Below, piece by piece: positions 1 through 64,000 of a stretch of 64,000 bases of DNA. The stretch's first letter is position 1; each line of letters begins with the position of its first letter. The stretch is from Methanomassiliicoccales archaeon (lineage in GTDB: Archaea > Thermoplasmatota > Thermoplasmata > Methanomassiliicoccales > UBA472). Under the pieces are notes generated by a model. The model did no database searches. It saw only the letters and a program-made list of their open reading frames with translations, and was not told where the DNA came from. The stretch spans positions 138,547 through 202,546 of the forward strand of contig JAPKYK010000003.1 of NCBI GenBank assembly GCA_026394395.1, read 5' to 3'. A program made the position numbers and the translations under genes.

Positions 1-612
1 CTTGATGGCGTACCTGCTGGTATCGCCCAACAGGCTCAGGATATCATAAGATTCCTCAGGGGCGGACATCACTATCTTCTTGGAGTCCATGACGTCCACT
101 ATCTCGAAGCGGAAGCCCTCGTGCGCCCGGGGGTCTATTACTAGACCGGTGGTGGTGAAGGGGTCCATGAATATGCGGGACAGCGGCATGGAGTAGGCGG
201 ACGGCTCGGTCTTGTCGGCCATGAAGAACACCATGGGCTCGGCGCCTCTCTCCACGAACTCGACCTCGGCCGCCCCGGGGCCCATGCCACGGATGTTGCC
301 GCTGAAGGCGTCCGACAGAATGTCCTGACCGGCGGCGTACATCTTCATCTCCTTGGCCAATTTGGCCGCGGCTTGGAACGCAGACCAGGCCAGGGCGTGA
401 ACTTCCTTGTTGTTCTCGCCCTTAAAGTGGGTCATGAACAAGTTGATGTCGTCACCCACCCGAGTCACGTAGAAGTCGTTGATGACCCCGGACTTCACTC
501 CGTCCGCGAGTATCTCCTCGCAAATGCGCATCATCTTCGGGTGCGGCTTGGAGTGTCCGGCGACCGAGCCTACGTCAGCCTTTATGACAGAGACAGTAAC
601 CTTCTGAGACAT
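1..612 (-). CDS. fbp: Fructose-1,6-bisphosphate aldolase/phosphatase, N-terminal part
   Basis: The reading frame starts at the ATG at 612 and stays open for 204 codons to the left edge, so the gene is truncated by the window. The product begins MSQKVTVSVIKADVG and continues with an AGHSKPHP segment, a GDDINLFMTH stretch and a GPGAAEVEF stretch. All are typical of the bifunctional archaeal enzyme, which makes fructose 1,6-bisphosphate from triose phosphates and dephosphorylates it to fructose 6-phosphate in gluconeogenesis. The family is usually about 365-380 residues, so a little over half is visible. It is divergent from nothing and is followed upstream by its own TATA-like promoter. Recognition is from the N-terminal motifs only; the second half is not in the window. 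Confidence 0.93.
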   Translation of the reverse strand, partial: MSQKVTVSVIKADVGSVAGHSKPHPKMMRICEEILADGVKSGVINDFYVTRVGDDINLFMTHFKGENNKEVHALAWSAFQAAAKLAKEMKMYAAGQDILSDAFSGNIRGMGPGAAEVEFVERGAEPMVFFMADKTEPSAYSMPLSRIFMDPFTTTGLVIDPRAHEGFRFEIVDVMDSKKIVMSAPEESYDILSLLGDTSRYAIK

Positions 613-647
613 GAGATTCCCATACCTTGGTTTCTCAGAATTACTGC

Positions 648-662
648 ATGGATATATAATGT
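648..662 (-). promoter_or_regulatory. TATA box of fbp
   Basis: On the minus strand this AT-rich stretch reads CATTATATATCC. It lies about 38-50 bp before the fbp ATG, so a start site about 25 bp downstream would give a short leader. Assigned by position and composition only. Confidence 0.55.
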
Positions 663-723
663 TTGATGCCCAGATTTCGTCGAATGACGGTTAAAAAATC
701 AGGGAAATGATTTGTGAAGTTGC

Positions 724-948
724 CTACTCCACCTTGATGGACGAGGAGGGGCAGGAAGCCTCGGCGTTCTTGACGCAACTCTTCAAGCTGTCCGGGACCT
801 CACCGACCGATTTGTCCCCTTTCTGGTACATCTGCTTTATGTTGGAGTTGCCGTCGTCCCCTTCCATGAAGACGTCCGGGCACTCGTCGTTGTAACAGAT
901 ACCGCAACCGGTGCATTCGCTCTGATCGATGGTGACCTTGACAGGCAT
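724..948 (-). CDS. Small [4Fe-4S] ferredoxin
   Basis: This 74-residue acidic protein starts MPVKVTIDQ and carries C-T-G-C-G-I-C near the N-terminus and a terminal C-P pair. That is the layout of monocluster [4Fe-4S] ferredoxins; two further cysteines could form the disulfide seen in such proteins. It would be a soluble one-electron carrier. The frame is open upstream to an ATG at 1026 (100 aa), but the MPVKV start at 948 fits family length, and the TATA-like element at 1028-1038 would put transcription start downstream of 1026. It ends with TAG, showing that TAG is an ordinary stop here. No partner oxidoreductase is adjacent. Confidence 0.85.
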   Translation of the reverse strand: MPVKVTIDQSECTGCGICYNDECPDVFMEGDDGNSNIKQMYQKGDKSVGEVPDSLKSCVKNAEASCPSSSIKVE

Positions 949-1027
949 AGGACGGCATTTTCTCGGACCGGGCTTTAAGCTTTCGATTGGCCCTCCGTGA
1001 TTGGCGATGGAGACCATCGCCGCCAAT

Positions 1028-1038
1028 TCTTATATGTA
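1028..1038. promoter_or_regulatory. TATA-like element between ferredoxin and aspS
   Basis: The sequence CTTATATGTAA sits between the two divergent genes. Read on the plus strand it is about 35 bp before the aspS ATG, right for a short-leader archaeal promoter. On the minus strand it could also serve the ferredoxin gene. Assigned by composition and spacing only. Confidence 0.5.
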
Positions 1039-1069
1039 ACGGCGGCGTTATCGAGCCATTCAGTCAAGG

Positions 1070-2383
1070 ATGGTTCACATGCTCTATGATTCCAGGTCCA
1101 TAACCGCCAACGAGTACGACAAGGAGGTCACTGTTGAAGGCTGGGCCCAGGAGGTGCGCAACCTCGGCGGCATCTCCTTCCTTATCCTGCGCGACCGCTA
1201 CGGCGTGGTGCAGATCACCGCGCCTAAGAAGAAGATCGCCCCGGAGGTCATGCAAGCAATAACATCACTGTCCAGGGAGTCCGTTGTCCGGGTGACCGGA
1301 ACGGTCAAGGCGAGCGCCCAGGTGAAGTCCGGTTACGAGATCGTCCCGTCCTCGGTCACAGTAATTAGCTCCGCCCAGACCCCGCTGCCCATGGGAGTTG
1401 TGGATAAGGTGTACGTGGAGTTCGAGACCCGTTTCAACCACCGTTATATCGACCTTCGGAAACCGGAAGTGCGGGCGGTCTTCGAGATCAAGTCACTCAC
1501 CCTACGCCTCATCGACGAGTACCTGGCCGACAACGGCTTCGTGGAGGTCTTCACCCCCAAGCTGGTGGCGTCCGGGGCCGAGGGTGGCTCTACCCTGTTT
1601 AAGGTGGACTACTTCGGCAAGGTCGCTTACCTGGCGCAATCACCACAGCTCTACAAGCAGATGCTGATGTCCACCGGTCTGGACCGGGTGTTCGAGATCG
1701 GCCCGGCCTTCCGTGCGGAACCATCGGACACCGCCCGGCACGTCTCCGAGTTCATCAGCTTCGACGGGGAGATGGCCCACATAGACTCGCAGAACGACGT
1801 CATGGCCATGATCGAGGGCTGCACCCAGTTCGTCATCTCCGAGGTCAAGGAGAGGGCGGGACGTTCCCTGACCATGCTGGGAAGCGAGGTCGTGGTGCCC
1901 AAGGCGCCCTACCCCATCGTGCCCTACGAGAAGGCCATCGGTATAGTGCAGGACGCCGGCTTCAAGATCGACCTGGGTGAGGACCTCGGTACCGAAGGGG
2001 AGAAGATGCTGGGGGACCTCATGGCCCAGGACGGCCACGAGATGTACTGGATCGCCGAGTACCCCGAGGAGGCGAAGCCGTTCTACATCATGGAGAAGGA
2101 CGGCACGCCGTATTCCTATTCCTTCGACCTGGACTACAAGGGGCAGGAGATAACCTCCGGCGGGCAGCGCGAGCACCGCTATGACCGCCTGGTGGCCAGG
2201 ATGGAGAAGAAGGGTCTGGACCCCAAGTCCTTCGAGTTCTACCTGAACGCCTTCGCTTACGGCATGCCATCGCACGGCGGATGGGGGTTGGGCGTGGAGC
2301 GCATGGTGCAGAAGATGCTGGGCCTCAACAACATCCGGGAGACCATACTATTCCCCAGGGACCGCAACCGACTGGTCCCCTGA
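1070..2383 (+). CDS. aspS: Aspartyl-tRNA synthetase (archaeal type)
   Basis: A 437-residue class II synthetase charges tRNA-Asp with aspartate. The N-terminal OB-fold anticodon-binding domain covers roughly residues 1-105. The catalytic core has the FNHRYIDLRKPE segment, class II motif 2 near FEIGPAFRAEPSDTARH, and motif 3 near the C-terminus as GWGLGVERMVQKMLG. The length matches the short archaeal form without the bacterial insertion domain. Archaeal enzymes of this type may be non-discriminating, also making Asp-tRNA-Asn when AsnRS is absent; the sequence alone does not settle this. The ATG at 1070 follows a TATA box by about 35 bp. The gene stands alone. Confidence 0.97.
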   Translation: MVHMLYDSRSITANEYDKEVTVEGWAQEVRNLGGISFLILRDRYGVVQITAPKKKIAPEVMQAITSLSRESVVRVTGTVKASAQVKSGYEIVPSSVTVISSAQTPLPMGVVDKVYVEFETRFNHRYIDLRKPEVRAVFEIKSLTLRLIDEYLADNGFVEVFTPKLVASGAEGGSTLFKVDYFGKVAYLAQSPQLYKQMLMSTGLDRVFEIGPAFRAEPSDTARHVSEFISFDGEMAHIDSQNDVMAMIEGCTQFVISEVKERAGRSLTMLGSEVVVPKAPYPIVPYEKAIGIVQDAGFKIDLGEDLGTEGEKMLGDLMAQDGHEMYWIAEYPEEAKPFYIMEKDGTPYSYSFDLDYKGQEITSGGQREHRYDRLVARMEKKGLDPKSFEFYLNAFAYGMPSHGGWGLGVERMVQKMLGLNNIRETILFPRDRNRLVP

Positions 2384-2469
2384 ACCTCCTTCCATAATTC
2401 CTTTTCTTTGATGTAGATTGAGCTTAGCAGCTAAATTATAAATCTTGCTGTATTCATATCCCTTCTGGG

Positions 2470-2991
2470 ATGCACGTGGTTTTCGAAGGAGCGGACGCTG
2501 AGGACTATGAGTCCGGGCCCATGGAGTACGTCGGCTACCATGAGGACCATTTTGACCATGGCACCATAGGGTTCTTCGTGGCCGGTGAGCCGGTACCGCA
2601 GGGGTCCACCAAGGCCTTCTACATCAAGAAGCTGGAGCGGGTCGTGACCACTCACACCAACGCCAACACCGAGAAGTGGAGGAACCGCATCGCCACGGAG
2701 GCGCAGCGGGCTAACGAGCTCCGCCCCATCAACTTCTTCTCCGACGACCGCCGCCTGGCGTACGAGGTGACCTTGGACTTCGTCTTCACCAAGCCGAAGA
2801 GCCAACCTAGGAAATGGAAGATGAACACCAAGCGGCCGGACCTGGACAAGCTGATCCGAGCCGCTCTGGACGGCATCACCAACGTGCTCATTCCAGACGA
2901 TTCGCAGGTCGTGCGCATCACCGCCGGCAAGTGCTACGGGGAGTGCGACCGGACACCCGGCCTGCACATCACCATCAAGAAGTTGGAATGA
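2470..2991 (+). CDS. RusA-family Holliday junction resolvase-like nuclease
   Basis: This 173-residue protein has the hallmarks of the RusA family: an N-terminal PVPQGSTKAF segment, a KRPDLDKLIRAALDG segment with two conserved aspartates (metal ligands in RusA), and IPDDSQVV with the further acidic pair. RusA enzymes cleave Holliday junctions symmetrically. The family is best known from phages and prophages, but no phage genes flank this copy. About 45 residues precede the first conserved strand, including an acidic stretch not in E. coli RusA (120 aa), so translation could begin further downstream. A TATA-like AATTATAAA at about 2434-2442 places transcription start almost at the ATG, favouring a leaderless 2470 start. 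Confidence 0.8.
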   Translation: MHVVFEGADAEDYESGPMEYVGYHEDHFDHGTIGFFVAGEPVPQGSTKAFYIKKLERVVTTHTNANTEKWRNRIATEAQRANELRPINFFSDDRRLAYEVTLDFVFTKPKSQPRKWKMNTKRPDLDKLIRAALDGITNVLIPDDSQVVRITAGKCYGECDRTPGLHITIKKLE

Positions 2992-3251
2992 GGTCCTGGA
3001 CCGGGATCTCTGCACTCATAGGGTTCATCATCTCCCGGGGGATCAGCTGACCCTCTTCTCTTCATCGATCCGATAAATGGTCCAATGACTAGTGCGGTTA
3101 CCTTCTGTGCAGCAATAAACGTTTCTCAATGCGGGACGGCTAAATGTCTGAAATTAGACAGTAATCTCAGGTCGCTGAGGATTGCCGAACAGCATGGTTA
3201 TGTCCCGTCCGGTTATAATCACTAATTCCGCGATAGTAAAAGAGGGATGAC

Positions 3252-3410
3252 ATGAACCAACAGCCCCTAAATGTGATGAAGGACAGCTTCGTGGGAGTGC
3301 CTTACTCCCTGTGCGTGGCCCACGAGATAACCTCGGAAGGATACGGCTTCAGCGTGTCCTGCGAGACCGGGACCATAACCGACGTCTTCCAGCCCTCGGC
3401 TGAGGAGTGA
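3252..3410 (+). CDS. Small hypothetical protein (52 aa)
   Basis: An open frame of 52 codons starts at ATG 3252 behind an AGAGGGATG ribosome-site-like stretch and ends with TGA. A TATA-like GGTTATAAT lies about 35 bp upstream. The product is acidic, with two cysteines and no membrane segment, and resembles no family I recognise. Codon use (GTG, CTG, ACC, GAG preference) resembles the surrounding genes, which favours a real gene. It sits alone between the RusA-like gene and the Lrp-type domain protein. Confidence 0.5.
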   Translation: MNQQPLNVMKDSFVGVPYSLCVAHEITSEGYGFSVSCETGTITDVFQPSAEE

Positions 3411-3486
3411 GACTTACGTTACCGTCGTCCACCTTCTTCATCAGACGGCGGCAAGTTTGATTTCAACCTCGGTTCATAGCATTATC

Positions 3487-3726
3487 ATGAACAGCGCAAT
3501 CGTGGCTATGACCATCGAGATGGGCGCCGAAGGGAAGGTCATGGACTCCCTGTGCCAGGTATCCGCAGTGCATGAGTGCTACATCGTCTACGGCGTCTAC
3601 GACATAGTGGCCAAGGTCCAGGCCTCCAGCGAGGACGATATGAGCCGGACCATCTCCACGATCCGGGAGCTGCCGGGAGTGCGCTCCACCCTCACCCTGG
3701 TGGTGTGCAAGGAGCATAAAAGGTAA
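3487..3726 (+). CDS. Stand-alone Lrp/AsnC ligand-binding (RAM) domain protein
   Basis: The 79-residue product consists only of the alpha/beta effector-binding domain of Lrp/AsnC regulators. The pattern is VAMTIEMGAEGKVMDSL, then a Y-GVYDIVAKVQA strand, then a final LTLVVCKEH strand. No helix-turn-helix is present. Such stand-alone RAM proteins usually assemble into rings and bind amino acids or modulate full-length Lrp proteins; the ligand cannot be read from sequence. I chose ATG 3487 rather than an in-frame ATG 30 bp upstream, because the family begins right before the first strand. Confidence 0.8.
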   Translation: MNSAIVAMTIEMGAEGKVMDSLCQVSAVHECYIVYGVYDIVAKVQASSEDDMSRTISTIRELPGVRSTLTLVVCKEHKR

Positions 3727-3762
3727 ACATTAGCTCGTGATTTACCCAGCAGAGGTTTCTTT

Positions 3763-4398
3763 TTGGACAAGTTCTCCCAGGACCTTGAAACGCTGATGAC
3801 CAAACTGGTCTCGGGTTGTGACGGACCATACGAGGAGTCCCTTCGCAAACTGGAGCAGCGGCTGCTGGACCTGAAGGAGATGAATCTGCTGAAGATCAAC
3901 CACTCCGTGCTCGAGATGGTCGTGGCCAAGTATCTGGTGCTCGACGGGTACGAGGTGGACCTGGAGCACATGATCGACGCCGGTCTGAGCTGCGACGTCT
4001 ACGCCCGGAAGGGGGAAGGCGTGTTGATCGTGGAGGTGGAGACCGGGTACGTGCCTCCGGCCCACGCCCTGGACCCCATGGATTACATACGGGCCAGGAT
4101 CGCCTCCAAGATCGCCCGGTACAGCAATCACTGTCACAAGTTCTCCCTGGCCGCCCCGCCGCACTATATCATGCCGTTGATGCCCTTCTTCACCCGTCCG
4201 CCTCGGGACCGCAGCGCGGAGGAGATGGAGCTGGTGAAGCATTACTGCGACATGTACTACACGAACCCGCCAGTGAGCCTGGAGGAGATCCTGAACTCCC
4301 GCATCCACAGCGTCTCCATAATCGACGTGGAGAACGCCGTCCTGCGGGAGATGTCCCCGGACGAATACATCAATCTGACCGTGGAATGGTACATCTGA
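3763..4398 (+). CDS. Putative PD-(D/E)XK-fold protein, function unknown
   Basis: The 211-residue protein starts at TTG 3763, six bases after AGAGGT. Residues 62-94 read as a nuclease-like core: a GYEVDLEH strand, then D78 in a CDVYAR strand, and E91/E93 in LIVEVETG. This D...ExE pattern resembles the PD-(D/E)XK fold with the last lysine replaced. The N-terminal 55 residues are helical with heptad-like leucines, and the rest looks like a helical extension. The pattern suggests a restriction-endonuclease-like domain, but activity is not established. The next gene begins nine bases after the stop, so the two may be co-transcribed. Confidence 0.5.
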   Translation: MDKFSQDLETLMTKLVSGCDGPYEESLRKLEQRLLDLKEMNLLKINHSVLEMVVAKYLVLDGYEVDLEHMIDAGLSCDVYARKGEGVLIVEVETGYVPPAHALDPMDYIRARIASKIARYSNHCHKFSLAAPPHYIMPLMPFFTRPPRDRSAEEMELVKHYCDMYYTNPPVSLEEILNSRIHSVSIIDVENAVLREMSPDEYINLTVEWYI

Positions 4399-4407
4399 GG
4401 TGATGGC

Positions 4408-5028
4408 TTGGACTCCGCCCTTTTCTTCCTGGGATCCGTCGCCATCATCTCCCTCTCCGGAGTGCTCATGCCTGGACCGGTCTTCGCCGTGACCATCGCC
4501 CTCGGCTTCAAGGAAAGGTTGTCGGGCTGGAAGATCGCCCTCGGCCATGCCTGTGTGGAGATACCGACCATCGTGGCCATCTATTTTGGTCTCTCCATGT
4601 TCCTCCGGGACGATTTCGTTTTCGCCGTCATCGGCCTCCTGGGCGGAGCGTTGTTGCTCTACATGGGCTACGACATGGTGCGCAAACGCAAGGAAGTGCT
4701 CGCCAGCTGCGACCTGAAGTACACCAATCCTTTCTGGGCCGGAGTGATGACCACCGCTTCCAATCCTGGATGGCTTATCTGGTGGGCCACGGTGGGCGCC
4801 GCCCTGACCACCACGGCGATCTCCTTCGGGCTGTGGATGCTGCCTCTGTTCATCGTCACCCACATCGTCTGCGACTTCCTGTGGGAGGGGTTCGTGGGCA
4901 TGACCATATTCGACACCAAGGGGAAGTGGAGCACCACCTGGCATCAGCGGGTCATCGCCGGTTCCGGCGTGCTCATGGTGGTCTTCGCCCTGATGTTCAT
5001 CTACGATGCTTTGAACGGTCTGCTATAA
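4408..5028 (+). CDS. LysE-family amino-acid/metabolite exporter
   Basis: This 206-residue integral membrane protein has about six hydrophobic segments. Its N-terminal signature SGVLMPGPVFAVTIALGFK is the LysE/RhtB pattern. A second conserved stretch, NPFWAGVMTTASNPGWLIWW, opens the second half. The family exports amino acids or related small molecules by proton exchange; the substrate cannot be told. The start is TTG 4408 behind GAGGTGATGGC; an ATG at 4403 is out of frame. A second, different LysE-family gene lies at 14880-15500. Confidence 0.85.
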   Translation: MDSALFFLGSVAIISLSGVLMPGPVFAVTIALGFKERLSGWKIALGHACVEIPTIVAIYFGLSMFLRDDFVFAVIGLLGGALLLYMGYDMVRKRKEVLASCDLKYTNPFWAGVMTTASNPGWLIWWATVGAALTTTAISFGLWMLPLFIVTHIVCDFLWEGFVGMTIFDTKGKWSTTWHQRVIAGSGVLMVVFALMFIYDALNGLL

Positions 5029-5037
5029 GTGCATCTA

Positions 5038-5048
5038 TTTTTTAAAAA
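5038..5048. terminator. Bidirectional T-run between convergent lysE-like gene and nadA
   Basis: Six T residues followed by five A residues fill the short gap between two convergent stop codons. T-rich stretches terminate archaeal transcription, and this one would work on both strands. Called from composition and position only. Confidence 0.5.
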
Positions 5049-5957
5049 TCAATCCCCGCGGCCTATCTCCATCATGCGCTCCAAGGGCTTCCTGGCCGCC
5101 TCGATGATCTCTGGTGACAGGGTTATCTCCGGGGACAAGGTCTCCAGGGCCTTGATGAGCGATGAGACGGTCGTCCGCTTCATGTTCGAGCAGATCGCTG
5201 TGGGAATGGGGATGAACTTCTTGTCCGGGGCGACCTTGCTCAGGCGGTAGGTCATGTCCACCTCCGTGCCGACGATGAACTCCTTGGCCTCGTTCATCCT
5301 GGCGTATTTTATCATGCCTTCGGTGGAGGATACGTGATCGGCTAGGTCGATCACCTCGGGGGTGCACTCCGGGTGCACCATTAGCTTGGCCTGGGGGTGC
5401 TGTCGCTTCAGCTCTTTCAGGTCCTGCACCGATATGTCGTGGTGCGTCGGGCAGTAACCGGGCCAGAGCAGTATCTCCTTGTCCGGGTGGAAACGTTGCA
5501 CGTAGGCGCCCAGGTTCCGGTCGGGGACGAAGATTATCTGCTTCTGCGGCATCTTCCCTACGACCTTGACGGCGTTGGATGATGTACAACAAACGTCCGC
5601 GAGGACCTTGACCGCTGCCGACGTGTTCACGTAGGCCACGATGGCCGCCTCCGGATATTTCTCCTTTATCGGAGCGAGCTCGAGGTCGGTGCACATGGCG
5701 GACATGGGACACGTGGCCTCTGATTCCGGCAGTATGACCTTCTTGCCCGGCGAGAGGATCTTGGCGCTCTCGGCCATGAAGTCCACGCCGCAGAATATGA
5801 TGACCTCAGCGTCGGTGCTGGCCGCCTGCTGGGATAGGCCTAGGGAGTCGCCCACGTAATCGGCGATGTCCTGCACCTCTGGCGGCTGGTAGTTGTGCGC
5901 CAGGATGATGGCCTTGCGCTGCGCCTTCAGCTCCTGGATGCGTTCCGCGGCGTTCAT
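5049..5957 (-). CDS. nadA: Quinolinate synthase A
   Basis: A 302-residue NadA condenses iminoaspartate with dihydroxyacetone phosphate to quinolinate, the first ring-forming step of de novo NAD synthesis. The N-terminus has the LAHNYQPPEVQDIAD motif. The three cluster cysteines of the family are recognisable in the FCGVDFMAE, CCTSSNAV and AICSNMKRT contexts, and HPECTPEV is also present. It is an oxygen-sensitive [4Fe-4S] enzyme. nadB or aspartate dehydrogenase and nadC are not adjacent. A TATA-like element at about 5980-5992 gives a near-leaderless start at ATG 5957. It converges with the lysE-like gene. Confidence 0.96.
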   Translation of the reverse strand: MNAAERIQELKAQRKAIILAHNYQPPEVQDIADYVGDSLGLSQQAASTDAEVIIFCGVDFMAESAKILSPGKKVILPESEATCPMSAMCTDLELAPIKEKYPEAAIVAYVNTSAAVKVLADVCCTSSNAVKVVGKMPQKQIIFVPDRNLGAYVQRFHPDKEILLWPGYCPTHHDISVQDLKELKRQHPQAKLMVHPECTPEVIDLADHVSSTEGMIKYARMNEAKEFIVGTEVDMTYRLSKVAPDKKFIPIPTAICSNMKRTTVSSLIKALETLSPEITLSPEIIEAARKPLERMMEIGRGD

Positions 5958-5977
5958 TTCGGCCTCTCATGAGGAGT

Positions 5978-5992
5978 TCCGTATAAATATCT
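5978..5992. promoter_or_regulatory. Shared TATA region for nadA (-) and the 6052 gene (+)
   Basis: The near-symmetric stretch GTATAAATATCTAC can act as a TATA box in both directions. It is about 25-35 bp before the nadA ATG and about 65 bp before the rightward gene. Inferred from composition and spacing. Confidence 0.45.
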
Positions 5993-6051
5993 ACGCGACC
6001 AGCGACAGAAATTGGCGTAGGTCGGCGAAACGATTTTCATCCTGGCAGGTC

Positions 6052-7014
6052 ATGGTAAACAGGATGAACGCTCGCTCGGGCAACCTGGAATGGTACCTGG
6101 AAGGAGATCCTGTATTGGCGTCCGTGGTGAGAAGGGACGTGCTAGGGGAAAGGACCGACACCGCGCGCATCGTTGACGATCCCAGGATAAGGAGCATCAT
6201 CAATGAGGTGACTAACTGGCCCTGGCCGTTCATTTCGAACCATAAATCGGCCGGACATCCGTTGCACAAGTTCGCCTTCCTTGCCGACCTGAGGGTGGAC
6301 CTTGAGAGCGCCGGTGGCGACCGTCTCTTGAGATCGCTCGAGTCTTCGATGGTGAACGGCCTGCCCCGCTTTCCCAATAGAACGCCGGTCCATTTCGGCG
6401 GTTCCGGGGAGACGGAACTGGCCTGGTCCTTGTGCGATACGCCTTTGGTCCTATATTCGATGTCCCGCTGCTTTCCCTCCTTCGATGGAAAAGAGGGAAT
6501 GAGGACATTATCGTCCATGTCCAGGGACAACGGCATGCCCTGCCGGGTATCCCCGGAGCTGGGCAGCTTCCGCGGACCCGGCCGGAAGGACGACCCTTGT
6601 CCGCTGGCCAGCCTCTACACGCTCAAGGCCATCGCCCAGCTGGACCGAAAGGGGAGCGAGGAATTGGCAAAGAGCATCACTGGATCACTGCTCTCGCTTT
6701 GGGAGGACAGCCGGGAAAGGCATCCCTACATGTTCTTCATGGGCACGGACTTCAGGAAGCTGAAGCTGCCCTTTGTGTGGTATGACGTCCTGAGCGTGGC
6801 GGAGACGCTGAGCCATTATCCATGGGTCCTCAGGGACGAACGGTTCAGGGACATGCTCTCCGTGATCGAGGGCAAGAAGGATCAGGACGGACGATACACG
6901 CCCGAGTCCGTGTGGACCAGCTGGAAGGACTTCGATTTCTGTCAGAAGAAGGTACCCTCGCGCTGGCTGACGTTCACGGTGGAACGCCTGCAGCGGAGGG
7001 TGGAAGAAAGTTAG
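6052..7014 (+). CDS. Conserved hypothetical protein, possible alpha-toroid (prenyltransferase/squalene-cyclase-like)
   Basis: The 320-residue product has no signal or membrane segment. The N-terminal LEWYLEGDPVLASVVRRDVLG resembles a family of predicted helical-toroid proteins that open with W-L-L-x(3)-P-x-V-x(5)-DLLG and are often mislabelled 'nitrogen fixation protein NifH'. Later repeats such as CPLASLYTLKAIAQL and LPFVWYDVLSVAETLSHYPW fit an alpha/alpha barrel with aromatic-rich helices. I cannot assign a reaction. ATG 6052 is preceded by GGCAGGTC; an alternative ATG is at 6064. An upstream extension of the frame overlaps nadA and is probably not translated. Confidence 0.6.
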   Translation: MVNRMNARSGNLEWYLEGDPVLASVVRRDVLGERTDTARIVDDPRIRSIINEVTNWPWPFISNHKSAGHPLHKFAFLADLRVDLESAGGDRLLRSLESSMVNGLPRFPNRTPVHFGGSGETELAWSLCDTPLVLYSMSRCFPSFDGKEGMRTLSSMSRDNGMPCRVSPELGSFRGPGRKDDPCPLASLYTLKAIAQLDRKGSEELAKSITGSLLSLWEDSRERHPYMFFMGTDFRKLKLPFVWYDVLSVAETLSHYPWVLRDERFRDMLSVIEGKKDQDGRYTPESVWTSWKDFDFCQKKVPSRWLTFTVERLQRRVEES

Positions 7015-7016
7015 TC

Positions 7017-7628
7017 CTACTTCAGCATGGCGTCCAGCTTATGGCCGACCGCGTCCCAGTTGACGTGGTTCCAGAACGCCTCCACGTACTTCGGCCGCAG
7101 GTTCTTGTAGTCGATGTAGTAGGCGTGCTCCCAGACGTCCAGGTCCATGAGGACGCGGAACCCGGGGATGGCGTTCACGTTGTGCTTCTCCACCTGCATG
7201 ATGATGGGCTTGTGCAAGGCCATGCAGTAGACCAGCACGGCCCACCCGGAGCCCTCAGCGCTGGCGGCCGCGGCGGTGAACTCCTTCTTGAAGCGGTCGA
7301 TGGAACCGAACTCCTTGACCAGCTCCTCCTTCAACTTTCCCTTCGGCTCTCCGCCCTTTCCGGCGGGGGCCAGGGTCTCCCAGAATACGGAGTGCAGATA
7401 GTGTCCTCCCACCTGGAAGGAAAGGTCCTTGGCGACCGCCTTCCAGTCCAGGTCGGCATTCTCCGTCCGGGCCTTGTCCATCTTGTCCAGTATTGCGTTG
7501 GCGGCGTTCACGTAGGCGGCGTGGTGCTTGGTGTGGTGGACGGTTAGCTGCTCCTCGCTCAGGAAGGGGGCGAGGTCCTTGTATCCATAGACGAGCTTTG
7601 GCAACTCGTATCTCTTGGCTTGCTCCAT
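7017..7628 (-). CDS. sod: Superoxide dismutase (Fe/Mn family)
   Basis: The 203-residue enzyme dismutates superoxide. Visible ligand motifs are [10 protein letters not shown] (first His), the HYLHSVFWE helix (second His), and [13 protein letters not shown] (Asp and His). Family length is about 200. Whether Fe or Mn is bound cannot be told. The gene converges with the hypothetical gene on its right side, with stops only a few bases apart. A TATA-like stretch at about 7690-7700 lies in the divergent gap shared with mptD. An oxygen-defence gene in an otherwise anaerobic-looking gene set suggests transient oxygen exposure. Confidence 0.95.
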
Positions 7629-7727
7629 GATGATTCTCCTGAGTCGCCTATCGCAGCAAGAAGCACATAACGGTTTTGGTCAATCCAACAAGAATAAATC
7701 GTTTCAGCGTATTGAGGTCCGATTAAG

Positions 7728-8108
7728 ATGACGAGCAGGCGAGAGGAGCTGGCTACCAGGTACTTCAACTGCAGCGAGCGGGAGAGGGCGGTCTTCGAGG
7801 CCGGCATCAAGCTGGGGACGATATACCACCAGTTCGTAGGCACGCCTGTCGCCGCAGCCAACGTGGAGATACTGGAGAAGGCCATCGAGGACGGGGTGCG
7901 GGTGCAGCCCTTCGTGAAGGACGTCAAGGTGTCCATATCCCGCGAGGTATTGCGCAAGAAGAAGGACGAGTTCGATTATCAGACGCTCACCGGGAACATG
8001 CTCAACGTGGAGCTGACCGTCACCGTCGGGAGCACGACCGTCATCGCGGGCATGGACTTCAAGTCCGACCTGCGCTACCCTTTGATGTACGTCAAGGACA
8101 TCGAATAG
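7728..8108 (+). CDS. mptD: Archaeal 7,8-dihydroneopterin aldolase MptD
   Basis: The 126-residue protein matches the archaeal MptD (DUF372) pattern: an opening YFNCSERERAVFEAGIKLG, then TIYHQFVGTPV. MptD cleaves 7,8-dihydroneopterin to 6-hydroxymethyl-7,8-dihydropterin and glycolaldehyde in methanopterin-type C1-carrier synthesis, and is unrelated to bacterial FolB. This implies that the organism makes tetrahydromethanopterin or a related pterin. GAGGT precedes the ATG. It ends with TAG. The neighbour sod is divergent and no other pterin genes are near. Confidence 0.85.
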   Translation: MTSRREELATRYFNCSERERAVFEAGIKLGTIYHQFVGTPVAAANVEILEKAIEDGVRVQPFVKDVKVSISREVLRKKKDEFDYQTLTGNMLNVELTVTVGSTTVIAGMDFKSDLRYPLMYVKDIE

Positions 8109-8255
8109 CCATTTATCCAGTCATTTATATTTATTAAAGGCGTTCAAGATCTATACCCAGACTTACGTCAATCAGCAAAGGTAATTAAGCTTGGATTCCC
8201 ATATAGGGCTTCTATCGCATCGAGCCAAAACGATGCATAACCACCGGTGAAATTG

Positions 8256-8798
8256 ATGAACAATATCAAGATCGGGATTACTGGGCTTCCGAGCGCGGGC
8301 AAGACCAACACCCTCATACAGGTCATCAAGATGTTAGAGGAGGAAGGTCACGTCGTCGGCGGCATGATCACCGAACCGATCTTGGACAACAAAAAGAGGA
8401 ATGGCCTCTATGTCATCGATTGGATGACCAAGGAGAAAGGCGTTCTGGCGGCCACGGACATCCAGAGCAAGTTCATGGTGGGCAAGTACGGCATAGACCT
8501 CGAGGTTTTGCAGAAGATAGGCGTGCAGGCCCTGGTCAACGCCGTGGAGAAGGCGGACATCATCGTCATCGACGAGGTCGGCAAGATCGAGGTGGAGAGC
8601 GAGCAGTTCCGGGACACGGTCAAAGAGGCCCTGAAGACCGAGAAGCCCATGCTGCTCACTTTGCATAAGAAATCAAGGAACCCATTGCTCCAGGACATCA
8701 GACGGCGGGACGACGTGCGCATCTTGGAGGTCACGCCGATAAACAGAAACCTTTTGCCCTACAAGATTATGAAGCTGCTGAAGGGCGAGCTGTTGTGA
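8256..8798 (+). CDS. THEP1-type nucleoside triphosphatase
   Basis: The 180-residue P-loop protein has a Walker A motif GLPSAGKTNT at residues 9-18 and a Walker B stretch DIIVIDEVGKIE near residue 105. The conserved THEP1 helix containing FRDTVKEAL follows. Homologues hydrolyse ATP, GTP and other NTPs slowly; their cellular role is unclear. I chose ATG 8256, preceded by GGTGA five bases upstream, over an in-frame GTG at 8247. Its stop overlaps the GTG start of trm1, so the two are probably translated from one message. Confidence 0.88.
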   Translation: MNNIKIGITGLPSAGKTNTLIQVIKMLEEEGHVVGGMITEPILDNKKRNGLYVIDWMTKEKGVLAATDIQSKFMVGKYGIDLEVLQKIGVQALVNAVEKADIIVIDEVGKIEVESEQFRDTVKEALKTEKPMLLTLHKKSRNPLLQDIRRRDDVRILEVTPINRNLLPYKIMKLLKGELL

Positions 8799-9877
8799 AT
8801 TTGGAAGGTTCAACCATCAAGGAGGGGAGCACCGAGCTATTGGTGCCTCTGGCGATCTCGGAGAAGGGACCGGGGAAGGTCCAAGGACGCGTCTTCTTTA
8901 ACAAGCAGATGGCCTTCAACCGTGACGTCTCCGTGACCATGTTCCGTTCCGCCATCAAACCCCGCAAAGGCCTGGACGCCATGGCCGCGACCGGAGCTCG
9001 CGGAATAAGAATATGTCACGAAGCTGCCGGCGATTATCGATTCATCATCAATGACAGGGACTCCTTAGCTTGCGAATACATATCCGAGAACATCCGGCGG
9101 AACGGACTGGAGAACGCCGAGGTGTCCAACGCCGACTTGAGATGCCTGCTGGCGAACGAGATCTTCGACTACGTCGATCTTGATCCGTTCGGCACGCCCA
9201 TACCTTTCGTGCCTGCGGCCTTGCAGGGAATGACCCGGAAAGGCATCTTAGCAGTAACGGCCACGGACACCGCGTCATTATCAGGTACGCATCCAGGGAA
9301 ATGCCGCCGACGGTACATGGCCAACAGCCAGCGGAACCCCTTCCTGCACGAGAGCGGCCTTCGCATAATGATAGGGACGATCGTGCGCATGGCGGCGCAG
9401 GAGGACAAGGGTGTGACGCCTCTGCTCTGCTATTACGCGGACCACTACTTTCGCCTGTTCCTGAGGGTCAAGGATGGTGCGGGGCTGGCAGACACTTCCC
9501 TGGAACAATTGGGGTTCATGTCCTACGACCGGACCACGGGCGAAAGGAAGGTGGGCGAGGGGAAGATCGGCCCGCTCTGGCTGGGACCGCTGCTAGACAA
9601 GGACGCCGTCGCTGAGGTGCAGGTGCCGGAAGGGTTGGAGTGCCAGGAGCGCACGAAGCAGCACTTCGACATATGGAAGGAAGAGCTGGACGTACCGTTC
9701 TACTACGAGACGAACGAGATTACCGCCATGCTCAAGCTGTCCCCGCCCGGAAGGGACGAGCTGCTGACGGCCATGGGCTCCATCGGCCACGTCTCTCGCA
9801 CAAACTTCTCTCCCACAGGCTTCCGCACCGACCGGCCGCTCGAGGAAGTGCTGGAAACCTTCCGTTCCATATGCTGA
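8795..9877 (+). CDS. trm1: tRNA (guanine-26-N2)-dimethyltransferase
   Basis: The 360-residue Trm1 methylates G26 of tRNAs using SAM. Features are the LVPLAISEKGPGKV opening, VFFNKQMAFNRDVSV, a KGLDAMAATGARGIR SAM-binding loop, and the DLDPFGTP catalytic motif (DPFG) near residue 130. The C-terminus TNFSPTGFRTDRP is also typical. The GTG start at 8795 overlaps the THEP1 gene by four bases, showing translational coupling. Length matches archaeal homologues. Confidence 0.95.
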   Translation: MNLEGSTIKEGSTELLVPLAISEKGPGKVQGRVFFNKQMAFNRDVSVTMFRSAIKPRKGLDAMAATGARGIRICHEAAGDYRFIINDRDSLACEYISENIRRNGLENAEVSNADLRCLLANEIFDYVDLDPFGTPIPFVPAALQGMTRKGILAVTATDTASLSGTHPGKCRRRYMANSQRNPFLHESGLRIMIGTIVRMAAQEDKGVTPLLCYYADHYFRLFLRVKDGAGLADTSLEQLGFMSYDRTTGERKVGEGKIGPLWLGPLLDKDAVAEVQVPEGLECQERTKQHFDIWKEELDVPFYYETNEITAMLKLSPPGRDELLTAMGSIGHVSRTNFSPTGFRTDRPLEEVLETFRSIC

Positions 9878-9896
9878 GCTGACAGGACTCGGTGGA

Positions 9897-10337
9897 TCAC
9901 ATGACCAGCTTGCGGTTGGACACCACTAGAACTACATAGTTGAAGAATAGCCCGCAGGCGATCCCCAGTTCCACAAAGAGCTCACTGAGGAAGCTGTCCC
10001 ACACCAGCAGCACCACCGCCTAGGTGAGGAAAGAGACGGCGGAGATCATGGCGTTGCTGATGTTGCTCAGCGAACCGGTTACCATGCGCAGCTCGAAGCG
10101 CATGATGTGCCTTCCCAGGAAGATGAATGTTAGGAGGGGGCCAAAGGACACCCATACGAAGAATGGTGTGTAGAAGTCCTCCTGTGTCTGCGCGTCGAAG
10201 ATTGCCGCGACCAGAAGGAAATTGCCGACCAGGAACCAGGCCAGCCCCATCATAATACCGAACATGACCCCGCGACGCTCCTCGGGGGTCGTCAATATCC
10301 TTTTAGTTGACACTATACCCGACCTCCGCGTGTCCAT
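9897..10337 (-). CDS. Four-helix membrane protein with an in-frame TAG codon
   Basis: From ATG 10337 the frame codes 105 residues with three hydrophobic segments and then meets TAG at 10020-10022. The same frame stays open for 40 more codons to a TGA at 9897-9899. Those codons encode a clear fourth transmembrane helix (ELGIACGLFFNYVVLVV) ending SNRKLVM. The TAG falls inside a hydrophobic run (ISAVSFLT-stop-AVVLLVW), as if one residue of a single protein had been lost. Full length would be 146 residues. I do not recognise the family; GtrA-like small membrane proteins are similar in size. A nonsense mutation, an assembly error or read-through are all possible; TAG ends several neighbouring genes normally. 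Confidence 0.5.
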
Positions 10338-10499
10338 TCCTCATGACACACGCTCTTCCCCGGTTTTGCACGGTTTTGAATAGTATTTGAGTATGTCGAG
10401 TGGATTCTACGTTCGAGAGCGCTATTGCCCCGTTAAGGCTGATGGCGGTGAGGAAGAAGCCTTTATCTATCTTGGCTGGTTTTGCGAATCGGTGACAGG

Positions 10500-11789
10500 T
10501 TGCCGAGCATAGCGGTCATTGGGGCCCAGTGGGGAGACGAGGGCAAGGGCAAGATCACTGATTATGAAGCTGGGCGTGCGGACATGGTCGTGCGCTACCA
10601 GGGCGGGTCCAACGCCGGGCACACCATCAAGGTGGGTGAAGAGGTCTTCGCTTTGCATATACTTCCTTCTGGCATCGTCCGCAAGGGCGTCATCAACGTC
10701 ATCGGTAACGGGGTCATCGTGGACCTGCTCTCCCTGGACCGCGAGATAGCTGAGGTGGAGTCCCGCGGGCGCTCCGTGGAAGGGCTGCAGATCTCCGATA
10801 GAGCTAATATCATCCTCAACTGGCACCGCCTTCTCGATGGTGCGGAGGAACGCATCCGGGGAAAGAAAGGCGTGGGGACGACCGGCAAGGGCATCGGCCC
10901 CTGCTACTCGGACAAAATCGCCCGCAGCGGCATCAGGATGGGGGATCTATTGGACCCCGAGCTGTTGGAAGAACGCCTGGACACCGTCATGCCCCTGAAG
11001 CTCAGGACCATGGAGATGTTGGAGGTGCGGCTGGCCCAGAACCGGGAGGAGCTGCTCTCCGAGCTGCTCTCCTATGGCAAGAAGTACGGCAAGTTCATCA
11101 CCGACACCTCGGTGCTGATCAACGAAGCTCTGGACCAGAAGAAGAACGTGCTGTTCGAGGGCGCCCAGGGCACCATGCTGGACATCGACCATGGGACGTA
11201 TCCTTATGTCACCTCCTCCAATTGCGTGGCCGGGGCCATATGCACCGGCGCAGGAGTTGGGCCGAAGCGCGTGGACGAGATCATGGGCGTGCTCAAAGCG
11301 TACACCACCCGCGTGGGCGCGGGACCGTTCCCCACGGAGCTGCACGACGCCACTGGTGAGATGCTCCTGAACGTTGGAGGGGAGTTCGGTACCACCACCG
11401 GAAGGGCGCGCCGATGCGGCTGGCTCGATCTGCTGGTCGTGGAGCACGCCGCCCGCTTGAACGGATTGACGCAGTTCGCCGTGACCAAGCTGGACGTGAT
11501 GAATGGCCTGAAGAAGATCAAGGTCGCCGTGGCCTATGAGATCGACGGGAAGCACGTCGAGCATTTCCCGGGCAACATCAGGATGCTGGAGAGGGCCGTC
11601 CCGGTCTACGATGAATTGAACGGCTGGAAGGGTTGGAAGCCCGAGGAGACCATGGAGATCGTCCGCGGCGGTTACGAGGCGCTGCCCAAGGAGATGCGGC
11701 AGTACCTGGGGTACATCGAGAAGCGGTCAAAGGTACCGGTCAGGATAATCAGCATCGGCAAGGGGCGCGAGGAGACTATACGCCGCTAA
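10500..11789 (+). CDS. purA: Adenylosuccinate synthetase
   Basis: The 429-residue enzyme joins IMP and aspartate with GTP hydrolysis, the first step from IMP to AMP. The N-terminal phosphate loop IGAQWGDEGKGK and the catalytic GGSNAGHTI segment are intact. Also seen are KGVGTTGKGIGPCYSDK, EGAQGTMLDIDHGTYPYVTSS and the GRARRCGWLDL substrate loop. I chose TTG 10500 (MPSIAVIGAQ) because GGTGA lies four bases upstream. An upstream in-frame TTG at 10482 would begin almost at the expected transcription start behind TTTATC at about 10461. purB is not adjacent. Confidence 0.96.
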   Translation: MPSIAVIGAQWGDEGKGKITDYEAGRADMVVRYQGGSNAGHTIKVGEEVFALHILPSGIVRKGVINVIGNGVIVDLLSLDREIAEVESRGRSVEGLQISDRANIILNWHRLLDGAEERIRGKKGVGTTGKGIGPCYSDKIARSGIRMGDLLDPELLEERLDTVMPLKLRTMEMLEVRLAQNREELLSELLSYGKKYGKFITDTSVLINEALDQKKNVLFEGAQGTMLDIDHGTYPYVTSSNCVAGAICTGAGVGPKRVDEIMGVLKAYTTRVGAGPFPTELHDATGEMLLNVGGEFGTTTGRARRCGWLDLLVVEHAARLNGLTQFAVTKLDVMNGLKKIKVAVAYEIDGKHVEHFPGNIRMLERAVPVYDELNGWKGWKPEETMEIVRGGYEALPKEMRQYLGYIEKRSKVPVRIISIGKGREETIRR

Positions 11790-11836
11790 AGACTATCAGC
11801 CCTATCAGACACCGCTGATTTAACGTTCTTTTTAGC

Positions 11837-13105
11837 TCAATTTAGCTGCGCCTTGCGATACCCGGTCTGATCGCCTAACGGCATCGTGGCGTCGATAGCC
11901 ACCTTGGACGTGGTTCCCTCGGTGCTCGGATCAAGCGAGGAACCGGCGGCGTTGTGTATGACCAGCAGTCCGCGGGAGGCCTGGAAGCGCGTGGCCACGG
12001 CCCACTCCACTTGCCTATCGTCGAATATGTCGATGTCCTGGTCCACGACGATGACTTGCTTCATGGACGGGTGACCGGCGAAGGCGGCCATGGCCGCGTT
12101 GTTGGCGTCCCCCTCCTTGTTCTTTGTGATAGAGATGACCCCATGCAGCCAGCAGCAGCTCCCTTCCGTCAAGCGCACGGCGTGAACGCGCGGCACAGCC
12201 TGTCGCACGGTCCGGAAGATCACCGGTTCGCGTGGCAGCCCCATCAATAGGAAATGCTCGATCCCTCCGGAAAGCACCAGCTGGAACACCGCGTCTTTCC
12301 GATGATACATGCGGTCCACGACGAACACTGGCTGCTTGCGCACCGCGTCGTAGGTGCCGGTGATGTCCACGAACGGCCCCTCGTCGGTCGTCTCGGACGT
12401 CAGGCGTCCCTCGAAGACGTAATCGGCGTCGGTCGGCACCGGAATGCCGTACTTGGTGCGGCGGACCTTCAGCCCTTCCTTCAGCCCGATGTGACGGAGC
12501 GCGCTGGCCATCTCCAGCTCGTTGAACTCGTAATCGGCGGACGTGGCCCCGGCCAATAGAACGGATGGGCAGGTGCCCACGACGAAAGCGACCTTGAGGT
12601 CCTGCCCCTTTTCCATGGCCATCTTGTGCATGGTGAACAGGTGGCGAGGTACCAATCGTATGGCGAACCTGTCCTTCCCGATGAGCATGAGTCGGTGGAA
12701 GGAGACGTTTATCTTTCCCTCGTACTCGGCGATGGCCACGCCGGCGGTGACGTACCTTCCGCCGTCCTCGGGATAGTACTTCGGTATCGGCAACTTGCGC
12801 AGGTCGAACTTGTCCTCGATCGCCTCTTCGAACTTGGCCTTCTTGACCTCTTCCACCGGTTTCGGGGAGGACAGCGCCTGCAGCAGCGCCTTGGTCAATC
12901 CGTCCTTCGGCAATCCTAGCGCCTCGGTGATGCGGTCCCTCTCGCTCCACAGGTTGCCGGCGGCCTTCATGCCGTTCAGGTCCTCGAACAGAACGGGGCG
13001 CCTCTGGTCGGCCATGAGGATGCGGGTCGGCTCGATCTCGATCGGCACCTTGCTATCGACTACCTTCACGTCCTTCATCCGGTCCAGGTGGCTTTGGACG
13101 GCCAT
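11837..13105 (-). CDS. UbiD-family decarboxylase, possible anhydromevalonate phosphate decarboxylase
   Basis: The 422-residue UbiD-family protein decarboxylates unsaturated acids using prenylated FMN. It has the PIPKYYPEDGGRYVTAGV region, the HRLMLIGKDRFAIRLVPRHL cofactor-binding region (family pattern R-L/I-x-P-x-H-L) and an acidic C-terminal VVVDQDIDIFDDRQVEWAVATR segment. In many archaea a UbiD homologue makes isopentenyl phosphate from trans-anhydromevalonate 5-phosphate in the modified mevalonate pathway, and a lone copy like this is a good candidate. Its AcnX-type partner and the UbiX flavin prenyltransferase are not in the window. A TATA box at about 13126-13133 gives a leaderless ATG. 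Confidence 0.88.
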   Translation of the reverse strand: MAVQSHLDRMKDVKVVDSKVPIEIEPTRILMADQRRPVLFEDLNGMKAAGNLWSERDRITEALGLPKDGLTKALLQALSSPKPVEEVKKAKFEEAIEDKFDLRKLPIPKYYPEDGGRYVTAGVAIAEYEGKINVSFHRLMLIGKDRFAIRLVPRHLFTMHKMAMEKGQDLKVAFVVGTCPSVLLAGATSADYEFNELEMASALRHIGLKEGLKVRRTKYGIPVPTDADYVFEGRLTSETTDEGPFVDITGTYDAVRKQPVFVVDRMYHRKDAVFQLVLSGGIEHFLLMGLPREPVIFRTVRQAVPRVHAVRLTEGSCCWLHGVISITKNKEGDANNAAMAAFAGHPSMKQVIVVDQDIDIFDDRQVEWAVATRFQASRGLLVIHNAAGSSLDPSTEGTTSKVAIDATMPLGDQTGYRKAQLN

Positions 13106-13193
13106 GAGCGATAATTACCGTCCCATGATATAACCAATGCGCCCCTGGGGTGGCAACGAAAGTTAAAAAACAAGAGGGAGATATCGCCGGACG

Positions 13194-14879
13194 ATGTCCG
13201 AGAACGACCTGGAGGCGACCATCAGGAAGTACGCCCTGCAGAACGCTGTGCTTTACGCGGGGAAGGCCACCCCCAAAGCGGTACAGGGCAAGGTGCTGGC
13301 CGAATCGCCGGAGCTGCGTTCCAAGGTCCAGGAGGTGCTGCCGTTAATCGCCTCGATAGTGGAGCAGGTCAACTCCATGGCACCCGAGGCGCAGCACAAG
13401 GAGCTGGAGGGCATCGATTCGTCCATGCTCATGCGGGAAAAGACCGAGAGACGCGTCGGTCTGCCCGAGCTGCCGAACATGGTACGCGGAAAGGTAGTGA
13501 TGCGCTTCGCCCCAGGACCATCCGGACCGCTGCATCTGGGGCACACCCGCGTCGCCATACTCAATGATGATTATTGCAAGAACTATGATGGTAAGTTTAT
13601 CAACCGCATCGAGGACACCAACCCGGACAAGATAGATCCGAACGCCTACGACATGATCCCGGAGGACCTGGATTGGTTAGGCGTCAAAGTGCACCAGACG
13701 GTGGTCCAGAGCGACCGCTTCGAGCTGTACTACGACGTGGCCAAAAAGCTCATCGAGATGGGCAAGGCCTACGTCTGCACCTGCCCGGTGGAGGAATGGC
13801 GGGGACTGAAGGAAAAATGCTTGCCCTGCCCGCACCACGACGAGGACGTGGCGACGACGATGGAGAAGTTCGAGAAGATGCTGGCCGGTCATTACGAGGA
13901 GGAGAAGGCCGTCTTCGTGGTCAAGACCGACCTCAAGCACCCCAACCCGGCCATAAGGGATTTCGTGGGGTTGCGCATCGTCACCTCAACGCCGCACCCC
14001 CTGAAGGGTTCGAAGTACTGCCTGTACCCCCTGATGAACTTCAGCGTAGCCGTGGACGATCATTTCCTCGGCCTGACCCACGTCCTGCGGGGCAAGGACC
14101 ATTTGAACAACACTATGCGCCAGGAGTACATCTTCAAGTACTTCGGCTGGAAGCAGCCCCATTACACCCATTACGGTCTCGTTTCCGTCCCCGACGCCAT
14201 ACTGAAGACCTCCACCGTCGGTAAAGGCATAAGGTCCGGCGAGTACAGCGGTTGGGACGACGTCCGTCTAGGAACGGTTAGGGCATTGGCCAAGCGCGGT
14301 TTCCGACCAGAGGCCATACGCCACTTCTGGACCGACTGCGGCATCAAGGAGACGGACATCGAGTTCTCCTGGGACAACCTGTACGCGTACAACAAGGACC
14401 TGGTGGACAAGAACGCTAACCGTTACTTCTTCGTCTGGGACCCTGTTCCATTACAGATCTGCGGTGTACAGGAACTGCATTCCAGGGCCCCGAGACACCC
14501 TGGCCAACCGGAGCTGGGGAACCGGGAGTACCAACTGAACGCCCCCATAATCGTCCACGTGGTGGAGAAGGACCTGAACAACGCCATGGAGGCCGGGAAG
14601 GTCCGCTTGAAGGACCTGGGCAACGTGGAGTTCCGCTCCGGAAAAGCGCTCTATCTCGGCAACGACCTCTCGGTGCTGAAGGAGGGCTTCAAGATCATCC
14701 ACTGGGTGCCGGACAACTGCACGCCCGCCTCGGTCATCATGCCCACCGGCGAATCGAAGGACGGCTTCGTGGAGAACATGCCCAAGGAAGAGGAGGGGAA
14801 GGTCGTGCAGTTCGAGCGCTTCGGCTTCGCGAAGGTGGAGAAGACCTCGCCGAAGATGATCGCCTACTTCACACACTGA
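13194..14879 (+). CDS. gltX: Glutamyl-tRNA synthetase (archaeal type)
   Basis: This 561-residue class I enzyme charges tRNA-Glu. About 95 helical N-terminal residues precede the catalytic domain, which opens with RFAPGPSGPLHLGHTR (HIGH-type motif HLGH). Further motifs are IEDTNPDK, FSVAVDDHFLGLTHVLRGKDH, and a KTSTVGKG loop in the KMSKS position. The C-terminal beta-barrel anticodon domain is of the GlnRS-like archaeal type. Archaea lack GlnRS, so this enzyme probably also makes Glu-tRNA-Gln for GatDE. A TATA-like AGTTAAAAAAC at about 13161 implies a nearly leaderless ATG. The stop abuts the convergent lysE-like gene. Confidence 0.95.
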   Translation: MSENDLEATIRKYALQNAVLYAGKATPKAVQGKVLAESPELRSKVQEVLPLIASIVEQVNSMAPEAQHKELEGIDSSMLMREKTERRVGLPELPNMVRGKVVMRFAPGPSGPLHLGHTRVAILNDDYCKNYDGKFINRIEDTNPDKIDPNAYDMIPEDLDWLGVKVHQTVVQSDRFELYYDVAKKLIEMGKAYVCTCPVEEWRGLKEKCLPCPHHDEDVATTMEKFEKMLAGHYEEEKAVFVVKTDLKHPNPAIRDFVGLRIVTSTPHPLKGSKYCLYPLMNFSVAVDDHFLGLTHVLRGKDHLNNTMRQEYIFKYFGWKQPHYTHYGLVSVPDAILKTSTVGKGIRSGEYSGWDDVRLGTVRALAKRGFRPEAIRHFWTDCGIKETDIEFSWDNLYAYNKDLVDKNANRYFFVWDPVPLQICGVQELHSRAPRHPGQPELGNREYQLNAPIIVHVVEKDLNNAMEAGKVRLKDLGNVEFRSGKALYLGNDLSVLKEGFKIIHWVPDNCTPASVIMPTGESKDGFVENMPKEEEGKVVQFERFGFAKVEKTSPKMIAYFTH

Positions 14880-15500
14880 TCATACGACGAACGTGCTCCA
14901 CAGCAGGGTCACCACGAAATACAGCAGCACCAGGGCGCAGACCAAGCTTATTCTCCTAAACAGTTTTGCCGTGACGTAGCGTCGGCCGTAGCCGATGAGC
15001 GCCGAATACGCTATACCCCAGAGCACCGCTCCAGTTATGTATCCGGTGTAGAAGACCAGGAAGTCCGTGAGCTGCGGGTCCGGGATTATGGTCACGATGG
15101 CCGAACTACCGATGCCGATCCAGAAGGCCAGTTGGAAGGGGTTGACGAAGGACATCATTATCCCGGTCACCAGGTCCGTGTGCCCCGAAGGAGCGTTCGC
15201 CTCCGGCAGTTCTTTTCTCCGGGCGTCCTGGAAGCCGCGATAGGCTAGATAGAGAAGCATCGCCCCGCCCAATATGCCCAGCACCCAACGGGCGATGTCG
15301 TTGTTCCAGACGATGGCCAGGCCGGTCAGGGCGATAACCGCCCAGGTGGTGTCCCCGACGATAGAACCCATCTCGATCCCCATCGCCCGGCGAAAGCCTC
15401 CGCTCACGCCTACGCGCAGCGCCTGTGTGTTCACTGCGCCCGGCATTCCGCAGAAGATGACGCTGAGCACCACGGCGGAAAGAAACACGGCCTCGTACAC
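14880..15500 (-). CDS. LysE-family exporter, second copy
   Basis: This 206-residue polytopic membrane protein opens with VVLSVIFCGMPGAVNTQALRVG, a degenerate LysE signature (CGMPGAVN in place of P-G-P). A mid-protein GIMMSFVNPFQLAFWIGIG segment follows. It is a distant paralogue of the 4408-5028 gene. The start is GTG 15500. It lies 37 bp after feoB on the same strand, so it may be read from the dtxR-feoB promoter, but exported substrate and any link to iron are unknown. Its stop codon abuts that of gltX with no gap. Confidence 0.82.
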   Translation of the reverse strand: MYEAVFLSAVVLSVIFCGMPGAVNTQALRVGVSGGFRRAMGIEMGSIVGDTTWAVIALTGLAIVWNNDIARWVLGILGGAMLLYLAYRGFQDARRKELPEANAPSGHTDLVTGIMMSFVNPFQLAFWIGIGSSAIVTIIPDPQLTDFLVFYTGYITGAVLWGIAYSALIGYGRRYVTAKLFRRISLVCALVLLYFVVTLLWSTFVV

Positions 15501-15536
15501 GTCCGGGGGAACGCCGTACCCCTTATTCCGTTTTCC

Positions 15537-17444
15537 TCATATGGCTGAGAGTATCAGGTTGGCCGCTCCGCCCAAGGTGAAGGCCAGGGCGATCGAGGCT
15601 ACCGTAACTATCAGCGTGTCCTTGAGCCCGTACTCCTTGACCATGACGGCGAAGGCCGACATGCAGGGCATGAAGGTGGCCATGACCAAGGCGAACACGA
15701 ACAGCTGGTCCATGGTCATGACGGAGGCGAGGTCGGCCGTGCCGAAGAGGACGATCAGCAATTGGAAGGCCATCTCCTTGCGCAGCACCCCGAATATCAG
15801 GGCGATGATGATGACCGCTGGCAGTCCCAGGAATCCCACGGTGAAGAAGGACAACGGTTGGACGAGAGACTCAAGCACGCCGTAGGCCGATAACAGTTCC
15901 AGGACTATTGAACCGACAAGCAGTATGGGAAAGGCTATGAAGAAGAACTCCTTGATGCGCATCCAGGTCTTCATGCCCACGTTCATGGCCCTCGGCACGG
16001 TCAGATCGGGTATCTCGATTATCAGGCTGGTCGGTTCGAACTTTAACACCTTGTGTAGCAGCCGCCCCAGTAAGAGAATCAGGCCGAGCAGTATGAGCAA
16101 TATCACCAGCACGTACACGATGCCGCCGTAATGGCCGACGGTGCCGATAATCACGGCCATCTGGGCCGAGCAGGGCACGGCCATGATTATGATGGTCGCC
16201 AGGATTAGTTTCTCCCGGCGGGATTCGATCACTCTGGTGGCCATGATGGCCGGCACGTTGCATCCCATGCCCACCAGCATAGGGATGATAGCTTGTCCGT
16301 GCAGACCGATCTTGTGCATTACGCTGTCCAGAAGGACGACCACTCGAGGCAGATAGCCGGAGTCCTCCAGCAACGCCAGTATTAGGTAGAAGAGCAGGAT
16401 GTAGGGGACGACTATGGCCAATATCGCTTGGATGCTCAGGTCCAGGCCTGACGCTAACGATGTGCCGACCTTGCCACCGATGCTGTCGCCCAGGTCCTGG
16501 AAGAATGTTCCGGTAACATCGGCGTAGAGCGATAGCAGCGTCCCTTCCAGCCAGGCGCCGAGGAAGATGATGGTCAGGAGAACGCCGGCCAGAACGAGCA
16601 GCAGTATGGGGATGCCCGTCCTCGGCCGCATGGTGAGGTCCGATATCCGTTGATTGCGGGTCCGCGGCCGGACCTTGGGTTTCATGACCTCGGAGATGAC
16701 CCTTCCCGCCTCCCCGTAGCGGTCGCGGTTGATGTGCACCTCCAGGTCCTCATCATGCTCCTTGCGGAACTCCTGGCGCAGGCGGTGCACCTGCTGCGGC
16801 AGCTCTTTCGGAACGCCCTCGGTGAAGTGCTCGTCCCCCTCCAGCAGCTTGATGGAGGCACCACGGGGCGGGTATTTCAATTCTGATCTCTCGAGCCCTC
16901 TCCTCATGACCTCCAGGTAGGCTTCTATGTGCGAATCGTAGCTGACCTTGAACTTGGAGACGCGGGCCTTGTCGTTCACAATTGCTTTCAGCAGGTCCTC
17001 CATGCCCTCGCTGGTGACGGCCACGGTGGGGACGATCGGTACGTCAAGGATCTTTGACAGCGCGTCGATGTCGAGCTCGCCGCGCTTGCGAGCCACGTCC
17101 ATCATGTTCATGGCCACGAGCACGGGGAAGCCGAGCTCGATGAGCTGGAAAATCAGGACGAGCGAGGGTTCGAGGCGGGTGGCATCGGCCACCACCACCA
17201 CGCAATCGGGCTTGGAGGTGTGCAGCAGCTTGGCGCTGACCATCTGGTCCTCGGTCCCGGCAGTCAGGGAATAAAGGCCGGGAAGATCGATCACTGTGGC
17301 CTTGCGACCGTTCATGAGCACCTCGGCCTTGAGGTACTCTACGGTCGTTCCCGGGTAGTTCGATGATATCGCCCCCACCCCGGTCAGACGGTTGAAGACC
17401 ACGCTCTTTCCGACGTTAGGGTTGCCTACGAGCACAACTTCCAT
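15537..17444 (-). CDS. feoB: Ferrous iron transporter FeoB
   Basis: The 635-residue GTP-gated Fe(II) importer has an N-terminal G domain with GNPNVGKS (G1, about residues 7-14), YPGTTVE (G2 region), DLPGLYSL (G3) and MNMMD (G4, N-x-x-D), then a helical switch. The C-terminal half has two Gate-type repeats, e.g. LVGMGCNVPAIMATRVIESR (with the conserved Cys) and LRKEMAFQLL. A NAMMVPC-like motif appears as IIMAVPCSAQM. The start is ATG 17444, sharing one base with the stop of the upstream regulator (TGATG); a GTG one codon earlier is also possible. No separate feoA is needed because the regulator carries a FeoA domain. Confidence 0.96.
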   Translation of the reverse strand: MEVVLVGNPNVGKSVVFNRLTGVGAISSNYPGTTVEYLKAEVLMNGRKATVIDLPGLYSLTAGTEDQMVSAKLLHTSKPDCVVVVADATRLEPSLVLIFQLIELGFPVLVAMNMMDVARKRGELDIDALSKILDVPIVPTVAVTSEGMEDLLKAIVNDKARVSKFKVSYDSHIEAYLEVMRRGLERSELKYPPRGASIKLLEGDEHFTEGVPKELPQQVHRLRQEFRKEHDEDLEVHINRDRYGEAGRVISEVMKPKVRPRTRNQRISDLTMRPRTGIPILLLVLAGVLLTIIFLGAWLEGTLLSLYADVTGTFFQDLGDSIGGKVGTSLASGLDLSIQAILAIVVPYILLFYLILALLEDSGYLPRVVVLLDSVMHKIGLHGQAIIPMLVGMGCNVPAIMATRVIESRREKLILATIIIMAVPCSAQMAVIIGTVGHYGGIVYVLVILLILLGLILLLGRLLHKVLKFEPTSLIIEIPDLTVPRAMNVGMKTWMRIKEFFFIAFPILLVGSIVLELLSAYGVLESLVQPLSFFTVGFLGLPAVIIIALIFGVLRKEMAFQLLIVLFGTADLASVMTMDQLFVFALVMATFMPCMSAFAVMVKEYGLKDTLIVTVASIALAFTLGGAANLILSAI

Positions 17445-18142
17445 CACTTACCACCGCGGCGCCGACGTCTCTCCTGGCGCCCTGAGGTGCTTACGTAGAC
17501 CAGGTCGGCATATTCCTTTGCCAGCGCGACGCGGCAATCGCCCACTTGTACGAGCACAGGACCGCCTAAGGGCAGCTTCTCCTCAACCTTCAAAGAACGT
17601 TCCGGAACGAAGCCCATGGCTATGATCCGACGTATCTTCTGGGGGTCGTCACAGGAAAGGTGCGATATGACACCCTCATCGCCCTCCTTAAGGGAACTGA
17701 GAGTAAAGGAGCCTCTGTCCTTGCCCGCCTGGCAGAGCTCGTCCATTGCCGGTATCGGATCGCCGTCAGGGCAAGTGGTCGGGTTGTTCATCATCTCCGA
17801 GATGCGTCGCTCGCTCTCGTCGGAGAGCATGTGCTCCAGGCGGCAGGCTTCGTCGTGGCTCTTCTCCTTGCTGATGCCGAGGACGTCCACCAGGAACCTC
17901 TCCAGCAATCGGTGCTTGCGCTTGATGTGCGAGCCGATCTGCATCCCCGCCTCCGTAAGGGAGGCGCCCTTGTACTTCTCGTAGGTGATGTAGCCGAAGG
18001 AATCCAATCGCTGAAGCATCTCGGTAACGCTGGCCGGGGATATCTTCATATGCTTGGCGATGTCCGTCGTCCTGGCGGGGGTGCCGTCCTGGGTCAGCTC
18101 CCAGATGCACTCGAGATACTCCTCGACGTTCTCCGAGACCAT
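17444..18142 (-). CDS. DtxR/MntR-type metalloregulator fused to a FeoA domain
   Basis: The 232-residue protein has an N-terminal winged helix (about 1-65; recognition region IAKHMKISPASVTEMLQRL), the metal-binding dimerisation domain (about 66-140; RKHRLLERFLVDVLG and SHDEACRLEHMLSDE, with His/Glu/Cys ligands), and a C-terminal SH3-like FeoA domain (about 150-220; EGDEGVISHL ... IIAMGFVPERSLKV ... LVQVGDCRVALAKE). It should sense Fe(II) or Mn(II) and repress its own operon, which includes feoB with a one-base overlap. The C-terminus ends in a very basic RQERRRRRGG tail, unusual for the family. A perfect palindrome lies just upstream. Confidence 0.92.
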   Translation of the reverse strand: MVSENVEEYLECIWELTQDGTPARTTDIAKHMKISPASVTEMLQRLDSFGYITYEKYKGASLTEAGMQIGSHIKRKHRLLERFLVDVLGISKEKSHDEACRLEHMLSDESERRISEMMNNPTTCPDGDPIPAMDELCQAGKDRGSFTLSSLKEGDEGVISHLSCDDPQKIRRIIAMGFVPERSLKVEEKLPLGGPVLVQVGDCRVALAKEYADLVYVSTSGRQERRRRRGGK

Positions 18143-18146
18143 GATT

Positions 18147-18160
18147 TAGGATATCCTAAT
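18147..18160. promoter_or_regulatory. Putative DtxR-type operator upstream of the dtxR-feoB operon
   Basis: TTAGGATATCCTAA is a perfect 14-bp palindrome, with the TTAGG...CCTAA arms known from DtxR/IdeR operators. It begins five bases before the regulator's ATG. A TATA box (AT-rich ATATATAATAATT, about 18167-18178 on the plus strand) lies just beyond it, so a bound repressor would sit over the start site. Inferred autoregulatory iron operator. Confidence 0.75.
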
Positions 18161-18229
18161 AACCGATATATAATAATTAAGAACCCTAAAAGTAGCCATT
18201 GATATTGAAAAATAAATTACCTAAATAAT

Positions 18230-19264
18230 TCAAAGGTCCTTGAAAGGTACAATGTCACAGCAGCCGCATTCGTGACACATGGTCTGGTAGGTGCGAGTGG
18301 TCAGACCATGTCCCAACAGTATGAGCTTTGCTTCTTGATTGAGGTGGATAAGCCTTTCCGGGGTAACTGGATCCAGCTTCCCCAACGCCTTCTCCAACGC
18401 GAGACGGTTGGTGGGATTGACCTTCAAGGCACGGATGCTGGGTACGACGCCTAAGTTGGCTAGTGCGTGTACGCCTTCCAGCACGTTGCGGTCCGTCTCG
18501 CCCAGACCGATGATGATGTTGGAGGTTACCTTTCCCCGACCGAAGACCTGTACAGCGTACTCTAAGAACTCCAGCTGCTTTTCCAGTTCTAATTTGGGGC
18601 AGGCGATTGCTATTATCATTGAATCGAAGCTCTCCACGTTAATCTTGATTTCGTTTGCCCCCGCCTCGTGTAGGCGGTCTATGTCCTCGAACGTGGAGAC
18701 GTAAGGCTCGACGCCTATCGGCACATCGGGTAGTGCTTGGCGAACCTTGCGTATGACGTAGATGAATCGGTCGATCGTTTGTTGTATGGAGCCGACCACC
18801 GCGGAAGTGAACGCCACCCCTTTCATCTCGCCCTTCCTCTCGGCCTCGAGGACCATATCTACGACCTGGTCGAGCTCCAACGACTTCGTCACGTCCTTAC
18901 TGAGCTTGCGTGAGGTGCAGAAGACGCAATCAAAGATACATTCCTGGCCGAGATTGAAGAAGGCCTGTTCCGGTGAATGGTAGAGGACTGGTTTTAGTTC
19001 GAGGTTATCGATGAACGGACGACCATCCCTGAGCAGTGAATACCCATCCGGTCCCCCGACCAGCTCGAACTCCCCCTCTATACGGGATATGCTCTTCTTT
19101 ACTCGAAGTCCGTCGAAGGCCAGAACGATGGAGGCGGAGCCTGCGCCAGGTCCGGCGGTGGAACGGCTCAATCGGAAGGGCGGCCGGAAATCAGGAGATA
19201 CCTTGACCGTGCCTCCGCAGATCAGTATCGCTTTATTTCGCACCGCGCTCAGATCAGCTTCCAT
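18230..19264 (-). CDS. Radical SAM protein of unknown function
   Basis: The 344-residue protein has the radical SAM cluster motif CIFDCVFC (C-x3-C-x2-C) near residue 109, followed by a partial TIM barrel including KINVESFDSMI and a GLGETD segment. It ends with a second cysteine group, MCHECGCCDIVPF, which could bind an auxiliary cluster. About 100 residues precede the motif, longer than usual. The start ATG 19264 overlaps the 3' end of cysS by 16 bp, so the two are co-transcribed. Biotin-synthase-like or lipoyl-synthase-like archaeal radical SAM enzymes are possible relatives; I cannot assign a substrate. Confidence 0.8.
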   Translation of the reverse strand: MEADLSAVRNKAILICGGTVKVSPDFRPPFRLSRSTAGPGAGSASIVLAFDGLRVKKSISRIEGEFELVGGPDGYSLLRDGRPFIDNLELKPVLYHSPEQAFFNLGQECIFDCVFCTSRKLSKDVTKSLELDQVVDMVLEAERKGEMKGVAFTSAVVGSIQQTIDRFIYVIRKVRQALPDVPIGVEPYVSTFEDIDRLHEAGANEIKINVESFDSMIIAIACPKLELEKQLEFLEYAVQVFGRGKVTSNIIIGLGETDRNVLEGVHALANLGVVPSIRALKVNPTNRLALEKALGKLDPVTPERLIHLNQEAKLILLGHGLTTRTYQTMCHECGCCDIVPFKDL

Positions 19265-20498
19265 TTCGCACCGTCGGCCGTGTCCTCTATCTTGATACCT
19301 GCTTCCGCCAGCCGGTCGCGGATCATATCCGAGAGGTCGTACATCTTGCGCTTGCGAAGCTCTTTGCGCATGTCAATGAGAAGAATCATGACGTCATCGA
19401 GCTTGCTCTCGCTTTCCTTCTTCGGCGGCAGAATGTCGAATATGGAGTCCATCTCCTCAATGAGCTGCAATATATTTGATGCCCCTCTGATGCTGAGCTC
19501 ATTGGTATCCATGAGCCGGTTCGCTTCTCGGGTCAGCTCGAACATGTGGGAAAATGCGCCGCGGGAATTGAAGTCATCGTCCATCTCCGCGACGAACCCT
19601 TCTCTAACTTTGGCGATGATGGATGAGGCGTCATCGCTGCCGTTGCCCTTGTACGTCTTCAGGGAATCGTAGGAGTTGTGTATGCGCTTCAGGGAGGCGA
19701 CCGCCTCGTCGAGCGCGGCCTCGCCGTACACCAGTGGTCCGCGGTAGTGAGTGTTGAGGAGGTAGAAGCGCACTACCTCTGGGGGGTAACGGGCCAGTAT
19801 ATCCTTTACCGAGAAGAAGTTCTTCAGGGACTTGGACATCTTCGCGTCGGCTATTTGGAGCATTCCATTATGCATCCAGTAGTTGGCCAACGGCTTCTTC
19901 GTCACCGATTCAGACTGCAAGATCTCGTTCTCATGGTGCGGGAAGATGAGGTCGTTACCGCCACCGTGGATATCGATCGTTTCTCCTAACAGCTTCCGGA
20001 CCATGGCCGAGCATTCTATATGCCAGCCCGGACGGCCTTTGCCCCAGGGGGAGTCCCATGATATCTCCCTTGGTTTCGCTGCCTTCCACAGGCAGAAGTC
20101 CATGGGGTTGCGTTTGATCTCGTCCACTTCGATGCGAGCGCCGGCCTGCATCTCCTCTAGCTTGTTGCCGGAGAGCTTTCCATACTCCGGAGCTTTGGAT
20201 ACATCGAAGTACACGCTGCCATCCGGCGTCACGTAACCGAAACCAGCCTTGATGATGTCCTCGACCATGGTGATAATCTCGGGGATGGTCTCACTGGCCT
20301 TCGGGTAGATCGTCGCGCGCTGCACGCGTAGGGCGTCGGAATCCCGGAAGTAGGACTCGATGCACCTTCGGGAGCGTGCCCCATGTGCACATCGTCGTAG
20401 ACGGTGACGCCGCAGACATACATCCTAACCTTCTTGCTCTCGAGCGGTCGGAACTCCTGCTTGGCCTTGGCCATGGTGTTGTAGATCTGCAGAGTCAA
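19249..20498 (-). pseudogene. cysS: Cysteinyl-tRNA synthetase with an internal deletion and frame change
   Basis: The N-terminal piece starts at TTG 20498 (behind AGGAGGTG) and reads LQIYNTM...[16 protein letters not shown], including the zinc-ligand Cys and the HIGH-type motif. Right after HMGHA (about 20370) the sequence jumps, in another frame, to [20 protein letters not shown]. That segment normally lies about 50 residues further on. The missing part is the Rossmann stretch holding the conserved TDIDDK motif. From there the rest is normal: the GWHIECSAM zinc motif, HHENEI, KMSKS, and the C-terminal helical domain. As written no intact CysRS is made; a GTG at 20325 could give a headless C-terminal protein. 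Either a real deletion or an assembly collapse. Confidence 0.85.
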
Positions 20499-20510
20499 CT
20501 GGTACACCTC

Positions 20511-21164
20511 CTATTTGCCGTTCTTTTCGTTGAGCATCTTCTCCAACTTCTCCAGGCGGTGGTCCAGCTCGGAGATGTTGTTCGTGAGCTGCATCATCGC
20601 GTCGCGCAGCGGGTCTGGCAGCTCGTCGTGGCGGAGGTCCACCTTGACGCAGGTGCCCTCCCTCTTGACGACCCGTCCAGGCACACCGACCACAGTGGAG
20701 TCCGGCGGGACGTCCTTTACGACCACGGAACCGGCGCCGATTTTCACGTTGTCCCCGATTGTGATGTTGCCGAGCACTTTCGCTCCGGCACCTATCGTGA
20801 CGTTGTTGCCGATGGTCGGGTGGCGCTTGCCGTGGCTGGTGCTGACACCGCCTAATGTGACCCCTTGGAATATGGAGACGTTATCGCCGACTATGGTGGT
20901 CTCACCGATCACCACACCGACGGCGTGATCTATGAAGAAACCCTTGCCAATGTTGGCGCCGGGGTGAATGTCGGCACCGGTGAGAAATCGAGCGAAGTAG
21001 TTGATGGCCCTGGCCATCATGATGTTGCCTTTGAGGTATTGGCGGTGAGAGATGCGCTGGAAGATGATGGCATGAAGACCGGGGCTGAAGTAAAGGGCTT
21101 CCTTGAACGACTTTGTCGCCGGATCTCGCTCCAGGACGGTATTGACGTCATCCTTCCAGTTCAT
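20511..21164 (-). CDS. cysE: Serine O-acetyltransferase
   Basis: The 217-residue enzyme acetylates serine with acetyl-CoA, giving the substrate for CysK. After a helical N-terminus ([19 protein letters not shown]) come left-handed hexapeptide repeats: [20 protein letters not shown], then [11 protein letters not shown] and [11 protein letters not shown]. The catalytic His is in the [10 protein letters not shown] stretch. A coiled-coil tail of about 40 residues ([20 protein letters not shown]) follows the beta-helix. It sits between cysK and cysS, with gaps of 5-12 bp. The operon implies cysteine made by the O-acetylserine route rather than only on tRNA. Confidence 0.95.
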
Positions 21165-21169
21165 AACCT

Positions 21170-22081
21170 CTACTCTCGAAACAGCGCGGTGCTCATATAT
21201 CTTTCTGAGGAGTCTGGGAGCAAGACCACGATCTTCTTTCCCCGGCCAATTTCATTGGCCAGCTTCATCCCGGCGAACAGCGCGGCTCCAGAGGATATGC
21301 CGCCCATTATGCCCTCCTGTCGGGAAAGGGCCCTGGCGGTATCGATGGCCTCCTCATCGCTCACTGTGATGATGCGGTCCACGAGCTTCATGTCCAGTAC
21401 CTTTGGTACGAAGCCGGCCCCGATGCCCTGTATTTCGTGTGTACCAACCTTTCCCCCGGATAGCACCGGGGAGCCCGCTGGTTCCACTCCGACGATCAAT
21501 ACCCCTTTTTTCCTTTCCTTCAGGTATTTTCCTACGCCGGTGATCGTACCCCCAGTACCGATGCCGGCCACGAAGGCGTCGATGGAAGGGAGGTCCCGGA
21601 ATATCTCTGGGCCGGTGCTCAGGTAATGCGTTTCCGGATTAGACGGGTTATCGAACTGGTTGGGCATGCAGTAGTTCCCCGAGGAACTGAGCTCCTTGGC
21701 TTTTGCCACCGCCCCGGCCATGCCCTCGCTTGCGGGCGTCAGGATGACATTGGCCCCCAGAGACCTGAGCAAGTTGATTCGCTCCACGCTCATGTTCTCC
21801 GGCATGGTTAGGGAGATCTGATAACCTCTGGCGGCGCATACGAGCGCAAGACCGATACCGGTGTTACCGGAAGTGGGCTCGACCAGGCTCATGCCCTTCT
21901 TCAACTGACCGTTCTTTTCCGCTACCTCGACCATGTGCAAGGCGACCCGGTCCTTTATGGACCCCCCGGGATTACGGCCCTCTAGTTTAACATAGATCTC
22001 GGCCGAGGATGCTATCGAAATATTGTTGAGCCGGACCAACGGAGTGCGCCCGATGGTGCTCGTTATGCTGTTGTGCAACAT
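21170..22081 (-). CDS. cysK: Cysteine synthase (O-acetylserine sulfhydrylase)
   Basis: The 303-residue PLP enzyme makes cysteine from O-acetylserine and sulfide. The PLP lysine lies in [11 protein letters not shown], the substrate-binding loop is [14 protein letters not shown], and the glycine-rich phosphate-binding region is [12 protein letters not shown]. It is full length and first in a leftward block cysK-cysE-cysS-radical SAM. A TATA-like CTTATAA about 40 bp upstream (22121-22127) probably drives the operon. The C-terminus ends [12 protein letters not shown], like other type CysK/CysM enzymes. Confidence 0.96.
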
Positions 22082-22334
22082 CTTATCCCGCGTTGATGAG
22101 GATATGCTTTATTAGGGTTATAAGTAAGCGACAATCGTTTACTAAATTTTACCTCAGAACGCCGATCAACTCTTCGACATTTAAGTTCAGAACACTATAT
22201 TGGCTGGATACCCACAATATCTCCACTTAAGATATTTATATAAAATTCTCGTTTTAATATCTCACTCACAGCTCGATTCATCTCCAGCAAATCCTTATTA
22301 AGGGGGTTGCTTCCCTAACCTCACAGAAGATGCT

Positions 22335-22880
22335 ATGGAGACCTTGGAGACCATAAAGACCAGACGGAGCGTACGCCGCTATCAGGACCGCCCGGTGGAG
22401 AAGGAAAAGATCGCTACCATTCTGGAGGCGGCTATACAGGCGCCCTCGGCTATGAATCGTCAGTGCTGGCGCTTCGTGGTCGTTACAGACAAAGAGAGGA
22501 TCGCCCAGATATCCAAGTGCCAGGTCATCATCAATGGCTGGATCAAGGACGCTCCGGCCGTGATTGTGGTCTGCGCCGACCCCAAAGAGAGCACGGACAT
22601 GAACGACCTTCCGTACTACATGTGGGACGCCGCCCTGGCCATGCATAATATGGTCCTAGCGGCCACGGACCTGGGATTGGGAACATGTTATCTGGCGGCC
22701 TACAATGAGGAGAAGGTCAGGGAGCTGCTGGAGATCCCGAAGAACCTCCGGGTGGTGTGCATGACCCCCCTAGGCTATCCGGCGGAGAAGAGATCTATGG
22801 GCGAGAAGATAATGAAGGCCGTGGCCCGCAGCTCCATCAGGAAACCGGTCTCCGACGTAGCGCATTGGCAAAAGTGGTAG
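22335..22880 (+). CDS. Nitroreductase-family flavoprotein
   Basis: The 181-residue protein opens METLETIKTRRSVRRYQDRPV, the FMN-phosphate-binding R-R-S-x-R pattern. Then come AAIQAPSAMNRQCWRF and a late GLGTCYLAAYNEEKVRELL helix. Members are FMN dimers that reduce nitro compounds, quinones or flavins with NAD(P)H; the natural substrate is not readable here. It is monocistronic, divergent from cysK, with a 250-bp AT-rich gap that holds promoters for both but no other gene I can see. Confidence 0.88.
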   Translation: METLETIKTRRSVRRYQDRPVEKEKIATILEAAIQAPSAMNRQCWRFVVVTDKERIAQISKCQVIINGWIKDAPAVIVVCADPKESTDMNDLPYYMWDAALAMHNMVLAATDLGLGTCYLAAYNEEKVRELLEIPKNLRVVCMTPLGYPAEKRSMGEKIMKAVARSSIRKPVSDVAHWQKW

Positions 22881-22997
22881 GTCATCATACCTTTTCCCAC
22901 ATCTTTCGTCCGGTGCGAATGATGTTATCGCTAAATATTATTTAATAAATTAATTAATATTAGTCTTTAAATCCGTGCGAAATTCGTATTATCTGTC

Positions 22998-23426
22998 ATG
23001 AAAGAGATCAAAGGCACGGTCATGATCAACGAGCCGGCGGCGAAGGTCTGGACCACCATAACGGACTTCGCTTCTTATCCTGAATGGAACCCCTTCATCA
23101 CCCTGATGAAAGGGGAGCTGAAGGAAGGCAACGTCTTCGACGTCACCGTCTCCCTGCCCGACCGCCAGGACACCAAGTTCCAGTCGAAGTTGGTGAAGGT
23201 CGAACCGCACAAGGAGATGCTGTTCCATGGAAAGATCAAGGGGGTATTGATGACCGACGACCATTCTTTCCTGATCGAACCGCTGGAGGAGAACGAGTGC
23301 GTCTTCTCGCAGAACATCGTGTTCAGAGGGCTATTGTCCTACCTGACTAGGGGCATTATCTGCGACTCGGAGAAGGGATTACAGCGGATGAACGAGGAGA
23401 CCAAGAAGCGCTGCGAGAAGAAGTAG
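22998..23426 (+). CDS. SRPBCC (START/Bet v1-like) domain protein
   Basis: The 142-residue protein has the ligand-pocket fold pattern: MKEIKGTVMINEPAAKVWTTI, then DFASYPEWNPFI, and a C-terminal long helix with GLQRMNEETKKRCEKK. Such proteins bind hydrophobic ligands or act as cyclases, aromatases or Hsp90 co-chaperones. No specific role can be assigned. The preceding gap is strongly AT-rich (TTATTTAATAAATTAATTAA) and contains a likely TATA box. It converges with the tRNA-Cys gene. Confidence 0.78.
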   Translation: MKEIKGTVMINEPAAKVWTTITDFASYPEWNPFITLMKGELKEGNVFDVTVSLPDRQDTKFQSKLVKVEPHKEMLFHGKIKGVLMTDDHSFLIEPLEENECVFSQNIVFRGLLSYLTRGIICDSEKGLQRMNEETKKRCEKK

Positions 23427-23433
23427 AAGTGAG

Positions 23434-23521
23434 TGGAGCTGGGACCGAGATTTGAACTCGGGTGTGCGGATAACCGCCTTGTGGACTGCAGTCCGCCACA
23501 TGGCCGCTCTGTCATCCCAGC
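23434..23521 (-). tRNA. tRNA-Cys (GCA) with a 14-nt intron at 37/38
   Basis: Read on the minus strand, the acceptor GCTGGGA pairs with TCCCAGC, the T arm is CCGAG-TTCAAAT-CTCGG, the discriminator is T (as in tRNA-Cys), and CCA is encoded. The anticodon stem GCGGA/TCCGC only forms if 14 nt (TCCACAAGGCGGTT) are removed after CTGCAG. The precursor then folds as a bulge-helix-bulge: CTGC pairs with GCGG, with three-base bulges AGT and TTA carrying the cuts. The D stem is short (three pairs). Spliced, the loop reads CTGCAGA with anticodon GCA. Confidence 0.88.
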
Positions 23522-23694
23522 TTGAAGAGCCCATCAAATTTTGCATATAATACGTTTTCTCATGCCTTCCTGCACTAGACCGTTCTTAAATTATCCCTAC
23601 GTCGGCCTCGATGGCTCCCCTTGGGTTCGCACATGTCAATTCGATGCTCATCTTGAGTACTTGGTGATGACCAGCACGCTCATCGAAGGTCGAT

Positions 23695-24411
23695 CTAAGG
23701 GCTGTTCATATGTTCAGCGCTCTGACAGTTCCTACCCTGACAGACCTTGACGCAAAGTCCGCATCTCAATCCGCCGAGCACATTGAACATGTAATCCCGG
23801 CACTTCTGCGGTTCGATGGTCCCATCCTCATGCAACGCCCCGGCAGGGCAGACCTTCACACACCTCAAGCATTGAGCGCAGAATGGTTCCACAAGTTCTC
23901 CCGAAGGACTACCTGGGACCAATGGAGCGTCCGTTACCAGTGCGGTCATGCGTACCCGCGGACCCACCTCCGGCAGAAGGAGGAGATGGTTGATGCCGTA
24001 GTTTCCCATGCCGGCCAGATATCCTGCGTACTTTATGGAAACGTCAGCCTTCAGCGTCTCCCGGTCCGCATACCAGTATCCGAACTCGCTTCCCTCGGTG
24101 GGAACTATGGTCGCCCGGTAACCCTTCCTTTCGATGGTCCGGGCCATCCTGAAGGCCATGTCCCTAAGCACCACCGTGCCGGCCAGCAGGGTGTTGGTGT
24201 ACTCCGCCCGTCCCAGGGGAAGGTTCTCTACCGCCCCCTTGGGCACGATCACCCCGATAACAATGACCGACATGGACTGAGGCATTATGTCCTGCGGTCG
24301 GTTGCTCCGATACGAAGGGTCCAGGAAGCCCGATGCGGGGGCCACCCCGAAGAGATCCGCTCACGCTTGGACTGAAGCTTCCCTCAGCTCCTGAGTCAAT
24401 TTCAGGTCCAT
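23695..24411 (-). CDS. QueG-like 2x[4Fe-4S] protein with an in-frame TGA at codon 17
   Basis: From ATG 24411 the frame reads MDLKLTQELREASVQA, meets TGA at 24361-24363, and continues without break as ADLFGVAPASGFLDP. Family members read A-x(3)-G-A-D-L-V-G-V-A here, so the TGA stands where Gly (GGA) is usual. The rest is intact: about 200 residues ending in two ferredoxin-type clusters (CAQCLRCVKVCP and KC...CGLCVKVC). The fold is that of epoxyqueuosine reductase/reductive-dehalogenase-like proteins; lacking the full cobalamin part, it may be an electron-transfer or corrinoid-activating relative. A GTG at 24345 could start a 216-aa product without the N-terminal motif. Confidence 0.7.
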
Positions 24412-24639
24412 GTTCGAATGGACGTCATTGCTCGTTAATATTGATTCTCATCGTCAAGCCCCGCGCTCATAGCGATATCCTCCGCACGTTGTTCTCCATT
24501 TCGATCTTTCCTTTCGGATGAAGGAATTTCGGTTGCTCCAGGGGCGATAAAATAGTTCGTCCCTTTGATCCTGACAGGCCGATCGCCTTCTCCAGAAGCA
24601 TGGAAAAATGATATTAGCTGAATTGAGCATCAGCACCTC
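24412..24639. other. Intergenic region, possible gene remnant
   Basis: The only open stretch is a 44-codon minus-strand frame (24467-24601). It contains PKFLHPKGKIEMENN, faintly like the C-terminal D-N-N-x(2)-E-R region of IS66-type transposases, then a stop. It may be debris of an old element or chance. The right end holds the promoter of the next gene (AAAAATGATATTAG). Confidence 0.25.
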
Positions 24640-25479
24640 ATGCTCCCCGACCATTGCAAGGACGTCTCCCTGCGCCACGTGGACTTCCCCCTCACCCGCG
24701 AGAACATCCTCCGGGAGTACCAGGGCAAGGAGGCCTACACCCGCACCGACTTCATGATCCTGCGGAACAGCGGTGACACCGCCACGGTCCGGGTGATCAA
24801 GAGGAACGGCAAGGACCTCTTTCGCCCCATCACTGGCCTGGAGATCATCTCCCTGCCCAAGGACACCGTCTTCATCCACGACGAGGACGTCGATGTCCTT
24901 AACGTCTCTCAGCTGGCCCGCCTGGTTCGCAAGCATGATGGCAAGACCGTGGTCGTCTCCGGCATGTTCTCCCACGTCTCCTTCCTGAAGACCGACCAGC
25001 TCCTGGACCTGCGCGTTCTGGACGTGATTCCGCCGTCCCCTTCCAAGCTCTCCGTTCTGGTTGAAAGAGCTTTATCTTCTGGACTGGTGGAGAAACCTAT
25101 TGTTCCCGAGTACGTCAACATCGACATCATGGAACAGGAAAGGAAGGTCAAAACACCAGGCGTCATCTTTCCCTGCCGCGCCTCCGGACTGACGTCCAAG
25201 AAGAAGATATTCTACCTGGACGAGACGCCGGAGATAGACGTGGAGTCGACGCTCATTGGCTGCGACCTGTCTCGTCGCATATTCCAGCACATCTACAGAC
25301 GGCCGGTGGAAAGCCTGGACATCTGCCCTCAGAACCTGGCGCCGAAGGACGGCGTGCCGACCATCGTCAAATGCTGCAAGGTGAAGGAAGGGTGTACCGT
25401 GGAGGGCAACATCGCCTCCGTGCCCTGGGGCGCGAACATGATGGACGTGGTCAAGGCCCTGCAGGCGCTCTTCCCCTGA
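24640..25479 (+). CDS. Conserved hypothetical protein, Cys-rich near the C-terminus
   Basis: The 279-residue soluble protein is not one I can name. The N-terminal half is acidic with the run FIHDEDVDVLNVSQLARLVRK. After residue 115 comes a proline-rich hinge (VIPPSPSKL). The C-terminal half has cysteines at FPCRASGL, IGCDLSRR, DICPQNLAPKDGVP and IVKCCKVKEGC, enough to bind metal or an Fe-S cluster. No signal or membrane segment. Codon use matches the genome core. It is convergent with the TPR gene, two bases between their stops. Confidence 0.7.
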   Translation: MLPDHCKDVSLRHVDFPLTRENILREYQGKEAYTRTDFMILRNSGDTATVRVIKRNGKDLFRPITGLEIISLPKDTVFIHDEDVDVLNVSQLARLVRKHDGKTVVVSGMFSHVSFLKTDQLLDLRVLDVIPPSPSKLSVLVERALSSGLVEKPIVPEYVNIDIMEQERKVKTPGVIFPCRASGLTSKKKIFYLDETPEIDVESTLIGCDLSRRIFQHIYRRPVESLDICPQNLAPKDGVPTIVKCCKVKEGCTVEGNIASVPWGANMMDVVKALQALFP

Positions 25480-25481
25480 CC

Positions 25482-25940
25482 TCATTTCCTCTTGGCGAAG
25501 GAGCGCGCTTTGGCCAGCGCGGCAAAGCCCTTTTCGCTCTCCCCTAATTTGCATAACGATTCACCGAGCACGTACCAGGCGTCCGGATCTTCCGGCAGCC
25601 GCTCCAGCTGCTTCTCGGCCATCCTCTTCGCCCTCTCGTAGTTGCCGGAACGCAGGGCGTTCCTGGCCTTGTCCATATACCCAAGCTGGGACTGGATGCG
25701 CTCGAACATGGCCTGTTCCGCCTCTTCGATGAAGACCTTGAGGGCGTTCGGCGTGAGCCAGGGGTAGCGGGACGCCAGCAGCTCCTTCAGCTTTTCTGCT
25801 TCCTTCGGCTTGATGCGGTACGTCGTCCCGTCGAAGGCCGTAAGCGGAATGTTCACCAGAAGATGGCCGTGGCTGACCTCGATGAAATTGGGATTTACCT
25901 TTTCATCTTCCTTCTTTGCCACATCGCTGGCATTAACCAT
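25482..25940 (-). CDS. TPR-containing protein
   Basis: The 152-residue protein has a beta-rich N-terminal 50 residues (NPNFIEVSHGHLLVNIPL ... TTYRIKPKEAEKL). A helical part from about residue 85 holds two tetratricopeptide-like repeats: YMDKARNALRSGNYERAKRMAEKQLERLP and EDPDAWYVLGESLCKLGESEKGF. TPRs mediate protein-protein contacts. The protein is highly charged and cytosolic. Partner unknown; the neighbour genes give no hint. Confidence 0.68.
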   Translation of the reverse strand: MVNASDVAKKEDEKVNPNFIEVSHGHLLVNIPLTAFDGTTYRIKPKEAEKLKELLASRYPWLTPNALKVFIEEAEQAMFERIQSQLGYMDKARNALRSGNYERAKRMAEKQLERLPEDPDAWYVLGESLCKLGESEKGFAALAKARSFAKRK

Positions 25941-26029
25941 CCCCTTAAAGAATTTGCCGATTACGACCTTACGTCTTCGATGATTCGTAAATCGAAAGCA
26001 ATAATAACCCAGCGAAAGTTCCTAAGTTC

Positions 26030-27202
26030 ATGCACGAAACGGCTCTCAGCCCCTACAACCCCAAGTTGGAGGTGGGGGATGTCGTGGTCTACGATTCCAC
26101 CTTGCGCGACGGCGAGCAGACCCCGGGGGTCACATTCAGCCTGGAGCAGAAGGTAGCTATCGCCCGGAAGCTGGACGAGATGCGCGTGCCCCAGATCGAG
26201 GCCGGGTTCCCGGCGGTGTCCGAAGCGGAGCGGGAGTCGGTGAAGGCCGTCTGTGACCAGAAGCTGGACGCGGACATTCTGGTGCTGTCCCGCATCACTA
26301 AGGGGGACATCGACGCCTCCATAGACGCCGGTGTGGACATCGTGCTGCTTTTCATCGGCACATCCGACCTGCACATCAAGTACAAGTTCAAGAAGGACCA
26401 GCAATACGTCCTCGACAAGATCGTGGAGGGCGTGGAGTACGCCAAGTCCCGCGGCGTCAAGGTGAGCATGAGCGCCGAGGACACCACCCGGACGGAACTG
26501 AATTTCCTCATGAAGGTGTACCACACCGCCGAGGAGGCCGGGGCGGACCGCGTGGGCGTCACGGACACGCTTGGATGCGCTTCACCGGAGGCGATCTCCT
26601 TTCTGGTATCTCAGGCCAAGAAGGAGGTCAGGACGCCGGTATCGCTACATCTGCACAACGATTTTGGTTTAGCTCTCGCCAACGCCATCGCCGGCGTGAA
26701 GGCCGGGGCGGATGCGGTGACGACCACGGTGAACGGCATCGGCGAGCGCTGTGGGAACGTACCGCTGGAGCAGTTTGTGGCCACCATGAAGTTTATCTAC
26801 GGCAAGGACCTGGGCATCGACTGTGCCCAACTGAAGGAGGTCTCGGAGATGGTGGAAACGTTCTCCGGTCTCAGACGCCCGGTCAATCAGCCCCTGGTGG
26901 GGCAGAACGCCTTCTCACACGAGTCGGGGATTCACGTGGCCGCCGTCCTCAACTGTCCGCTGACCTACGAGAGCATCCCACCGGAGGCGGTGGGGAACAA
27001 GCGCCACATCCTGATGGGCAAGCACACCGGCCTCAACTACATACGCAAACGGGTGGATGAGATCGGACTGATGGCCACCGAGCAGCAACTGACTGATATT
27101 TTAGAAATGGTGAAGGAACTGGGAGAGAAGAAGGGACGGGTGGACGCCCACGAGTTCCGCGAGATCGTGGCCTATATTATACGCCCGGTCCTCACAACCT
27201 GA
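26030..27202 (+). CDS. Isopropylmalate/homocitrate/citramalate synthase family enzyme
   Basis: The 390-residue Claisen condensing enzyme joins acetyl-CoA to a 2-oxoacid. The DSTLRDGEQTPGV opening carries the catalytic Arg and metal-binding Asp; SLHLHNDFGLALANA gives the two metal His; NGIGERCGNVPLEQ and HESGIHVAAVL complete the set. It lacks the roughly 120-residue C-terminal regulatory domain of classical leucine-feedback LeuA. That length fits archaeal AksA (homocitrate synthase of coenzyme B synthesis), NifV-like enzymes or a truncated LeuA. No leuBCD or aksDEF neighbours help choose. The stop overlaps the convergent pyrK by 11 bp. Confidence 0.88.
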   Translation: MHETALSPYNPKLEVGDVVVYDSTLRDGEQTPGVTFSLEQKVAIARKLDEMRVPQIEAGFPAVSEAERESVKAVCDQKLDADILVLSRITKGDIDASIDAGVDIVLLFIGTSDLHIKYKFKKDQQYVLDKIVEGVEYAKSRGVKVSMSAEDTTRTELNFLMKVYHTAEEAGADRVGVTDTLGCASPEAISFLVSQAKKEVRTPVSLHLHNDFGLALANAIAGVKAGADAVTTTVNGIGERCGNVPLEQFVATMKFIYGKDLGIDCAQLKEVSEMVETFSGLRRPVNQPLVGQNAFSHESGIHVAAVLNCPLTYESIPPEAVGNKRHILMGKHTGLNYIRKRVDEIGLMATEQQLTDILEMVKELGEKKGRVDAHEFREIVAYIIRPVLTT

Positions 27203-27980
27203 CGGCGCGCCCGCACTCGTCGCGGCGCTGTTTGCCGAACTCCTTCATCCCTTTCAGCTCTTCACCGGTGAACACCGGCCCTTCCTTGCATACGCGCTTG
27301 CCATCGATGGCGCAGGAGCCGCACAGGCCAGCGCCGCATTTCATGTAGCGCTCCAGGGACATCTGGCAATGAACCTTCTTTTCCAGGCAGAGCTTGTGCA
27401 AGAAGAACAGCATCTTCTCCGGGCCGCAGCCGAGGACCAGGTCGTACTTCTTTTCGGCCATCATCTCCTTAGCTAGTTGCACAGCGTTGCCGTGGAAGCC
27501 TTTACTGCCGTCGTCCGTCGACACCCGCACGTTGGAAGAGGTCTTCTTGGACCTCTCCTCGAACAATAATTCTTTTTCGTTCCGGGCCCCGATGGCCGTG
27601 TCGACCTCGTCAGCGGCGATGCGTTCCATGGCCGGTAGCAAAGATGCCATTCCCGTGCCGCCGCCGACCACCAGTACCTTCTCCTTAGGAACATGGTACC
27701 CGCGCCCGTAGGGACCACGGACCACGAACCTCTTTCCGACCTTCAGGGAGGTTAGGGCTTTGGTGGCCTCGCCCACGTTCTTCACCGTGACGCCTTTCCT
27801 CGTGCCCAGGTAGGATAGGGACATGGGTATCTCGTCCACTCCCGGGATCCAGACCATCACGAACTGACCGGGTGCCGCAGGCGCGTCCCAGTCGAACCTG
27901 AGCGTCACCACGCCGTCCGCCTCTTCCGTGCGAGAGGCGACGGTGACCGTATCCTGGCGTACCAGGAACAGCTCAGTCAT
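27192..27980 (-). CDS. pyrK: Dihydroorotate dehydrogenase electron-transfer subunit
   Basis: The 262-residue subunit passes electrons from dihydroorotate (via PyrD) to an acceptor such as NAD. A flavin-binding beta-barrel includes the RxMS-type segment PMSLSY; VVGGGTGMASLLPAME binds the nucleotide; the C-terminal CGAGLCGSCAIDG plus a later VCKEGPVF Cys bind a [2Fe-2S] cluster. The start ATG 27980 overlaps the pyrD stop by 8 bp. The frame is open for another 45 codons upstream, but that is antisense-like shadow inside pyrD. Confidence 0.94.
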   Translation of the reverse strand: MTELFLVRQDTVTVASRTEEADGVVTLRFDWDAPAAPGQFVMVWIPGVDEIPMSLSYLGTRKGVTVKNVGEATKALTSLKVGKRFVVRGPYGRGYHVPKEKVLVVGGGTGMASLLPAMERIAADEVDTAIGARNEKELLFEERSKKTSSNVRVSTDDGSKGFHGNAVQLAKEMMAEKKYDLVLGCGPEKMLFFLHKLCLEKKVHCQMSLERYMKCGAGLCGSCAIDGKRVCKEGPVFTGEELKGMKEFGKQRRDECGRAVRL

Positions 27981-28881
27981 GGGCCACCCCCACCAGCTGC
28001 GATATGTCCTTGAACCCGTTCTGTGACATGTAGACGGACATCCCGGAACAGATGTCCCCGAAGACTTGACCCCCTTTACGGCCGACGCCGCTGCCGATTT
28101 GGACGGCCGCGGCACCGGCCATCATGTACTCTAGAGCTGAACGCCAGTCTTCGATCCCGCCGACGCCGATGACCGGTATGTTGAGGTTCTCGTAGAGCTC
28201 GTAGACGCATCGGACCCCCACGGCTCGCACCGCCGGGCCGGACAATCCCCCGAAGCGATTGGAAAGGACCGGGCGTCTCATGTCCACGTCGATCTTCATC
28301 GCTTTGAGCGTGTTGATGGCCACGATGCCGTCCGCGCCAGCCTCCTCCGCGGCCTTGGCCACCTCGATCAGCATGTGCGTGTTAGGGGTTAGTTTGGCGA
28401 AGACCGGAATGAACACCGCGGCCTTGACCGCCTTGATGACGTTGGCCACTACCTCCGGGTCCACGCCTATCTCCATGCCGTAGCCTTTGGCGTGCGGGCA
28501 GCTGAGATTGAGCTCCACAGCATGAGCGCCGTATCCCTGCATCTTCTTGGCCAGGTCGGCGAATTCCTCCACCGAGGCTCCGAAGACGCTACCGATCACC
28601 GGCACATCGGCCTTCAAGGCCTCGAGCATCTCCTTCTCGAAGGCCTCTATCCCCGGGTTCGGCAAGCCCATGGCGTTCAGGTAGCCGTGCTCCATCTCCA
28701 CCAGGGTGGGGTTCTTGTGGCCTTCGCGAGGAACGGAACCAATGGACTTGGTGACCAGGGCGCCCGCACCACCCTTGGCCATGGCCAATAGGGAGCCTCC
28801 GGTCTCGCCCATGATGCCGGAGGCCAGCATGGTAGGGTTCTCCATCTCGATGTCGGCCAGGACCACCTTCAGGGAAGTCAT
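27973..28881 (-). CDS. pyrD: Dihydroorotate dehydrogenase, class 1B catalytic subunit
   Basis: The 302-residue FMN enzyme oxidises dihydroorotate to orotate in pyrimidine synthesis. Motifs include NPTMLASGIMGETGGS, KSIGSVPREGHKNPT, NAMGLPNPG, the active-site region ELNLSCPHAKGYG (with the class 1B Cys) and VIGVGGIEDWRSALEYMMAGA. I start at MTSLKVVLADIEMENP (ATG 28881); ATG 28893 four codons earlier is possible. It forms a two-gene operon with pyrK. Other pyr genes are not adjacent. Confidence 0.94.
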   Translation of the reverse strand: MTSLKVVLADIEMENPTMLASGIMGETGGSLLAMAKGGAGALVTKSIGSVPREGHKNPTLVEMEHGYLNAMGLPNPGIEAFEKEMLEALKADVPVIGSVFGASVEEFADLAKKMQGYGAHAVELNLSCPHAKGYGMEIGVDPEVVANVIKAVKAAVFIPVFAKLTPNTHMLIEVAKAAEEAGADGIVAINTLKAMKIDVDMRRPVLSNRFGGLSGPAVRAVGVRCVYELYENLNIPVIGVGGIEDWRSALEYMMAGAAAVQIGSGVGRKGGQVFGDICSGMSVYMSQNGFKDISQLVGVAHD

Positions 28882-29047
28882 CGCCTTGCGCATGCCATCC
28901 AAGAATATTAATTTCCCCCTCCCAAACAGCGCTCGACCGATCCCACCGTGTGCTCGGACGTACATGTCCTTCTGGATAAATCCTGATGGACTGAGTCCAA
29001 ACCATTAAAAGACGGCTGCATCATGTTAATGTCTGGGGGTTCTAAAC

Positions 29048-29248
29048 TTGTTAACCGAAGACGGCAAGGCCATGATAGCTCGCTCTGTCAGGGTCAACCT
29101 GAAGAAGAGTCCGAATAAAAAGGCGGACATCAAGAAAAAGGTGCTCCGCCACTTTCTGGACTACCGGGAGGCTTTCGGCGGAGGAAAGGCGACGGGCGCC
29201 CTGGTAAAAGAGGTGGAGAGGTACATCGACAAGGTCATGACGACCTGA
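29048..29248 (+). CDS. Small basic hypothetical protein (66 aa)
   Basis: The frame starts at TTG 29048, seven bases after GGGGGT, and encodes a lysine/arginine-rich helical protein (VRVNLKKSPNKKADIKKKVL ... KEVERYIDKVMTT). It could be a nucleic-acid- or ribosome-associated small protein, but I recognise no family. Codon use fits the genome. A run of seven T follows the stop, consistent with a transcription unit of its own. An in-frame ATG at 29072 is an alternative start. Confidence 0.55.
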   Translation: MLTEDGKAMIARSVRVNLKKSPNKKADIKKKVLRHFLDYREAFGGGKATGALVKEVERYIDKVMTT

Positions 29249-29260
29249 CCTCTCCTCACA

Positions 29261-29267
29261 TTTTTTT
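29261..29267 (+). terminator. T-run terminator
   Basis: Seven consecutive T residues sit 12 bp after the stop of the 66-aa gene and before the promoter of the desulfurase gene. Typical archaeal oligo-T terminator, judged from composition. Confidence 0.5.
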
Positions 29268-29316
29268 CGTATCCAAAGGCGTTAATAATGTAAATCCCGT
29301 TCCGAGCACGACTGGA

Positions 29317-30525
29317 ATGGATGTTTCACGCCTTCGCCAGGACTTCCCTTTGTACCAGCAGGAGAAGCCGCCGATCTACCTGGACAGCGCCTGCCAGAGC
29401 CTTCGCCCTCGGCAGGTCGTGGAGGCGATGAACGAGTACTATTACGATTTCCCCGCCTGCGGCGGCCGCAGCGTGCACCGGCTGGCGACGGAGGTGTCCA
29501 TCCGTCTGGACCGGTCCCGGGAGGAGGTGGCCGAATTTGTCGGCGCCCCGGATCCGGAGTGCGTCATTTTCACCAAGAGCGCCACGGAATCGATGAACCT
29601 GGTGGCCAAAGGATTCCCTTTCAAGAAGGGCGACCGGGTGGTCACTACCGACATGGAGCACAACAGCAACCACGTGCCCTGGATACTGCTGGCCAAGAAG
29701 ATCGGGCTGAAGCGCGGGATCGTCTCCTTCTCTGATATTGAATCGGGTAACCTCGAGCCGCTTAAGGAAGAGCTGGAGAAGGACGTCCGTATGCTCAGCG
29801 TCGTGCACACGAACAACGTCGACGGAAGCACTATCCCCCTGAAGGAGGTGGTGGAGCTGGCGCACGATCACGGCGCGATTGTTATGGCGGACGGGTGCCA
29901 GACCGCCCCGCACAATTCCCTGGACCTGAAGGATCTGGACGTCGACCTGTACGCCTGGTCCATGCACAAGATGCTAGGACCGTCCGGCACCGGCGTGCTG
30001 TACGGTAAGCGGGAGGTATTGGAACAGATTGAGCCGCTGATCACCGGCGGCGGTGGCGTGTCCATAACTTCCTACGATTCCGCGGAAATCTTACCGATTC
30101 CAGACAAGTTCGAGGCTGGCCTGCAGAACTACGCCGGGATCATCGGCAGCGGGGCGGCCGTGCATTACCTGAAGGCCGTGGGAATGGACGCCTTGATGGA
30201 GCACGAACATCGCCTGAACTCCATCCTGACCAAGGAGCTCAAGGGACTGCCTAAGCTGTCCGTGCTGGGACCGGAGGATCCGAAGCGCCGCGGGGGCATC
30301 TACTCGTTCAACCTGAAGGGCATGCTGCCGCACGATGTGGCCATGATACTCGACGAGATCGGCTCCTTCCTCATACGCTCCGGAATGCACTGCGTGCACC
30401 CCTACTTCAAGGCCAAGGGCATCGAGGGCTGCGCCCGCGCTTCGTTCTATCTCTACAATACTGATGAAGAGATGAAGAGGTTCGCCGAGGCGATCAGGTA
30501 CCTGTCAGATAAGTTCGCTGACTGA
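29317..30525 (+). CDS. SufS-like cysteine desulfurase (class V aminotransferase)
   Basis: The 402-residue PLP enzyme most likely removes sulfur from cysteine for Fe-S cluster or thiolation chemistry. The opening PIYLDSACQSLRP, the ATESMNLVA stretch, EHNSNHVPW, ADGCQTAPHN and the PLP lysine in SMHKMLGPSG (K218) are all SufS-like. The persulfide cysteine is in IRSGMHCVHP (SufS type, short loop). It stands alone, with sufBC not nearby. The many Fe-S proteins encoded in this window would be clients. A TATA-like GTTAATAATG lies about 35 bp before the ATG. Confidence 0.9.
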   Translation: MDVSRLRQDFPLYQQEKPPIYLDSACQSLRPRQVVEAMNEYYYDFPACGGRSVHRLATEVSIRLDRSREEVAEFVGAPDPECVIFTKSATESMNLVAKGFPFKKGDRVVTTDMEHNSNHVPWILLAKKIGLKRGIVSFSDIESGNLEPLKEELEKDVRMLSVVHTNNVDGSTIPLKEVVELAHDHGAIVMADGCQTAPHNSLDLKDLDVDLYAWSMHKMLGPSGTGVLYGKREVLEQIEPLITGGGGVSITSYDSAEILPIPDKFEAGLQNYAGIIGSGAAVHYLKAVGMDALMEHEHRLNSILTKELKGLPKLSVLGPEDPKRRGGIYSFNLKGMLPHDVAMILDEIGSFLIRSGMHCVHPYFKAKGIEGCARASFYLYNTDEEMKRFAEAIRYLSDKFAD

Positions 30526-30934
30526 GCGCAGTGAGCATGAGACCGCCCTCGTCTGTGACCACCTTCATGTAATCGCTGTATCGGAGTACCAAGGAGTCCA
30601 CTTCGACATAGGTCCCGTCGGTCAATTGGACGAAGAGGCGAGCTGAAGGGATCCGGAAGCTGATATTGGTGTTCCCGTCGTCCAGCATCGCATAGCTTCT
30701 ATGAACGGTCAGCGTGGACGAAGCTGGCAATATGTTATGCAGTTCTACCTCCTGCTCCAAGCCCGGCCCGGCCTCGTTCATGCAGTTCAGCATTTCACGG
30801 ATGTTGTCTGCGACCTCTTGCATCGCTCCTTCCTTTGCGGTTTGGCCTTGCATCTGTACACCCTGCACTAGCACGCCCATCAGCACCGCCCCCACCACGA
30901 ACGCCCACACCTTTGAGAGGTAGAACTCCATCAT
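30494..30934 (-). CDS. Secreted/pilin-like protein with one N-terminal membrane helix
   Basis: The 146-residue product starts MMEFYLSKVWAFVVGAVLMGVLVQGV, a single N-terminal helix, followed by a beta-rich extracellular-type domain (STLTVHRSYAML, ISFRIPSARLFVQL, YVEVDSLVLRYSDY). No basic class III cleavage motif precedes the helix, unlike its two partners. The start ATG 30934 overlaps the upstream gene's stop by four bases. With the next two genes it forms a three-gene leftward set, probably minor pilins or surface proteins. Its 3' end overlaps the convergent desulfurase gene by 32 bp. Confidence 0.6.
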   Translation of the reverse strand: MMEFYLSKVWAFVVGAVLMGVLVQGVQMQGQTAKEGAMQEVADNIREMLNCMNEAGPGLEQEVELHNILPASSTLTVHRSYAMLDDGNTNISFRIPSARLFVQLTDGTYVEVDSLVLRYSDYMKVVTDEGGLMLTALSQRTYLTGT

Positions 30935-31377
30935 GCCGATTCCACCCTCACCACGCCCCAGGTGTCCTCCGGACAGATCAGTCGCAGCCTGCTGCCGCCG
31001 CTCAGTGTCATCGGGGAACCGTCCTCTGTCAGCACCTGCACGCCGTTCAGATATCGGCTGCCCAGTTCCTGGCTGCCGGCCATCCAGGTCAATCTGTGGC
31101 ATTCCACCGAGGCGTTCCCTCCGCCGATGACGATGCTCGTTCCCGCGGGCAGGTCGGCCGGCAGTTCGATTATTCGAACGTTGCCGGGTCCGTCGGCGGC
31201 CATCTCCTCGATCACCCTGGAGATGTCCTCGGCGACGGTCGCCAATCGCCGGTCGTCAATGCTGTCATTTAGTTGGCCCAAGGAGGAGAGCACCGTTGGC
31301 AAAGTCAGGGAGATGAGAAGGGCCACGACCATCAGTCGCAAGGGGAGCCCTTCTATCCCTCTCTTATCGTTTCTCAA
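30931..31377 (-). CDS. Type IV pilin-like protein with class III signal
   Basis: The 148-residue protein begins MRNDKRGIEGLPLRLMVVALLISLTLP. The KRG-IEG junction before a hydrophobic stretch is a prepilin/class III signal peptide of the kind cut by archaeal PibD. The rest is beta-rich with two cysteines (VECHRLTW and RLICPEDTW) that could form a disulfide outside the cell. The start is TTG 31377, spaced from GGTGAT like the TTG start of the 4408 gene. Predicted surface or pilus component; assembly ATPase and platform genes are not in the window. Confidence 0.65.
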   Translation of the reverse strand: MRNDKRGIEGLPLRLMVVALLISLTLPTVLSSLGQLNDSIDDRRLATVAEDISRVIEEMAADGPGNVRIIELPADLPAGTSIVIGGGNASVECHRLTWMAGSQELGSRYLNGVQVLTEDGSPMTLSGGSRLRLICPEDTWGVVRVESA

Positions 31378-31381
31378 GCCA

Positions 31382-31861
31382 TCACCCGGATATCACCGGG
31401 ACCTGAAGGGACGAGTCGGTTCCCATTCCCCCTTTGGCCACGGTCACGGTGATGAAGTCGATGCCCTGCCCGTAGTGCGAGGCGGTTAGACCATCGAACA
31501 CCACTTTTCCCTCGGCATCCGTCGTCCCGTAGGCCGAGGAACCGTCGGAATCGCGCACGCTGCATCCGTCTAGCACTACCGAGGCTCCGGCGACCGCGTC
31601 ATTGTTCTGGTCGCGGACGTAGATCGTCAATGTGATGTCGCCGTTCTCGTAAGTGCCGTCCAGATCACCATCGGTCAGGATGATCTCCGACGGGCTTCCG
31701 TTCACCGAAGATATCGCCTCCGGCGTAGACAGCCCGCCCATCCATCCGACCAGAACGGCCGTGCCCAGTCCGGCCACTATTACCATTATCATCAATTGCA
31801 GGGGCAATCCTTCGATGCCCCCGTTCCTGTCCCCACGCATCATTTTCTTAGAGAACCTCAT
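31382..31861 (-). CDS. Type IV pilin-like protein with Ig-like carboxypeptidase-regulatory domain
   Basis: The 159-residue protein has a basic leader (KKMMRGDRNGG) before IEGLPLQLMIMVIVAGLGTAV, a class III signal and transmembrane anchor sharing IEGLPL with the next gene. Residues about 60-155 form an Ig-like fold with a D-G-D-L-D-G acidic loop, AVAGASVVLDG and DAEGKVVFDGL, the pattern of carboxypeptidase-regulatory-like domains in surface proteins. First gene of the three-gene set. Upstream sequence is AT-rich and shared with the divergent biotin carboxylase gene. Confidence 0.65.
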   Translation of the reverse strand: MRFSKKMMRGDRNGGIEGLPLQLMIMVIVAGLGTAVLVGWMGGLSTPEAISSVNGSPSEIILTDGDLDGTYENGDITLTIYVRDQNNDAVAGASVVLDGCSVRDSDGSSAYGTTDAEGKVVFDGLTASHYGQGIDFITVTVAKGGMGTDSSLQVPVISG

Positions 31862-32114
31862 TGTATCTCCGAAAAGGAAAAGAACGGGGTAGGGTCATGG
31901 CCCTCTCGTCTACAGTGATATTAACTTGCCTGTCGTCACTAAGCAGAATAAAAAACGATTTAATTGGAATTATCGCGCGATTCTTATCAGAAAACGAATA
32001 TTTCCTCCGAAATCAATTGAAATTGTTGACACATCGAGGCGAAATTATTATAAAAACCTGTTACATTCCCTGCCACGCAGTCGCATGCGTGAGCCATGCG
32101 CCTGAGGTCTCAAG

Positions 32115-33506
32115 ATGTTCAAGAAGGTGCTTGTAGCTAACAGAGGGGAGATCGCCATCCGGGTGATCAACACCTGCAAGAGGATGGGGGTCCCGACCGT
32201 GGGGATCTACACCCCCTCCGACAAGCATTGCAAGCACGTTTCATTGGCGGACAAGAGCGTGGAGCTAAAGACCGACGAGATCGGCATAGGTTACCTGGAC
32301 ATTGACGCCATCATCGACGTGGCCAACCGCATGAGCGTCGACGCCATACATCCTGGCTACGGATTCCTTTCGGAAAAATCGGAGTTCTCGGAGCGCTGCG
32401 AGGAGGAGGGCATCGCCTTTTTAGGACCATCGCCAAGGGCCATGAAGCTTCTCGGCAGCAAGCTCTCCGCCCGTGAGTTCATGTCCAAGGTGGGCGTGCC
32501 CATCATGCCCGGGACGTTGGACCCGCTGGAGAACCCCAGCGACGCCATCACCCAGGCCAATCGGATTGGTTACCCCGTCCTTCTGAAAGCTTCGGGCGGT
32601 GGCGGCGGGCGCGGCATGCGCCTGGTGCACAACGATTCGGAGATGGAGGACGCTTTGACCTCCGCCCGCAACGAGGCGGACAAGGCCTTCAAGAACCCTA
32701 CAATTTACTTGGAGCGCGCCCTGCTCAAAGCGCGGCACATCGAGTTCCAGGTGGTGGGCGACTCCCGCGGGAACGCCTTCTGCCTGGGCGAAAGGGAATG
32801 CTCCGTCCAGAGACGTCATCAGAAGATCATAGAGGAGACCCCTTCCTGCGCCGTTTCCCCGGAACTGCGGGAGAAGATGATCGAGCTGTGCATCGCTGCG
32901 GTCAAACGCGCTGGCTATACCTCCTTGGGCACCTTCGAGTTCCTGATGAGCGCGGAGGGCGAGCTGTTCTTCCTGGAGGCCAACACTCGCATTCAGGTGG
33001 AGCACCCCATAACCGAGCTGGTCACCGGGCTGGACCTGGTGGAGATGCAGCTCAAGATCGGTTCCGACGTGCCGGTGGAGGACGTTCTCTCGGAAGTAAA
33101 ACCGAAAGGGAACGCCATGGAGTTCAGGATAAACGCGGAGAACCCGTTCAACAACTTCTTCCCCGCTCCCGGGCGCATCGAGAAGTACATGGAGCCGGCG
33201 GGCGACCACGTCCGCGTGGACTCCCATGCCTACGAAGGGTACGTGGTCCCGACGGAGTTTGACAACCTGCTGGCTAAACTGATCATCTCTGGCAAGAACA
33301 GGAACGAGGTACTCTCAAGGTCGCAGGACGCCCTGGACCGCTATACGGTCACCGGCATAAAGACGACGATACCGTACCACCGCCTGGTGGTCAGGAACCC
33401 CGACTTCCGCGCCGGCAACTACAGCATCGACTACGTCAAGGACCATCTGCCCCAGGATCTGCTTAAGACCACCGAGTTCTCTCTTTTCGAAGGCATCGGC
33501 CGTTAG
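32115..33506 (+). CDS. Biotin carboxylase (PycA/AccC type)
   Basis: This 463-residue ATP-grasp enzyme carboxylates biotin on a carrier protein. The opening is KKVLVANRGEIAIRVI; HPGYGFLSE, the glycine loop KASGGGGGRGMRLV, ERECSVQRRHQK, FLEANTRIQVEHP and EFRINAENP are diagnostic. It is like the A subunit of archaeal pyruvate carboxylase or acetyl/propionyl-CoA carboxylase, lengths of which overlap. No carboxyltransferase, biotin carrier or biotin ligase gene adjoins, so the partner is unknown. A TATA-like ATTATTATAAAAAC lies about 60-70 bp upstream; GAGGT precedes the ATG. Confidence 0.93.
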   Translation: MFKKVLVANRGEIAIRVINTCKRMGVPTVGIYTPSDKHCKHVSLADKSVELKTDEIGIGYLDIDAIIDVANRMSVDAIHPGYGFLSEKSEFSERCEEEGIAFLGPSPRAMKLLGSKLSAREFMSKVGVPIMPGTLDPLENPSDAITQANRIGYPVLLKASGGGGGRGMRLVHNDSEMEDALTSARNEADKAFKNPTIYLERALLKARHIEFQVVGDSRGNAFCLGERECSVQRRHQKIIEETPSCAVSPELREKMIELCIAAVKRAGYTSLGTFEFLMSAEGELFFLEANTRIQVEHPITELVTGLDLVEMQLKIGSDVPVEDVLSEVKPKGNAMEFRINAENPFNNFFPAPGRIEKYMEPAGDHVRVDSHAYEGYVVPTEFDNLLAKLIISGKNRNEVLSRSQDALDRYTVTGIKTTIPYHRLVVRNPDFRAGNYSIDYVKDHLPQDLLKTTEFSLFEGIGR

Positions 33507-34051
33507 AGGTCGACGGCCAGCACGTCTGAGTATATCGGTCCGGAAGGCGTCAGCACGCTCTTCTTCAGTTTTATGTCCTTCACGGCGAAGGCACTGAACT
33601 CCTGGCCTTCGTGCACCCTAAGGAAATCGGTGAGGTCAGGCCTGAAACCCTCGCGGACCCTGGCCAAGGTCAGGTGCGGGCTGAACGCCCGCCTTTCTCT
33701 GGGAAATCCGAGAGGTTCGCAACCATCCTCCAGGACGGTGGCCATCTTGATCAACGGCTCCGCCCCCTCCATCCCTATCCATATCACTCGAGGACGACGG
33801 ATGTTGGGGAAGGCCCCGACGTTCACCAGACGGACGCTGAACGGCTTAATTCCCATCACCGCCTGGCGCATTACCGCCTCCAGCTCCGGGACCGTCCTCT
33901 CGTATATCTCACCTAGGAACTTCAGGGTGACGTGGATATTGCCCGGGGAAACTGGCTTCAGCGCCTTGCCGAACTCTTTCAGCTCCGCGATGGCCTGTTC
34001 CAGTTCAGGTCCGCATTCCACGTCCACCGCGATGAACGCTCGGAAGCTCAT
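33503..34051 (-). CDS. thpR: RNA 2',3'-cyclic phosphodiesterase (2H phosphoesterase)
   Basis: The 182-residue ThpR opens cyclic phosphates at RNA ends; homologues were first named 2'-5' RNA ligase. Two H-x-T-L motifs are present: GNIHVTLKFLGE and FSPHLTLARV, the paired catalytic histidines of the 2H superfamily. MSFRAFIAVDVE at the start is typical. The ATG at 34051 shares a base with the stop of the flavoprotein gene (TGATG), so the two are coupled. The 3' end overlaps the stop of the convergent biotin carboxylase gene by four bases. Confidence 0.93.
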   Translation of the reverse strand: MSFRAFIAVDVECGPELEQAIAELKEFGKALKPVSPGNIHVTLKFLGEIYERTVPELEAVMRQAVMGIKPFSVRLVNVGAFPNIRRPRVIWIGMEGAEPLIKMATVLEDGCEPLGFPRERRAFSPHLTLARVREGFRPDLTDFLRVHEGQEFSAFAVKDIKLKKSVLTPSGPIYSDVLAVDL

Positions 34052-34617
34052 CAATCACCTAGGAGCTGGTGGCATTCCTTTAACATAGTCTGGGCATCGG
34101 TCAGCTCCATGATGTTGCCGGCAGGCTGGTTGCCGCCGATGACGTACATGTGCACGTCCTGAAAGCCCAGTCCGGGCCACGTCCTGAACAGGCGCTCCGC
34201 CTCGGCGGCGTAGATCTCCTTGCCCTTGGGATTTCCGCAGGTGAGGACTACGACCGCTTGTTTCTTGCCCCGGAGTCTGGTGGCGTATTTGGCCGGTGGC
34301 TTTCCGAACTCCAGCAAGGCGTACAAACGGTCGATGAAAGCCTTCAACGTAGCAGTTTCGGCGCCGAAGTAAATGGGCGATCCGACGACCAGGGCGTCGC
34401 ACTCCTTGATCTTCTGATAAAGCATCTGCATGTCATCCTTGATCGCACAGGTTTCGTGCTTCTTGCAATGTAAGCAGCCCTGGCAGTCCTTGATGTTCAG
34501 CGAGTTCAGGTCGTAATAGTCAAGGTCGACGTCGGCGTGTTCCTTGGTCATTTCCTTCAGTATCTTGGCGGTGTTGCCTTCCTTGCGGGGGCTGGCGTTC
34601 AAAGCTAGTACTTTCAT
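34051..34617 (-). CDS. Flavodoxin-fold NADPH-dependent FMN reductase / iron-sulfur flavoprotein-like
   Basis: The 188-residue protein starts MKVLALNASPRKEGNTAKIL, an FMN phosphate loop, and has GSPIYFGAETATLKAFIDR, a typical isoprenyl-side loop. A compact cysteine motif C-Q-G-C-L-H-C-K-K-H-E-T-C near residues 45-57 matches the [4Fe-4S] motif of archaeal iron-sulfur flavoproteins. Such proteins reduce oxygen, peroxide or quinone-like acceptors with ferredoxin. Operon with thpR. Substrate unknown. Confidence 0.85.
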   Translation of the reverse strand: MKVLALNASPRKEGNTAKILKEMTKEHADVDLDYYDLNSLNIKDCQGCLHCKKHETCAIKDDMQMLYQKIKECDALVVGSPIYFGAETATLKAFIDRLYALLEFGKPPAKYATRLRGKKQAVVVLTCGNPKGKEIYAAEAERLFRTWPGLGFQDVHMYVIGGNQPAGNIMELTDAQTMLKECHQLLGD

Positions 34618-34926
34618 CTATCGCACCTTCTGCTGCTGCAAAGGTGCGTCGGAAAATAAAAAGATTAGCCAGTTGTCTTTTGTTATCTAATCGTGCTCCG
34701 CGGTGAAATGACCTATGGACGGGGATTGGTTGGTCGGACCTGGTCCATTCACGAACTTTCGAGCATATACATTAAATAATTCACCCATCATGCAATAAAT
34801 TACCTTGAGGAAGCAAGCCATTACAAGTTCCAGACTATCGCCGGTGCGTGAAAAAAGCGCGTTCAAAAGATATGATGATAACGCAAAGCTCCACAAACAA
34901 TTGGTGACTCTGGGAGGAGATCATCG
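34618..34926. promoter_or_regulatory. Intergenic region with promoter of the hydrogenase operon
   Basis: No convincing gene lies here; a 69-codon minus-strand frame has poor codon use. The right end holds a TATA-like AAAAGATATGATGAT at about 34865-34879 and a strong ribosome site GGGAGGAG ten bases before ATG 34927. The left end has the promoter of the divergent flavoprotein gene (AATAAAAAGATTAG). Confidence 0.5.
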
Positions 34927-36132
34927 ATGAACGACAACTGCATCGCCGCTGTAAAGATAGATCAGGACCTTTGCAGCAGATGCAAGGTGTGCTACTCACT
35001 GTGCCCGTTCGAGGCCATCGATCAGAGGCCGGAGGACGGTAGAATAATGATCAACATCCAGAAGTGCCAGGTCTGCGGCATATGCTACAGCGCCTGCCCG
35101 GTGTCGGCCATCGAGATGGCCTACTATGATTATGACGATCTTTTGGAGCATGTCCGCTCGTCAGACGAGAAGGCGGAAACGCTGGTCATGATGTGCCGGG
35201 GCAACTCGCCGAGCAGCGGGGAGGTCCAGGACATCCTGGCCAGCAACGGCCTGAGCGCCGATAGATACATCCCTTTACGAGTTCCCTGCGCCGGACGGAT
35301 CCCCACGGACTTCGTCTTCAAAGCCCTCCAGTCAGGGATCAAGAACATCGTCTCTGTGCAGTGCCGGGACGGGTTCTGCAGGATGAAGGAAGGAACGTCC
35401 ATCGAGACCAGGCGCCTGCTACTGGGCATGGCGGTCATCGAGCAGCTCGGTTACCCGAGGGACACCCTCAAGGTGGTGAAGTATTCCCGTAAGGCGTTCT
35501 GGATCAACAAGGAATGCGTGGGCTGCGACAAGTGCGTGTTCGTCTGCCCTTACGGCGCTATAAGGGCCGAGCCGTTCTCCTCGCCAACCATCGATAACGA
35601 CAAGTGCACGGGCTGCGGTGCATGCCAGATGGTCTGCCCGCACAGCGCTATTCAGGTAAAAGGGTTCGAGTTCGATAAGGTCCTCGGCTCATATGCGGAG
35701 GCGGCAGTGGGCATGAAGGCTCGCTCAAGTAAGCCGGCCGTCCTCGTCTTCAGCTGCCAGTGGTCCGAGTTCTCCGCCTTGGACGACCCAGAGAAGATGC
35801 TCAAGGGCAAGAACGCCATGGTCCTGGAGGTCCCTTGCTTCAAGAGCATGGACCCGGTGCACGTCATCAACGCCTTGCGACATGGTTTCGATGGGGTGAT
35901 GGCCGTGGTCTGTTCGGCGCAGGACTGCAAACTGCAGAACGGAAGGGATACGGCCGAGAGGCAGCTGGAGGTCCTCCAGAAATCCTTGAAGAAGCTGGGC
36001 CTGCTCGACCGGTTCGAGATCCACGAGCTCTCGCCAAGGTGCGAGGGCGAGTTCGCCATGAAGTTCGAGGCCTTCTGCGAGAAGATCGCCGCCAAGTCAA
36101 CTTGCGCTGTGGCCGCGCAAAGGAGGCCTTAA
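34927..36132 (+). CDS. Fe-S protein: tandem duplicate of [2x(4Fe-4S) ferredoxin + MvhD domain]
   Basis: The 401-residue protein is the same module twice. Module one: [4Fe-4S] motifs at C16/C19/C22/C26 and C47/C50/C53/C57, then an MvhD-like domain with C90, C121 (RVPCAGRI), C146 and C151 (QCRDGFCRMKEGT). Module two: motifs at C197-C207 and C227-C237, then C277, C304 (EVPCFKS), C329 and C334 (VVCSAQDCKLQNGR). MvhD binds a [2Fe-2S] cluster and links the F420-non-reducing hydrogenase to heterodisulfide reductase in methanogens. Here it would carry about six clusters and wire the hydrogenase to the Nfn-like subunits encoded next. First gene of the six-gene operon. Confidence 0.88.
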   Translation: MNDNCIAAVKIDQDLCSRCKVCYSLCPFEAIDQRPEDGRIMINIQKCQVCGICYSACPVSAIEMAYYDYDDLLEHVRSSDEKAETLVMMCRGNSPSSGEVQDILASNGLSADRYIPLRVPCAGRIPTDFVFKALQSGIKNIVSVQCRDGFCRMKEGTSIETRRLLLGMAVIEQLGYPRDTLKVVKYSRKAFWINKECVGCDKCVFVCPYGAIRAEPFSSPTIDNDKCTGCGACQMVCPHSAIQVKGFEFDKVLGSYAEAAVGMKARSSKPAVLVFSCQWSEFSALDDPEKMLKGKNAMVLEVPCFKSMDPVHVINALRHGFDGVMAVVCSAQDCKLQNGRDTAERQLEVLQKSLKKLGLLDRFEIHELSPRCEGEFAMKFEAFCEKIAAKSTCAVAAQRRP

Positions 36133-36134
36133 CG

Positions 36135-36974
36135 ATGTACGGTATAGTGTCCAAGAAGCGGCTCGCGTACAAGGAGAAACTGTTCGAGGTCGAGGTCCCG
36201 GGCATTGCGGCCAAGGCCAAGCCAGGACAGTTCCTGATAGTCATCGCCAAGGAGGGAGGCGAGAGGGTCCCCCTGACCATATGCGATTACGACGCCCGGA
36301 AGGGCACGGTGTCCTTCGCCTTTCACGAGGTTGGAAAGTCCACCAAGGAGCTGGGAACCTTTGAGCAGGGCGACAGCCTGTTCAACGTCACCGGGCCCCT
36401 GGGCAATCCGTCGGAGATACGGGATTACGGCCGCGTGCTGTGCGTGGGCGGGAGCATCATGATCGCCCCGCTCCTGCTCCAGTCCAGAGCCATGAAGGCT
36501 GCGGGGAACCATGTGACGACCGTACTTGGCTGCCGGAGCAAGGAGTTCCTGTTCATGGAGAAGGAGGCCGATGCCTGCAGCGACGAGGTGTACGTGGCCT
36601 CGGACGACGGCACGGTCGGCGAGAAGGGCATCGAGTTCCTGAAAGACCTGCTTACGCGAGAGCGCTTCGATCGCTGCGTGGTCATGGGGCCAGTGGTCAT
36701 GATGAAGGCGGTGAGCGATATCACCAGACCTTACAACATACCGACCATCGTTTCCTTGACTCCGATAATGATCGACGGCATGGGCATGTGCGGCGTGTGC
36801 CGGGTGACCGTTGGCGGCAAGATGCTCTTCGGCTGCGTCGACGGCCCGGAGTTCGACGGGCACAAGACCAATTTTGATGAATTGATCAACCGGCAGCGTA
36901 GCATGCTTCCGGAAGAGAGGCTGAGCTCCATCCTTTGGGAGACGAAGGGAGGCTGCAAGTGTGAAAGGAAATGA
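36135..36974 (+). CDS. NfnA/SudB-like FAD and [2Fe-2S] subunit
   Basis: The 279-residue protein is a ferredoxin:NADP reductase-type flavoprotein, as in NfnA (NfnS), sulfide dehydrogenase SudB and the gamma subunit of archaeal sulfhydrogenase. FAD loop RVPLT is at 44-48. The nucleotide segment reads CVGGSIMIAP where relatives have G-G-G-x-G. The C-terminal motif D214-G-M-G-M-C219-G-V-C222 with C234 in FGCVDGPEFDGH is the [2Fe-2S] site (three Cys, with a nearby Asp). Role: exchange of electrons with NAD(H). An AGGAGG site precedes ATG 36135, two bases after the upstream stop; the next gene overlaps by 14 bp. Confidence 0.9.
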   Translation: MYGIVSKKRLAYKEKLFEVEVPGIAAKAKPGQFLIVIAKEGGERVPLTICDYDARKGTVSFAFHEVGKSTKELGTFEQGDSLFNVTGPLGNPSEIRDYGRVLCVGGSIMIAPLLLQSRAMKAAGNHVTTVLGCRSKEFLFMEKEADACSDEVYVASDDGTVGEKGIEFLKDLLTRERFDRCVVMGPVVMMKAVSDITRPYNIPTIVSLTPIMIDGMGMCGVCRVTVGGKMLFGCVDGPEFDGHKTNFDELINRQRSMLPEERLSSILWETKGGCKCERK

Positions 36975-38406
36975 GCCTCACGACAAAAAGGCCGCACTTG
37001 ACGAGGACGTTCCTATGCCCAGGCAGGAGCCTCGGAAACGGGTCAAAAACTTCAGCGAGGTCGCCTTAGGCTATACGGAAGAGATGGCACTCCAGGAGGC
37101 CGCTAGGTGCTTGAAGTGCAAGAAACCGCAATGCCGCCAGGGCTGCCCGGTGGACGTGCCCATCCCCGAGTTCATAGAGCTGCTTAGGCAGGGCCAGTAC
37201 GCCGAAGCGATAACGGTGATCAAGTCCAAGAACGCCCTGCCAGCCATCTGCGGGAGGGTATGCCCGCAGGAAAATCAGTGTCAGATGAACTGTGTCCGGG
37301 GCAAGAAGGGCGACCCGGTCAACATCGGGCGACTGGAGCGCTTCCTGGCCGACTGGGAGAGGGAGCACGGGGTCCAGATACCGGAACGAGCCCCTTCTAC
37401 AGGTCGGAAGGTGGCCATAATCGGAGCGGGGCCTGCCGGACTGACCGCAGCGGCCGACCTTGTGAAGTTAGGGCATGAGGTAACGTTGTTCGAAGCGCTG
37501 CACGTGGCCGGGGGGGTGCTCAGCTACGGCATACCGGAGTTCCGCCTACCTAAGGAGATAGTCAAGAAGGAGGTGGAGTACGTCCAGAAACTGGGCGTGG
37601 ACCTTCGAACGGGCAACCTCATCGGCAGGATTCACACCATCCCCGAGCTGATGGAGCAGGGCTATGACGCTATATTCATCGGCAGCGGCGCAGGTCTGCC
37701 GCAGTGGACCGGCTGCCCGGGGGAGAACCTGGGCGGCATCTACTCCGCCAACGAGTTCCTTATTCGGGTCAATCTGATGAAAGCTTACGATTTCCCAGAG
37801 AAAGACACGCCCATCCGCGTCGGCAAGCACGTCGTGGTCATCGGCGGCGGCAACGTGGCCATGGACTGCGCCCGCATCTCCATGAGGCTGGGGGCCACGG
37901 TCTGCCTGAACTACCGTCGCTCCCGGAACGAGCTGCCGGCCAGGCGTGAGGAGATCGAGAACGCCGAGGAGGAGGGCCTGATCTGTAAGTTCCTCAGCGC
38001 TCCTGTGGAGTTCTTTGGCGACGACAAGGGTTGGGTCAAATCCATGAAGAGCACCTGCATGGAGCTGACCGAGCCGGACGCCAGCGGCAGGCAGGGATGC
38101 CGGGCCATCCCCAATTCGGACGTCGAGATGCCGGTCGACACCGTCATCGTGGCCATCGGGCAGACACCCAACCCTATCATCCAGCGCACTACCGCGGGAC
38201 TGCAGACCAACCCCCGGAACGGGACCATCGTGGTGGACACGGACGGACGCACCAACCTGAAGGGCGTCTTTGCCGGGGGGGACGTGGCCACCGGGGCGGC
38301 CACGGTCATCAGCGCCATGGGGGCCGGGAAACGGGCCGTCAAGGCCATGCACGAGTATCTCATGAACGAAACGCCGAGGGGGGAGCGACCATCGACCGAA
38401 AATTAA
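36961..38406 (+). CDS. NfnB/SudA-like NADPH oxidoreductase (GltD family)
   Basis: The 481-residue protein matches the NfnB (NfnL) / SudA / glutamate synthase small-subunit family. The N-terminal domain has cysteines CLKCKKPQCRQGCP and CGRVCPQENQCQMNC for two [4Fe-4S] clusters. FAD binds at IIGAGPAGLTAAADL, and NADP(H) at VIGGGNVAMDCARISMRLG. The late G-x-F-A-x-G-D segment is GVFAGGDVATGAATVI. In Nfn this subunit holds the bifurcating FAD. No gltB partner exists here, so a role with the hydrogenase is more likely than glutamate synthesis. The start is GTG 36961. Confidence 0.92.
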   Translation: MKGNEPHDKKAALDEDVPMPRQEPRKRVKNFSEVALGYTEEMALQEAARCLKCKKPQCRQGCPVDVPIPEFIELLRQGQYAEAITVIKSKNALPAICGRVCPQENQCQMNCVRGKKGDPVNIGRLERFLADWEREHGVQIPERAPSTGRKVAIIGAGPAGLTAAADLVKLGHEVTLFEALHVAGGVLSYGIPEFRLPKEIVKKEVEYVQKLGVDLRTGNLIGRIHTIPELMEQGYDAIFIGSGAGLPQWTGCPGENLGGIYSANEFLIRVNLMKAYDFPEKDTPIRVGKHVVVIGGGNVAMDCARISMRLGATVCLNYRRSRNELPARREEIENAEEEGLICKFLSAPVEFFGDDKGWVKSMKSTCMELTEPDASGRQGCRAIPNSDVEMPVDTVIVAIGQTPNPIIQRTTAGLQTNPRNGTIVVDTDGRTNLKGVFAGGDVATGAATVISAMGAGKRAVKAMHEYLMNETPRGERPSTEN

Positions 38407-39365
38407 GGATCGCGTTCTACTGGGCCGCCAGCTGCGGCGGATGTGAGATAGCCGTACTGGACATCAACGAGAAGATACTCGACCTGGTGAAGTTAGCGGA
38501 CATCGTCTTCTGGCCGGTGGCCATGGATTTCAAGTACAAGGATGTCGAGGGAATGCCGGACGGTCACATCGACATAACCTTCTTCAACGGCTCCATACGC
38601 AACAGCGAGCAGGAGCACATGGCCAAGCTGCTCCGCTCTAAATCGAGGATACTTATCGCCTTCGGATCGTGCGCCAACGAGGGCTCCGTGCCCGGGCTGG
38701 CCAACTTCAGCGACGCCAAAAGCATACTGGAAAGGGTCTATCTCAATGAGGATGGCCCCGCTGACGCCGTCATCCCGAAACCTGAATCGAAGGTAAAGGA
38801 GGGCACTCTCAGGATCCCGGTGTTCTACGATTCCGTCAGGACGCTGGCCCAGACCGTGGAAGTCGACTACTACCTACCGGGCTGCCCACCCCCGGTCGCC
38901 CTCATCACCAAAGCCTTGGACGCCATCATTATGAACGAACTGCCGCCGAAGGGGTCCGTCCTGGCACCATTGCCAGCGGTGTGTGACGAATGCCCGCGGA
39001 TAAGACAGAACAAGAAGATCTCCAGCATACACCGCGTACATGAGATCACCCCGGAGCCGGAACGCTGCCTGATGGAGCAGGGGATCATCTGCATGGGGAT
39101 GGCCACCCGCAGCGGATGCGGGGCCCAGTGCCTCAAGGTGGACATGCCCTGCACCGGCTGCGGCGGGGCGGCGCCCAACCAGTCCGACGTAGGCACTGGC
39201 ATGATAACCGCATTGGCCTCCATCCTGAACCTGGATAAGGAGCCTGGGACGTACACCGATGAGGAGGTCTCCGAGCTCATATCGCAGATCAAGGACCCTG
39301 CGGGCATTTTCTACCTGTACAGCCTGCCCTCGTCCATCTTGCAGAAGAAGGTGGTGAAGAAATGA
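38391..39365 (+). CDS. [NiFe]-hydrogenase small subunit (group 3-like)
   Basis: The 324-residue subunit opens RIAFYWAASCGGCEIAVLD, the proximal-cluster region of Mvh/Frh-type small subunits. Then come AFGSCANEGSVPG, YYLPGCPPP, CDECPR and a Cys-rich C-terminus (IICMGMATRSGCGAQC, PCTGCGG) for more [4Fe-4S] clusters. It has no twin-arginine signal, so it is cytoplasmic. No ATG, GTG or TTG exists in frame near the conserved start; ATC 38391, five to six bases after GGGGGAG, is the best candidate, overlapping the NfnB-like gene by 16 bp. All upstream canonical starts are far inside that gene. The stop overlaps the large-subunit ATG. Confidence 0.88.
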   Translation: MDRKLRIAFYWAASCGGCEIAVLDINEKILDLVKLADIVFWPVAMDFKYKDVEGMPDGHIDITFFNGSIRNSEQEHMAKLLRSKSRILIAFGSCANEGSVPGLANFSDAKSILERVYLNEDGPADAVIPKPESKVKEGTLRIPVFYDSVRTLAQTVEVDYYLPGCPPPVALITKALDAIIMNELPPKGSVLAPLPAVCDECPRIRQNKKISSIHRVHEITPEPERCLMEQGIICMGMATRSGCGAQCLKVDMPCTGCGGAAPNQSDVGTGMITALASILNLDKEPGTYTDEEVSELISQIKDPAGIFYLYSLPSSILQKKVVKK

Positions 39366-40825
39366 AGGAGATAAGCATCGATCCGATCACCAGGCTGGAA
39401 GGGCACGGCAGCGTGTCCATCTTCCTCAACGAGGCGGGCGAAGTGGAGAACGCCTATCTCAAGATCCCCGAGCTGAGGGGCTTCGAGGCCTTCTGCGTCG
39501 GACGCCCGGCCGAGCTCATGCCTATCATCACCACCAGGATCTGCGGGGTCTGCCCGGTGGCCCATCACTACGCCTCGGTCAAAGCGCTGGACGAGGCGTT
39601 CCACGTCACACCGCCGTCCGCGGCCAAGAAGCTGCGGGAGCTACAGTACATGGGCTACATCTGCTACGACCACACCCTGCACTTCTACTATCTGGGCGGG
39701 CCTGACTTCATCGTTGGTCCGGACGCGCCACCGAATAAGCGCAACATACTAGGCGTCATAGAGAAGGCCGGCCTCGACGTGGCCAAGGAGGTCATCAGGC
39801 ACCGCGCCTATGGGCAGAAGATAACCGAGATAATCGGGGGAAAGGCCACGCACCCGGTCAGCGGGCTTCCCGGCGGTATAAGCAAGCCCCTCAGCGAGGA
39901 GTTCCGCGCCTCCATCCTGGAGATGTCAAGGTCCCTGGTCAAGTTCGCCCAGTTCACCCTGCAGCTCTTCCACGACCTGGTCCTGGACAACCCCAAGTAT
40001 CTGGAGATGATCAAGAGCGAGGTCTATACCCAGAGGACCTATTATATGGGCACGGTGGACCCCAAGAACCGGGTCAACTTCTATGATGGCGAGGTTCGGG
40101 TGGTGGACCCTTCAGGCAGGGAGTTCGCCAGGTTCAGGGCGGCGGACTATGCCGAACATATCGAGGAAAGGTCCGAGGAATGGACCTATTCCAAGTTCCC
40201 TTTCCTGAGGAAGGTCGGCTGGAAGGGCTTCACGGACGGAGCGGGCAACGGCATATACCGGGTAGGTCCGCTTGCTCGCCTAAACGCCGCGGACGGGATG
40301 GCCACGCCCCTGGCCCAGGCCGAATACGATAGGATGTTCGGTATGCTGGGCAAGCCGGCCCATGGCACCCTGGTGTTCCATTGGGCCCGGTTGATCGAGC
40401 TGCTGTACGCCGCCGAGCGGGCGGTGGAGCTGGCCAACGACCCGGAGATCACCAGCACGCACGTCCGCAACAAGACGGGTGAGCCGGGCGAGGGCGTCGG
40501 CATCGTCGAGGCGGCCAGAGGGACGCTCGTCCATCATTACAAACTAGACCGGAACGCGCTGGTCCAGAACGTCAATATGATCGTTGCCACCACCAACAAC
40601 TATCCCTCCATCTGCATGAGCATCCGGGACGCCGCCAAGGGCCTGATCCATGGCGGTAAGGCGAACGAGGAGACCCTGAACCGGGTGGAGATGGCCTTCC
40701 GGGCCTACGACCCCTGCTTCGGGTGCGCCACGCACTTCGCGGTCGGCCAGATGCCGCTGGAGGTCCAGGTGTACGATTCTGGGAAGCACCTAGTGGGAAG
40801 GTTTTCCCGCCAGATAGACGGATAA
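39362..40825 (+). CDS. [NiFe]-hydrogenase large subunit (group 3-like)
   Basis: The 487-residue catalytic subunit binds the NiFe(CN)2CO site through C61/C64 (RICGVCPVAHHYAS) and C452/C455 (DPCFGCATH). A 29-residue extension after H458 is the expected substrate of the maturation protease encoded next. Both motifs are intact, so an active hydrogenase is expected. They fit cytoplasmic group 3 enzymes; subgroup 3b versus 3c cannot be fixed by eye. It starts at ATG 39362, overlapping the small-subunit stop (ATGA). Function: reversible H2 oxidation feeding the Fe-S and flavin subunits. Confidence 0.95.
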   Translation: MKEISIDPITRLEGHGSVSIFLNEAGEVENAYLKIPELRGFEAFCVGRPAELMPIITTRICGVCPVAHHYASVKALDEAFHVTPPSAAKKLRELQYMGYICYDHTLHFYYLGGPDFIVGPDAPPNKRNILGVIEKAGLDVAKEVIRHRAYGQKITEIIGGKATHPVSGLPGGISKPLSEEFRASILEMSRSLVKFAQFTLQLFHDLVLDNPKYLEMIKSEVYTQRTYYMGTVDPKNRVNFYDGEVRVVDPSGREFARFRAADYAEHIEERSEEWTYSKFPFLRKVGWKGFTDGAGNGIYRVGPLARLNAADGMATPLAQAEYDRMFGMLGKPAHGTLVFHWARLIELLYAAERAVELANDPEITSTHVRNKTGEPGEGVGIVEAARGTLVHHYKLDRNALVQNVNMIVATTNNYPSICMSIRDAAKGLIHGGKANEETLNRVEMAFRAYDPCFGCATHFAVGQMPLEVQVYDSGKHLVGRFSRQIDG

Positions 40826-40855
40826 ACCCCCCGTTCGCATATCATATCAAGGCGG

Positions 40856-41359
40856 ATGCGTCAAGTGAAAGAGCACACTCAAAACCTCGAGGACGAGCTG
40901 CATGCCTGGCTGAAGGGTGCGGCCAGCATAGTGCTGGCCGGCATCGGAAACTCCATCCGCAGGGACGATTTTGTTGGCGTCAAAATAGCCGTGGACCTGG
41001 TGGGCAAGGTCTCCGACACGATGCACCTTATCGAGTGCGAGACCGTGCCGGAGAGCTTCGTGGATGAGATCGTGGAGATTAGACCCACGCATGTACTTCT
41101 CATCGACGCTGCAGTGCTCGGATTAAAGCCTGGAACGGTCCACCTGTACGATGCCGAGGAGGTCATGAACGTCCCGACCATCTCGACCCACACTTTACCG
41201 CTGAGGGTGTTCTGTGATTATGTGAAGGAGCTCACCGGAGCGAGGATCGCCCTTTTGCTTATAGAACCGAAGAACGTGGACTTCGGCGAGGGATTGACCC
41301 CGGAGGTCGAGGCGGCGGCGGTCAGGGTCAGGGGCGCTCTTCTGGACAACCTGCCCTAA
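40856..41359 (+). CDS. Hydrogenase maturation protease (HycI/HyaD family)
   Basis: The 167-residue endopeptidase cuts the C-terminal tail off the large subunit after nickel insertion. Signature parts are VLAGIGNSIRRDDFVGVKIA (metal-binding Asp region), the ECETVPESF strand carrying the second ligand (Glu), and STHTLPLRVF with the His. It comes 30 bp after the large subunit, last in the operon. Start ATG 40856; GTG 40865 is an alternative. General hyp genes (hypABCDEF) must lie elsewhere. Confidence 0.9.
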   Translation: MRQVKEHTQNLEDELHAWLKGAASIVLAGIGNSIRRDDFVGVKIAVDLVGKVSDTMHLIECETVPESFVDEIVEIRPTHVLLIDAAVLGLKPGTVHLYDAEEVMNVPTISTHTLPLRVFCDYVKELTGARIALLLIEPKNVDFGEGLTPEVEAAAVRVRGALLDNLP

Positions 41360-41448
41360 GGAATTTCGATATATGCTTTCGTACATCAATAAAATTGAAA
41401 ATCAGGTAAGATAAATGGTTTGATGGGCGGTCGGAGACCGTTGGGAAT

Positions 41449-41616
41449 TCACTTGGACAGACAGTCGTTGGGGCACTCGTCGATGCACTTTCCGCAGTCG
41501 GTGCACTTCTTGGGGTCGATCACGGCGACATCGTCAACGGCTAATGCCCCGCTCGGGCAGACATCCTCGCAAAGTCCGCATCCCACGCACTCGTCCACGT
41601 TAACCTTAGTAACCAT
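41449..41616 (-). CDS. 2x[4Fe-4S] ferredoxin (55 aa)
   Basis: The frame from ATG 41616 encodes MVTKVNVDECVGCGLCEDVC... with two classical C-x2-C-x2-C-x3-C motifs (CVGCGLCEDVCP and CTDCGKCIDECP). A bacterial-type two-cluster ferredoxin of minimal size, a low-potential electron carrier. AGGTG lies a few bases upstream of the ATG, and a TATA-like GCATAAATAC about 35 bp beyond. It is convergent with the hydrogenase operon, 90 bp from the protease gene, so a redox partnership is plausible but unproven. Confidence 0.92.
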   Translation of the reverse strand: MVTKVNVDECVGCGLCEDVCPSGALAVDDVAVIDPKKCTDCGKCIDECPNDCLSK

Positions 41617-41685
41617 TGTAAGGCACCTATGAAAAGGTGGAAGAAAAATTTTAGTATTTATGCTTTACCTATTCTAGATAGTCAC

Positions 41686-42111
41686 TCACCTAACGATGAG
41701 CACAGAGGTGCTGGCCTTTTTCGAGAGGGAGGAGGAGACACTGCCTATCAAAGCCCCTTTGGCCGCCCCCATGCCCCTGCTTCCCGTAACGATCAGGTCC
41801 GGGTGGAACGTTTCGGCGAACTCCAGTATCTTGGCCACCGGCGGGCCGTGCAACAGATGCGCCGTAGCCTGCACCCCTTCTGATGTAAGGATCTCAAGAG
41901 ATTCCTGCAGCACCTTGTTCCCCTGGACCTCCATCTCCTCGGTGCCTGCCTCAGCAACCAGCGAGGCGAACTCCCGCATCTCCACCACGCAGACGACCGC
42001 TATTTCGTAGGAAGGGGTGGACAGCGCCAGCAGGGCCGCTTTGCGCAAGGCCTTCTCGCCGTGCACCGAGCCGTCCACTGCCACCAGTAGCCTCAATTGC
42101 TTTCCCTCCAT
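41686..42111 (-). CDS. Universal stress protein (UspA family)
   Basis: The 141-residue protein has the Usp fold: LRLLVAVDGSVHGEKALRKAALLA at the start, and at the end the ATP-binding motif HPDLIVTGSRGMGAAKGALIGSVSSSLSKKASTSVLIVR (G-x-R-G-x(n)-G-S-V). Members bind ATP or cAMP and respond to stress; specific role unknown. GAGGTGG precedes ATG 42111. The frame extends 49 codons upstream but that stretch is not Usp-like. A second, more typical Usp gene lies at 43411. Confidence 0.87.
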   Translation of the reverse strand: MEGKQLRLLVAVDGSVHGEKALRKAALLALSTPSYEIAVVCVVEMREFASLVAEAGTEEMEVQGNKVLQESLEILTSEGVQATAHLLHGPPVAKILEFAETFHPDLIVTGSRGMGAAKGALIGSVSSSLSKKASTSVLIVR

Positions 42112-42344
42112 GGGTCGAACCACCTCTGGGCCATGAGCGTGGGCGCCAAGGCCCCTATGATTATCACTCTCACCAATATTGAGAATTGCGTTCGGTCGAG
42201 GAAGTCTGCAGCACCTCAGACTCCCAAAAACAACCCCATTGTTTTGGTTATGGGTCAATCACGTTGCATTTAAATGATTCAACGCAATTACCATTTGGTT
42301 TTTACCAACAAGCGGTTAAAATAGCGTCAAACCGATAGGGAAGC

Positions 42345-43406
42345 ATGCGTTACGTCTCCGGCCTCGTGCTCGGCCAGGATGGTTTCTTTCCCGGCTACGT
42401 GGGCATCGAGGACGGGGTGATCGCTGAGGTGGGGAAGGGGGAGAGAGGCGGGGCGGACGCCAACGGACTGATCGTCCCTACCCTGGTGAACGGGCACACC
42501 CACATCGCGGACTACATCGTGCCGGTGGACCCGACATTGTCCTTGGAGGAGCTGGTGGCGCCGCCCAACGGTCTCAAGCACCGCCTGCTGGAGAGCGCGA
42601 AGCCGGAAGACCTCATGCGCGGCATGCTGGAGATGAAGCGCTTCATGGTCCGGCACGGGGTGTCCCATTTCCTGGACTTCCGAGAGGGGGGATACGACGG
42701 TTCCGATTACCTGAGGAGGTTGGATGGCGATGGCGCAACGTCAGTCATAATGGGGCGGCCGAAGCTCTTGGAGTTCTGCCGCCAGGGCACCCGCCGTCTG
42801 CTGCGCGTCGCCGACGGCATAGCCGTCTCCTCCATCTCCGACTGGGAGTACCCGGAACTGCAGAAGCTGGCTAAGGAAGTGCGCTTGCAAGGACGTCCCT
42901 TCGCTATCCACGTCAGCGAAAGGGTGCGGGAGGACGTCGAAAAGGTGCTGGACCTCAAGCCCTCGTACGTCGTGCACATGACCGAGGCCACCGACGCGGA
43001 CCTGCAGAGGATCGCTCAGGAGAACGTGCCGGTGGTATCCTGCCCCCGTTCCAACCTCTTTTTCGGCAAGGTTCCTCCGTTGAAGAGACTGCTAAACAAC
43101 GGTGTGACCGTCGCCCTGGGCACGGACAACGCCATGCTGTGCCTGCCGGACATGCTGGCGGAGATGGAGATGGCCGCCCGGGTGTTGCGGTCCCAGGGCG
43201 TCGGTGGCATCAGGGAAGCCCTGCAGATGGCCCTGAACGGAAGAAAATTATTAAATGGCCAGGAATCGTTTAGTATAGAACCGGACGCACGTTGCGAGCT
43301 GATGGTGCTCAGGTACAGGGGTGGGGACCCGGTCGCCGACCTTGTTCTTAGAGGCGCCTCGGAGGCACCGGAGCTGGTATGCATAGGTAACAATTGCTGG
43401 AGATGA
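42345..43406 (+). CDS. Metal-dependent amidohydrolase (cytosine deaminase/chlorohydrolase-like)
   Basis: The 353-residue protein opens with a beta-sandwich strand set (YVSGLVLGQDGFFPGYVGIEDGVI), then VPTLVNGHTHIAD (metal His pair), FAIHVSE (third His), a VVHMTEA segment, SCPRSNLFF and VALGTDNAML (catalytic Asp). It resembles deaminases acting on nucleosides or related amines, but shorter than SAH deaminase. Substrate unknown. TATA-like GGTTAAAATAGCG gives a short leader. The next gene follows after 4 bp. Confidence 0.85.
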   Translation: MRYVSGLVLGQDGFFPGYVGIEDGVIAEVGKGERGGADANGLIVPTLVNGHTHIADYIVPVDPTLSLEELVAPPNGLKHRLLESAKPEDLMRGMLEMKRFMVRHGVSHFLDFREGGYDGSDYLRRLDGDGATSVIMGRPKLLEFCRQGTRRLLRVADGIAVSSISDWEYPELQKLAKEVRLQGRPFAIHVSERVREDVEKVLDLKPSYVVHMTEATDADLQRIAQENVPVVSCPRSNLFFGKVPPLKRLLNNGVTVALGTDNAMLCLPDMLAEMEMAARVLRSQGVGGIREALQMALNGRKLLNGQESFSIEPDARCELMVLRYRGGDPVADLVLRGASEAPELVCIGNNCWR

Positions 43407-43410
43407 GAGG

Positions 43411-43857
43411 ATGGTCCTGTTCAAGAAGATATTGATTCCCACGGACGGAAGCGAGTACACCAAGGCGGCCGTCGACAAAGGGCTGGAGATGGCAAAGGTC
43501 TTGGGGGCGGAGGTCACCGCTCTCTATGTGGTGGACCAGACCTCGTTCATAAACTTCCCCATGGATTCCACCATCGTGAGCGTGTACACCTTGCTGGAAC
43601 GGGAGGGCGCCGAGGCCATGGACTACGTGAAGAAGGAGGCAGAGAGAATGGGCGTGAAGGTCACCACCTGCATCGAGGAAGGCTCGCCGTCCCGCAAGAT
43701 AGTGGACCTTTCGGCCCAGCACGACCTAGTGGTCATGGGCACGTTAGGTCGCACCGGTTTTTCCAAGTTGTTACTCGGCAGCGTGGCCGAGCGCGTGGTG
43801 CGCTTCGCCAAATGCCCGGTTCTCGTCATCCGTTCCCTGGGGGATGATTCCCAGTGA
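43411..43857 (+). CDS. Universal stress protein (UspA family)
   Basis: The 148-residue Usp begins MVLFKKILIPTDGSEYTKAAVDKGLEMAK and ends with HDLVVMGTLGRTGFSKLLLGSVAERVVRFAKCPVLVIR, including the G-x2-G-x(9)-G-S ATP-binding motif. It follows the amidohydrolase by 4 bp and overlaps the CBS protein by four bases (GTGA). A Usp/CBS pair, both adenine-nucleotide sensors, suggests energy-state signalling linked to the genes that follow. Confidence 0.92.
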   Translation: MVLFKKILIPTDGSEYTKAAVDKGLEMAKVLGAEVTALYVVDQTSFINFPMDSTIVSVYTLLEREGAEAMDYVKKEAERMGVKVTTCIEEGSPSRKIVDLSAQHDLVVMGTLGRTGFSKLLLGSVAERVVRFAKCPVLVIRSLGDDSQ

Positions 43858-44702
43858 CCAACGTCGGGGACGTCATGACGTCCAACCCCATCGTGGCCCA
43901 GGTCCCGGGTTCCAGAGCCGAGGTGCTGAAGATAATGATACAGCATAACCTGACCGGGCTACCTGTCGTTCGGAGAAACGACGGTTCATTGGCCGGCATG
44001 ATAACCCGTCAGGACATATTCGACCGCCCGGACGAGGAGCAGGCGGCCATGATCATGCAGCGGGAGCACCTCTCCATATCGCCCAAGGCGTCGGTGGAGG
44101 AGGCGGCCAAGCTGTTGGTGGAGGGGACGATGCGCCACCTGCCGGTGGTCGAAGGCAACCGCCTGGTCGGCATATTGACGCCCACGGACCTGCTGTGCAT
44201 CGTGGAGAAGCGGGGCATCGACTCCCCGGTGGAGAAGGTGATTCGCTCGCCTTGCGTCCCCATATTCCAGGAGTCGCCCTTGGCCGTGGCGTCCGTCATA
44301 CTAAAAGTATCAAAGTCCTCGGCACTGCCGGTGCTGGACGAACATGGGCGCTTAACGGGCATAATCACTGATCGGGATATATTCAACAAGAGCTACGTGG
44401 AGGGCGTCCAGGCCATTTCTGACCTGGGCATTGCGGAGGACGAGGACCAGTGGTCCTGGGACGGCCTGCGGAACGTCATGAAGCTGTGGTACGAAGTCTC
44501 CAAGATAGAGCTACCAGGCGTGCCCATAAAGGACATCATGGTGAAGGACCCCATCACCGTGTTCAAGAAGACCGCCATCTCCGAGGCGGCGCGCATCATG
44601 CGCAAGAACGATTTCGGTCAGCTGCCCGTCCGTGATAACAAGGACCGGCTGCTGGCCATGATATACGATCATGATATCATATCGGTGCTGATCAAGGAGT
44701 AA
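43854..44702 (+). CDS. Four-CBS-domain protein
   Basis: The 282-residue protein has four CBS motifs in two Bateman modules. Each has the D-V-M-T/I-M-V-K opening and G-x-I-T-x-x-D ending: VGDVMTSNPIVAQV ... MITRQDI; LSISPKASVEEAA ... LTPTDLL; a third ending IITDRDIFN; and IKDIMVKDPITVF ... MIYDHDI. CBS modules bind AMP, ATP, SAM or similar ligands. Start GTG 43854 overlaps the Usp stop, and its TAA shares a base with the glyS ATG, so amidohydrolase-usp-cbs-glyS look like one transcript. Confidence 0.9.
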   Translation: MTNVGDVMTSNPIVAQVPGSRAEVLKIMIQHNLTGLPVVRRNDGSLAGMITRQDIFDRPDEEQAAMIMQREHLSISPKASVEEAAKLLVEGTMRHLPVVEGNRLVGILTPTDLLCIVEKRGIDSPVEKVIRSPCVPIFQESPLAVASVILKVSKSSALPVLDEHGRLTGIITDRDIFNKSYVEGVQAISDLGIAEDEDQWSWDGLRNVMKLWYEVSKIELPGVPIKDIMVKDPITVFKKTAISEAARIMRKNDFGQLPVRDNKDRLLAMIYDHDIISVLIKE

Positions 44703-46396
44703 TGAACCAGATGAAGGAGGTCAACTCTGGTGAGATCCTCTCCCTGTGCAAGAGGAGAGGGTTCATCTACCCCGCCTTTGAGATATACGGCGGCATCGCT
44801 GGCCTGTACGACTACGGGCCGCTGGGCACGGCGCTGAAGGCCAATATCGTGGAGCTGTGGCGCCGGATCTACGCGATGCAGGAAGGGTTCGTGGAGATAG
44901 ACGGCGACAACATCGGGCCGGAGGCGGTATTCAAGGCCTCCGGGCACGTGGACAACTTCACCGATCTTTCCGTTACTTGCAAGGCGTGCGGAGAATCGTT
45001 CCGCGCGGACCACCTGACAAAGGGGCTCCACCCCAACCCCGACTCCCTTTCCATCGAAGAGCTGCAGAAGCTCCTGCGCGACAACAACGTCCGCTGCCAG
45101 TGCGGCGGGGAGTTCGGCGACGTGGAAGAGTTCAACCTCATGTTCAAAACGAAGATCGGGCCAGGGAACGGCCGCACCGGCTACCTCCGCCCGGAGACGG
45201 CGCAGTCCATCTTCGTGAACTACGCCAACCTCTATCGTCACTGCCGTGAACGATTGCCGTTCGGCTGCATACAGGTCGGTCGCGGCTTCCGCAATGAGAT
45301 CTCCCCGCGCCAAGGCGTCATAAGGCTGCGGGAGTTCAACATGATGGAGGCCGAGCTCTTCGTGGACCCGGAGGACAAGACCTGGCTCCGTTATAATGAC
45401 ATTAAGGATAACAAGGTGAAGCTGGTCCCCAACATCGGGGAGGAGGAGGTCGAGATCACCTACGGTGAGGCCGTGGACAAGGGAACGATAGGGAACCAGA
45501 CCTTGGCCTACTTCATGTGGGTGACCTACGATTTCTTGACCTCCGCGGGCATCGATCCGGCACGATTGCGCTTCCGCCAGCATCTTAAGACGGAGATGGC
45601 GCACTACGCTTCCGACTGCTGGGACGCCGAGGTGCTCATAAGCTTCGGCTGGACGGAGATCGTGGGCATTGCCGACCGCGGCTGCTGGGACCTGTCCCGG
45701 CACATGGAGTTCTCCAAGGCGGACCTGACCGCGTTCAAGCGCTTCGACGAGCCGAAGGACGTGGAGTGCGACGCCGTCCGTCCGAAGTTCGGTGCGCTCG
45801 GCCCTCGCTTCAAGGGCGCGGCCGGGGACATCAAGAAGCAGTTGGAGGTCATGGACGCCTCAGCGGTGCATGACGGAATGGTCACGGTCACCGTCGACGG
45901 CCAGAACGTGGACCTGGACACCATGTACTATGAGGTGGTCCGGGTCAAGGAGAAGGTGAACGGCGTGAAGGTGACGCCGCACGTCATCGAGCCGTCCCAT
46001 GGCCTGGACCGCATACTATACAGCTGTCTGGAGCACGCTTACCGGGAAAAGGACGGGTACGTCACCCTCGGACTAAAACCGCAGGTGGCGCCCATCAAAG
46101 TAGGGGTGTTCCCGCTCATGACCAAGGACGGCATGGGAGAGGTGGCCAAGGCCCTGGACCTTGCTCTGCGGGAGGAGGGCATCGCCACCTACTATGACGA
46201 TTCCGGTTCCATCGGCCGGCGCTACGCGCGCATGGACGAGGCCGGGACGCCCTGGTGCGTCACCGTGGACTATGACACGCTCGAGAAGGGCGACGTGACC
46301 ATCAGGGAACGGGACACCGCCGAGCAGACGCGGGTCCCGGCCGACGACGTGGTGACGCTCATCAAAGAGCGCCTGCGGCGCAAACTATCTTGCTGA
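44702..46396 (+). CDS. glyS: Glycyl-tRNA synthetase (alpha2 type)
   Basis: The 564-residue class II enzyme charges tRNA-Gly. It begins near EILSLCKRRGFIYPAFEIYGGIAGLYDYGPLG. Zinc-type cysteines follow (CKACGES, CQCGGEF). GYLRPETAQSIFVNY, GRGFRNEISPRQGVIRLREF (motif 2) and PHVIEPSHGLDRILYSCLEHAY (motif 3) are diagnostic. The C-terminal 110 residues are the HGTP-type anticodon-binding domain. A tRNA-Gly (GCC) gene lies 4.4 kb downstream. ATG overlaps the CBS gene stop by one base. Confidence 0.97.
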   Translation: MNQMKEVNSGEILSLCKRRGFIYPAFEIYGGIAGLYDYGPLGTALKANIVELWRRIYAMQEGFVEIDGDNIGPEAVFKASGHVDNFTDLSVTCKACGESFRADHLTKGLHPNPDSLSIEELQKLLRDNNVRCQCGGEFGDVEEFNLMFKTKIGPGNGRTGYLRPETAQSIFVNYANLYRHCRERLPFGCIQVGRGFRNEISPRQGVIRLREFNMMEAELFVDPEDKTWLRYNDIKDNKVKLVPNIGEEEVEITYGEAVDKGTIGNQTLAYFMWVTYDFLTSAGIDPARLRFRQHLKTEMAHYASDCWDAEVLISFGWTEIVGIADRGCWDLSRHMEFSKADLTAFKRFDEPKDVECDAVRPKFGALGPRFKGAAGDIKKQLEVMDASAVHDGMVTVTVDGQNVDLDTMYYEVVRVKEKVNGVKVTPHVIEPSHGLDRILYSCLEHAYREKDGYVTLGLKPQVAPIKVGVFPLMTKDGMGEVAKALDLALREEGIATYYDDSGSIGRRYARMDEAGTPWCVTVDYDTLEKGDVTIRERDTAEQTRVPADDVVTLIKERLRRKLSC

Positions 46397-46431
46397 ACTT
46401 ATATCTTAATGGACGAGGAAGGTGAGCCAAA

Positions 46432-47625
46432 ATGATAGGAGAAAGCATCGAGGGATTGAAGAAAAGGGAGCTGCTCAGGTCCCTCATCGACTCTAACAAG
46501 GTCGAGGACCTGATGAAGAAGAAGTTCGAGACCGTAGACCCGGAGATGACCCTCTCTGACGTGGTGGCTAAGATGAGGTCGTCCGACATGCACGAGATAC
46601 CTGTGGTGGACGGCAAGAAACTGCTGGGGGTCATCAGCTACGGCACGGTGATCAGGAAGAAGAACCTGGTCATTGGCACCAAGGCCAGGACCATGGTGGA
46701 GAGCACCCCGGAGATCACCTTGGAGACGCCGATCACCGAGATAGCCGAGCATTTCCTTTCCTCTGGATACCGCCAATTGCCTGTGACCAAGGGGAAGGCG
46801 GTGCAGGGCATAATCACCCGCGCTGGCATAATCTCCGTCCTCACCAAGCTGAAGGACGTGAAAGCCCTGAAGGTGGCCGACCTGATGAGCAGCGGCACCC
46901 GTTCCGTTCACGAGAAGGACCTAATCAAGGACGCCATGTCCCTGATGCGGGAGCTGGAGGTGCGCACCGTCCCGGTGGTCGACGACAATGACCGGTTGAT
47001 CGGTATAATAGGCATCAAGGACATCGTGCAATACTCCTGGAGCGGCTCAGGCACCCAGGCCCAGGGCCGTCGGGACATGGGAGGAAATAACAACCCGGTG
47101 GAGCTGGAGGTGCGCTCGCTGATGCACGACTCGCCGGTGACGCTAGCCCCCGAGGACCCGTTGACGAAAGCGATAGAGACCATGGTGGACCGAAACATAT
47201 CGACGATACCCATCATCTCCAAGGACCACATGGTGGGGATCATCACCAAGTACGACATCCTGGAGCTGGTGGCGTCCGTGCGCAACCGGGACATGGTCTA
47301 CACCCAGATATCCGGCCTGGAGGAGGAGGACCGCTTCTCCCTGGACGTCATGGAGAAGGAGATACAGTCCGGTCTGGCCAAGATCTCCAAGTTCACCCGG
47401 CCCCTGCTCTTCACCATACATGTCAGCAAGCACAATCGGGAGGGCACCAGGGCCAAGTACTCGCTGACCGGCAGACTGAGCACGGAAGGCTCGCACTACA
47501 TGGCCAAGGCCGTGGACTGGTCGCTCGGGCAGACCACCGTGGAGCTGATGGACCGCCTGGACCGTATCGTCACGGATAAGAAGGAGCATAACGAGGATAT
47601 GCGCACCAAGAAGAACCGCCGCTGA
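46432..47625 (+). CDS. Four-CBS protein with C-terminal S30AE/HPF-like domain
   Basis: The 397-residue protein has four CBS motifs (e.g. VEDLMKKKFETVDPEMTLSDV, ARTMVESTPEITLETPI, VADLMSSGTRSVHEKDLIKDA, VRSLMHDSPVTLAPEDPLTKA). About 100 C-terminal residues, from EKEIQSGLAKISKFTRP to the end, have the beta-strand/helix pattern and the Y-S-L-T-G-R-L-S-T ... AVDWSLGQTTVELMDRLDRIV motif of ribosome hibernation (S30AE/HPF) domains. The join suggests ribosome silencing under nucleotide control (inference). It has its own TATA box (CTTATATC) about 30 bp before the ATG. Confidence 0.78.
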   Translation: MIGESIEGLKKRELLRSLIDSNKVEDLMKKKFETVDPEMTLSDVVAKMRSSDMHEIPVVDGKKLLGVISYGTVIRKKNLVIGTKARTMVESTPEITLETPITEIAEHFLSSGYRQLPVTKGKAVQGIITRAGIISVLTKLKDVKALKVADLMSSGTRSVHEKDLIKDAMSLMRELEVRTVPVVDDNDRLIGIIGIKDIVQYSWSGSGTQAQGRRDMGGNNNPVELEVRSLMHDSPVTLAPEDPLTKAIETMVDRNISTIPIISKDHMVGIITKYDILELVASVRNRDMVYTQISGLEEEDRFSLDVMEKEIQSGLAKISKFTRPLLFTIHVSKHNREGTRAKYSLTGRLSTEGSHYMAKAVDWSLGQTTVELMDRLDRIVTDKKEHNEDMRTKKNRR

Positions 47626-47677
47626 GCTCCGGGCTCAGCAACCTTTTTTAAACCTTTTCCCATTCCCTCTCCAGTCC

Positions 47678-50296
47678 ATGTCACAGTATGAAGCGATACC
47701 CACGGAGAGGAAGTGGCAGAAACAGTGGAAGGACTGGGAGCTGTACAAGTTCGAGATGGATTCCGATCGGCCGGTCTATTCCATCGACAACCCGCCCCGC
47801 TACGCCTCTGGCGCCCTGCATCTGGGCCACGCCACCGGCTATTCGCTCATCGATTTCGCCGCCCGTTACCACCGGCAGCGCGGCTACAATGTCATGTTCC
47901 CCCTCTGCTTTGATGTGAACGGCACGCCAGTGGAGGTGAGGGTGGAGAAGAAGTTCGGCATCAACAAGTACTCCGTGCCCCGCCAGAAGTACATCGAGAT
48001 GTGCGAGGAGTACGCCAACTCCTTCATCGAGTCCATGAAGGCCCAGTTCGAGATCCTAGGGGAGAGCATGGACCCCTCCGTCTACTATCAGACGGACGCT
48101 CCTTATTACAGGCGCATCACCCAGATCACCTTCATCAAGATGCTGGAGAAGGGGCTCGCGTACAAAGGTGAGTACCCGGTCAACTGGTGCCCGCGCTGCA
48201 TAACGGCGTTGGCGGACGCCGAGGTGGAATACGACCAGAACGTCACCAAGCTTAACTACGTCAAGTTCCCCCTGGCGGACCTAGACGAGAATATAATCAT
48301 CGCCACCACCCGCCCGGAGCTCATCTGCACCTGCCAGACCATCGCCGTGCATCCTAACGACGCACGCTACGCGGAACTAGTCGGCCAATACGTCATCACC
48401 CCGGTGTTCGGGAAGAAGGTCAAGGTCATCGCCGACGAGAAGGTCGACCCGGCCTTCGGCTCCGGCATCGTCATGATCTGCACCATCGGGGACAAGACCG
48501 ACCTGGAATGGGTCATGAAGTACAAGCTGCCCCTGGACAAGGGTATCGACGAGGAAGGGCGCATGACGGCCATAGCCGGTCCTTACGAGGGCATGCCGGT
48601 GAAGGACGCCCGAGCCAAGATCATCAAGGACCTGCTGGCCCAGGGCCTCATAGTCAAGCAGGAGGAGCAGGTGCAGAACCGCAGCATCTGCTGGAGGTGC
48701 CACGCTCCCATCGAGTTCCTGCAGGTCAAGCAGTGGTTCCTCAAGACCATGCCCTTCAAGGAACAGGTGCTGGCCAAGGCCGACGAGATAAAGTGGTTCC
48801 CGGAGTTCATGAAGGTCCGGCTGCAGGACTGGGTCAACTCGCTGCAGTGGGACTGGGTGCTGTCGCGTCAGCGCTACTTCGCCACGCCCATCCCGGTGTG
48901 GGAGTGCCAGAACTGCGATTTCGTGCTGCCGGCCAAAGAGGAAGATTGTTACATGGACCCCACGGTGAAGAATCCGTACCTGGAGAAGTGCCCCATGTGC
49001 GGCGGGGAGCTGAAGGGCTGCCCGGACGTGTTCGACACCTGGATGGACTCCTCCGTGTCGCCGCTCTACAACACCTTCTGGAAGCGGGACGAGGAGAAGT
49101 TCAAGAAACTGTACCCGATGTCCCTGCGGCCGCAGTCGCATGACATCATCCGCACCTGGGCCTTCTACACCATCCTACGGGAGTATCTGCTTACTGACGA
49201 GAAGCCCTGGGAGCACATCATGATCCACGGGTTCATCATGGCTCCGGACGGAACGCCGATGCACACCTCGATCGGGAACGTGATAGACCCCATGCCGCTG
49301 CTGGAGAGCTATGGGACGGACGCTCTGCGCTACTACGCCTGCACCTGCACTCTAGGCGAGGACCACGCCTTCCGCGAGAGGGACGTCGTGCACGGCAAGA
49401 AGCTGTGCACCAAGATCTGGAACCTCGGCAAGCTCATCGAGATGACGGTGACGGAGAGGCCGGAGAGGGTGCAGTTGAAGCCCATCGACCGCTGGATCAT
49501 GAGCCGCTACACCAAGGTCCTGGAGACGGTCACCGGGCATCTGGACAACTACAATTTCGATAAAGCGATGCGGGAAGTGGAGAACTTCGCCTGGAAGGAG
49601 TTCGCCGACCACTACGTGGAGATGACCAAGCACCGCACGCGGACCAACGACAAATCCGTGCGTTACACGCTGTACACGGTCTACCTGGGCATACTGAAGA
49701 TGATGGCCCCGATGCTGCCGCACGTGACCGAGGATGCGTACCAGGCGTTCGCCGCCATGGACGACTCGAAGTCCATCCACATCAGCAAGTGGCCGGAGCC
49801 GGAGCACATCGACGAGGAGGCGGAGGTCAAGGGCGAGCTGACCAAGGACATCATCGCCGCCGTGCGCACCTGGAAGGCGGAGAAGAAGTATCCTTTGAAC
49901 AAGGAGCTCCTGAATGTGGAGATCGTCGGAAAGGGCGCCTTGGCCTTGAAGGGATATGAACAGGACATCGCCATGACCGTGCGCGCGGGCAGGGTCGAGG
50001 TCCTGGAAAAGGTCCAGCTGAACGAGTGCCCCATTCAGGTGAAACCGGTCCACGCCAAGATCGGCCCCCTGTTCAAGAACCTGGCCCGGGACGTGGTAGC
50101 GCAGATCGCGGCCATCGAACCGGAGACGGCCATGCGAAAGCTGGCCGAAGGCGGGTTCGAGGTCACCCTGGACAACGGGCGGTCGGTGCTCATCACCAGC
50201 GACCTGGTGGAGGTCGTCTGCGAGCTGCAGTTCAAGGGAAAGTCCGTGGAGACCATTCAGGTCAGGGACCTGCTGGTGGTCATTGAAGTCAAATGA
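47678..50296 (+). CDS. valS: Valyl-tRNA synthetase
   Basis: The 872-residue class I enzyme has the HIGH motif in YASGALHLGHATGY, zinc-type cysteines (NWCPRCITA, CWRCHAP), an editing CP1 domain with IIATTRPELIC, WDWVLSRQRYF, and GCPDVFDTWMDSSVSPL. In the KMSKS position the sequence reads GTPMHTSIGN, so the first lysine is replaced and the motif becomes PMHTS. The C-terminal anticodon domain is complete; length is in the normal archaeal range. T-rich AACCTTTTTTAAACC precedes the gene, serving as terminator/TATA region. Confidence 0.95.
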   Translation: MSQYEAIPTERKWQKQWKDWELYKFEMDSDRPVYSIDNPPRYASGALHLGHATGYSLIDFAARYHRQRGYNVMFPLCFDVNGTPVEVRVEKKFGINKYSVPRQKYIEMCEEYANSFIESMKAQFEILGESMDPSVYYQTDAPYYRRITQITFIKMLEKGLAYKGEYPVNWCPRCITALADAEVEYDQNVTKLNYVKFPLADLDENIIIATTRPELICTCQTIAVHPNDARYAELVGQYVITPVFGKKVKVIADEKVDPAFGSGIVMICTIGDKTDLEWVMKYKLPLDKGIDEEGRMTAIAGPYEGMPVKDARAKIIKDLLAQGLIVKQEEQVQNRSICWRCHAPIEFLQVKQWFLKTMPFKEQVLAKADEIKWFPEFMKVRLQDWVNSLQWDWVLSRQRYFATPIPVWECQNCDFVLPAKEEDCYMDPTVKNPYLEKCPMCGGELKGCPDVFDTWMDSSVSPLYNTFWKRDEEKFKKLYPMSLRPQSHDIIRTWAFYTILREYLLTDEKPWEHIMIHGFIMAPDGTPMHTSIGNVIDPMPLLESYGTDALRYYACTCTLGEDHAFRERDVVHGKKLCTKIWNLGKLIEMTVTERPERVQLKPIDRWIMSRYTKVLETVTGHLDNYNFDKAMREVENFAWKEFADHYVEMTKHRTRTNDKSVRYTLYTVYLGILKMMAPMLPHVTEDAYQAFAAMDDSKSIHISKWPEPEHIDEEAEVKGELTKDIIAAVRTWKAEKKYPLNKELLNVEIVGKGALALKGYEQDIAMTVRAGRVEVLEKVQLNECPIQVKPVHAKIGPLFKNLARDVVAQIAAIEPETAMRKLAEGGFEVTLDNGRSVLITSDLVEVVCELQFKGKSVETIQVRDLLVVIEVK

Positions 50297-50301
50297 TCTT
50301 T

Positions 50302-50321
50302 CCAGCCGGCGCTTGCCGGCT
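50302..50321. terminator. Hairpin between valS and the membrane-protein gene
   Basis: The sequence AGCCGGCGCTTGCCGGCT forms a seven-base-pair stem with a tetraloop between two convergent stops. It could stop or pause transcription in both directions, although archaeal terminators are mostly T-runs. Seen directly; function inferred. Confidence 0.45.
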
Positions 50322-50707
50322 CACCACCATCTTTTCCTGTACGTCAGGTAGACGGTAAGTTTCCACAGTAATAGCGAGATCAGGAAGAAGACTATGCCGT
50401 TCTCGTTCACCAGCAGGTAACAACCTCCAAGGAAGGCGAATATCAGGGAGACAATGGCTAGCGCTCCTCCCCATTTCAACGCCTGGTATAGCTGTTGCAA
50501 CGGGACGTAGACCTGGTCGTACAGCAGGTAGATTACAAGCACCAGGACCAGCAGGAAGGCCGCCTGGACGTAAGGTGAGACCAGGGACAGCACGCTATCG
50601 AAGAACAGCGAGCCGGGGCTGGTTCCCAGGACCAGGAAGAGGCCGAAGAGGAACATGGAAAGTACCGGCAGAATCGAACGGTCGCGTCTCCTCCTTGCTC
50701 GTGCCAT
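50321..50707 (-). CDS. Hypothetical four-helix membrane protein
   Basis: From ATG 50707 the 128-residue protein starts with a very basic MARARRRRDR, then four hydrophobic segments (ILPVLSMFLFGLFLVLG, YVQAAFLLVLVLVIYLLY, GGALAIVSLIFAFLGGCYLLV, IVFFLISLLLWKLTVYLTY). It ends with basic residues. No family recognised. An upstream ATG at 50779 gives 24 more residues. It converges with valS, 24 bp apart, with the GCCGGCGCTTGCCGGC hairpin (50304-50319) between them as likely terminator. Confidence 0.6.
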   Translation of the reverse strand: MARARRRRDRSILPVLSMFLFGLFLVLGTSPGSLFFDSVLSLVSPYVQAAFLLVLVLVIYLLYDQVYVPLQQLYQALKWGGALAIVSLIFAFLGGCYLLVNENGIVFFLISLLLWKLTVYLTYRKRWW

Positions 50708-50803
50708 CTGCGGGGAATCCGCTTCCCGATATTTGAATCGACGGCTGGATATCTGGAATTCAACAACCTTTAAATGCAATCAGTGCATTTCCGAAAAAGC
50801 AAC

Positions 50804-50876
50804 GCGGGTGTAGTGTAGCTGGTTATCACTTGAGCTTGCCAAGCTCATAACTCGGGTTCAAATCCCGGCGCCCGCA
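50804..50876 (+). tRNA. tRNA-Gly (GCC)
   Basis: Acceptor GCGGGTG/CGCCCGC, anticodon stem TGAGC/GCTCA around TTGCCAA (anticodon GCC), T arm around TTCAAAT, and discriminator A. No intron; CCA is not encoded. TATA-like TTTAAATGC lies about 30 bp upstream. To its right the base composition falls sharply and the accessory region begins, so its 3' end is a possible integration site. Confidence 0.95.
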
Positions 50877-50918
50877 CTCTCATCCATAGTCAGCATATAA
50901 AAATGGAGAGAAGGGGTT

Positions 50919-51734
50919 TTAAGAATCTTTCTTTGCTGCCCCCTTTAACCTCGAAATTTTCTTTTGAAGAGTCTGAAGATAAAGGATTAAATCATCAACG
51001 ATGTCTATATCCGATTTTACCTTAACATAAAAATCCTCTGTTTGGATAATGTGCCAGCCGAGGTTTTCCTGGCTTTGCTTTTCCGATGATTTTTCAGTCA
51101 ATGGGACATCGATTGGACTGACATTTTCCGAGAGTTCGGTTGGTTGATAAGGAGTCGATGTCTTGGATTGACCTCCGAAGGATAGCCCCCTTTCGTCTCT
51201 GACGATGATACCTGTGTAAATGAGATATTCTAATAGGGTTCTCAGTGCAAGCTGCTCTTTTATTTTATCTGTTTGAGCGGCAATTGCTAACTCCCCGAGG
51301 AATTTATCCTCGGACATTATTGGTTCGTTACTAAAAACTGATGTTGCTATTTCAGCAAACCATGTTTTCACAATAAGAGCGGCCAGTATTGGTCTTGCTT
51401 TATCATCACTCACGGATTTCGCATTGATAAATTGTATTGCTTCCTGAGTTGGAACATATAATCCACGATCCGAGGGAGTAATCAGCCCGATATCCCGTAA
51501 AAATCGGACATTCATTGATGCTGCTTGTGCAGGAATCCCCTCCCCTTCTATTTGAGATGCGGAAATTCCACTTGATCTTCTTTGGTTGACAATCCTCTTA
51601 AGAACATCAAACTGGACCTGAAAACTATGTCTATTGGAAGGAAGGACATATCTGCTATATACCCTAGCTTTCCTTTTTGCTCGTTCATCCTTATCTTCTT
51701 CTGGTTTTACACTTGGTTTGGTTGATTGTTCCAT
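50919..51734 (-). CDS. Hypothetical protein, possibly DUF5343-like, in the accessory region
   Basis: The 271-residue, lysine-rich protein has AT-rich codons unlike its left neighbours. Residues about 40-190 read as a helical domain with two winged-helix-like parts (ISASQIEGEGIPAQAAS ... FLRDIGLITPSDRGLYVPT; later LLEYLIYTGIIVRDERGLSF). The pattern of 'few repeats, then stage-specific Leu' resembles DUF5343, a family often near defence genes; this is tentative. A disordered Ser/Glu/Gln-rich linker leads to a C-terminal coiled coil (DIVDDLILYLQTLQKKISRLK). It is second in a leftward pair with the SAP-nuclease gene. Confidence 0.55.
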   Translation of the reverse strand: MEQSTKPSVKPEEDKDERAKRKARVYSRYVLPSNRHSFQVQFDVLKRIVNQRRSSGISASQIEGEGIPAQAASMNVRFLRDIGLITPSDRGLYVPTQEAIQFINAKSVSDDKARPILAALIVKTWFAEIATSVFSNEPIMSEDKFLGELAIAAQTDKIKEQLALRTLLEYLIYTGIIVRDERGLSFGGQSKTSTPYQPTELSENVSPIDVPLTEKSSEKQSQENLGWHIIQTEDFYVKVKSDIDIVDDLILYLQTLQKKISRLKGAAKKDS

Positions 51735-51814
51735 GTTATAAACCTCTTATATGGAGTAAAAGATGTTTGTTATATATATATTATTACCTTATTATGTAGT
51801 ATATGTTTTCATAT
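51735..51814. other. Highly AT-rich spacer
   Basis: The gap upstream of the 50919-51734 gene is nearly pure A/T (runs such as TTATATATATATTATTACC). It includes likely TATA elements for that gene. No coding potential. Confidence 0.5.
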
Positions 51815-52027
51815 TCATATTAACATGTTATACATATTATGTAACATAAAATAATAATGTATATTATTGTACAATATTTCTAAAACAAGGTATTTCACCA
51901 CGGCTATCGCCCCTCCTATCACAAAGATAGTTAGGTAATAGAGTTGAACCGGGATGGGGTGATTATTGGTATTTATGATAATCCCGACCAGAGGGAAAAA
52001 AGATGGAGGATAGTAAGCTCCTCTCAA
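51815..52027 (-). CDS. Possible small membrane protein (70 aa)
   Basis: A TTG-started frame begins at 52027, overlapping the TGA of the upstream nuclease gene in a TTGA coupling. The product has two hydrophobic stretches (FFPLVGIIINTN and LTIFVIGGAIAVVKYLVL) and a tail of Tyr/Asn/Met from AT-rich DNA. It could be a membrane partner of the nuclease, or chance coding in AT-rich sequence. No family recognised. Confidence 0.3.
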   Translation of the reverse strand: MRGAYYPPSFFPLVGIIINTNNHPIPVQLYYLTIFVIGGAIAVVKYLVLEILYNNIHYYFMLHNMYNMLI

Positions 52028-53517
52028 CCCTTTTTTATCAAAATAAATGGGTGATTGTGTAAGACCGCATACTTGCTTATTCTATCGCTGAAGTCCTCAA
52101 GCTCATCCAGGAATTTTGGTTTACACACCACGACAATTACATTGTGATATGCATCGAGATGGCGGAATACCTGACCAAACGCTCTGTCCAGCTCCCCGCC
52201 CCTTGGCGACTTCTTGACTTCGATGGGATAGTTTTGATCGACGAGAATATCGACCAGGGTATCTCCCGCTTCCATTCTCGTGGTATGACCCCTTCCCGAA
52301 AGGAATGCGTTTAGATCAGCCCTATAACCATCTTCAGAAGCATAGGATATTGTGGGAAGCCACGCATCGATATCACGCACCAAGACATCAAACCCGGCAT
52401 CTCCTTTGACCGAGATGGTTGATTTCCTACTGGGGGTTGAAGGAATGACCTGAGTTGCCTTAGGCTCCGATTTGGGTTTGTGCTTATCTACACCAAACAA
52501 ATCGCGTAACAAATCATCCATCTGGTCATCTTTGCTGCGTCTCCGAGGCAGGTCATAAGCTGATGCAATCGAATTAAGTGAAATACCATCGAGCGCACTC
52601 AATACCGACTCTGGTGATCCATCGCAGCTCTGAACTATCCTGAGGATAAGCTCATCCTTTTTCCCTGAGACTGGTTCTCCCAGTTTATACAATGCTGACT
52701 TCAACGCTTCTTTGTCCAATACATCCAAGACATCAAGCAACAGATTGCCTTCTTTGTCTTTCGATTTGGCCTTGGGTTTGGTCTCTGCTACGGAGGACGC
52801 TTGGAGCGGTATCGGTTTTGCAACCGACACAATTCCAAATTGAGCTTCCAATATCTCGCTTACTTGCTCATCTTTCAAGCGCTTTCTTTGAATACCGTAT
52901 TGAGAAGCCAGATATTGTAGGTTGGCCAGGTCGATCATTGGAATGATCAACTGAGGGTTGCCGTTCTGGGAATTGATTAAACGAAGGACAATCTCGTTCT
53001 TATTCCCGGAAATCGCCTGGTCAAACCTCATTAATAATGACTGAAGAGATTCCTTGTCCAGACTTAGCAGCATATCATACAATTTCTTACTTGGTTCGTC
53101 TTGATAAGGGTTAGACGATTGAGAGCTTTCGACGGGTGGTGTATGTTGAGTAGTAAATGTCAATTCTGATTTAGGCGTACTTTGAGTTGGTAAAACAGAC
53201 GGTTGAAAATGGTTCGGTTCCTCATCAACAATCTCATTCAAGATCGTATTGATAATATCGCCTTTCGAGGCCAGTCTAAATTTGGACAGTAAGCTTGCAC
53301 TTGTCTTCTCATTCCTGATTATGTTGGCCAAAATCATCTGGGGCATTCTCGATAGTAGAGGAGCAGCGTTGGTTTTATTGAAGTTCTTTTCTACAATCGC
53401 CAGCATTTCGCGCTTTGAACCGGTATAAGGAAGCCCCGACGATTTCATCATTATGGAAATGTCTTCCTTTTGGGCGTACTTATCCATTAAGTCTACTATC
53501 CGCATCGATGACTGCAA
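52024..53517 (-). CDS. SAP-repeat protein with C-terminal PD-(D/E)XK nuclease domain
   Basis: The 497-residue protein has at least three SAP-like helix-turn-helix modules, each with the pattern LDKESLQSLL...ISGNKNEIVLRLI (near residues 1-50, 145-180, 260-300). SAP modules bind DNA. Residues about 385-497 form a restriction-endonuclease-like core: an early helix with ED-GYRADLNAFLS, D423 in LVDILV, then E433 and K435 in IEVKKS, and a late VIVVVCKP strand. This is the D...E-x-K catalytic set. Ser/Pro/Lys-rich linkers join the parts. No known defence system is matched. It starts at ATG 53517. Confidence 0.7.
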   Translation of the reverse strand: MQSSMRIVDLMDKYAQKEDISIMMKSSGLPYTGSKREMLAIVEKNFNKTNAAPLLSRMPQMILANIIRNEKTSASLLSKFRLASKGDIINTILNEIVDEEPNHFQPSVLPTQSTPKSELTFTTQHTPPVESSQSSNPYQDEPSKKLYDMLLSLDKESLQSLLMRFDQAISGNKNEIVLRLINSQNGNPQLIIPMIDLANLQYLASQYGIQRKRLKDEQVSEILEAQFGIVSVAKPIPLQASSVAETKPKAKSKDKEGNLLLDVLDVLDKEALKSALYKLGEPVSGKKDELILRIVQSCDGSPESVLSALDGISLNSIASAYDLPRRRSKDDQMDDLLRDLFGVDKHKPKSEPKATQVIPSTPSRKSTISVKGDAGFDVLVRDIDAWLPTISYASEDGYRADLNAFLSGRGHTTRMEAGDTLVDILVDQNYPIEVKKSPRGGELDRAFGQVFRHLDAYHNVIVVVCKPKFLDELEDFSDRISKYAVLHNHPFILIKKG

Positions 53518-53623
53518 GGTACCTGAGTGGGGTTAATATTTTCTATTGTAGACTTCTTAATAAAAAGGAAAAAGACGGGAAAGGGTTTTCCTAACCCCTT
53601 TGATTGAAACCAAAATATTAATG

Positions 53624-53659
53624 TCTGGCTAGTCTCGGGTTCGAATCCCGACGGATGCA
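53624..53659 (+). other. tRNA 3' fragment (T arm and acceptor half), possible att remnant
   Basis: TCGGG-TTCGAAT-CCCGA (53635-53651) is a perfect T arm, followed by CGGATGC and A, the 3' acceptor strand and discriminator. No 5' acceptor GCATCCG or anticodon stem lies upstream. Such lone tRNA 3' ends are typical attachment-site copies left by integrative elements. No integrase gene is in the window. Confidence 0.7.
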
Positions 53660-53712
53660 CATACTGATATATATTCCTTAAATAAAATAAGATGAAAAGG
53701 GTTTTATGAGCT

Positions 53713-53795
53713 GGCCCCGCGTAGCGCCCGAAAATTGATTTCAATATTTTCTTATCTGGCTCAAGTGACGCGTAGTCCCGGATTAGCCCACCATA
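53713..53795 (+). repeat. Degenerate dispersed repeat, copy A
   Basis: This copy starts GGCCCCGCGTAG and, 41 bp on, has ATCTGGCTCAAGTGA, then a C/G-rich tail. Copy B at 58195 has GGCCCTGCGA and the same 15-mer 42 bp on. The intervening parts share AAATTGA-TTTCAAT. Function unknown. Confidence 0.6.
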
Positions 53796-53904
53796 ACTCT
53801 CATCCTGTCGATATTCACAAATCTGCGAGAGTTTAAAACAATGGCAAATATAAAATTTAACGACGAGAGAGTTATTCAGAAGGATTAAAATTACAAATCA
53901 AAGC

Positions 53905-53960
53905 GGCCCCGCGTAGTTCGAAATGACAATCACCAATTGTTTTTAATCATGAATTGATGT
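53905..53960 (+). repeat. Partial dispersed repeat, copy A'
   Basis: GGCCCCGCGTAG recurs exactly (53905-53916), followed by a CAATCACCAATTG-type stretch and AATCATGAATTGATG, but the 15-mer tail is lost. Related to copy A by its 12-bp head only. Confidence 0.45.
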
Positions 53961-53975
53961 TAGAGCAAGTCGATC

Positions 53976-54017
53976 ATGGACATGGTCGAAGCGGCTAACC
54001 GCAACCGATCAGTCCAT
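53976..54017 (+). promoter_or_regulatory. Hairpin leader of the ArsR/membrane/ABC operon
   Basis: ATGGAC (53976-53981) pairs with GTCCAT (54012-54017), GGT with ACC, and GCGG with CCGC around CTAA. The result is a long imperfect hairpin ending just before GGTGGGG and ATG 54031. A T-rich TATA-like element at about 53938-53948 would put the transcript start near its 5' edge. Possible RNA or operator control element. Confidence 0.5.
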
Positions 54018-54030
54018 CCGGTGGGGAATC

Positions 54031-54339
54031 ATGAAGACGATTCTATGGTGGTTGATCGCAGGTTCTAAGGGTGGCATCAACCGTGCAAGGATCATAGAGG
54101 CTCTCCACGGAAGGCCATACAACGCCAACCAGCTGACGGTGATGTTGGGACTCGACTACAAGACCATCCGCCATCATCTTAAGGTCCTAGTTGACAACAG
54201 GATCATCGAATCAAATACTGGTGAAAAGTATGGCACGATGTACTTTCTCTCCACGGAAATGGAGGGGAATTATAACCTGTTCATTGAGATATACAGCAAG
54301 TTCAGGGATAAACCAACTATGGTTAAAAGGGAGGAATGA
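54031..54339 (+). CDS. ArsR-like winged-helix transcriptional regulator
   Basis: The 102-residue protein has a winged helix with the recognition region YNANQLTVMLGLDYKTIRHHLKVLVDNRIIE, then a short hairpin wing (TGEKYGTMYFLS). It lacks cysteines, so it is not a metal sensor of the classic ArsR kind. It begins a four-gene rightward run (regulator, small membrane protein, ABC ATPase, permease); the next gene starts inside its stop (ATGA). It may control this transporter, and the hairpin upstream could be its target. Confidence 0.8.
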   Translation: MKTILWWLIAGSKGGINRARIIEALHGRPYNANQLTVMLGLDYKTIRHHLKVLVDNRIIESNTGEKYGTMYFLSTEMEGNYNLFIEIYSKFRDKPTMVKREE

Positions 54340-54644
54340 GGATGGATCTGTCCGGTTTTATATTGGTTCCAATCGGCATTGAATTGGTCAACTTAGGTCT
54401 CTTGTTTGTGCTCATGCATATATTTTGGAAGAACTACCGTCGGTTAAAGTCCAGTTTCACTCGGGGTCTTTTGCTCTTCTCCATTGCTTTCTTTCTGAAA
54501 AGCATTATGAACACCGGCTATATTCTGATCATCGCATTTAACGTGATATCCGATGAGCATATGGTAGGGGGGATACTGCCTTTCGGGTTCAACGTGTTCG
54601 AGAGCATTGCGCTGATAATGCTGATAAGAGTCACGAACGAATGA
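54336..54644 (+). CDS. Small three-helix membrane protein
   Basis: The 102-residue product has three hydrophobic helices (FILVPIGIELVNLGLLFVLMHIFW, GLLLFSIAFFLKSIMNTGYILIIAF, FGFNVFESIALIMLIRV). Its start overlaps the regulator stop by four bases. Similar regulator-plus-membrane-protein pairs often sense signals in archaea, but I know no function. Whether it is co-transcribed with the ABC genes 77 bp downstream is unclear. Confidence 0.6.
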   Translation: MRMDLSGFILVPIGIELVNLGLLFVLMHIFWKNYRRLKSSFTRGLLLFSIAFFLKSIMNTGYILIIAFNVISDEHMVGGILPFGFNVFESIALIMLIRVTNE

Positions 54645-54721
54645 TTTGGGTGAGATTTGGGCCTAATACTGGCATTTTTCCTAATACCCCTTATAGAATA
54701 GCCCGCCCCAGGTAACTTACA

Positions 54722-55657
54722 ATGGTTGAACCAATAGTAATAGAACACCTGAGCAAGGACTTCAACGGGTTCCGGGCGGTGGACGACCTGAGTCTCGTTG
54801 TCAAGAGAGGTTCCTTCGTCGGTTTCCTCGGCCCCAACGGGGCCGGGAAGAGCACATCGATCAAGATATTGACCAATCTGCTGTCGGCGACGAATGGATC
54901 TGCTAGCCTGAACGGAATAGACGTCGTCAAGCGACCCAAGGAGGCAATGGCACAGATAGGAGCAGTGGTTGAGACCCCTGAGTTCTATTCATACCTTACA
55001 CCGACAGAGACACTTTCTTATCTGGGTGAACTGAGAGGGATGAGAAAGGAGGATATAAGGCGGCGAAGCACGGAAGTGCTGGAAACGGTCAAGATGACCG
55101 AATGGAAGGACAAGCGCATCGGCAAGTTCTCAAAGGGAATGAAACAGCGCATAGCCATAGCCCAGGCGATACTACACGAACCGCCGATCGTCATCTTGGA
55201 CGAACCGACCTCCGGTCTGGACCCGAGAGGGATGTTCGAGGTAAGAGAGATACTGGTCGATCTGAAGAAACAAAACTACACCGTGTTCATGTCCTCTCAC
55301 CTGCTTAACGAAGTACAGGATGTCTGCGACGAGGTCGCTCTGATTAATTATGGAAAACTATTGAAGAGCGGTACAGTGAGCGAACTGATATCGTCCAATA
55401 ACTTCCGCAGACTAGAGGTCAAGATGAGGCAAAGTGTCAATATGGAACTGCTGAACAATATCTCAAAGATGGACAAGATATCCGAGCTGGAACCGGCCGG
55501 AGATAATATTGTCGTTATGATGTTGAAAGGTGGAGATGATGCCCAGATCGAACTGTTGAAAGAACTTCAAGGCCTCAATCTTGACATAATCTCATTCAAG
55601 GAATCTGGCGTGGCGCTGGAGAACCTGTACATGTCCCTTATCAAGGAATCGAAGTGA
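54722..55657 (+). CDS. ABC-2 type transporter ATP-binding protein
   Basis: The 311-residue ATPase has Walker A GPNGAGKSTS (about residues 38-47), a Q-loop near VVETPEFYSYLTP, the signature FSKGMKQRIAIAQAIL, Walker B VIILDEPTSGLDPRG and the switch His SSHLLNEVQD. The roughly 90-residue C-terminal extension is typical of ABC-2 drug/polysaccharide exporter ATPases. It forms a pair with the permease, whose start overlaps. Start TATA-like CCTAATACCCC... ATG at 54722. Substrate unknown. Confidence 0.93.
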   Translation: MVEPIVIEHLSKDFNGFRAVDDLSLVVKRGSFVGFLGPNGAGKSTSIKILTNLLSATNGSASLNGIDVVKRPKEAMAQIGAVVETPEFYSYLTPTETLSYLGELRGMRKEDIRRRSTEVLETVKMTEWKDKRIGKFSKGMKQRIAIAQAILHEPPIVILDEPTSGLDPRGMFEVREILVDLKKQNYTVFMSSHLLNEVQDVCDEVALINYGKLLKSGTVSELISSNNFRRLEVKMRQSVNMELLNNISKMDKISELEPAGDNIVVMMLKGGDDAQIELLKELQGLNLDIISFKESGVALENLYMSLIKESK

Positions 55658-55662
55658 TCTTC

Positions 55663-56502
55663 ATGAACGAAACAAAGACAGTGAAAATTCGCGAAGTCAC
55701 TTCGAACCCACCATCGGACGCGGCACAAGTTGTGACCGTGTTCAAGTACGACATATTGAAGTATCTGCGCAGCCGGCGGTTGATGGGGATGCTGGCCATA
55801 GATGCGCTGGTCCTGCTGCTCATAACCCTACTGCCGCCTCTTCTGGGTAGCGATTACTCGGACGATGCCGATTCGTTCGTCAGGACCTACGCTTCGTTCG
55901 GAACGGTCCTGGTCGTCATCGGAGCCACGTTCTTCGCCGGAGACGTCATTGTATCCGAATTCCAGAACCGCACAGGCTTCCTGCTCTTCCCCAATCCGGT
56001 TAAGAAAGGGACCCTTCTGATCGGCAAGTTCCTGGCTTCGGTGGCGGCGATGTTCTTGGTGCTCGTGATCTATTACGGCGTAGCGCTGTTGCTCGGGGTG
56101 GGCATCACTGGTGGTCTTTCCGTCAATGGGGTCGAATCACTGATGCTTGCGATGCCGTACTCAGTGGCGGCTCTGGCCGTTGGCTATCTGATAAGCACGG
56201 TGATGAAAGGATCGACGGGAGCGTTAATCTTGACGTTCGCCCTGTTCCTGTTCATCTTCAGCATCATAACGAGTGTGCTGAGCGCCAGCGGCGTAGACCC
56301 ATGGTTTATTTTGTCCCAGGCGGGTCAGAGCATCACCGACGTCTTTGGTGCATCGACCTCAGACAACGGAGGAGGTTCTGGGTTCAGCATGAACTCGTAC
56401 AGCGCGGACACCGGAGTCTCCATCGCAGTTATGCTGGCCTACACGATTGTGGCACTGGCCCTTACCTACGTATTGTTCAAGAGGAGAGAGATGGCTGCCT
56501 GA
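55663..56502 (+). CDS. ABC-2 type transporter permease
   Basis: The 279-residue protein has an N-terminal soluble stretch (KTVKIREVTSNPPSDAAQ) and about six transmembrane helices, with FFAGDVIVSEFQNRTGFLLFPNPVKKG in the middle as in ABC-2 permeases. Residues 235-250 are a Gly/Ser/Asp-rich loop (SDNGGGSGFSMNSYSAD). ATG 55663, with AGTGA five bases before, is preferred over an in-frame GTG at 55654. Together with the ATPase it should export lipids, peptides or drugs. Confidence 0.9.
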   Translation: MNETKTVKIREVTSNPPSDAAQVVTVFKYDILKYLRSRRLMGMLAIDALVLLLITLLPPLLGSDYSDDADSFVRTYASFGTVLVVIGATFFAGDVIVSEFQNRTGFLLFPNPVKKGTLLIGKFLASVAAMFLVLVIYYGVALLLGVGITGGLSVNGVESLMLAMPYSVAALAVGYLISTVMKGSTGALILTFALFLFIFSIITSVLSASGVDPWFILSQAGQSITDVFGASTSDNGGGSGFSMNSYSADTGVSIAVMLAYTIVALALTYVLFKRREMAA

Positions 56503-56809
56503 CCGTCGCCAAACGCCCTTTGGGGCCTTTTTATTTTTTTCAGTTTATAATCAGTGCACCCACCGGTCTGCTTGAACATTTGATTTTCTGATTTGGATTC
56601 TTCCGGTCCAACGAGAACGGCTCATGTAGGTCATTCGATATTCTGATTTTTACTATCCTGAGAACATCTGCATACGATTTCAGTTACCAAGGACGGCATC
56701 ACATTGATATTGATTGATGTGTGACTGTGAAACACCTTCCACTTCATTCATACACCATATGTTGAAGCTAGAAAATGCAACTAGGTAACAGATGACATAG
56801 AGTTATCGA

Positions 56810-57010
56810 ATGTTAGATATCCTAAAATTGAGAACTCACCATCTTTTATACATTCGATTCTTCGAGGGTTATGGCTACAGTGATGATTTTACGAACAACA
56901 TTCAATAGCATCATAGACCAGATTAAAAATGATGATTCGCCGCGTGTCGTGCTATCATCACGATGCGATGACGTCTGCAGGGCTTGTCCGCACAAAATCG
57001 ATGATTCGTG
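56810..57010 (+). pseudogene. DUF1284-family pseudogene, frameshifted and cut by an insertion sequence
   Basis: From ATG 56810 the frame reads MLDILKLRTHHLLYIRFFEG, then YGYSDDFTNNIQ, and stops at TAG 56906. One base on, another frame continues SIIDQIKNDDSPRVVLSS, then RCDDVCRACPHKIDDS. Joined, these match DUF1284: R-L-R-x-H-H-L-L, F-E-G-x-G-Y-S, then C-D-D-x-C-x-x-C-P. The insertion sequence starts right after (57011). No continuation could be recognised after its right end. The gene is thus broken twice. TATA-like GATATCCTAAAA is not the promoter; no clear one is seen. Confidence 0.75.
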
Positions 57011-57028
57011 GGCCCTGTTGCAAAACTA
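57011..57028. repeat. Left terminal inverted repeat of the IS
   Basis: GGCCCTGTTGCAAAACTA, identical to the reverse complement of 58135-58152. It is the outer end next to the transposase stop. Confidence 0.9.
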
Positions 57029-58018
57029 GTTTGACCAGAACTCCTTCCTCATGGCCAGCTGGATCAGGTTGAACAGGCAGAACTTGATCCGCACCTCATT
57101 TTTCCGAGCAGCTTTCGTCCAGCATCTCAGCCGATAACCGAGCAAAGCATCAATCATGCTGAACACCGTTTCGGAATGAGCGCGCTTCGCCGTTAACGCG
57201 GCGAAGCGCTTCGGCCAGTGCTTTGCGAAGCTGACCAGCTTCTGGTACAGCGTCTCAGGCTCCACGACCAGCTTGGCGTTCTTCTTGATCTTGTGAAAAG
57301 GCGTGGCACCGTGCTGCCTGGCCACGGCCAGGCAGTCGTTGCCCACGTAGGCGGAATCGGCCAGACTTCGTTTGGGGACGACGTTATCGGGCAAACGGTC
57401 CCAGACGTTCCAGGACGTCTGGGACTCGTGTACGTTCGAGTCTGAGAGGTAATAAGCCAGTATGACGAACTCGTCCACCTCGATGACGATGTTCGCCTTC
57501 ACCCAGTCCTGCTTCGCGCGTTGGGCGTGCGGCGTCTCACGCCAGCCTCGCTTCCTGCCAGAGTATCCAGTGGCGTCGGTCGAGGCGACAACCTTCCTGG
57601 TCGGAAGGTCCGAGAGAATATGCTGGATGAACCGTTCCAGCACGACCGCGAAGCGGTCCGACTGGATCATCCGGCATAAGGTGGAATAATCTAGAATGGT
57701 CTCGATGGAATAGTAGTCCTGCATCATTGCCAGCATTCCTTCCGTCTCACGGAAGGTCAGGTCCAGCAGCTGCTGGACCAGGAATCCGATGAGCACGACG
57801 CACTCATCGTATGCTGGCCTTCCGGTCGGTCTCCTCCGCTGCCAGAACGAGAACTCATCGGCATGTAGGCGAATGGCCTCCATGGCCAGGCGGAGGCCGT
57901 TGACAGCCAGATCGTCGTATCGATCAAAATCCATTGTCACCTTCTCGAACTGGATCGAGAAGGTGTCAAGGTGCGTCTGCCCGGAAAAATTGAATATCGA
58001 GCGCGGTATCTCTATCAT
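57026..58018 (-). CDS. IS transposase (DDE, IS5/DDE_Tnp_1-like)
   Basis: From ATG 58018 the 330-residue protein has the catalytic triad as D148 in ASTDATGYSG, D221 in LADSAYVGND, and E283 in HSETVFSMID. An N-terminal helical domain includes DECVVLIGFLVQQLLDLTFRE. The pattern R-x(3)-E-x(2)-F around the last acid, with K/R-rich ends, is like IS5-group enzymes. It appears intact, so the element may be active. The stop lies inside the left inverted repeat. Codon use is intermediate between the island and the core genome. Confidence 0.9.
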   Translation of the reverse strand: MIEIPRSIFNFSGQTHLDTFSIQFEKVTMDFDRYDDLAVNGLRLAMEAIRLHADEFSFWQRRRPTGRPAYDECVVLIGFLVQQLLDLTFRETEGMLAMMQDYYSIETILDYSTLCRMIQSDRFAVVLERFIQHILSDLPTRKVVASTDATGYSGRKRGWRETPHAQRAKQDWVKANIVIEVDEFVILAYYLSDSNVHESQTSWNVWDRLPDNVVPKRSLADSAYVGNDCLAVARQHGATPFHKIKKNAKLVVEPETLYQKLVSFAKHWPKRFAALTAKRAHSETVFSMIDALLGYRLRCWTKAARKNEVRIKFCLFNLIQLAMRKEFWSN

Positions 58019-58134
58019 TGTGACTGTCAAACAACTACCATCCTGAACAGCTGGTATATGGTGACAGCCACACATATAAATTTCTATAACAATATAGATA
58101 ATACAGAATAATTATATTGTCAGAGTGTCGGATT

Positions 58135-58152
58135 TAGTTTTGCAACAGGGCC
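58135..58152. repeat. Right terminal inverted repeat of the IS
   Basis: TAGTTTTGCAACAGGGCC, perfect match to the left end. The promoter of the transposase would lie between this repeat and 58018. Confidence 0.9.
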
Positions 58153-58659
58153 GTTAATGATTGAAAAAAATAATAGTAAAGTGTTTGAATAGCCGGCCCT
58201 GCGAATTATTTGAATAATTGAATTTCAATTCTAATCATCTGGCTCAAGTGATGAGTGGTCTCGGCTGAGCTCATCACGTCTCTTATCAAGCTGACTTTGT
58301 CATTTGGTGAAGATTTTTTTCAGAGGAATTGAACGAACAATTGATGATGGACGCTCACGCGTCCAGCATTGGAAAATTACCGAACTCTTCCCGGAACCGA
58401 CCTAATCAATGGTCAAGGTGAGGATACTATTCGATGTCAAAATGCAAATCGAGATAGAATGCAATGGTTGCGACGAGGTCATGACGTACGTTCGAGATCC
58501 ATGAGCCCACGGTGCTTTCCTGGAGCGGATTAAGGATTATCGGAAGTTTGATCCGATGATACCGGGAGGGCGATGAGAATCTGAACTATCCAGTAACAAT
58601 ACACTCACTTTCACTGAACCGAAGAATACCCTTTTTATAGACAATCCATTACATCATTT
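58153..58659. other. Non-coding accessory region
   Basis: Apart from repeat copy B, it has a perfect seven-pair hairpin TGGACGC-TCAC-GCGTCCA (58348-58365) and a 31-codon frame (58409-58504) with CNGCDEV that is probably a gene remnant. TATA-like CCCTTTTTATAG near 58629-58640 is the promoter of the next gene. Confidence 0.5.
58195..58277 (+). repeat. Degenerate dispersed repeat, copy B
   Basis: GGCCCTGCGA, then ATCTGGCTCAAGTGA (58237-58251), spaced as in copy A. It ends in a perfect stem GTGATGAG/CTCATCAC (58248-58255 with 58270-58277). It sits 42 bp right of the IS end. Confidence 0.6.
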
Positions 58660-59004
58660 ATGGTCGCTGAAAAGTATTCAGTCGCTAACCCCGAGATTCT
58701 TTTTGATGGAAAGGTTCTGACTAACAAGGTTCTGCTAGCCCAATGTGACATCTTAACGCACAAAATATCTGTAGGAAGGGGTGAATTTATCGATGGCCTG
58801 AAAGAAGCAAGCTATTTCCTGAAGATTCTGATGGATCCGGAAGCTGAGGCTACTCTCTATGAGATTTTCAATAAGGGGGTTGTAGAACTGAAGGTCACAG
58901 ATCCGGCAACCATGCATGAATACCAATCGAAGGTTTTCATTAAACAAATACCGTTGATGGGATATGAACAGGTTGTTACTCTAAAGCTCGTTCATTCGGA
59001 TTGA
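58660..59004 (+). CDS. Hypothetical protein (114 aa) in the accessory region
   Basis: The product begins MVAEKYSVANPEILFDGKVL and is soluble, with a helical middle (RGEFIDGLKEASYFLKILM) and a beta-rich end (EYQSKVFIKQIPLMGYEQVVTLKLVH). I recognise no family. TTTTTATAG about 30 bp upstream supports a leaderless start at ATG 58660. Codon use is the AT-leaning island kind. A DNA-binding or toxin/antitoxin role is possible but not shown. Confidence 0.5.
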   Translation: MVAEKYSVANPEILFDGKVLTNKVLLAQCDILTHKISVGRGEFIDGLKEASYFLKILMDPEAEATLYEIFNKGVVELKVTDPATMHEYQSKVFIKQIPLMGYEQVVTLKLVHSD

Positions 59005-59914
59005 TGTCAATCCACTTCTGCGAACTGAAAATAGAAGTCCTCGAGCTTTCGGGAATCAATTTCAAGCTGAAGGACTTCCGGCGGCACGTAGTTTCGCTAA
59101 GTAAAGCAACAATTTTTTCTACCTCGTTATTAATTAATAAATCATAATGTGTATATAATAATAAAAATGATAAAGGGTTTATGTGAAAAACCATCTGATT
59201 GAAATGTAAACTTCAATTACTGGCTGTCGTGTTGGGTAAATCCCTTCCCCCGCACCAGAATAATAGGGGTTATAGACATCTTTTTAAAAATATCACCTCC
59301 TCATCAAACCGAGACTGAACTAACCTTTTTATGATTGCAAGAAGGTGTTAAGTTATATCCTGACCTCGACAGTTGATCGTATCGAATTCAGTAAAATTTA
59401 GTCATTATTCGATGCTGGGCGCACGAGCGTTCAGCGGAATGGGTAGAAATTAAGGGTGTCCTCAACATTAGGTTGAGTTTGTGACAAAACAATCCATGCT
59501 GAGTCGTCCTCAGCCTGGACTATCTATGCACAAATTACAGCAGGGTTGAGGACTCGTTTAAAATCTGTTTGGCCACCTCCTCGAAGCGGTGGCCAGAGAT
59601 TCGATCAATCAAAATACTGTGCCTAAATTGTCTGATTAACTGTCAAGGTTAGGTTATCATTGGGAACGCCATCGTCGTTCTCCTGGGCTTGCAGATGATG
59701 TTCTCCCGTGGCTGGATGTCTAAGGATTCCTCCGCAGAGCGGCCTTGGCCGAGATTACTAGGCAACATCGTATTCCGCGCACTGATCCCTTTTGCCTTCC
59801 CAAAGTGGTCTTTCGATCGTTGTTTCCGTCAAAACGCATAGCCTATAATAATAATCTACTGTATTATTAAAATCAATAATGCTTTTATATGTTCATTAAT
59901 GTGCAGACATCTAC
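59005..59914. other. Long non-coding region with foldable elements and the trp promoter
   Basis: No frame of convincing coding quality. From 59414 to 59435 is a nine-pair hairpin with tetraloop. From 59458 to 59553 GTCCTCAAC and GTTGAGGAC enclose a second hairpin (59493-59519) and an alternative partner (GTTGAG at 59472). At the right end a TATA box (CTTTTATATG, about 59882-59891) precedes trpE by about 25-30 bp. Confidence 0.55.
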
Positions 59915-61225
59915 ATGAATATAGCGCCGAAGATCGTCTATGAAGAGGTCGACCTGCACCTGTCGCCGGCCGAAGCCTTCTCCAGGCTGCGGCAGGGAGC
60001 GGAGGCCTCTTTCCTGTTGGAGAGCGCGGAGGGGGCCTCCCGCACCGTCGCCTATTCGTTCCTTGGCGCCTGTCCTAGGGAAATCGTACGGAGCGATGGC
60101 GGACAGGGCGTGGAACGGTTACGCGAGGTCATGGCCACCAGGGACCGCACAAGGTCCCCGTTCCCTTTCATGGGCGGGCTGGTTGGTTACTTCTCTTATC
60201 ATCTGGTCAATGCGGTGGAGCAGGACCTGCACCTGCGGGACGGGGGATTCCCGTCCTACGAGCTAGGGTTGTACGACCGAGGCCTGATCTACGATCATTC
60301 CGCCTTCAAGGTCTATCAGTTCCATTCGGAGGGCGAAAAGGGAATCGCTCTGCCCGCCGAGGTGCCGCAAGGGGAGAACTTCCGTTTGCTGGAGCGCACA
60401 TCCGGGACCACCGAGGAGGAGTACGAGCGCGGCGTGGGGACGCTCAAACAACGGATCAGGGAGGGCGAGGCCTTCCAAGTGGTGCTCTCAGGACACGAGG
60501 AGTACCGCTTCGCCGGGGACCCCTTCGGGCTGTACCTCAAGCTGAGGCAGGTCAACCCATCGTCCTACATGTTCTACCTGGACTTCGGCCAGCGGAAGGT
60601 CCTGGGCTCCAGTCCGGAGACGCTTGTTACCGTGAAAGGAAGGGAAGTGATTACCTATCCCATCGCCGGGACCCGGCCGCTCGGCTCTGACCTCAAGGAA
60701 CGACGGAGCAACCGCCGGGATATGCTCTCCGACGAGAAGGAGAGGGCCGAACACATCATGCTTGTGGACCTGGCACGTAATGATCTGGGCAAGGTCTGCG
60801 AGTACGGATCGGTGGAGGTCGCGGACCTCATGCGGGTGGAGGAGTACAGCCACGTGCAGCACATGGTCTCTCGGGTGCGGGGCATATTGCGGAGCGACCG
60901 GGACGCCTTGGACGCCCTGGCCGCGGTCTTCCCCGCCGGGACGGTAAGCGGCGCGCCTAAGCACCGGGCCATGCAACTGATAGAGTCCTTGGAGGGACGG
61001 GGAAGAGGGCCCTATGCGGGCGCTGTTGGCTACCTGTCCGATAGCGGGGACGTGGACACGGCGATCACCATACGGTCGGCCTTCGTGAACGGCGACCGCA
61101 TCTCCCTGCAGGCTGGTGCGGGCATCGTGCTGGACTCCGTCCCAGAAAGGGAATTTCAGGAGTGCCAGAGCAAGCTAGGCGCGATGCACCGCTCTCTGCA
61201 GATCTGCCAGGGGGGAGGAGCGTGA
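59915..61225 (+). CDS. trpE: Anthranilate synthase component I
   Basis: The 436-residue chorismate enzyme makes anthranilate with TrpG. The N-terminal LLESAE is the tryptophan feedback-binding motif, so feedback control is likely. Chorismate-binding motifs PIAGTRPLGSD, DEKERAEHIMLVDLARNDLG, VFPAGTVSGAPKHRAMQLI and LQAGAGIVLDSVPEREF are complete. Short leader behind a TATA box; ATG 59915. First gene of trpEGDCF, with overlaps or no gaps between all five. Confidence 0.96.
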   Translation: MNIAPKIVYEEVDLHLSPAEAFSRLRQGAEASFLLESAEGASRTVAYSFLGACPREIVRSDGGQGVERLREVMATRDRTRSPFPFMGGLVGYFSYHLVNAVEQDLHLRDGGFPSYELGLYDRGLIYDHSAFKVYQFHSEGEKGIALPAEVPQGENFRLLERTSGTTEEEYERGVGTLKQRIREGEAFQVVLSGHEEYRFAGDPFGLYLKLRQVNPSSYMFYLDFGQRKVLGSSPETLVTVKGREVITYPIAGTRPLGSDLKERRSNRRDMLSDEKERAEHIMLVDLARNDLGKVCEYGSVEVADLMRVEEYSHVQHMVSRVRGILRSDRDALDALAAVFPAGTVSGAPKHRAMQLIESLEGRGRGPYAGAVGYLSDSGDVDTAITIRSAFVNGDRISLQAGAGIVLDSVPEREFQECQSKLGAMHRSLQICQGGGA

Positions 61226-61815
61226 GACCGCATGTGCTGCTGGTCGACAACTATGATTCCTTCGTCTATAATCTGGCACACTCCCTGGCCGCGGCCGGCG
61301 CTGAACCGCATGTGGTCAGGAACGACCGGCTGGACCTGAAGGCCGTCGAGGGGAGGTATCATGGCATCGTCATATCCCCGGGCCCAGGGCACCCGGCCAA
61401 CCTCAGAGACTTTGGCATGTGCGTGGAGCTACTTCGCACACTGTCCCCGTCCATCCCCACGCTCGGCGTCTGCCTGGGACATCAGGGTATTGCCCATGCC
61501 TTCGGCGGGAAGGTGGTCCGGGCACGTACTCCCCTCCACGGAAAATCCACGCCCATCAGCCACGATGGCCGGGGGTTGTTCCGGGGGCTGCCCTCGCCGC
61601 TGATCGTGGGAAGGTATCATTCCCTGTGCGTGCAGGAGGAGGACCTCCCCTCGTGCATGGAAGTGACCGCCTGCAGCGAGGACGACACGGTCATGGGCCT
61701 GCGCCATCGTCAGTATCCGATAGAGGGGCTGCAGTTCCATCCCGAATCGGTGCTCACCGAGCGCGGGCAGGACATCGTGGACAACTTCGTCTCATCTTTG
61801 GAGCGAGGGGCATGA
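61222..61815 (+). CDS. trpG: Anthranilate synthase glutamine amidotransferase
   Basis: The 197-residue class I amidotransferase feeds ammonia to TrpE. Visible are VLLVDNYDSFVYN, SPGPGHP, the catalytic Cys in GVCLGHQGIAHAFGG and the His-Glu pair in LQFHPESVLTERG. GTG 61222 overlaps the trpE stop (GTGA); the stretch before it in the frame is the shadow of trpE. The C-terminus overlaps trpD by four bases. Confidence 0.95.
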   Translation: MRPHVLLVDNYDSFVYNLAHSLAAAGAEPHVVRNDRLDLKAVEGRYHGIVISPGPGHPANLRDFGMCVELLRTLSPSIPTLGVCLGHQGIAHAFGGKVVRARTPLHGKSTPISHDGRGLFRGLPSPLIVGRYHSLCVQEEDLPSCMEVTACSEDDTVMGLRHRQYPIEGLQFHPESVLTERGQDIVDNFVSSLERGA

Positions 61816-62804
61816 CCCAGGCCGAGAGGACGGTCCAGGCGCACCGTTTCGCTTGCGAGATACTCAATCAGAAGATATCCGACCAGGTCATAGCCGAGCG
61901 CCTGAAGGAGATGGTGCGCAGGGGGGAGAGCGCCGAGGACCTCATGGGCATGATATCGGTGTTCTACCCCCAGTGCAAACGGGTGGTCACGAAGCATCCT
62001 ATGGTCATGGACCTGTGCGGCACCGGGGGCGCCCCGGTACGGACCTTCAATGTCAGCACTATCAGTTCCTTCGTCCTGGCCGCGGCCGGGGTCCCAGTGG
62101 CCAAGCACGGCAACCGTTCCTCGAGGGGACGTTGCGGCAGTGCCGACATGTTAGAGGCGCTGGGCGCAGACATCTCCCCCGGCACGGAGCAGACGACACA
62201 AATGCTGGACCGGATCGATTTTACCTTCCTCTTCGCCCCGGCCTACCATCCGGCCATGCGCCACGTGGTCAAGGCGCGAAAGATGGTGCCCGTACACACC
62301 GTCTTCAATGTGATGGGGCCGTTGATGAACCCGGTGCTGGGGCCCCGCCGGCAATTGCTGGGCGTGCATTCCCCGGCGCTGCTGGACGTCGTGCCCGCGG
62401 TCCTGGACCTTCTCGGAGTGGACCGGGCGTTGGTAGTCCATGGCCAGCCGGGAATGGACGAGGTATCACCCTGCGGCGCCACTCAGGTGGCCGAGCTCAG
62501 GGGCGGCACCGTCGAGAGGTACGAGATAACCCTGGAAGAGATAGGGATGAAACCTTGTCAGCCCAGATCCGTTGGCGAGCTGGCCCTCCAGGCGGCGGCC
62601 CGCTGTTGTACCGATGTGCTGCGGGGTCGTCGTAACGAGCGCCGGGACATGGTCCTCATGAACTGCGCCTGCGCCTTCTTCGCCTTCGGCAAGACCAGCA
62701 GCCTGGCCTCGGGGCTCTCCTTGGCGGAGATGACCATCGACAGCGGGAAGGCCTTCGCCAAGATGAGGGAATATGTGATCGCCAGCAGCAGGGGGGCGTC
62801 GTGA
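61812..62804 (+). CDS. trpD: Anthranilate phosphoribosyltransferase
   Basis: The 330-residue enzyme joins anthranilate with PRPP. Motifs: CGTGGAPVRTFNVSTISSF (PRPP loop), VAKHGNRSSRGRCGSADMLEALG, FAPAYHPAMRHV, and NVMGPLMNP. ATG 61812 is inside the trpG stop. Length is normal. Translationally coupled on both sides. Confidence 0.96.
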   Translation: MTQAERTVQAHRFACEILNQKISDQVIAERLKEMVRRGESAEDLMGMISVFYPQCKRVVTKHPMVMDLCGTGGAPVRTFNVSTISSFVLAAAGVPVAKHGNRSSRGRCGSADMLEALGADISPGTEQTTQMLDRIDFTFLFAPAYHPAMRHVVKARKMVPVHTVFNVMGPLMNPVLGPRRQLLGVHSPALLDVVPAVLDLLGVDRALVVHGQPGMDEVSPCGATQVAELRGGTVERYEITLEEIGMKPCQPRSVGELALQAAARCCTDVLRGRRNERRDMVLMNCACAFFAFGKTSSLASGLSLAEMTIDSGKAFAKMREYVIASSRGAS

Positions 62805-63601
62805 TGCTCAGCGACGTGGAGGACCGTTTGTCGCTGCTGGTGAGCAACGCCCAGGAACTGGTGGGATGTGGTTTCTATTCCGATCCTGCGGTGCGTCCTG
62901 GCGGATCGCCCGGGGCCGGCCCGGCCTCACTGACCAAGGTGGTGAGGGAGCACCCTTCCTTCCCTATCCTGGCGGAGATAAAGCTGGCCTCCCCCACCGC
63001 TGGACGGCTCGGCCCGCACCTGGCCCAGGAACTGATCGACGACTACTGCCAAGGAGGGGCGGCCGCCCTGTCCGTCATCACCGAGCCACGGTACTTCAAG
63101 GGGTCGCTCCGATATCTGGAGCTGGCTGCACGTACCGGCCTGCCAGTGATGATGAAGGACTTCGTGGTCGATGTCAGGCAGGTGGAGGCCGCCGCCCGTC
63201 TGGGCGCTTCGGCCATACTGCTCATCGAAGGAATATTCGAACGTGGATTGGCTTCCGGGCGGGACGACCTTATCGAAAAAGCCCACCGCCTAGGGTTGGA
63301 AGTGGTGCTGGAGGCGTCCGACCTGGAGGAGGTGCAGGGGGCGATGACGTCCGAGGCCGACGTCCTGGCCTTCAACCGGCGGGACCTGCGCACCTTCCGC
63401 CAGGGCCCGGATGCGCTCGGTGAAGCCCTGCGCCTGATCGGGGAGGGCGGCCGACCGGCCATGGCCATGAGCATGATGGACACCAGGGAGGACGTGTGCC
63501 GGGCTCGGGACCTGGGCGCTTCCTGCGTGCTCATCGGCTCCGCCCTGAGCGGCACGCCCAGCCCACGGGACAAGCTGCTGTCGCTGAAGGTGGGAAGATG
63601 A
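62804..63601 (+). CDS. trpC: Indole-3-glycerol phosphate synthase
   Basis: The 265-residue barrel enzyme converts CdRP to indole-3-glycerol phosphate. Typical parts: ILAEIKLASPTAGRLG (catalytic Lys region, with S-P), AALSVITEPRYFKGSLRYL, VMMKDFVVDVRQVEAAARLGASAILLI, VVLEASDLEE and CVLIGSALSG at the end. The start is ATG 62804, sharing a base with the trpD stop; GTG 62801 is also possible. Its stop overlaps the trpF ATG. Confidence 0.95.
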   Translation: MLSDVEDRLSLLVSNAQELVGCGFYSDPAVRPGGSPGAGPASLTKVVREHPSFPILAEIKLASPTAGRLGPHLAQELIDDYCQGGAAALSVITEPRYFKGSLRYLELAARTGLPVMMKDFVVDVRQVEAAARLGASAILLIEGIFERGLASGRDDLIEKAHRLGLEVVLEASDLEEVQGAMTSEADVLAFNRRDLRTFRQGPDALGEALRLIGEGGRPAMAMSMMDTREDVCRARDLGASCVLIGSALSGTPSPRDKLLSLKVGR

Positions 63602-64000
63602 CCGCGATCAAGATATGCGGCATGCGCCACCGCGCCGACCTGGAGAGCTGCCGTGAAGCCGACTACCTGGGATTCGTGGTGTTCACAGATTCGTCGAGGA
63701 GCCTGGACCTTGGTACTGCCTCGGACCTCATGTCCTGCTGCGGCAATCTGAGAGTGGTAGTGACCACGGAGACAAGACGGAGGGAGCTGGAAGGGATAGT
63801 CCGCCGGCTGGACCCGGACGCTCTGCAGCTGCACTCACCTTTTGACAGGAAGCTCCTGGAGAGCACGAGGGATCTGGGGGTCCCGGTGTGGGGGGTCATG
63901 ACCGTTCGCCCCGGAGCCTGCCTTGACCGCGAGGCCTTGAACTCCATTCATGCATTGGTGCTGGATTCCCCAGGGAAGATGCCTGGGGGCAACGGGCAGG
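63598..64000 (+). CDS. trpF: Phosphoribosylanthranilate isomerase, N-terminal part
   Basis: The frame starts at ATG 63598 and runs open past the right edge. MTAIKICGMRHRADLESCREADYLGFVVF is the TrpF opening, with the catalytic Cys in KICGM, and a later Q-L-H-S segment (DALQLHSPF). The enzyme isomerises PRA to CdRP. About 134 codons are visible of an expected 200 or so. trpB and trpA probably follow outside the window. Confidence 0.93.
   Translation, partial: MTAIKICGMRHRADLESCREADYLGFVVFTDSSRSLDLGTASDLMSCCGNLRVVVTTETRRRELEGIVRRLDPDALQLHSPFDRKLLESTRDLGVPVWGVMTVRPGACLDREALNSIHALVLDSPGKMPGGNGQ

Follow-up and report, generated by a model that had tools for sequence, protein, structure and literature searches.

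The window analyzed here is the whole stretch of 64,000 nucleotides from a Methanomassiliicoccales methanogenic archaeon; the nearest homologues come from members of its genus and family with the names UBA472 and fen_33. A large synthetase-like gene ends at position 50296, upstream of an intact tRNA-Gly(GCC) gene on the forward strand (50804-50877), which was identified by tRNA prediction and by comparison with relatives. Past this tRNA the ORFs are on the reverse strand and encode a 271-aa protein (50919-51734, hereafter the partner), a possible 70-aa product (51815-52027) and a 493-aa protein with SAP domains and a nuclease domain (52024-53505, hereafter the SAP-nuclease). At the far end, a tRNA 3' fragment consisting of the T-arm and the 3' acceptor strand was detected on the forward strand (53634-53660). 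No methyltransferase-like ORF was found within 50878-53634 using the ORF list and Pfam, and no integrase was present among the ORFs of this module. Elsewhere in the window (23434-23521) there is a tRNA-like gene to which ARAGORN gave no identity.

The GC content was about 0.60 before tRNA-Gly(GCC), mostly 0.34-0.55 just past the tRNA, and went back up only near 59.9 kb, the IS excepted. The module itself has a GC content of 0.413; in the window as far as 50.8 kb, the value is 0.583. The initial annotation described the genes as lying next to a tRNA and an IS. The tRNA is indeed adjacent, but a distance of 3.5 kb, with a regulator and an ABC transporter, separates the module from the IS transposase (57026-58075).

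Similarity to relatives stopped at the 3' end of tRNA-Gly(GCC). The fragment at 53634-53660 retains an intact T-arm in the same orientation as tRNA-Gly(GCC), from which it differs at 5 of 27 nt (81% identity), while only one mismatch in 25 nt separates it from the tRNA-Gly(UCC) of two relatives. It is likely an att remnant. The AT-rich module is thus located between tRNA-Gly(GCC) and a tRNA-Gly(UCC)-like remnant, and therefore resembles a tRNA-targeted insertion. From the sequence it looks like an insertion of about 2.8 kb with non-identical ends and no integrase; its own integrase may have been lost or never carried. Only UBA472 (G003) and G005 allowed a good reading of what occupies the tRNA-Gly site, as the contigs of most relatives stop soon after tRNA-Gly. 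Just outside the tRNA remnant, in low-GC sequence, an exact 12-nt repeat, GGCCCCGCGTAG, occurs at 53713-53724 and 53905-53916.

The nearest homologue of the SAP-nuclease was found in UBA472, inside a 5.3-kb element in tRNA-Gly(UCC). In this element, the SAP-nuclease homologue is located between the pieces of a fragmented integrase gene and a Rep-like gene. As att core, the element has 13 nt of the tRNA 3' end repeated exactly, or 16 nt with the following bases. The locations of the module and of the UBA472 element suggest that both carriers use tRNA-Gly genes.

The SAP-nuclease more likely starts with the ATG at 53505 than with the TTG at 53517, four codons earlier, giving 493 rather than 497 aa. 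The gene pair reported in the initial annotation was confirmed as real genes at 52024-53505 and 50919-51734, with a correction of this TTG start. The SAP-nuclease was supported by its ORF, the Pfam SAP match, homologue alignment, AlphaFold2 and a duplication test. In its architecture, an N-terminal SAP is followed by a SAP-containing unit that is present twice and, at the C-terminus, by a PD-(D/E)XK domain (residues ~367-493). Pfam SAP matched residues 272-296 with an E-value of 7e-7 and 29.2 bits, above the cut-off of 23.9, and SAP_new25 matched residues 16-47 of the 497-aa form with an E-value of 0.0016, under the Pfam cut-off. The unit of about 92 aa is present in two copies (residues ~135-225 and ~249-339), and its internal duplication gave a local score of 179, whereas shuffled sequences averaged 33 and reached at most 55. 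These results agree with the earlier description of a multi-SAP protein. The homologues from UBA472 and fen_33 (G014), both Methanomassiliicoccaceae, likewise had an N-terminal SAP, a SAP unit and a C-terminal nuclease, with 33% identity to the SAP-nuclease overall and 43-44% in the nuclease domain. However, the SAP-containing unit occurs only once in them, and they lack a partner homologue and have other neighbours. Searches of PADLOC and NCBIfam gave no family match for the SAP-nuclease, and Pfam gave SAP alone.

The nuclease domain (52024-52407, reverse strand), defined by alignment, AlphaFold2 and fold search, comprises the C-terminal 127 residues and was modelled by AlphaFold2 with two close homologues aligned (pLDDT 90.5). 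The modelled elements H25-38, E43-45, E54-56, E60-66, H71-87 and E90-95 form the alpha-beta-beta-beta-alpha-beta core of PD-(D/E)XK proteins. Residues D419, E429-x-K431 and Q445 were invariant in the SAP-nuclease and its two close homologues (n=3), and the lysine of ExK was missing from a distant relative in G023. The complete D...ExK core with the corresponding fold, as proposed in the initial annotation, was therefore upheld by the model and by consistent fold matches; a missing fold was one of the two outcomes that the initial annotation had named as refuting its module. All Foldseek matches were weak (E above 0.001) and none was individually significant, yet they were consistent in family. 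Those in BFVD were headed by phage PD-(D/E)XK and restriction endonuclease proteins, and those in the PDB by archaeal XPF, with EndoMS, Mus81 and EcoT38I among the best 25; PDB sequence searches gave no relevant match. On the basis of the model, we are confident in predicting a PD-(D/E)XK fold for the C-terminus, and the protein may accordingly be a DNA-cleaving enzyme.

The rank of archaeal XPF at the top of the PDB matches, with EndoMS and Mus81 lower, would fit a chromosomal DNA-repair nuclease of the XPF/Mus81 or EndoMS type, and SAP domains are common among repair proteins. Such a role is nevertheless very improbable, being disfavoured by a patchy distribution: close homologues were detected in just 2 of 60 relatives, the gene lies in a low-GC, tRNA-linked insertion, and the fold matches on which the comparison depends were not significant.

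The partner had no significant match in Pfam, NCBIfam or PADLOC. Its AlphaFold2 model from the single sequence was uninformative (pLDDT 38.6); it shows a C-terminal helix and two regions predicted to be wHTH-like, and the winged-helix domain and coiled-coil tail described earlier stand at the level of this low-confidence model. The gene is supported by its ORF and by a profile search for the family. The first homologue came from G164, where the gene is broken by a frameshift. A 322-aa HEPN-like protein of G164 was considered as the homologue and rejected, the true match being the adjacent frameshifted gene. A two-sequence profile of the partner and the G164 protein recovered G563 (E 2e-57, 40% identity), G506, G554 and, weakly, G546. 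Since the profile recovered further members in Thermoplasmatota, the partner family is real but rare.

The initial annotation also regarded the partner as DUF5343-like. At E<=1, no partner match to DUF5343 (PF17278) or PDC-M34A was obtained in Pfam or PADLOC, and hhalign gave probabilities of 2.2%, 2.4% and 0.3% with shallow profiles. A search of the whole genome with the DUF5343 profile identified a true member at C4:9746 only and not the partner. None of these profile tests supported the assignment, and the likeness of the partner to DUF5343 is architectural at best: by eye, the N-terminal wHTH-like region and the C-terminal strand-plus-helix tail of the PDC-M34/DUF5343 candidate defence pair in PADLOC resemble the partner. 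The neighbours differ, as the PDC-M34/DUF5343 pair has a HEPN-like neighbour, whereas the partner is beside a PD-(D/E)XK nuclease.

The true DUF5343/PDC-M34A gene of this genome (G000:C4:9746-10165; L042:1471-2175) is followed by a HEPN-like gene (L042:2228-2755) that matched PD-T7-3 weakly. The same order was found in G051 (L043:1480-2112 and 2109-2633). The HEPN-like call in both genomes was based on an RNxxxH-type motif recognized by eye. DUF5343 had no match in the viral contigs, and the literature search returned no mention of DUF5343 or PDC-M34. As these true DUF5343 proteins, with a layout broadly similar to that of the partner, precede a HEPN-like gene, the pair could be envisaged as toxin-antitoxin-like, with the nuclease as a suicide effector restrained by the partner. 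We consider this improbable: the partner is not a DUF5343 protein by the profile tests, and the nuclease homologues of UBA472 and fen_33 occur without a partner homologue, which is unexpected if the toxin needs this antitoxin.

The 70-aa ORF begins with a TTG that overlaps the stop codon of the nuclease gene, and it has one hydrophobic stretch. No family match was obtained in Pfam, PADLOC or NCBIfam, and a stop-free run as long as this ORF occurred in 6% of shuffles of the 306-bp stretch. It was therefore not counted as a gene. The ORF exists, but its proposed status as a small membrane protein coupled by TTGA was not accepted.

When 300 genomes of the class were searched with profiles, SAP-nuclease relatives were identified in seven other genomes (G003, G014, G023, G419, G124, G532 and G535), and their neighbourhoods suggested an association with mobile elements in several cases. 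In fen_33, the contig that encodes the homologue also has a terminase gene, and a PDC-M19A-like gene lies 1.6 kb from the homologue. G124 has a pair of nearly identical integrated elements (L039, L040) at a distance of about 17.5 kb, and each encodes a tyrosine and a serine recombinase. Both carry a gene pair composed of a wHTH gene and a distant SAP-nuclease-like gene, with the wHTH gene 15 bp upstream. Some relatives matched endonuclease VII and RusA-like phage families weakly. For the SAP-nuclease and the partner themselves, searches of the viral contigs with single sequences and alignments gave no match.

The strongest alternative for the nuclease is a role in the life cycle of the element itself, such as DNA processing, resolution or maintenance, rather than host defence. 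The position of the UBA472 homologue between the integrase fragments and the Rep-like gene, the presence of the G124 relative in both copies of a recombinase-encoding element, and the weak matches to endonuclease VII and RusA-like families all point in this direction. However, the SAP-nuclease ORF has stayed intact though the window keeps no other element gene. The distant relative of G419 has no recognizable mobile genes nearby, and it fits defence nucleases better than resolvases, its nuclease domain matching LmuA in PADLOC (E 5.5e-7) and the DpnII-MboI restriction endonuclease in Pfam (E 3e-4). We therefore regard the element-processing role as doubtful, though it retains appreciable weight.

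Members of the partner family were detected in four other genomes of the 300 (G506, G546, G554 and G563), and no genome except this one encoded both families. The initial annotation had named, in advance, a lack of co-occurrence elsewhere as an outcome that would refute its candidate defence module; with relatives in seven and four other genomes and none shared, the non-overlapping genome sets do not support a conserved two-gene module. The more distant partner relative of G164 was not beside a SAP-nuclease relative either. It belongs to an island (L044:3400-10554) with a serine recombinase, an R.HinP1I-type restriction endonuclease, a DNA methylase, a wHTH protein and a HEPN-like protein. In G563 (L052:7143-8676), the partner homologue shares 29 bp with an HNH-type gene, which matched both HNH_2 and ZorE weakly. 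The same contig encodes a HEPN protein (Hypoth_Ymh; PD-Lambda-3_B/Aga_HEPN-like) and an integrase, and this locus is a possible defence island. The homologues of G506 and G554 are surrounded by ordinary genes. In some genomes, the partner family is near other nucleases.

For the pair, the strongest alternative is that the two genes have no functional relation and were gathered side by side as cargo at a tRNA hotspot. In agreement with this, no other searched genome contains both families, the nuclease homologues have different neighbours, and the partner and SAP-nuclease genes are separated by 289 bp of AT-rich sequence, which makes co-transcription uncertain. On the other side, both genes are on the same strand, share the same low GC and lie between the tRNA end and the remnant; the G563 homologue shares bases with a nuclease-like gene; and the distant SAP-nuclease relative of G124 has a wHTH gene immediately upstream. 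Unrelated cargo is a serious possibility that falls a little short of even odds. Unrelated cargo and element processing are not all mutually exclusive with the reading that we prefer.

We consider it about evenly probable (roughly 0.5) that the module is mobile cargo in which a DNA-tethered nuclease, probably for antiviral defence or inter-element conflict, lies beside a wHTH-like cargo gene. The tandem SAP modules would hold the DNA and the metal-dependent PD-(D/E)XK domain would cut it. The target would most likely be competing invading DNA such as viruses and plasmids, in a restriction-like defence or inter-element conflict with no methyltransferase alongside. The wHTH-like partner would probably regulate expression of the island or aid target recognition, judging from the neighbours of its family. 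Both the antiviral role of the SAP-nuclease and its functional link with the partner are presumptive. As the pair was found side by side here only, it represents a plausible but unproven antiviral cargo and not an established two-gene system.

Compared with known systems, the restriction-like nuclease fold is common to the module and type II restriction-modification, but the module has no methyltransferase gene and its target handling is predicted to be SAP-based. The DpnII-MboI/LmuA-type PD-(D/E)XK nucleases were matched by the G419 relative and not by the SAP-nuclease itself, and unlike Lamassu and DpnII-type systems the module contains neither a methylase nor a Lamassu SMC gene. The literature search returned no matching system of SAP-domain nucleases in defence. 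The earlier statement that no known system fits thus agrees with the PADLOC and NCBIfam results; since both families are absent from these libraries, neither library would report them. A broader and unlikely extension would be an undescribed archaeal antiviral system in which the duplicated SAP units set nuclease targeting and the new-family wHTH partner licenses the nuclease and can serve other nucleases, such as the HNH-type protein of G563, the system being spread by small elements preferring tRNA-Gly genes.

A 2026 survey indicated that Thermoplasmatota are low in CRISPR-Cas prevalence and retain several candidate systems, mostly unvalidated (PMC12988326); unrecognized systems in this phylum would therefore not be surprising. 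The gene pair described here is a candidate and no demonstration of a defence system. The candidate defence module of the initial annotation was not supported as a conserved pair, but a weaker idea of defence persists, as each family has members whose settings are mobile or defence-like. Nuclease cargo of uncatalogued families at tRNA-Gly genes provides a concrete place to search for missing systems. At the tRNA-Gly(GCC) site of UBA472 (L022:2600-4507), a Schlafen-group-3 helicase/NERD protein matched the candidate defence gene PDC-S41 of PADLOC (E 4e-129).
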